A model generated the notes under the pieces. That model saw nothing but the letters and a program-made list of their open reading frames with translations. It did not search any database and was not told where the DNA came from. A program made the translations under genes and the position numbers. This document shows positions 1 to 14,977 of a stretch of 14,977 nucleotides of DNA, piece by piece (within the stretch, counting starts at the first letter, position 1; each line of letters opens with the position of its first letter). The stretch lies in assembly GCA_005880175.1 (NCBI GenBank), contig VBJR01000263.1:10396-25372 (forward strand), given 5' to 3'. The DNA is from Chloroflexota bacterium (GTDB lineage Bacteria; Chloroflexota; Dormibacteria; Dormibacterales; Dormibacteraceae).

Positions 1-1
1 C

Positions 2-1093
2 GTTCGCGACTACATGCTCCGGTTCGGCGTCACCCCGTTCCACGAGGCGGGCGTCGAGGTCCGCTATCCGGCGCGGGCGGTGCTCACGGGCGAGCGCACG
101 CTCGAGGTGGACGGCCAGCCCGTCGAGGCGCGGGCGGTGCTGCTGGCGGCGGGCCTCGACCCCGCGGTGCCGCCAGTGCCAGGCCTGCGCGAGTCCGGCT
201 ACCTCGACAACGAAGGGGCGCTCTCACTCCGCCAGCTCCCACGCCGGCTGGCGGTGCTGGGGTCCGGCCCGATCGGCTGCGAGTTCGCGCAGGTGTTCGC
301 GCGGTTCGGCGTGCGCGTGACGGTGATCGAGCTGCTCGACCGCATGCTGCCGCCCGAGGAGCCGGAGTCGGGCCAGGCAGTCCGAGATGCGTTCGAGGCC
401 GAAGGGATCGCGCTGCGGCTCGGGGCGAAGCTGGAGCGTGTGGAGCGCGCCGGCTCGAGCCGGCGCCTGCACTTCCCAGAGGGCCCGCCGCTGGACGTGG
501 ACGAAGTGCTCGTCGCCACCGGCCGGTCGCTCGACGGGGGGGCGCTCGGCCTCGACGCCGCCGGCATCGCCTGGACGCCGAGGGGCATCGCGGTGGACGA
601 ACAGCTGCGGACGTCGCAGCCCTGGGCCTGGGCCGCCGGCGACGTGATCGGCGGCGCCCTGTTCACCCACGTGGCATCGGAGCTGGGCACGATCGCCGCC
701 GACAACGCCCTGCACGGCACGGGGCGGGTCGCCGACCTGCGGGTGGTGCCCAGGGTCACGTTCACCGACCCGGAGGTGGCCTCGGTCGGCCTCACCGAGC
801 GGCAGGCGCGCGAGGCCGGCCACGACGTCCGAATCGGGTTCGCCGAGGTCGCCGGCGCCGAGAAGGCGCAGATCGACGGCCAGGTCCACGGCCACGTGAA
901 GGTGGTGGCCGACGCGGCGACGGGTGAGCTCCTCGGCTGCCACATCGTGGCCGAGACGGCCGGCGACATGATCCACGAGGCGGTCGCGATCATGGCCGGG
1001 CGGGTGCCCGTGCAGGTCGTCGCCCGGACGATGCACGCGTACCCCACGCTCTCGGAGCTCATGCGCACCGCGCTGGGGCAGGCCGCCGGCTGA
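2..1093 (+). CDS. Pyridine nucleotide-disulfide oxidoreductase (dihydrolipoamide dehydrogenase / mercuric reductase-like), 5'-truncated
   Basis: The frame is open from the window's left edge, so the true start and the N-terminal FAD fold, with the CxxxxC redox disulfide, lie outside. What remains is the middle and C-terminal part of a class I flavoprotein disulfide reductase. It has an NAD(P)-binding Rossmann motif (VLGSGPIGCEFAQVF) whose second strand ends in VTVIE; the acidic residue favours NAD(H). The FAD-contacting AAGDVIGG segment follows, then a dimerisation domain ending in HAYPTLSE, the His-x-x-Pro-Thr-x-x-Glu catalytic base motif of the family. There is no C-terminal Cys-Cys pair as in classical MerA. 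Without the N-terminus, lipoamide dehydrogenase, MerA-like and other reductases cannot be separated. It is convergent with the next gene, with 11 nt between the stops. Confidence 0.88.
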   Translation, partial: VRDYMLRFGVTPFHEAGVEVRYPARAVLTGERTLEVDGQPVEARAVLLAAGLDPAVPPVPGLRESGYLDNEGALSLRQLPRRLAVLGSGPIGCEFAQVFARFGVRVTVIELLDRMLPPEEPESGQAVRDAFEAEGIALRLGAKLERVERAGSSRRLHFPEGPPLDVDEVLVATGRSLDGGALGLDAAGIAWTPRGIAVDEQLRTSQPWAWAAGDVIGGALFTHVASELGTIAADNALHGTGRVADLRVVPRVTFTDPEVASVGLTERQAREAGHDVRIGFAEVAGAEKAQIDGQVHGHVKVVADAATGELLGCHIVAETAGDMIHEAVAIMAGRVPVQVVARTMHAYPTLSELMRTALGQAAG

Positions 1094-1104
1094 GCGGGGC
1101 GCGG

Positions 1105-1527
1105 TCACCGGCCCGACCCCGGCTCGCTGCGCTCGATCGAGGGCATGACCACGCCCTCGAGGTACTGCTGGATGCCGTCGACGATCGCCTTGGTGACGCG
1201 CCACTCGAGGTCCTCGAACACCTGCTCGACCCGGTTGAGCTCGACGAGCATCCGCGACAGGAAGGAGGCGTCGGTCCGGATGCCAGGCGTCGGACCGACG
1301 GCGGGGGTAGCCGGCGCAGCTGACGGTGGCGACGACGGCGGCTGGGCCGATGCCGGCAGCCGCGACGTGCCCGGCGCGGCCGGCGGCGGCGCGGACACAG
1401 CGGCCTGCGCGGCGCCGAACCGGTCCTGCCAGACGTGCCAGCTCACGGCGCCGAGGCCGGTCACGAGCACGGCCTCGGCCATCACGACGAACACGAGCGG
1501 GGGGCGGACGAGAGAGGAGGGATTCAT
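1105..1527 (-). CDS. Small membrane-anchored protein of unknown function, possible partner of the VirB4-like ATPase
   Basis: The protein has 140 aa. I chose the ATG at 1527, not a longer upstream extension, because the extension would run through the promoter and repeat DNA, and because MNPSSLVRPPLVFVVMAEA starts directly at a hydrophobic helix (about residues 9-28). A Pro/Ala/Ser-rich linker (about 40-75) and a charged, probably helical C-terminal domain follow, with FLSRMLVELNRVEQVFEDLE and then QQYLEGVVMPSIERSE. This looks like a bitopic membrane protein with a flexible stalk; I recognise no family. The start lies 8 nt after a TACCGT -10 box, in a promoter nearly identical in layout to that of the PrgI-VirB4-like gene at 9803. 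That suggests co-regulation and perhaps work in one envelope complex (inference). Confidence 0.6.
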   Translation of the reverse strand: MNPSSLVRPPLVFVVMAEAVLVTGLGAVSWHVWQDRFGAAQAAVSAPPPAAPGTSRLPASAQPPSSPPSAAPATPAVGPTPGIRTDASFLSRMLVELNRVEQVFEDLEWRVTKAIVDGIQQYLEGVVMPSIERSEPGSGR

Positions 1528-1577
1528 GCCCCGGCACGGTAGGGACCGCCCGAGCGGAACGGAACCTAACCTGTTAA
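1528..1577 (-). promoter_or_regulatory. Promoter of the 1527 gene with TTAACAGGTT upstream box
   Basis: Read on the minus strand: TTAACAGGTT at 1577-1568, a weak -35 TTCCGT at 1564-1559, a 17-bp spacer, -10 TACCGT at 1541-1536, then 8 nt to the ATG. That spacing implies a leaderless or nearly leaderless mRNA. The box has a palindromic core (TAAC-AG-GTTA) and is centred about 45 bp before the start, where an activator usually sits when the -35 is poor. The layout matches the promoter at 9852-9804 base for base in spacing from box to -10. Confidence 0.55.
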
Positions 1578-1630
1578 GCGGGCCACAGCGGTTTGACGCC
1601 GACCCGCCCCCGCCCTGACCGACGCCCCCA

Positions 1631-1648
1631 CCCGCCCAGGGGGGCGGG
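1631..1648. repeat. GC hairpin in repeat unit 1
   Basis: CCCGCCC at 1631-1637 pairs with GGGCGGG at 1642-1648 around a 4-nt loop. There is no T-tract on either side, so it is not a standard intrinsic terminator. Confidence 0.6.
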
Positions 1649-1651
1649 CCC

Positions 1652-1693
1652 ACAGTACGACCGGCGGGCCGGCGGATCAAGCTAACCTGTTAA
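1652..1693 (-). promoter_or_regulatory. Repeat-borne promoter, unit 1
   Basis: Minus strand: TTAACAGGTT at 1693-1684, -35 TTGATC at 1680-1675, a 17-bp spacer, -10 TACTGT at 1657-1652. It points toward the membrane-protein gene at 1527. Of the three repeat copies this has the weakest -35, with one base changed from TTGACC. Confidence 0.5.
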
Positions 1694-1792
1694 GCCAGGG
1701 CTTGACGGAGTGGGGCAATGCCCCTCCCCCAACGAAGCCCGTGACAGCGGTGCACGCCGACCCCGCCCCGCCCTGCCCTGACCGACGCCCCC

Positions 1793-1814
1793 GCCCGCCC
1801 AGGGGGGGGCGGGC
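1793..1814. repeat. GC hairpin in repeat unit 2
   Basis: GCCCGCCC at 1793-1800 pairs with GGGCGGGC at 1807-1814 around a 6-nt G-rich loop. It starts 2 nt downstream of the unit's -10 box on the minus strand. The loop has two more G than the unit 3 copy. No T-tract follows. Confidence 0.6.
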
Positions 1815-1816
1815 CC

Positions 1817-1858
1817 ACAGTACGAGTAGCGGGCCGGCGGGTCAAGCTAACCTGTTAA
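1817..1858 (-). promoter_or_regulatory. Repeat-borne promoter, unit 2
   Basis: Minus strand: TTAACAGGTT at 1858-1849, -35 TTGACC at 1845-1840, a 17-bp spacer, -10 TACTGT at 1822-1817. This is one of the two best sigma70-like matches in the window. No start codon follows at leaderless distance, so any transcript would read on through unit 1 toward 1527. Confidence 0.55.
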
Positions 1859-1951
1859 GCCAGGGCTTGACGGAGTGCGGCAACGCCCCTTCTCACGAGG
1901 CCCATGACAGCGGGTGGACGCCGATCCCGCCCCGCCCTGACCGACGCCCCC

Positions 1952-1971
1952 GCCCGCCCAGGGGGGCGGGC
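1952..1971. repeat. GC hairpin in repeat unit 3, just after the aminotransferase
   Basis: GCCCGCCC at 1952-1959 pairs with GGGCGGGC at 1964-1971, an 8-bp stem with a 4-nt loop. It is the first strong hairpin after the long minus-strand operon and might slow or end read-through. It begins only 2 nt past the -10 of the unit 3 promoter, so RNA started there would hold only part of the stem. Confidence 0.6.
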
Positions 1972-1973
1972 CC

Positions 1974-2015
1974 ACAGTACGAGCAGCGGGCCGGCGGGTC
2001 AAGCTAACCTGTTAA
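1974..2015 (-). promoter_or_regulatory. Repeat-borne promoter, unit 3, overlapping the aminotransferase stop
   Basis: Minus strand: TTAACAGGTT at 2015-2006, -35 TTGACC at 2002-1997, a 17-bp spacer, -10 TACTGT at 1979-1974. The TAA stop of the aminotransferase (2014-2012) lies inside the box. An inverted repeat GTCAAGC/GCTTGAC (1998-2004 and 2022-2028, 17-nt loop) flanks the box and covers the -35. It could act as an operator or as a weak hairpin in read-through RNA. Confidence 0.55.
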
Positions 2016-3187
2016 GTCAGGGCTTGACGGAGAGAGGTGATGCCGCGCTCGATCGTCTCCGGGCGCTTGGGGAAGCTGAAACGGATGTGGCGGCGGCCCA
2101 GTTCGCGGTTAGCGTAGAAGCTGGAGCCGGGGACGGTCGCCACGGCCGCCGTCTCGATCAGGTGGCGCGCGAACGCCACGTCATCCAGGTCGGTCAGGCG
2201 GTCGATGCCGGCCATCACGTAGTACGCGCCGGCAGGCGGGTTCGGGTCGAAGCCGCACGCGCGCAGACCATCCAGGATGGCGGTGCGGCGCTCGCGGTAC
2301 TCCTCCACCAGTGCGTCGTAGAACGCCGGCGGAAACCGCAGCGCCGACGCCACCGCGATCTGCAGCGGGTGGGCGGCGCCCACGGTCAGGAAGTCGTGCA
2401 CCTTGCGGATGCCGTCGGTCAGCGCTGGCGGGGCGACCAGCCAGCCGATGCGCCAGCCGGTGATCGAGTACGTCTTGCTCGCGCCGCTGATCGTGATCGT
2501 CCGCTCGGCCATGCCGGGCAGTGTCGCGATGCTGACGTGATCGCCCTCGTAGACCATGTGCTCGTAGATCTCGTCCGTGATGGCGATGGCGTCGTGCTCG
2601 CGGCACAGGTCCGCGATCAGCTCGAGCTCGGCCCTGCTGTAGACCTTGCCGGTCGGGTTGTGCGGCGTGTTGACGACGATCGCCCGGGTCCGCGGGGTGA
2701 AGGCGCGCCGCAGCTCGTCGGGGTCGAACGCCCAGTCCGGCGGGCGCAGGGCGACGTACGTCGGCTGGGCGCCGCTGAGGATGCAGTCGGGGCCGTAGTT
2801 CTCGTAGAAGGGCTCGAAGACGACGACCTCGTCGCCCGGGTCCACCGCCGCCAGCATGGCGGCCATCATCGATTCGGTCGCGCCGCAGGCGACCGTCACC
2901 TCTGTCTCCGGGTCGACGGGCCGGCCCCACTCGGCGGACTTCTTCTCGGCGACCGCCCGGCGAAGGGCGGGCGCCCCCCACGTCGTCGCGTACTGGTGGT
3001 ACGCGCCGCCGGCCGCCAGCGCCTCCTGGGCCGCCTGAACGACCTCCGCCGGCGGGTCGAAGTCGGGGAATCCCTGAGCGAAGTTGACCGCCCGCTCCGG
3101 GCCGTGCAGGGCCAGGTTGACCCGCGTCATCTCGCGGATGACCGACTCCGTGAACCGGCTCGCCTTGACGCTCAGCCCGATCGTCAT
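2012..3187 (-). CDS. Class I/II pyridoxal-phosphate aminotransferase (kynurenine/methionine/aspartate aminotransferase branch)
   Basis: The protein has 391 aa, normal for fold-type I aminotransferases. It moves an amino group between an amino acid and a 2-oxo acid in the cytosol. Visible motifs are NTPHNPTG (about residues 173-180), the PLP-contacting ITDEIYEHMVYEG (D205, Y208), the Schiff-base lysine K238 in SGASKTYSITGW, the phosphate-binding arginine in WRIGW, and a C-terminal RFSF arginine for the substrate carboxylate. PTYVALRPPDW and the GASKTYS form resemble kynurenine/methionine transaminases; the exact substrate cannot be told. The ATG at 3187 overlaps the stop of the CBS gene as ATGA, implying translational coupling. 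It is the last gene of the operon. Its final codons (RGITSLRQALT) lie inside the tandem repeat and are echoed in two repeat units. Confidence 0.93.
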   Translation of the reverse strand: MTIGLSVKASRFTESVIREMTRVNLALHGPERAVNFAQGFPDFDPPAEVVQAAQEALAAGGAYHQYATTWGAPALRRAVAEKKSAEWGRPVDPETEVTVACGATESMMAAMLAAVDPGDEVVVFEPFYENYGPDCILSGAQPTYVALRPPDWAFDPDELRRAFTPRTRAIVVNTPHNPTGKVYSRAELELIADLCREHDAIAITDEIYEHMVYEGDHVSIATLPGMAERTITISGASKTYSITGWRIGWLVAPPALTDGIRKVHDFLTVGAAHPLQIAVASALRFPPAFYDALVEEYRERRTAILDGLRACGFDPNPPAGAYYVMAGIDRLTDLDDVAFARHLIETAAVATVPGSSFYANRELGRRHIRFSFPKRPETIERGITSLRQALT

Positions 3188-3651
3188 GAGTACCGGTGCG
3201 CCCGCTCCAGGCGGAACTCCGTGCCGGAGCACGTGGCGCAGCGCTCCGGCGCCTCGAGGCCGTGCTCGCCGTGGCCGCAGGCGCTGCACGTCCAGACGCG
3301 GGTGGCGAAGAACTCCAGGACGTCCGAGCGGCTGATCAGGCCCACCAGCCGGCCGTGCCGGAGGACCGGCAGGCGCCGGATCCGCTCGCCGGCCAGGAGG
3401 CGGGCCGCCGAGTCGATGCCGGTGTCCTCGGTGATCGAGATCACGTGGGGCGACATGATGTCGCGCGCCACGACCCCGCGCTTCGAGAACACGTCCACCT
3501 CGGACACGATGCCCACCACGAAGCCGTCCTCGGTCACGACCGGAGCGCCCGTGATGTGGCCGATCGCCAGCCGCTCGGCGATCTCCTCCACCGGCGTGTC
3601 CTCGCGAAAGCTGATGACGTGGGTCGACATGACTTCTTTGACCGGGGTCAT
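3184..3651 (-). CDS. CBS-domain pair protein with C-terminal zinc ribbon
   Basis: The protein has 155 aa and is probably cytosolic. Two CBS motifs (about residues 1-57 and 58-117) carry the usual repeat pattern: VMSTHVISFREDTPVEEI with GAPVVTEDG, then IMSPHVISITEDTGIDSA with RRLPVLRHG. Such pairs bind adenine nucleotides or S-adenosyl compounds and act as energy or ligand sensors. A C-terminal ribbon follows with C122-x2-C125 and C138-x2-C141, like a rubredoxin/rubrerythrin zinc site. It overlaps both neighbours by four bases (ATGA at each end), so it is probably made in ratio with the dehydratase and the aminotransferase. A role as an allosteric partner of one of those enzymes is plausible because the dehydratase has no regulatory domain of its own; that is inference. 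Confidence 0.87.
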   Translation of the reverse strand: MTPVKEVMSTHVISFREDTPVEEIAERLAIGHITGAPVVTEDGFVVGIVSEVDVFSKRGVVARDIMSPHVISITEDTGIDSAARLLAGERIRRLPVLRHGRLVGLISRSDVLEFFATRVWTCSACGHGEHGLEAPERCATCSGTEFRLERAHRYS

Positions 3652-4619
3652 CGTGATTCGAGCAGTCTAGCCACGAGGTCGAGCGCGACGTTTCCGCCAG
3701 AGAGCACGAGGCCGATCGGGCGGCCGTCCGCCGGCAGCTTGCCGGCGAGGAACGCCGCCAGCGGCAGCGCCGCGCTCGGCTCGATGGCCAGCTTCATCTC
3801 CAGCCAGGCCCGGAGCACGGCCTGCTCCAGCTCCGACTCGGTCACGGTCACGATGTCGTCCACCAGCCGCCGCTCCACGATCACCTCGAAGTTGCGCTGC
3901 CCGATCGACAGGAGGCGGACGCCGTCGGCGATCGTCTCCGGGGCATGCTCCAGCCGCTGGATGCTGCCCGTCCGCAGCGTCCGCCGGGCGTCGTCCGCCA
4001 CCTCCGGCTCGACGCCGATCACCCGGACGCTGCGGCCCCAGGCCCGGGCCGCCAGCGCGGTCCCGCTGAGGAGGCCGCCGCCCCCGATCGGGGCCACGAT
4101 CGTGCCGATCTCGGCGTCGTCCTGGAGCATCTCGGCGGCGGCCGTGCCCTGGCCGTGGATGATGTCCCAGTCGTCGAAGGAGTGCACGAGCGTCAGACGG
4201 CGCTCTGCGATGGCCTCGCGGAGCCGCTGATCGCGGTTCTCGAACGTGACGCCCTCCTGGATGACCTCCGCGCCCGCGGCGCGGGTGGCGGCGACCTTGA
4301 CCGGATTGGCATCGGCCGGGATCAGGATCACCGCGGGGAGGCCGACCGTCCGGGCCGCGACCGCGACCGCCTGGGCGTGGTTGCCGGAGCTCGCCGCGAT
4401 CACGCCGGTGGCGCTCGGGTCCCGCGAGCGGAGCTGGAGGAGCGCGTTGAACGCGCCCCGCACCTTGAACGCGCCGGCGCGCTGGAAGCTCTCGGCCTTG
4501 AGCCGGAGGCGCGGGTCCAGGTCGGTCGTCAGCAGCGGCGTCCGGCGGACGTGCGGCTGGATCCGCTCCGCCGCGGCCGCGATCTCGGTCGCGTGCTGGT
4601 CCACGTAGGCGTCAGGCAC
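3648..4619 (-). CDS. Threonine/serine dehydratase (PLP fold-type II), catabolic or serine-racemase-like form
   Basis: The protein has 323 aa. It should remove water and ammonia from threonine or serine to give 2-oxobutyrate or pyruvate, or racemise serine. PLP lysine is in SFQRAGAFKVRGAFN (about residue 52). SSGNHAQ (about 77-83) holds the substrate carboxylate, GGGGLLSG (about 179-186) binds the PLP phosphate, and SGGNVAL near the C-terminus holds the serine that contacts the pyridine nitrogen. It ends right after the catalytic domain, with no ACT-like domain, so it is not the isoleucine-feedback biosynthetic IlvA type. It overlaps dtd upstream by 8 nt and the CBS gene downstream by 4 nt. 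Dehydratase and racemase cannot be separated by sequence alone. Confidence 0.92.
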   Translation of the reverse strand: MPDAYVDQHATEIAAAAERIQPHVRRTPLLTTDLDPRLRLKAESFQRAGAFKVRGAFNALLQLRSRDPSATGVIAASSGNHAQAVAVAARTVGLPAVILIPADANPVKVAATRAAGAEVIQEGVTFENRDQRLREAIAERRLTLVHSFDDWDIIHGQGTAAAEMLQDDAEIGTIVAPIGGGGLLSGTALAARAWGRSVRVIGVEPEVADDARRTLRTGSIQRLEHAPETIADGVRLLSIGQRNFEVIVERRLVDDIVTVTESELEQAVLRAWLEMKLAIEPSAALPLAAFLAGKLPADGRPIGLVLSGGNVALDLVARLLESR

Positions 4620-5088
4620 GGATGCGCGTCTCCCATGGCTCGGTGCTGAGCGCGAGCGTGACCGGCCCCTCGTTGTCCAGGCTGACCGTCATGCGGGCGC
4701 CGAAGCTGCCGGTGCGCGTCGGGATGCCACGCTCGGCGAGACGAGCCGCGAAGCGCTGGCACAGGTCGCGCGCGCCGTCCGGCGCCGCCGCCCCGGCGAA
4801 GCTCGGTCTGCGGCCGCGGGTCGCGTCGGCGTACAGGGTGAACTGCGACACGACCAGCGCCTCACCGCCGACGTCCTCCAGGCTCAGGTTGAACCGGCCG
4901 TCCGCATCCGAGAAGATGCGCAGCTGCGCGACCTTGTCGGCGAGCGCGTCGGCCTCGGGCGGGCCGTCCTCAGGGCCGGCGCCGACCAGCACCGCCAGCC
5001 CGCGCCCGATCTGACGGCACTCGGGCGCGCCGCCGGGGTCCTCCCAGCTCACCGAGGCACGGCTGACCCGCTGGACGACCGCCCTCAT
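4612..5088 (-). CDS. dtd: D-aminoacyl-tRNA deacylase
   Basis: The protein has 158 aa, close to the usual length of about 145-150. The enzyme cleaves D-amino acids, and glycine mischarged on tRNA-Ala, from tRNA, which protects translation. It starts MRAVVQRVSRASV as the family does. It has the catalytic-pocket motif SQFTLYAD (81-88) and the cross-subunit Gly-cis-Pro motif NEGPVT (139-144) that gives chiral selectivity. A short insert of about 5 residues (GGAPECRQI) widens the first hairpin. The stop overlaps the start of the dehydratase by 8 nt. If that enzyme acts as a serine racemase, the pairing of D-amino-acid production with D-aminoacyl-tRNA clearance would make sense; this is inference. 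Confidence 0.96.
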   Translation of the reverse strand: MRAVVQRVSRASVSWEDPGGAPECRQIGRGLAVLVGAGPEDGPPEADALADKVAQLRIFSDADGRFNLSLEDVGGEALVVSQFTLYADATRGRRPSFAGAAAPDGARDLCQRFAARLAERGIPTRTGSFGARMTVSLDNEGPVTLALSTEPWETRIRA

Positions 5089-5115
5089 CCGCGCCGGGCG
5101 GAGCGAGCGCGGAGG

Positions 5116-5709
5116 TCAGCGGCCAAGGCGGCGCATGGCGCGCATGATCTTCAGCGCCTCCTGCTCCGCTTCCAGGAGCGTCGGAGCGTAGGCGCGCAGG
5201 CCGCACAGCGCGTAGCCCCACTGTGAGGGCCGGGCGGGGAGCTGCCGGTTGAGCCGGTGGGCGGGCGGATAGAACATGATCGCCTGGCCCTCGACCTTCT
5301 TGATGACGGCGCGCCGCGCCAGCAGCTCCTCCAGCGAGTTGCCGGAGGGAAGCCGGCCGTGCCGGAACTCCAGGTAGCGCAGCTTGGTCAGCGGGTTGTC
5401 CTCGTCCCGCCAGACGACCCGCACGCCGTACTCGGCGCTCAGGTCGCGGAGGAAGAGCATGAGCACGAGCGCGTCGGTCTCGTCGCCGCCGGTCTTGAGG
5501 AAGCCCGCCCCGGACACCTGCGCCCCGTCCGCCTCGCGGACGTGGCTGAGGTACTCCATCTCGAACAGGCCGGTGGATCGGTCGGTCGCCACCCAGGGCT
5601 GGTCGCCCCGCCAGGCACGTCCGGCCGCCAGCTGCTCGAACTGCTTGTGCAGACGCTCCAGTCGGTCGCCCGGCAACCCGTGAATGCGGTGGTGCAGTAC
5701 CCGGGCCAC
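5116..5709 (-). CDS. Conserved-looking hypothetical protein, 197 aa
   Basis: I do not recognise a family. The GTG start at 5709 begins 2 nt after the alpha-galactosidase stop, and the gene ends 27 nt before dtd, so it is inside the operon. The protein has no signal peptide or membrane segment and looks soluble. An alpha/beta pattern is visible: LFEMEYLSHVREADGAQVSG, then TDALVLMLFLRDLSAEYGVRVVWRDE, then a segment rich in R/K (NPLTKLRYLEFRHGRLP), VIKKVEGQAIMFYPP, and a C-terminal helix (LLEAEQEALKIMRAMRRLGR). No cysteine or histidine cluster suggests a metal site. A TACGCT -10-like box (5716-5721) inside the preceding gene might give it a near-leaderless mRNA. Confidence 0.75.
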   Translation of the reverse strand: MARVLHHRIHGLPGDRLERLHKQFEQLAAGRAWRGDQPWVATDRSTGLFEMEYLSHVREADGAQVSGAGFLKTGGDETDALVLMLFLRDLSAEYGVRVVWRDEDNPLTKLRYLEFRHGRLPSGNSLEELLARRAVIKKVEGQAIMFYPPAHRLNRQLPARPSQWGYALCGLRAYAPTLLEAEQEALKIMRAMRRLGR

Positions 5710-5711
5710 GA

Positions 5712-7544
5712 TTACAGCGTAACGTCTCGCGAACGAAGCCGGAGCAGGCGGACACCCTGCGCGGGGACGATCAGACGGGCCCCGTCACCGAACGGGACCA
5801 GCTCCTCGCCGCTCCACAGGTCGCGCGCACCAGCGGCGCCAGCAGTACGCACCGTGAGCTCGGCTGCGTCCGCGCCCCAGTTGAACACGGCGAGCACGTC
5901 GCCGCGGCGCCAGTGGGTCGGCGGCAGCCCGCCGGCCGCCGGCTCCCAGTCCGGGAGCGCCGGGAGGCCGCCCGCCAGCGCCACGACCTCCGGGTTCGTC
6001 AGCAGCGCCAGTCGATCGGGCGGCAGCTCGCGAAGGTCGTCGCTGGCGCAGAACGGGCCGCCCGACAGCGCCGCGATCGTGACCAGCACCCGCGCCTGCT
6101 CCAGCGTCAGGTTGCCGCCGACCAGCGCGATGTCCGCATCCAGACGGAACCACCGATGGAGCATCGCCCGGCCGGCGAAGTTGCGGGCGACCGCCTGCAC
6201 CTCGTCGCCGAACACCGTGGGCGTGCTGGTCCCGCTCTCGAAGTCGTAGAAGGGCGTCGCGGTGTCCGGTCCCACCCGGCAGCCGTCCACCAGGCCCACC
6301 AGCGGCAGCAGCGGCGCTCCCGAGGCGACGAGCTGGGCGTCCTCGCCCGCGCCCTCGCGGATGGCCTCGACGCCCGCCCGCAGCGCGCGGAGGCCGGCGT
6401 AGGCGCCCGCGTACAGGAAGTCGATCTTGAAGTAGCGGACGCCGGCCCGCCGGAACCCCGCGAACAGGTCGCGCAGGTAGTCCCGAACGGCCGGGTTGGA
6501 CGCGTCGAGGGCGTACATCGGCCCGAACGCCCGGTGCCGCTCGTCGATGGCGCGGCCGCCGGTGGCGGGGTCGGTGACGAACCAGTCCTCCGGCGCGTGC
6601 AGCGCCACGTCGGCGGCCGCGCCGACCAGGAACGGCGCGGTCCACAGCCCAGGCACCTGGCCGCGGCGGCCGAGCTCCTGGCTCAGCGCCTCCAGCCCGC
6701 CCGGGAACTTCGTGTTCGGGCGCCACTCGCCGTACGTCTCCTGCCAGCCGTCGTCCACCTGGACCAGGCGGTAGCCGAGGTCGCGGAACGGCGGGACTGC
6801 CAGGAGGTCCGCGTGCGCCAGCACGTCCTCGCTGCGCACCCAGGGACCGAGGTGGTACCAGCTGAGCCAGCCGAGTGTGGCCGGCGCCGGGTCGCTCGGG
6901 CCGCCGGCCAGCAGCGACGTCAGGCCGGCGACGACGTCGCCGCCGGCGGTCAGGTGCACGGCCTCGCTGGTCCAGCGGGCGCCGGCCGGACCGGCGAACA
7001 GGGCCGGCACCGTCTCGAGCGTCTCCGCCTCCCGCCAGACCACGGTGAGGACGCCGTCCGCGACCGTGAACTGGGTGCAGGACGTGCGCGCGCCGGTCGC
7101 CGCCGCCGCCAGGCCGGCCCCGGCGTGGCCGGCCAGGCCGATCGTCCACCACGACACCCGCGTGCCGCCCGTGGCAGGCACGACGCCCGAGGGGTCCCAC
7201 GACTGGTACCCGTTGGCCAGCACCCACGCCAGGTCCTCGCCCACTCCGTGGACCGAGACCCCGACGCCGACGCGCGCGACCTCCACGCCGGCGGTCGCCG
7301 ACGCCTCCGCCCGCAGGCGGACGCAGCCGTCGTCCGGCTCCAGCTCGATCTCCACGTCCAGCGGCCCACAACTGGTTCGGTACCGGTTGGCGGCCGTCGG
7401 GACCGCGGCCCAGCTCGCCGACTCGTGCACCGTGTCGTCCCGGAGCCAGCACTTCGCCGTCAGGCCGGCGCAGGAGACCAGGTCCGGCCACTCCAGGTCG
7501 AGGCGGTCGCCCGCCAGCTGGACTCGCGCGCGGGGCGCGCCCAT
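5712..7544 (-). CDS. Alpha-galactosidase, glycoside hydrolase family 36
   Basis: The protein has 610 aa. It should hydrolyse terminal alpha-galactosides such as melibiose or raffinose with retention. It has an N-terminal beta-sandwich (about 1-215, with NGYQSWD at 111-117), a (beta/alpha)8 barrel (about 225-520) and a C-terminal beta domain. Barrel motifs are LGWLSWYHLG, VQVDDGWQ (262-268), LWTAPF, and YFKIDFLYAG with the nucleophile D375; RVGPD places the acid/base at D427. There is no signal peptide, so the enzyme is probably cytosolic and acts on imported sugars. No sugar transporter or regulator lies nearby. It follows the VirB4-like gene by 12 nt, an odd functional pairing. A closely related GH36 specificity, such as alpha-N-acetylgalactosaminidase, cannot be excluded. 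Confidence 0.93.
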   Translation of the reverse strand: MGAPRARVQLAGDRLDLEWPDLVSCAGLTAKCWLRDDTVHESASWAAVPTAANRYRTSCGPLDVEIELEPDDGCVRLRAEASATAGVEVARVGVGVSVHGVGEDLAWVLANGYQSWDPSGVVPATGGTRVSWWTIGLAGHAGAGLAAAATGARTSCTQFTVADGVLTVVWREAETLETVPALFAGPAGARWTSEAVHLTAGGDVVAGLTSLLAGGPSDPAPATLGWLSWYHLGPWVRSEDVLAHADLLAVPPFRDLGYRLVQVDDGWQETYGEWRPNTKFPGGLEALSQELGRRGQVPGLWTAPFLVGAAADVALHAPEDWFVTDPATGGRAIDERHRAFGPMYALDASNPAVRDYLRDLFAGFRRAGVRYFKIDFLYAGAYAGLRALRAGVEAIREGAGEDAQLVASGAPLLPLVGLVDGCRVGPDTATPFYDFESGTSTPTVFGDEVQAVARNFAGRAMLHRWFRLDADIALVGGNLTLEQARVLVTIAALSGGPFCASDDLRELPPDRLALLTNPEVVALAGGLPALPDWEPAAGGLPPTHWRRGDVLAVFNWGADAAELTVRTAGAAGARDLWSGEELVPFGDGARLIVPAQGVRLLRLRSRDVTL

Positions 7545-7559
7545 CGGTTCTGGATTCTA
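7545..7559 (-). promoter_or_regulatory. Possible internal -10 box for the alpha-galactosidase
   Basis: Minus-strand TAGAAT at 7559-7554 lies 9 nt before the ATG at 7544, and its TAG is also the stop of the VirB4-like gene. No convincing -35 is seen 16-18 bp upstream. It may allow leaderless expression of the alpha-galactosidase independently of the upstream gene. Confidence 0.35.
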
Positions 7560-9803
7560 CGAATGGCAAGTCTCCTCGACCATCCCGTGCCGTTCGGCAA
7601 TGAGCGACGCCTGCCACGGCGGCGCCTGGACCCGCACCGGAAGGCGGGCCGGGCCCGCGCTCAGGAGGAACTCGCCGCGCCGGGCGGTCTCCAGCCCGGA
7701 CCGCTGCACCTCGCTCATCTGGAAGGCGCGCTGCAGCTTGGCCGCCTCGCCCGGCCGCTGCGCGCCGAAGAAGTGGAGGGCGGGGTTCGTCGCCACGACC
7801 GCCCCCGCCTCGCCGCTGAGCAGGTCACCCGGGTTCTGGGTGGCGAAGACCAGGCTGCCGTCGTACTTCCGGATGCGTCGCGCCAGCGAGACCACGAACC
7901 GGCGGACGGTCGCGTCCTCGAACAGCAGGCCGAGCTCGTCGACGACGAGCAGGCGGCGCCGGTCCTTCCACTTGATCTTGGCCCACAGCGCTTCCGCGAG
8001 CAGGTAGTGGACCGGCGCGACCATCTCCGCGCGGAGCTCGCGCATGCCGAACGCGACGATGGGCGCGTCCAGGTCCACGTTCGTGGGCCGGCTGAACAGC
8101 TGGCCGAGGCTGCCCCGCACCCAGCGCGCCAGGATCTGGGCGACCCGGGACGACGCCGGGAGCAGGGCGGCGACGTCGCCGAGCACGGGCCGTTCCACCG
8201 CCTCGAACGTGGCCCGGACGGCCGCCTCCAGCGTGGCGCGCTCCGTCTCGTCCAGGTCGCCGCAGATGACCCCGCACAGGTCCACCGCGTCGGCCACGGC
8301 CGGGCCGAGGGTGGCCTCGTCGTGGACGTCGCCGCGCAGGTCGAGCACGTTGATCGCGTGGCCGGAGCCGAGGGCCAGCTCGACGTCGTGGCCGCCCAGC
8401 CGCCGCGCGAGGCGGCCGTACTCGTGCTCGGGGTCGATGACGAAGACCTGCGCACCCAGCCCGAGCGCGCCCATGGCGATCGTCGAGAGCAGGTACGTCT
8501 TGCCGGCGCCCGAGTGGCCGAAGATCCCGATATTCGCGTTCGCATAGCGCGTGTCGTCGAACGGGTCGACCACCACCGGCTGGCCGGTCGCCCGGCTGGC
8601 GCCGACCACCAGGCCGCTCTCGTCCGCGAGGTCGGCATCGAACTGTCGCGGCCGAGCGGGAGCGTTGCCAGCCGGCCGTCCAGCTGCCGGAAGGTGCACC
8701 GCGCCAGCCCGCACAGCGCGGAGCGCGCCGCCGCCTCGACCTCGCCGGCGGCGGCCTCCAGCGCCTCGGGGCTGGCGGCCGTGACCGTAAGGTAGAGCGA
8801 CACGTGGAACGCGCTCTCCTGGCTCGCCGTCAGCCGCTGCTGGAGTGCCTCGGCCGCCGGGACCGCGCCCTCGACCTGGGGGTCGCCGATGCCGCCGGCG
8901 CGGTGCAGCTGGCTGGCCCGCATCTGGACGAGCTGGCGCTGGAGGTACTCGACCACCCAGGCGGTGGGCAAGCGCTCGGCGTGCCAGGCCAGGGTGACCC
9001 GCAGGCGGGCAGGCACCAGCCGGAGCAGCCAGCCGGGGGCGAGCTCCCCGCCCGGGTAGCGGTCGAGCCACCAGCTGCGGTGCCAGCCCCGCCGGTCGCG
9101 CAGCGCGCCCGGGCGCTCGGTGCCGTGGAGGGACCCGGTGGCGGCCGCGCCCGCCTCGGAGAGCCGCACGTCCGGCACGCCCAGCGAACGCAGGTCGCGC
9201 TCCAGGCCGCCCGCGGCGGCCGGCGCCGTCACCAACCGGACCTCGCGGCGCTGCGCGGCGGGCAGGTCCCGGAGCCGGGCGACGAACGCGAGGTCCCGGG
9301 CCCGGCGGTCGCCCGGGGCCGGCAGGTCGCCGCCGGCCGCCTCGGCGGGCGGCTCCGCCGCCCCGGGCACGAAGTCGACCAGCACCTGCAGCGGCGCGTC
9401 CAGCCCGTCGAGCAGGGACCGGAAGCCCGCGATCCAGCGCCGGCGGTCGTCCTCCGCCGCGTCGAGGTAGCCGATCGCGCCGCACGTGAGCACGGCGGCC
9501 TCGGACCGCGCGGGAGCGAGCTGCCGCGGCGGCAGGGCCCGGACCAGGAGGCTCACGGCCGGCCGCTCCCGATCGAGCCGATCGATCGGCCGCCCGCCCG
9601 TTCCAGCGGCCCCACGCGAGGCCGGCGCCCGCGCCCAGGGCGAGCAGGCAGGGCACGACGCGCAGCCACGGGGACAGGGCGTCGAGCCGCCAGAGGCTGA
9701 GGGCGCCGAGCACGGCGATCACCAGGTAGCCGAAGCGGACCGGGCTGAGGCCGTACACCAGCCGGTCCTCCAGGTCCACGTCCTGCGGCACGCGAGCGTT
9801 CAT
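7557..9803 (-). pseudogene. PrgI-VirB4-like conjugation/secretion ATPase with two apparent frameshifts
   Basis: The likely intact product is about 748 aa. The first frame (from ATG 9803) gives a PrgI-like start, VPQDVDLEDRLVYGLSPV, with two membrane helices, to about 9600. The homologous reading then jumps to a second frame (GRPIDRL... at about 9590) and stays there to about 8645. That part holds the VirB4 N-terminal domain, including RSWWLDRYPGGELAPGWLLR. It then returns to the first frame at QFDADLADESG for the motor domain: Walker A GHSGAGKT, Walker B LLVVDELGLLF, NPGDLLSG, and the stop at 7557. The first frame stays open throughout only because stop codons are rare at this GC content. A separate GTG start at 9556 in the second frame is possible. 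The shifts may be real decay or sequence errors. VirB4 proteins power type IV secretion or conjugation at the inner membrane, but no other known component is visible here. Confidence 0.8.
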
Positions 9804-9852
9804 GGGGACCAGGCTAGGAGGCGCCGGGCGGGAGGGGAATCCAACCTGTTAA
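9804..9852 (-). promoter_or_regulatory. Promoter of the PrgI-VirB4-like gene with TTAACAGGTT upstream box
   Basis: Minus strand: TTAACAGGTT at 9852-9843, a weak -35 TTCCCC at 9839-9834, a 17-bp spacer, -10 TAGCCT at 9816-9811, then 7 nt to the ATG at 9803, consistent with a leaderless mRNA. Box-to-35, spacer and -10 positions equal those of the 1577-1528 promoter and the three repeat-borne promoters. It probably drives the long operon at least in part. Confidence 0.55.
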
Positions 9853-9906
9853 CGCCTGTACGACGGTTGCTTCGGGCGTGCGCGCGGAACGGGTGGGAGT
9901 TGGCAG

Positions 9907-9912
9907 TAGAAT
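9907..9912 (+). promoter_or_regulatory. -10 box of the tRNA-Lys gene
   Basis: TAGAAT lies 16 nt before the mature tRNA 5' end, which would give a leader of about ten nucleotides. No clear -35 is seen at 16-18 bp. Confidence 0.4.
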
Positions 9913-9928
9913 CGGACCTTGCCCGGTC

Positions 9929-10005
9929 GCCCGTCTAGCTCAACCTGGCAGAGCAGCGGACTCTTAATCCGTTGGTTCGGGGTTCGAATCCCCGGGCGGG
10001 CACCA
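9929..10005 (+). tRNA. tRNA-Lys (anticodon CTT)
   Basis: A full cloverleaf can be drawn. The acceptor stem is GCCCGTC with GGCGGGC (one G-T pair). The D stem is GCTC/GAGC. The anticodon stem GCGGA/TCCGT encloses loop CTCTTAA, with anticodon CTT. The T stem is CGGGG/CCCCG with loop TTCGAAT. The discriminator A is at 10002 and the CCA end is encoded at 10003-10005. The anticodon reads AAG, the main lysine codon in high-GC genomes. The next gene starts within about 35 nt, so the two may share a transcript. Confidence 0.97.
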
Positions 10006-10037
10006 CTCTGACCCTTCTCACCCAGGCGAGCGGCTGG

Positions 10038-10412
10038 GTGATCGCGGCCCTGACCGCGGTGACCGTCACCCTTCCGTTCCTGCTGCGGAGCCGCCTGCGC
10101 TGGGCCGGGCCGTACCTGGCGCGGCTCCAGCCCCACTACTGGATCGGGTTCACGATCGCCGGCCTGTCCCTGATCCATGCCGGGCTGGCGATGTCCTCGG
10201 GACCGATCCCGAGCAGCGTGAGCTGGTCGGTCGGCATCTGGATCGCCACCGGGGCCATGCTCCTCGTGTTTCCGCAGGTCTCGCTCGGCATGGGCCTTCG
10301 CCGGCCCGGCGGCGCCGACCGCAAGCGGCGGCGGCGCCTGCACCTCCTGACCATGGTGGTCCTCCTCGGGGCCGGCGCCGCCCACCTGGTCCTGAACGGC
10401 GGGCCGCTCTGA
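10038..10412 (+). CDS. Small four-helix membrane protein, probable b-type cytochrome (cytochrome b561 / ferric reductase-like)
   Basis: The protein has about 124 aa from GTG 10038. The same frame is open into the tRNA, so the start must lie after 10005; CTG 10008 is the alternative and would add TLLTQASGW. Four hydrophobic segments are visible, near residues 2-16, 30-50, 60-80 and 97-115. Two of them carry paired histidines 14 residues apart: HYWIGFTIAGLSLIH in one helix and HLLTMVVLLGAGAAH in another. That is the spacing used to hold two hemes b between two helices in cytochrome b and b561-type proteins. A basic loop (RKRRRRL) before the last helix marks a cytoplasmic side. The heme assignment rests on this pattern only. 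It converges with the next gene with 3 nt between stops. Confidence 0.7.
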   Translation: MIAALTAVTVTLPFLLRSRLRWAGPYLARLQPHYWIGFTIAGLSLIHAGLAMSSGPIPSSVSWSVGIWIATGAMLLVFPQVSLGMGLRRPGGADRKRRRRLHLLTMVVLLGAGAAHLVLNGGPL

Positions 10413-10415
10413 CGG

Positions 10416-11081
10416 TCAGCCAGCCCCGGCCAGGGCGTCCAGCACGGCCGGCAGAGCGCGCAGGCCGGGCAGCATCGCCTCCGCCAGGCGGGCGTCCTCC
10501 TTCTCCCGCACCCGCGTGATGTAGACGCCGCGCACGCCGTGGGCATGGGCCGGGGCGATGTCGTGGAACACGCTCCCCGCCACGTGCACCCAGCCCTCCG
10601 GCACCGCGCCCGTCAGCTCCTGGAAGCGGCGCAGGTGGCCCGGAGCAGGCTTGTAGGAGCGCACCTCTTCGGCCGTGATGATGAGGTCGAAGTCGACCGG
10701 CAGGCGGCGCGCGGTGCCGGCGATGAGGTCGAGGTCCACGTTGGAGAGGATGGCCAGCTTCCAGCCCGCGGCCCGCATAGCGTCCAGCGCGTCGCCGACG
10801 TCGGGGTAGACCGGCCAGTCCGGCAGGGTCGCGCCGAGCACGTCCTCGCCGCCGCCCGTCAGCGTGACTCCCACCTCCCGGGCGGCGCGGGACAGCGTCT
10901 CGCGCAGCACGTCCCGGTAGCGCCGGAACGGGGTCTCGGCCTCGACTACTGGCTCCAGCCGGTGGTACGCGGCCAGCACCTCCGTGCCCCGGCCGGGCGC
11001 CACGGTCTCGACGGCGCCGGAGATGCCCGCGTGCCAGTCCACCAGCGTCCCGTAGCAGTCGAACGTCGCCCATCGCTCCAC
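10416..11081 (-). CDS. HAD-superfamily hydrolase, type II (S)-2-haloacid dehalogenase-like
   Basis: The protein has 221 aa and is probably cytosolic. Motif I is FDCYGTLVD, with nucleophile D8. The residue two positions on is tyrosine, not the Asp of HAD phosphatases, and this DxY form is typical of 2-haloacid dehalogenases. Motif II is LAILSNVD, the lysine lies in SYKPAP, and motif III is HVAGSVFHDIAPAHAHG. The helical cap lies between motifs I and II (about residues 17-95). The GTG at 11081 was chosen because motif I then falls at the family's usual position; the ATG 8 nt downstream is out of frame. GGGAG precedes the GTG by only 2 nt, too close for a normal ribosome site. It is divergent from the cytidylate kinase-like gene by 56 bp. 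Actual substrate unknown. Confidence 0.88.
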   Translation of the reverse strand: MERWATFDCYGTLVDWHAGISGAVETVAPGRGTEVLAAYHRLEPVVEAETPFRRYRDVLRETLSRAAREVGVTLTGGGEDVLGATLPDWPVYPDVGDALDAMRAAGWKLAILSNVDLDLIAGTARRLPVDFDLIITAEEVRSYKPAPGHLRRFQELTGAVPEGWVHVAGSVFHDIAPAHAHGVRGVYITRVREKEDARLAEAMLPGLRALPAVLDALAGAG

Positions 11082-11122
11082 GACTCCCAGGATCGCAGAA
11101 GCCGACCCGTGCGTACCCGCGG

Positions 11123-11128
11123 TAGCAT
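11123..11128 (+). promoter_or_regulatory. -10 box of the cytidylate kinase-like gene
   Basis: TAGCAT lies 9 nt before the ATG at 11138, again at near-leaderless distance. No good -35 is seen. Confidence 0.35.
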
Positions 11129-11137
11129 GCCCGGCAG

Positions 11138-11791
11138 ATGGGCACCGTCACGATCGCGGCCGCGTACGGCGCCGGGGGCAGCGTCATCGCGCCGGAGGTC
11201 GCGGAGCGCCTCGGCCTGCCGCTGATCGATCGCGCCATCCCCGTCCCCCTCGCCCACGAGCTCGCCGGGCCCCTGCAGGACGCGCTGGCCGAGGACGAGC
11301 ACCGGCAGCCGGGGCCCGTCGGTCGAGCGCTGCTGCGCGCCATCGACATGTCCGGACTGTTCGTCGGCTTCCCCATCCCCGCCCGGGAGCTGGGCGCGGA
11401 CGAACGCGTGGCCGTCACCGAGGAGGCCCTGCGCCGCGCGTGCAACCGGGGCGGCGCGGTCGTTCTGGGCCGCGCCGGCGTGTTCGTGCTGCGCAGGCGC
11501 ATCGACGCCCTGCATGTGCGCCTCGACGGCCGCGAGGAGGCGCGGCTGCGCCAGGCGATCGTCCACGAGGGCATCGACGAGGCGACCGCGGCCGTCCAGC
11601 TGCGGGAGACGGACCGGGCGCGGTCGGCCTACGTCCGCCAGTTCTATCCCGGCGAGCGGTGGGAGGACCCCGTCAACTACCACCTGGTGATCGACAGCAC
11701 GGCGATCTCGCTCGACGTCTGCGTCGACCTGATCGTGGCGGCGGCCCGCGACCTGTTCGCCCGGGCGCCGAGGACTACGGCGCCAGCGTAG
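11138..11791 (+). CDS. Cytidylate kinase-like family protein
   Basis: The protein has 217 aa. The N-terminus TIAAAYGAGGSVIAPEVAERLG is the loose P-loop (GxGGS) of the Cytidylate_kin2 group, followed by LPLIDRAI, where the family usually has a conserved Asp-Arg. GGAVVLGRAGVFVLRR and LHVRLDGREEARLRQAI match the core strand and the lid region. RARSAYVRQFYPGERWEDPVNYHLVIDS matches the family's C-terminal part. Members are related to CMP kinase but usually are not the housekeeping Cmk, and their substrate is mostly untested. The gene has ATG at 11138 and no Shine-Dalgarno. Its 3' end overlaps the convergent exporter gene by 17 bp. Confidence 0.87.
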   Translation: MGTVTIAAAYGAGGSVIAPEVAERLGLPLIDRAIPVPLAHELAGPLQDALAEDEHRQPGPVGRALLRAIDMSGLFVGFPIPARELGADERVAVTEEALRRACNRGGAVVLGRAGVFVLRRRIDALHVRLDGREEARLRQAIVHEGIDEATAAVQLRETDRARSAYVRQFYPGERWEDPVNYHLVIDSTAISLDVCVDLIVAAARDLFARAPRTTAPA

Positions 11792-13433
11792 CGGCCGCCG
11801 CGGGCACGCCGGGCTCGGCGCCGGAGGCGGCCAGCTCGTCGAGCTGCTCCTGCCGGAGCGCGGGACCGCTGCGGAGCGGCTTCTCCTCGATCAGCAGCGT
11901 GAACAGGAACGCGACCGCCGCGGCGCCGACCGTCAGCCAGAACAGCTGCGCGATCGCGAGCGCCTCGGCCTCGTGCACCGCCGCGAGGATCTTCGGCACC
12001 AGCGCCTGCAGCTGCGGCGACTGCGCGATCTGGCTGGCGCCGCCCAGCGAGGCGAGGCTGCCGTTCCGGGCGGCGGCGGCGAGCTGGTTCGCCACCGGAC
12101 CTGGGACCCCCTGGGCCGCGAGGCTCGAGGGCAGCTGCTGCGTGAACGTGGAGTTGAACAGCGTCCCCGCGATGGCCAGGCTGACGGACCCGCCGAGCTG
12201 CCTGAGCAGCGTCAGCGTGCTGGTCGCGACGCCCATCCGCTTCAGCGGCGCCACCGACTGGATCACGACCGTGTAGGCGGCCATCCCGGGCCCGATGCCG
12301 GCGCCCAGGACGAGCATCCAGCTCCACAGCAGCCAGTTGTTCGTGTCCACCTCCATGTGCGTCATCAGGTACGCGCCGACGATCAGTATTCCGATCGCGA
12401 TCAGCATCAGCGCCTTGTACTTGCCGGTCCGGCTGATGAGCTGCCCGGCCAGGATGCTGCCGCCCATCAGGCCCACCAGCAGCGGCCAGATCTCGTAGCC
12501 GGACTGCGTGGCGCTGACCCCGCGGACCACCTGGTAGAAGCGGGGCAGGTAGATCACGGCCGTGAACATGCCGAAGCCGAGGCAGAAGACCGCAGCGTTG
12601 GTGCCGGCCATCGTGCGGTTGGTGAACAGGTCGAGCGGGATGACGGGCTCGCGGGCCCGGCGCTCGACCAGGATGAACGCGACCAGCAGCACGAGCGACA
12701 CCAGGATGAGGCCGCCCACCTGCCACGTCAGCCAGCCGTAGAGCTGGCCGTCGGGGGCGGTCTGGCCCTTCTCCGTCAGCCCGATCAGCAGCGGCACCAG
12801 GCTGGCGGTGAGCAGGGCGATGCCCGCGTAGTCGAGGTCGCGCACGGAGCTGGGTCGCCGGCCCATGTTCGGCAGCACGGCGAAGATCACCGCCAGGGCA
12901 GCGATGCCGACGGGCAGGTTCACGTAGAAGACCCAGCGCCAGTTGACGTTGTCCGTCAGGAAGCCGCCCAGGAACGGCCCGATGATGAAGCTGAGCCCGA
13001 AGACGGCGCCGAACAGGCCCTGGTAGCGGCCGCGCTCCTGGGGGCTGAACAGGTCGCCGATGATGGCCAGCGAGATCGGGAACAGTGCGCCGGCGCCCAG
13101 GCCCTGGACGCCGCGGAACGCGATCAGCTGGCCCATCGACTGGGACAGGCCGGACAGCGCCGAGCCGACCAGGAAGATGCTGACGCCGATCAGCAGCATC
13201 GGCCGCCGGCCGTACACGTCCGACAGCTTGCCGTAGATCGGCACGGTCACCGTGGACGTCAGCAGGTACGCGGTGACGACCCAGGTGTAGAGGTTGTCGC
13301 CCTTCAGCTCGCTGACGATGTGGGGCAGCGCGGTGCCGACGATCGTCTGGTCGAGCGAGCTGAGGAAGAGCACGAGGAGCACCGCGCCGAGCACCGCGGA
13401 CCGCGCGCGAGGCGCGAGGGGGGTGGCCTCCAT
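11775..13433 (-). CDS. DHA2-family (EmrB/QacA) multidrug efflux MFS transporter
   Basis: The protein has 552 aa, with the length and hydropathy of the 14-helix DHA2 group of drug:proton antiporters. Motif D1 LDQTIVGTALP is in helix 1. Motif A GKLSDVYGRRP lies between helices 2 and 3, RGVQGLGAGALFP in helix 4 and GPFLGGFLTDNVNWRWVFYVNLP-like motif C in helix 5. A long polar loop (QQLPSSLAAQG through LVPKILAAVHEAE) lies before the last helix, as is usual in the family. It sits alone, with no adjacent TetR- or MarR-type regulator in the window. It overlaps the cytidylate kinase-like gene by 17 bp tail to tail. Drug specificity cannot be told. Confidence 0.94.
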   Translation of the reverse strand: MEATPLAPRARSAVLGAVLLVLFLSSLDQTIVGTALPHIVSELKGDNLYTWVVTAYLLTSTVTVPIYGKLSDVYGRRPMLLIGVSIFLVGSALSGLSQSMGQLIAFRGVQGLGAGALFPISLAIIGDLFSPQERGRYQGLFGAVFGLSFIIGPFLGGFLTDNVNWRWVFYVNLPVGIAALAVIFAVLPNMGRRPSSVRDLDYAGIALLTASLVPLLIGLTEKGQTAPDGQLYGWLTWQVGGLILVSLVLLVAFILVERRAREPVIPLDLFTNRTMAGTNAAVFCLGFGMFTAVIYLPRFYQVVRGVSATQSGYEIWPLLVGLMGGSILAGQLISRTGKYKALMLIAIGILIVGAYLMTHMEVDTNNWLLWSWMLVLGAGIGPGMAAYTVVIQSVAPLKRMGVATSTLTLLRQLGGSVSLAIAGTLFNSTFTQQLPSSLAAQGVPGPVANQLAAAARNGSLASLGGASQIAQSPQLQALVPKILAAVHEAEALAIAQLFWLTVGAAAVAFLFTLLIEEKPLRSGPALRQEQLDELAASGAEPGVPAAAATLAP

Positions 13434-13490
13434 CTCGGGCTCAGCGTACGCCCGTCGTGTCGGCGGCTCTCTCTAGGGAGTTCCCGGAAC
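13434..13490 (-). promoter_or_regulatory. Promoter/operator region of the DHA2 exporter
   Basis: On the minus strand a TACGCT -10-like box (13448-13443) lies 9 nt before the ATG. A perfect inverted repeat, GTTCC-C-GGAAC, lies at 13480-13490 and overlaps a second one, GGGAGTTCCC, at 13476-13485. Exporter genes of this kind are often repressed through such palindromes, but no cognate regulator is present here. Confidence 0.35.
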
Positions 13491-13540
13491 CGCGCGCGGC
13501 GCGCCGCTGCGGCTGTTCGCCAGCAGCTGGCCGGCGTGGC

Positions 13541-14287
13541 TCAGGCCGTCACTCGCCGGCTGGCGGCGATCTCCACGAAGGCGCCGAACAAGCGGCGCGC
13601 CCACGCGTGGCTCGTCATCTCCTCGGGGTGGCACTGGACCGTCAGCACCAGGCCGTCCTCCGACTCCAGGCCCTCGACGATGTCGTCGCCGGGGCTGACC
13701 GCGGTGACCAGGAGCCCGGGCGCGACACGGCGCACCGCCTGGTGATGGTGGCTGTTGACGCCGACGCGGCCGGCGCCGAGGGCCGCGTGCAGGTGCGAGC
13801 CGGGCGTCACCTCGATCTCGTGGGCGACGTGGTCGCGGCCCAGCTCCTTCGCGCTGGCGTGGACCCGGTCGGTCGCCCCGTCGCGAGCCAGGTCCTGGTA
13901 GAGCGTGCCGCCCAGCGCCACGTTGACGACCTGCTGCCCACGGCAGATGCCGAACAGCGGCAGCCGGCGCTCGTACGCGGTGCGGGCGAGGGCCAGCTCG
14001 TGCGCGTCCAGCTCCGTGTCCACCCCCATCAGGCCCTCACGAGGGCTCTCGCCGTACTCGGCCGGGTCCACGTCCACGCCGCCAGGCAGGAGCACCCCGT
14101 CGAGCAGGTCGAGCAGTGCGGCCGGCACGCCGTGGGGACCGGGCGGCAGGACCACGACGTCGGCGCCGGCCGCCTGCAGCGCGCGCACATACGAGCTGTT
14201 GACGGCGAGGTACGGCGGGATCGCCTGCTTCGGCCGGTTCCGGGCGGTCACGCCGATCAGCGGGCGCGGTTCTGGCTGGTGGCTCAC
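13541..14287 (-). CDS. Gamma-glutamyl-gamma-aminobutyrate hydrolase family protein (peptidase C26, PuuD-like)
   Basis: The protein has about 248 aa in a class I glutamine amidotransferase fold. It should cleave gamma-glutamyl amides; PuuD acts on gamma-glutamyl-GABA in putrescine breakdown. The catalytic triad is visible: Cys in LFGICRGQQVVNVALGG, then His and Glu in VQCHPEE. Other family marks are IGVTAR near the start, LLPGGVDVDPAEYGE, and VNSHHHQAV. I chose the GTG at 14287 because it lies exactly 7 nt after a TAGAGT -10 box; a GTG at 14293 would add only two residues and would start inside that promoter spacing. No other putrescine-pathway gene is in the window, so the substrate is open. 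It is divergent from ctaA. Confidence 0.9.
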   Translation of the reverse strand: MSHQPEPRPLIGVTARNRPKQAIPPYLAVNSSYVRALQAAGADVVVLPPGPHGVPAALLDLLDGVLLPGGVDVDPAEYGESPREGLMGVDTELDAHELALARTAYERRLPLFGICRGQQVVNVALGGTLYQDLARDGATDRVHASAKELGRDHVAHEIEVTPGSHLHAALGAGRVGVNSHHHQAVRRVAPGLLVTAVSPGDDIVEGLESEDGLVLTVQCHPEEMTSHAWARRLFGAFVEIAASRRVTA

Positions 14288-14319
14288 GGCCACAACTCTA
14301 GTCGGGTACCCTCGCTCTG
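14288..14319. promoter_or_regulatory. Compact divergent leaderless promoters for the C26 peptidase and ctaA
   Basis: Only 32 bp separate the two starts. On the minus strand TAGAGT (14300-14295) lies 7 nt before GTG 14287. On the plus strand TACCCT (14307-14312) lies 7 nt before GTG 14320. Each promoter's -35 region must lie over or inside the other's start region, so the two may interfere with each other. Neither has a clear TTGACA-like -35. Confidence 0.45.
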
Positions 14320-14977
14320 GTGAGGCGATCGGAGGGCGTGCGGCGGGCCGTCTCCTGGCTGGGCGCCCTCGCGGCGGCCGGCATGCTCCTGGTGCTCGTG
14401 ATGGGCGCCCGGGTGACCAGCACGGGGTCCGCGCAGGGCTGCGGGCGGAACTGGCCGCTGTGCAACGGCAAGCTCGTGCCGGACTTCACGTTCGCCGCCG
14501 CGATCGAGTTCAGCCACCGGGCCGTCACCGGGGTCGAGGGCCTGCTGATCGTCGCCCTGTTCGTCGCGGTGCTGGCGCTGTACCGGTCCCACCGGCCCAT
14601 CCAGGTGCTGGCGCCGCTGATGCTGGGCTTCCTGCTGCTGCAGGCCGGCCTCGGCGCCTGGGCGGTGATGGAGCCGCAGGCGCCGGCCGTGCTGGCGCTC
14701 CACTTCGGCATCTCGCTGATCGCGCTGGCGACGACCACGCTCACGGCCCTGTACATCTGGCGGCCGGACGCGACGCTGGCGGCGCCGGCCGTGTCGCGCG
14801 GCCTCCGGCTGGCCACGTGGGGCGGCGCGGCCTACCTGTACGCGCTCGTGTACACCGGGGCATACGTGCGGCACGTGGGCGCGGCGTCGGCGTGCACGAC
14901 GTGGCCGCTCTGCAACGGCGGCGGGGCGGCAGTCGCCACGGACCTGCTCCACCGGGCGGTGGCCGGGCTCGCGCTGG
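14320..14977 (+). CDS. ctaA: Heme A synthase (CtaA/COX15 family), 3'-truncated
   Basis: The frame is open from GTG 14320 to the window end (219 codons seen; members usually run about 300 aa). The integral membrane enzyme oxidises the C8 methyl of heme O to a formyl group, giving heme A for cytochrome c oxidase. Several helices are visible. The protein shows the family's two-fold internal repeat: a Cys pair (C41, C48 in GCGRNWPLCNG) before EFSHRAV, and a second pair (C192, C198 in ACTTWPLCNG) before LLHRAVAG. His66, His128 and His211 match heme-ligand positions. The last helices are beyond the window. Its presence indicates an aa3-type oxidase and aerobic respiration. There is no Shine-Dalgarno; the leaderless promoter is described separately. 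Confidence 0.94.
   Translation, partial: MRRSEGVRRAVSWLGALAAAGMLLVLVMGARVTSTGSAQGCGRNWPLCNGKLVPDFTFAAAIEFSHRAVTGVEGLLIVALFVAVLALYRSHRPIQVLAPLMLGFLLLQAGLGAWAVMEPQAPAVLALHFGISLIALATTTLTALYIWRPDATLAAPAVSRGLRLATWGGAAYLYALVYTGAYVRHVGAASACTTWPLCNGGGAAVATDLLHRAVAGLAL

Follow-up and report, generated by a model that had tools for sequence, protein, structure and literature searches.

The tandem array of four promoter modules that lies before one small gene (gene B) carries copies of a conserved promoter, found before the same gene and before a set of other genes in related genomes, most of which hold it once upstream of gene B. The window, i.e. the whole stretch of DNA analysed, is 14,977 nucleotides long. 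We consider it somewhat probable that the array is the tandem duplicate of one member of this promoter class, with gene B transcribed mainly from the proximal copy and the distal copies weak or dead. What is newer in these results is the promoter class rather than the array. From the genes that carry it, the box at the head of each copy appears to be the upstream element of a DNA-uptake/T4SS-type promoter class conserved in Dormibacterota. The source, an uncultured soil-type bacterium, appears closest to Dormibacterota, and all of L001-L027, the set of related sequences used for comparison, would belong there too; the aminotransferase of the window shares 84% identity with that of L013 and 70-77% with those of the other 26.

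The tandem array before gene B

The features of the array and of its two flanking genes are the following:
2012..3187, minus strand: class I/II aminotransferase gene (Pfam PF00155, E = 1.5e-69)
1585..2032, minus strand: tandem array in which a 157-165-nt unit (aminotransferase end, box, -10, GC hairpin and tail) occurs 2.8 times
1974..2015, minus strand: promoter-like part of unit 1 (u1), box 2015-2006, TTGACC 2002-1997, TACTGT 1979-1974
1817..1858, minus strand: promoter-like part of unit 2 (u2), box 1858-1849, TTGACC 1845-1840, TACTGT 1822-1817
1652..1693, minus strand: promoter-like part of unit 3 (u3), box 1693-1684, TTGATC 1680-1675, TACTGT 1657-1652
1568..1577, minus strand: box u4 of the proximal promoter, TTAACAGGTTAGGTTCC-N18-CTACCGTG, -10 TACCGT 1541-1536
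1105..1527, minus strand: gene B, encoding 140 aa with a hydrophobic helix at the N-terminus, a Pro-rich linker and a long helix at the C-terminus

Four TTAACAGGTT boxes lie on the minus strand as direct copies, at 2015, 1858, 1693 and 1577, with spacings of 157, 165 and 116 nt; the 116 nt to the next box belong to unit 3, which is shortened. Over its 10 nt the box shows no difference among the four. With at most one mismatch, the whole window contains five boxes (the four of the array and 9843-9852), whereas 200 dinucleotide shuffles gave 0.00 on average, and TRF detected 2.8 copies of a 165-nt unit with 87% matches and a score of 691. The sequence-only reading had described four head-to-tail copies of one module on the minus strand, in units of 157-165 nt with one of 116 nt, three of them with the box, TTGACC twice and TTGATC once, a spacer of exactly 17 and TACTGT. 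The box positions and the TRF result bear out this arrangement, the spacings match the lengths, and the elements of the three copies are read at the positions listed above. As the units differ from each other by substitutions and indels, a simple duplicated-read artefact is an unlikely source of the array.

The u1 box contains the aminotransferase stop codon (offset -1 to the stop), and the repeat unit takes in the last codons and the stop of this gene, a part that the sequence-only reading had overlooked. The distance from the start of the u4 box to the gene-B ATG (1527) is 50 nt. The unit tail has no copy beyond the level of shuffles in the rest of the window, and a search of 400 sampled genomes of the phylum with two units, with at most two candidates scored per genome, gave only weak matches of 39.2-45.5 bits, in 20 genomes.

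In the family to which the closest genome, G001, belongs, 41 of 42 genomes have a relative of gene B. The protein matched no Pfam family, the best E value of its profile against solved structures was 0.17, and none of 163 pattern matches in viral contigs was a relative. The AlphaFold2 model is of low confidence (pLDDT 71.3, pTM 0.34), with long helices at 9-45 and 87-134 and a disordered Pro-rich linker.

The gene-B promoter in relatives

In relatives, one TTAACAGGCTGGGTTCC-N18-CTAGCCT is found right after the aminotransferase gene, followed by the start codon of gene B. Among the 28 loci scanned, the distance from box start to start codon is 48 nt in 23 and 49 nt in five more. The aminotransferase end is readable in 37 of the 41 gene-B genomes, and in 33 of these 37 the first base of the box directly precedes the stop codon, which is formed by the TAA of the box. 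These 33 genomes include three weak scorers (G013, G004 and G042). In G003, G017 and G014 no box is present at the aminotransferase stop, and in G018 it lies 48 nt later; as for the remaining four genomes, G035, G034 and G036 have a box before gene B and G030 stops at the contig edge.

Copy number in relatives, a comparison proposed in the sequence-only reading, was as follows: 32 of the 33 genomes with the box at the stop are single-copy, as is G001, the closest one, and only G025 has two, a further stretch in G022 with a total score of -4.9 being left out of the count. Head-to-tail copies of a promoter, four here against a single one in 32 of 33 relatives, are what we regard as tandem duplication. 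G025 is an independent two-copy case, in which the distal copy, its box spanning the aminotransferase stop, has a degraded -10 and the proximal copy is intact. Between its two copies lies a palindromic, REP-like repeat with TTTTGCGCAAAA cores, which matches 25 times, at about 20 places, across the G025 genome; G002 has 6 matches, G005 has 4 and G021 none. At two different kinds of locus (L152, minus strand 2060-1918; L304; L306) this repeat immediately precedes the box.

Other genes behind the same promoter

A fifth box, additional to the four of the sequence-only reading, is located at 9852 in the window, ahead of a PrgI-like gene:
9811..9852, minus strand: fifth promoter copy, TTAACAGGTTGGATTCC-N18-CTAGCCT, -10 TAGCCT 9816-9811, 49 nt before the ATG at 9803
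9549..9803, minus strand: PrgI-like protein (T4SS), PF12666 with E = 8.4e-4 and 20.3 bits, short of the curated cut-off (27); a VirB4-like gene is next

The VirB4-like gene shifts frame at 8636-8645 on the minus strand, where the VirB4 of a relative matches 9505-8645 and then 8636-7611 in another frame; this is either an assembly error or a real frameshift.

The 17-letter box, with at most 3 mismatches, gave 258 matches in 20 genomes compared with 25 for the reversed pattern. The matches are uneven, with 12-26 in 13 genomes and 1-6 in 7, the closest genome G001 having 4 against 3 for the control. Genes were then tested with a model for which 23 gene-B promoters were the sole training set. The test covered 14 of the 20, namely G001 and the 13 genomes richest in box matches, and left out the six other low-match genomes. 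The PrgI-like protein has matches in 13 of the 14 genomes, and the promoter precedes this T4SS gene in 13 of 13 cases. It is found before comEA-comEC in 12 of the 13 loci with comEC, the thirteenth (L170, G001) having its start some 810 nt ahead of the comEC match; no comEC match was found in G002. A second ssb gene has it in 10 of 11 cases (two score only 12.2), the eleventh being truncated by the end of its contig. The same promoter was found before none of the 14 housekeeping ssb genes and none of the 11 strong dprA hits. Since comEA-comEC, the PrgI-like gene and the second ssb carry the promoter, whereas the housekeeping ssb does not, the class is best described as of DNA-uptake/T4SS type. 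For recA, a variant TTAAC box, judged by eye, occurs in 7 of 14 genomes with scores of 3.8-26.7. This variant form, the lack of the promoter before dprA and the rarity of the consensus box in 7 of the 20 genomes speak against our reading.

The Pfam domains detected are SLBB and HHH_3 in ComEA, TrbL_4 in a VirB6-like gene with Peptidase_M23 in its neighbour, and SSB in the second ssb. A VirB2-like gene lies behind a box in all three clusters inspected; its protein had no Pfam hit, and the name rests on size and position. In G002, two boxes 54 nt apart were observed ahead of a virB2-like gene (L299, 1004-1074). Of the 26 sites in G009, 20 were inspected; among the genes behind them are gene B, prgI, comEA, the second ssb and six that are DUF559-like, and several sites (e.g. 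L117, L118, L120, L123) have no long-frame start codon at the expected distance. Similar proteins, starting 48-49 nt past the box with a looser -10, were observed at L121, L122, L124, L126, L129, L130 and L107, the DUF559 identity being checked for two of them, L122 and L126. The G009 cluster with the VirB2-like gene and the second ssb also holds, behind a box, a protein with a ClpX-type zinc finger and a LuxR-type HTH (L283, 15416-16285), a possible regulator.

The start codon lies 6-8 nt past the -10, which suggests that the promoter class probably yields leaderless transcripts; at the second ssb the leader is longer.

The array copies compared with the promoter class

A model was built from 68 sites in five gene groups (27 gene B, 13 prgI, 12 comEA, 9 ssb and 7 DUF559). 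With this all-group model, u1-u3 score 15.8 each, u4 28.8 and the PrgI site 30.8, the best of the five. When the own group was left out each time, the 68 class sites scored 18.9-40.4 and u1-u3, in the same models, 12.0-17.0. A score of at least 15.8 is reached at 26 of 623,258 positions in L001-L027, and 22 of these 26 are gene-B promoters, one of them (L021) assigned by contig coordinates. Among 13 gene-B promoters outside the 68 sites, nine score 18.3-40.7 and four, from deeper relatives, fall below the array units (G013 15.4, G004 12.3, G042 9.7 and G014 9.2), so that a score of 15.8 alone does not prove decay of the distal copies. Judging from these scores, the distal copies clearly derive from the class and lie clearly far from the window's own two good sites. 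The fourth copy had been called the proximal promoter of the 1527 gene, which agrees with our data, and diverged, which has to be reversed: the 1577 copy is canonical (28.8) and the three distal ones are diverged (15.8).

All three distal copies share the changes GGTTCC to GCTTGA and CTASCNT to GTACTGT, and they retain TTAAC, the TT at 14-15, TANNNT and the exact spacing; from the conserved GGGTTCC half only TT is left. The same changes in all three indicate either amplification of a copy that had already diverged or later homogenisation. Constraint on the box, -35 and -10 among the three copies was not detected, with 1 of 22 columns substituted compared with 10 of 103 (p = 0.69), in a test with few columns and low power. 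In the comparison of u1 and u2, the first 95 nt are less diverged than the rest (2/95 vs 8/61, p = 0.014), which could reflect constraint.

These observations can be accommodated in the following model. An activator or sigma factor probably reads the box, and the class would drive mostly leaderless mRNAs of comEA-comEC, PrgI/VirB4, the VirB2-like/TrbL operon, the second ssb, gene B and the DUF559 genes. In relatives the gene-B promoter abuts the aminotransferase gene, its TTAA supplying the stop, and in this lineage the segment formed by the aminotransferase end, the promoter and the hairpin/tail would have been duplicated in tandem to give four copies, the distal ones diverging before the amplification or being homogenised afterwards. 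The proximal copy is most likely the main promoter of gene B, and the distal copies most likely have weak or no activity and form a spacer that shields gene B from aminotransferase read-through.

The distal copies could instead be active auxiliary promoters, the change from GGTTCC to TTGACC having made an activator-dependent promoter sigma-70-like and added basal transcription of gene B. TTGACC is indeed nearer to the sigma-70 -35 than TTCC, the exact spacing and TANNNT are present in all three copies and TTGACC in two of them, and their scores are far above background and above those of the four deeper-relative gene-B promoters. Stretches with several promoters after the stop codon of an upstream gene are moreover known from mycobacterial rRNA operons (PMC10218544). 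However, a sigma-70 consensus scan of 1000-2400 (at least 4/6 in each hexamer and 9/12 in all) returned no site, u1-u3 included, and the 17-bp spacing is common to the promoter class as a whole and no independent sigma-70 hallmark. Such promoters would also produce long GC-rich leaders before a gene whose own promoter looks leaderless, no constraint on their elements was detected, and of the 33 genomes whose box sits at the stop, G025 alone has a second copy, its distal -10 being degraded. We regard auxiliary promoters as rather unlikely, although worth weighing. The identical 10-nt box of the four copies, and the other pair of boxes, before a virB2-like gene in G002, would fit extra boxes that bind a regulator without productive initiation, by titration or by a higher local concentration at gene B. 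This is improbable, as three further sites would add little to a pool like that of relatives, 13 of 20 of which have 12-26 matches each, and u1-u3 lack all but the TT of the conserved half of the element.

It is more doubtful still that the units yield a series of short structured RNAs. The hairpin starts at the expected transcript start, and a box-driven candidate non-coding RNA seems present elsewhere in the class, in five genomes. Nevertheless, the unit RNAs fold not clearly better than shuffles: of 200 shuffles, 49, 9 and 61 were as well folded as units 1-3, respectively, and 9 as well as the 53-nt hairpin stretch. The array region has no Rfam match, and the 400-genome search, with its limit of two candidates per genome, gave only matches of 39-46 bits, in 20 genomes. 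Of what the sequence-only reading had proposed, derivation of the array from one promoter directed at one small membrane-protein gene is upheld, and the GC hairpin is present, its RNA fold being no clear improvement on shuffles. The functions it had offered (raised output, titration of a regulator, a series of structured RNAs) found no positive support, the elements not being spared by substitutions in the low-power test and the folds not being clearly better than those of shuffles, though each of the three retains some probability.

Resemblance to known systems and candidate small RNAs

Competence regulons elsewhere are read from promoters with a ComK box, a SigX cin-box or CRP-S. As in those, a single upstream sequence is common here to comEA-comEC and an extra ssb; unlike them, the class takes in T4SS and DUF559 genes, and its sequence is not known to be related to theirs.

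In the mycobacterial rrn hypervariable multiple promoter regions, several promoters lie between the murA stop and one transcription unit and are tied to promoter duplication (PMC10218544). The array likewise places multiple promoters between an upstream stop codon and a single transcription unit; unlike those rRNA operons, it feeds a protein gene and consists of near-identical head-to-tail copies, the distal ones diverged from their class. The set of PrgI/VirB3, VirB4, VirB6 and VirB2-like proteins resembles that described for the T4SS of monoderms and Patescibacteria (PMC12102498), from which it differs in being joined to comEA-comEC and the second ssb by a common promoter. ComEC homologues have been described in abundant soil bacteria, a Dormibacteraeota population being among those studied; the available portion of that article neither ascribes competence genes to this population nor mentions a promoter (PMC7305173). 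In the titles and abstracts of the literature searched, no competence promoter of Dormibacterota was found.

A broader possibility, which we hold to be quite unlikely, is a Dormibacterota DNA-uptake programme, with the T4SS and ComEA-ComEC under one uncharacterised regulator and a leaderless promoter whose box doubles as the stop codon of the neighbouring gene; in this lineage, amplification in cis of the regulator's sites would have built a functional control array for gene B, a new component of the machine. The promoter class would provide a readable regulatory code for an uncultured lineage, one promoter sequence marking DNA-uptake-like genes, so that further components (gene B, the DUF559 proteins, a possible small RNA) may be identified from sequence. 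The array may be viewed as capturing a promoter in the course of tandem duplication and divergence.

In five genomes (L081, L088, L103, L106 and L306), a box lies past a gene end and faces a convergent gene. These five loci had no match in Rfam, and the non-coding stretch after the box is conserved among them (GGGGGTGGGA..CCGGCGGGAGGAGGGTGGGCCCGC in most), as a candidate small RNA.
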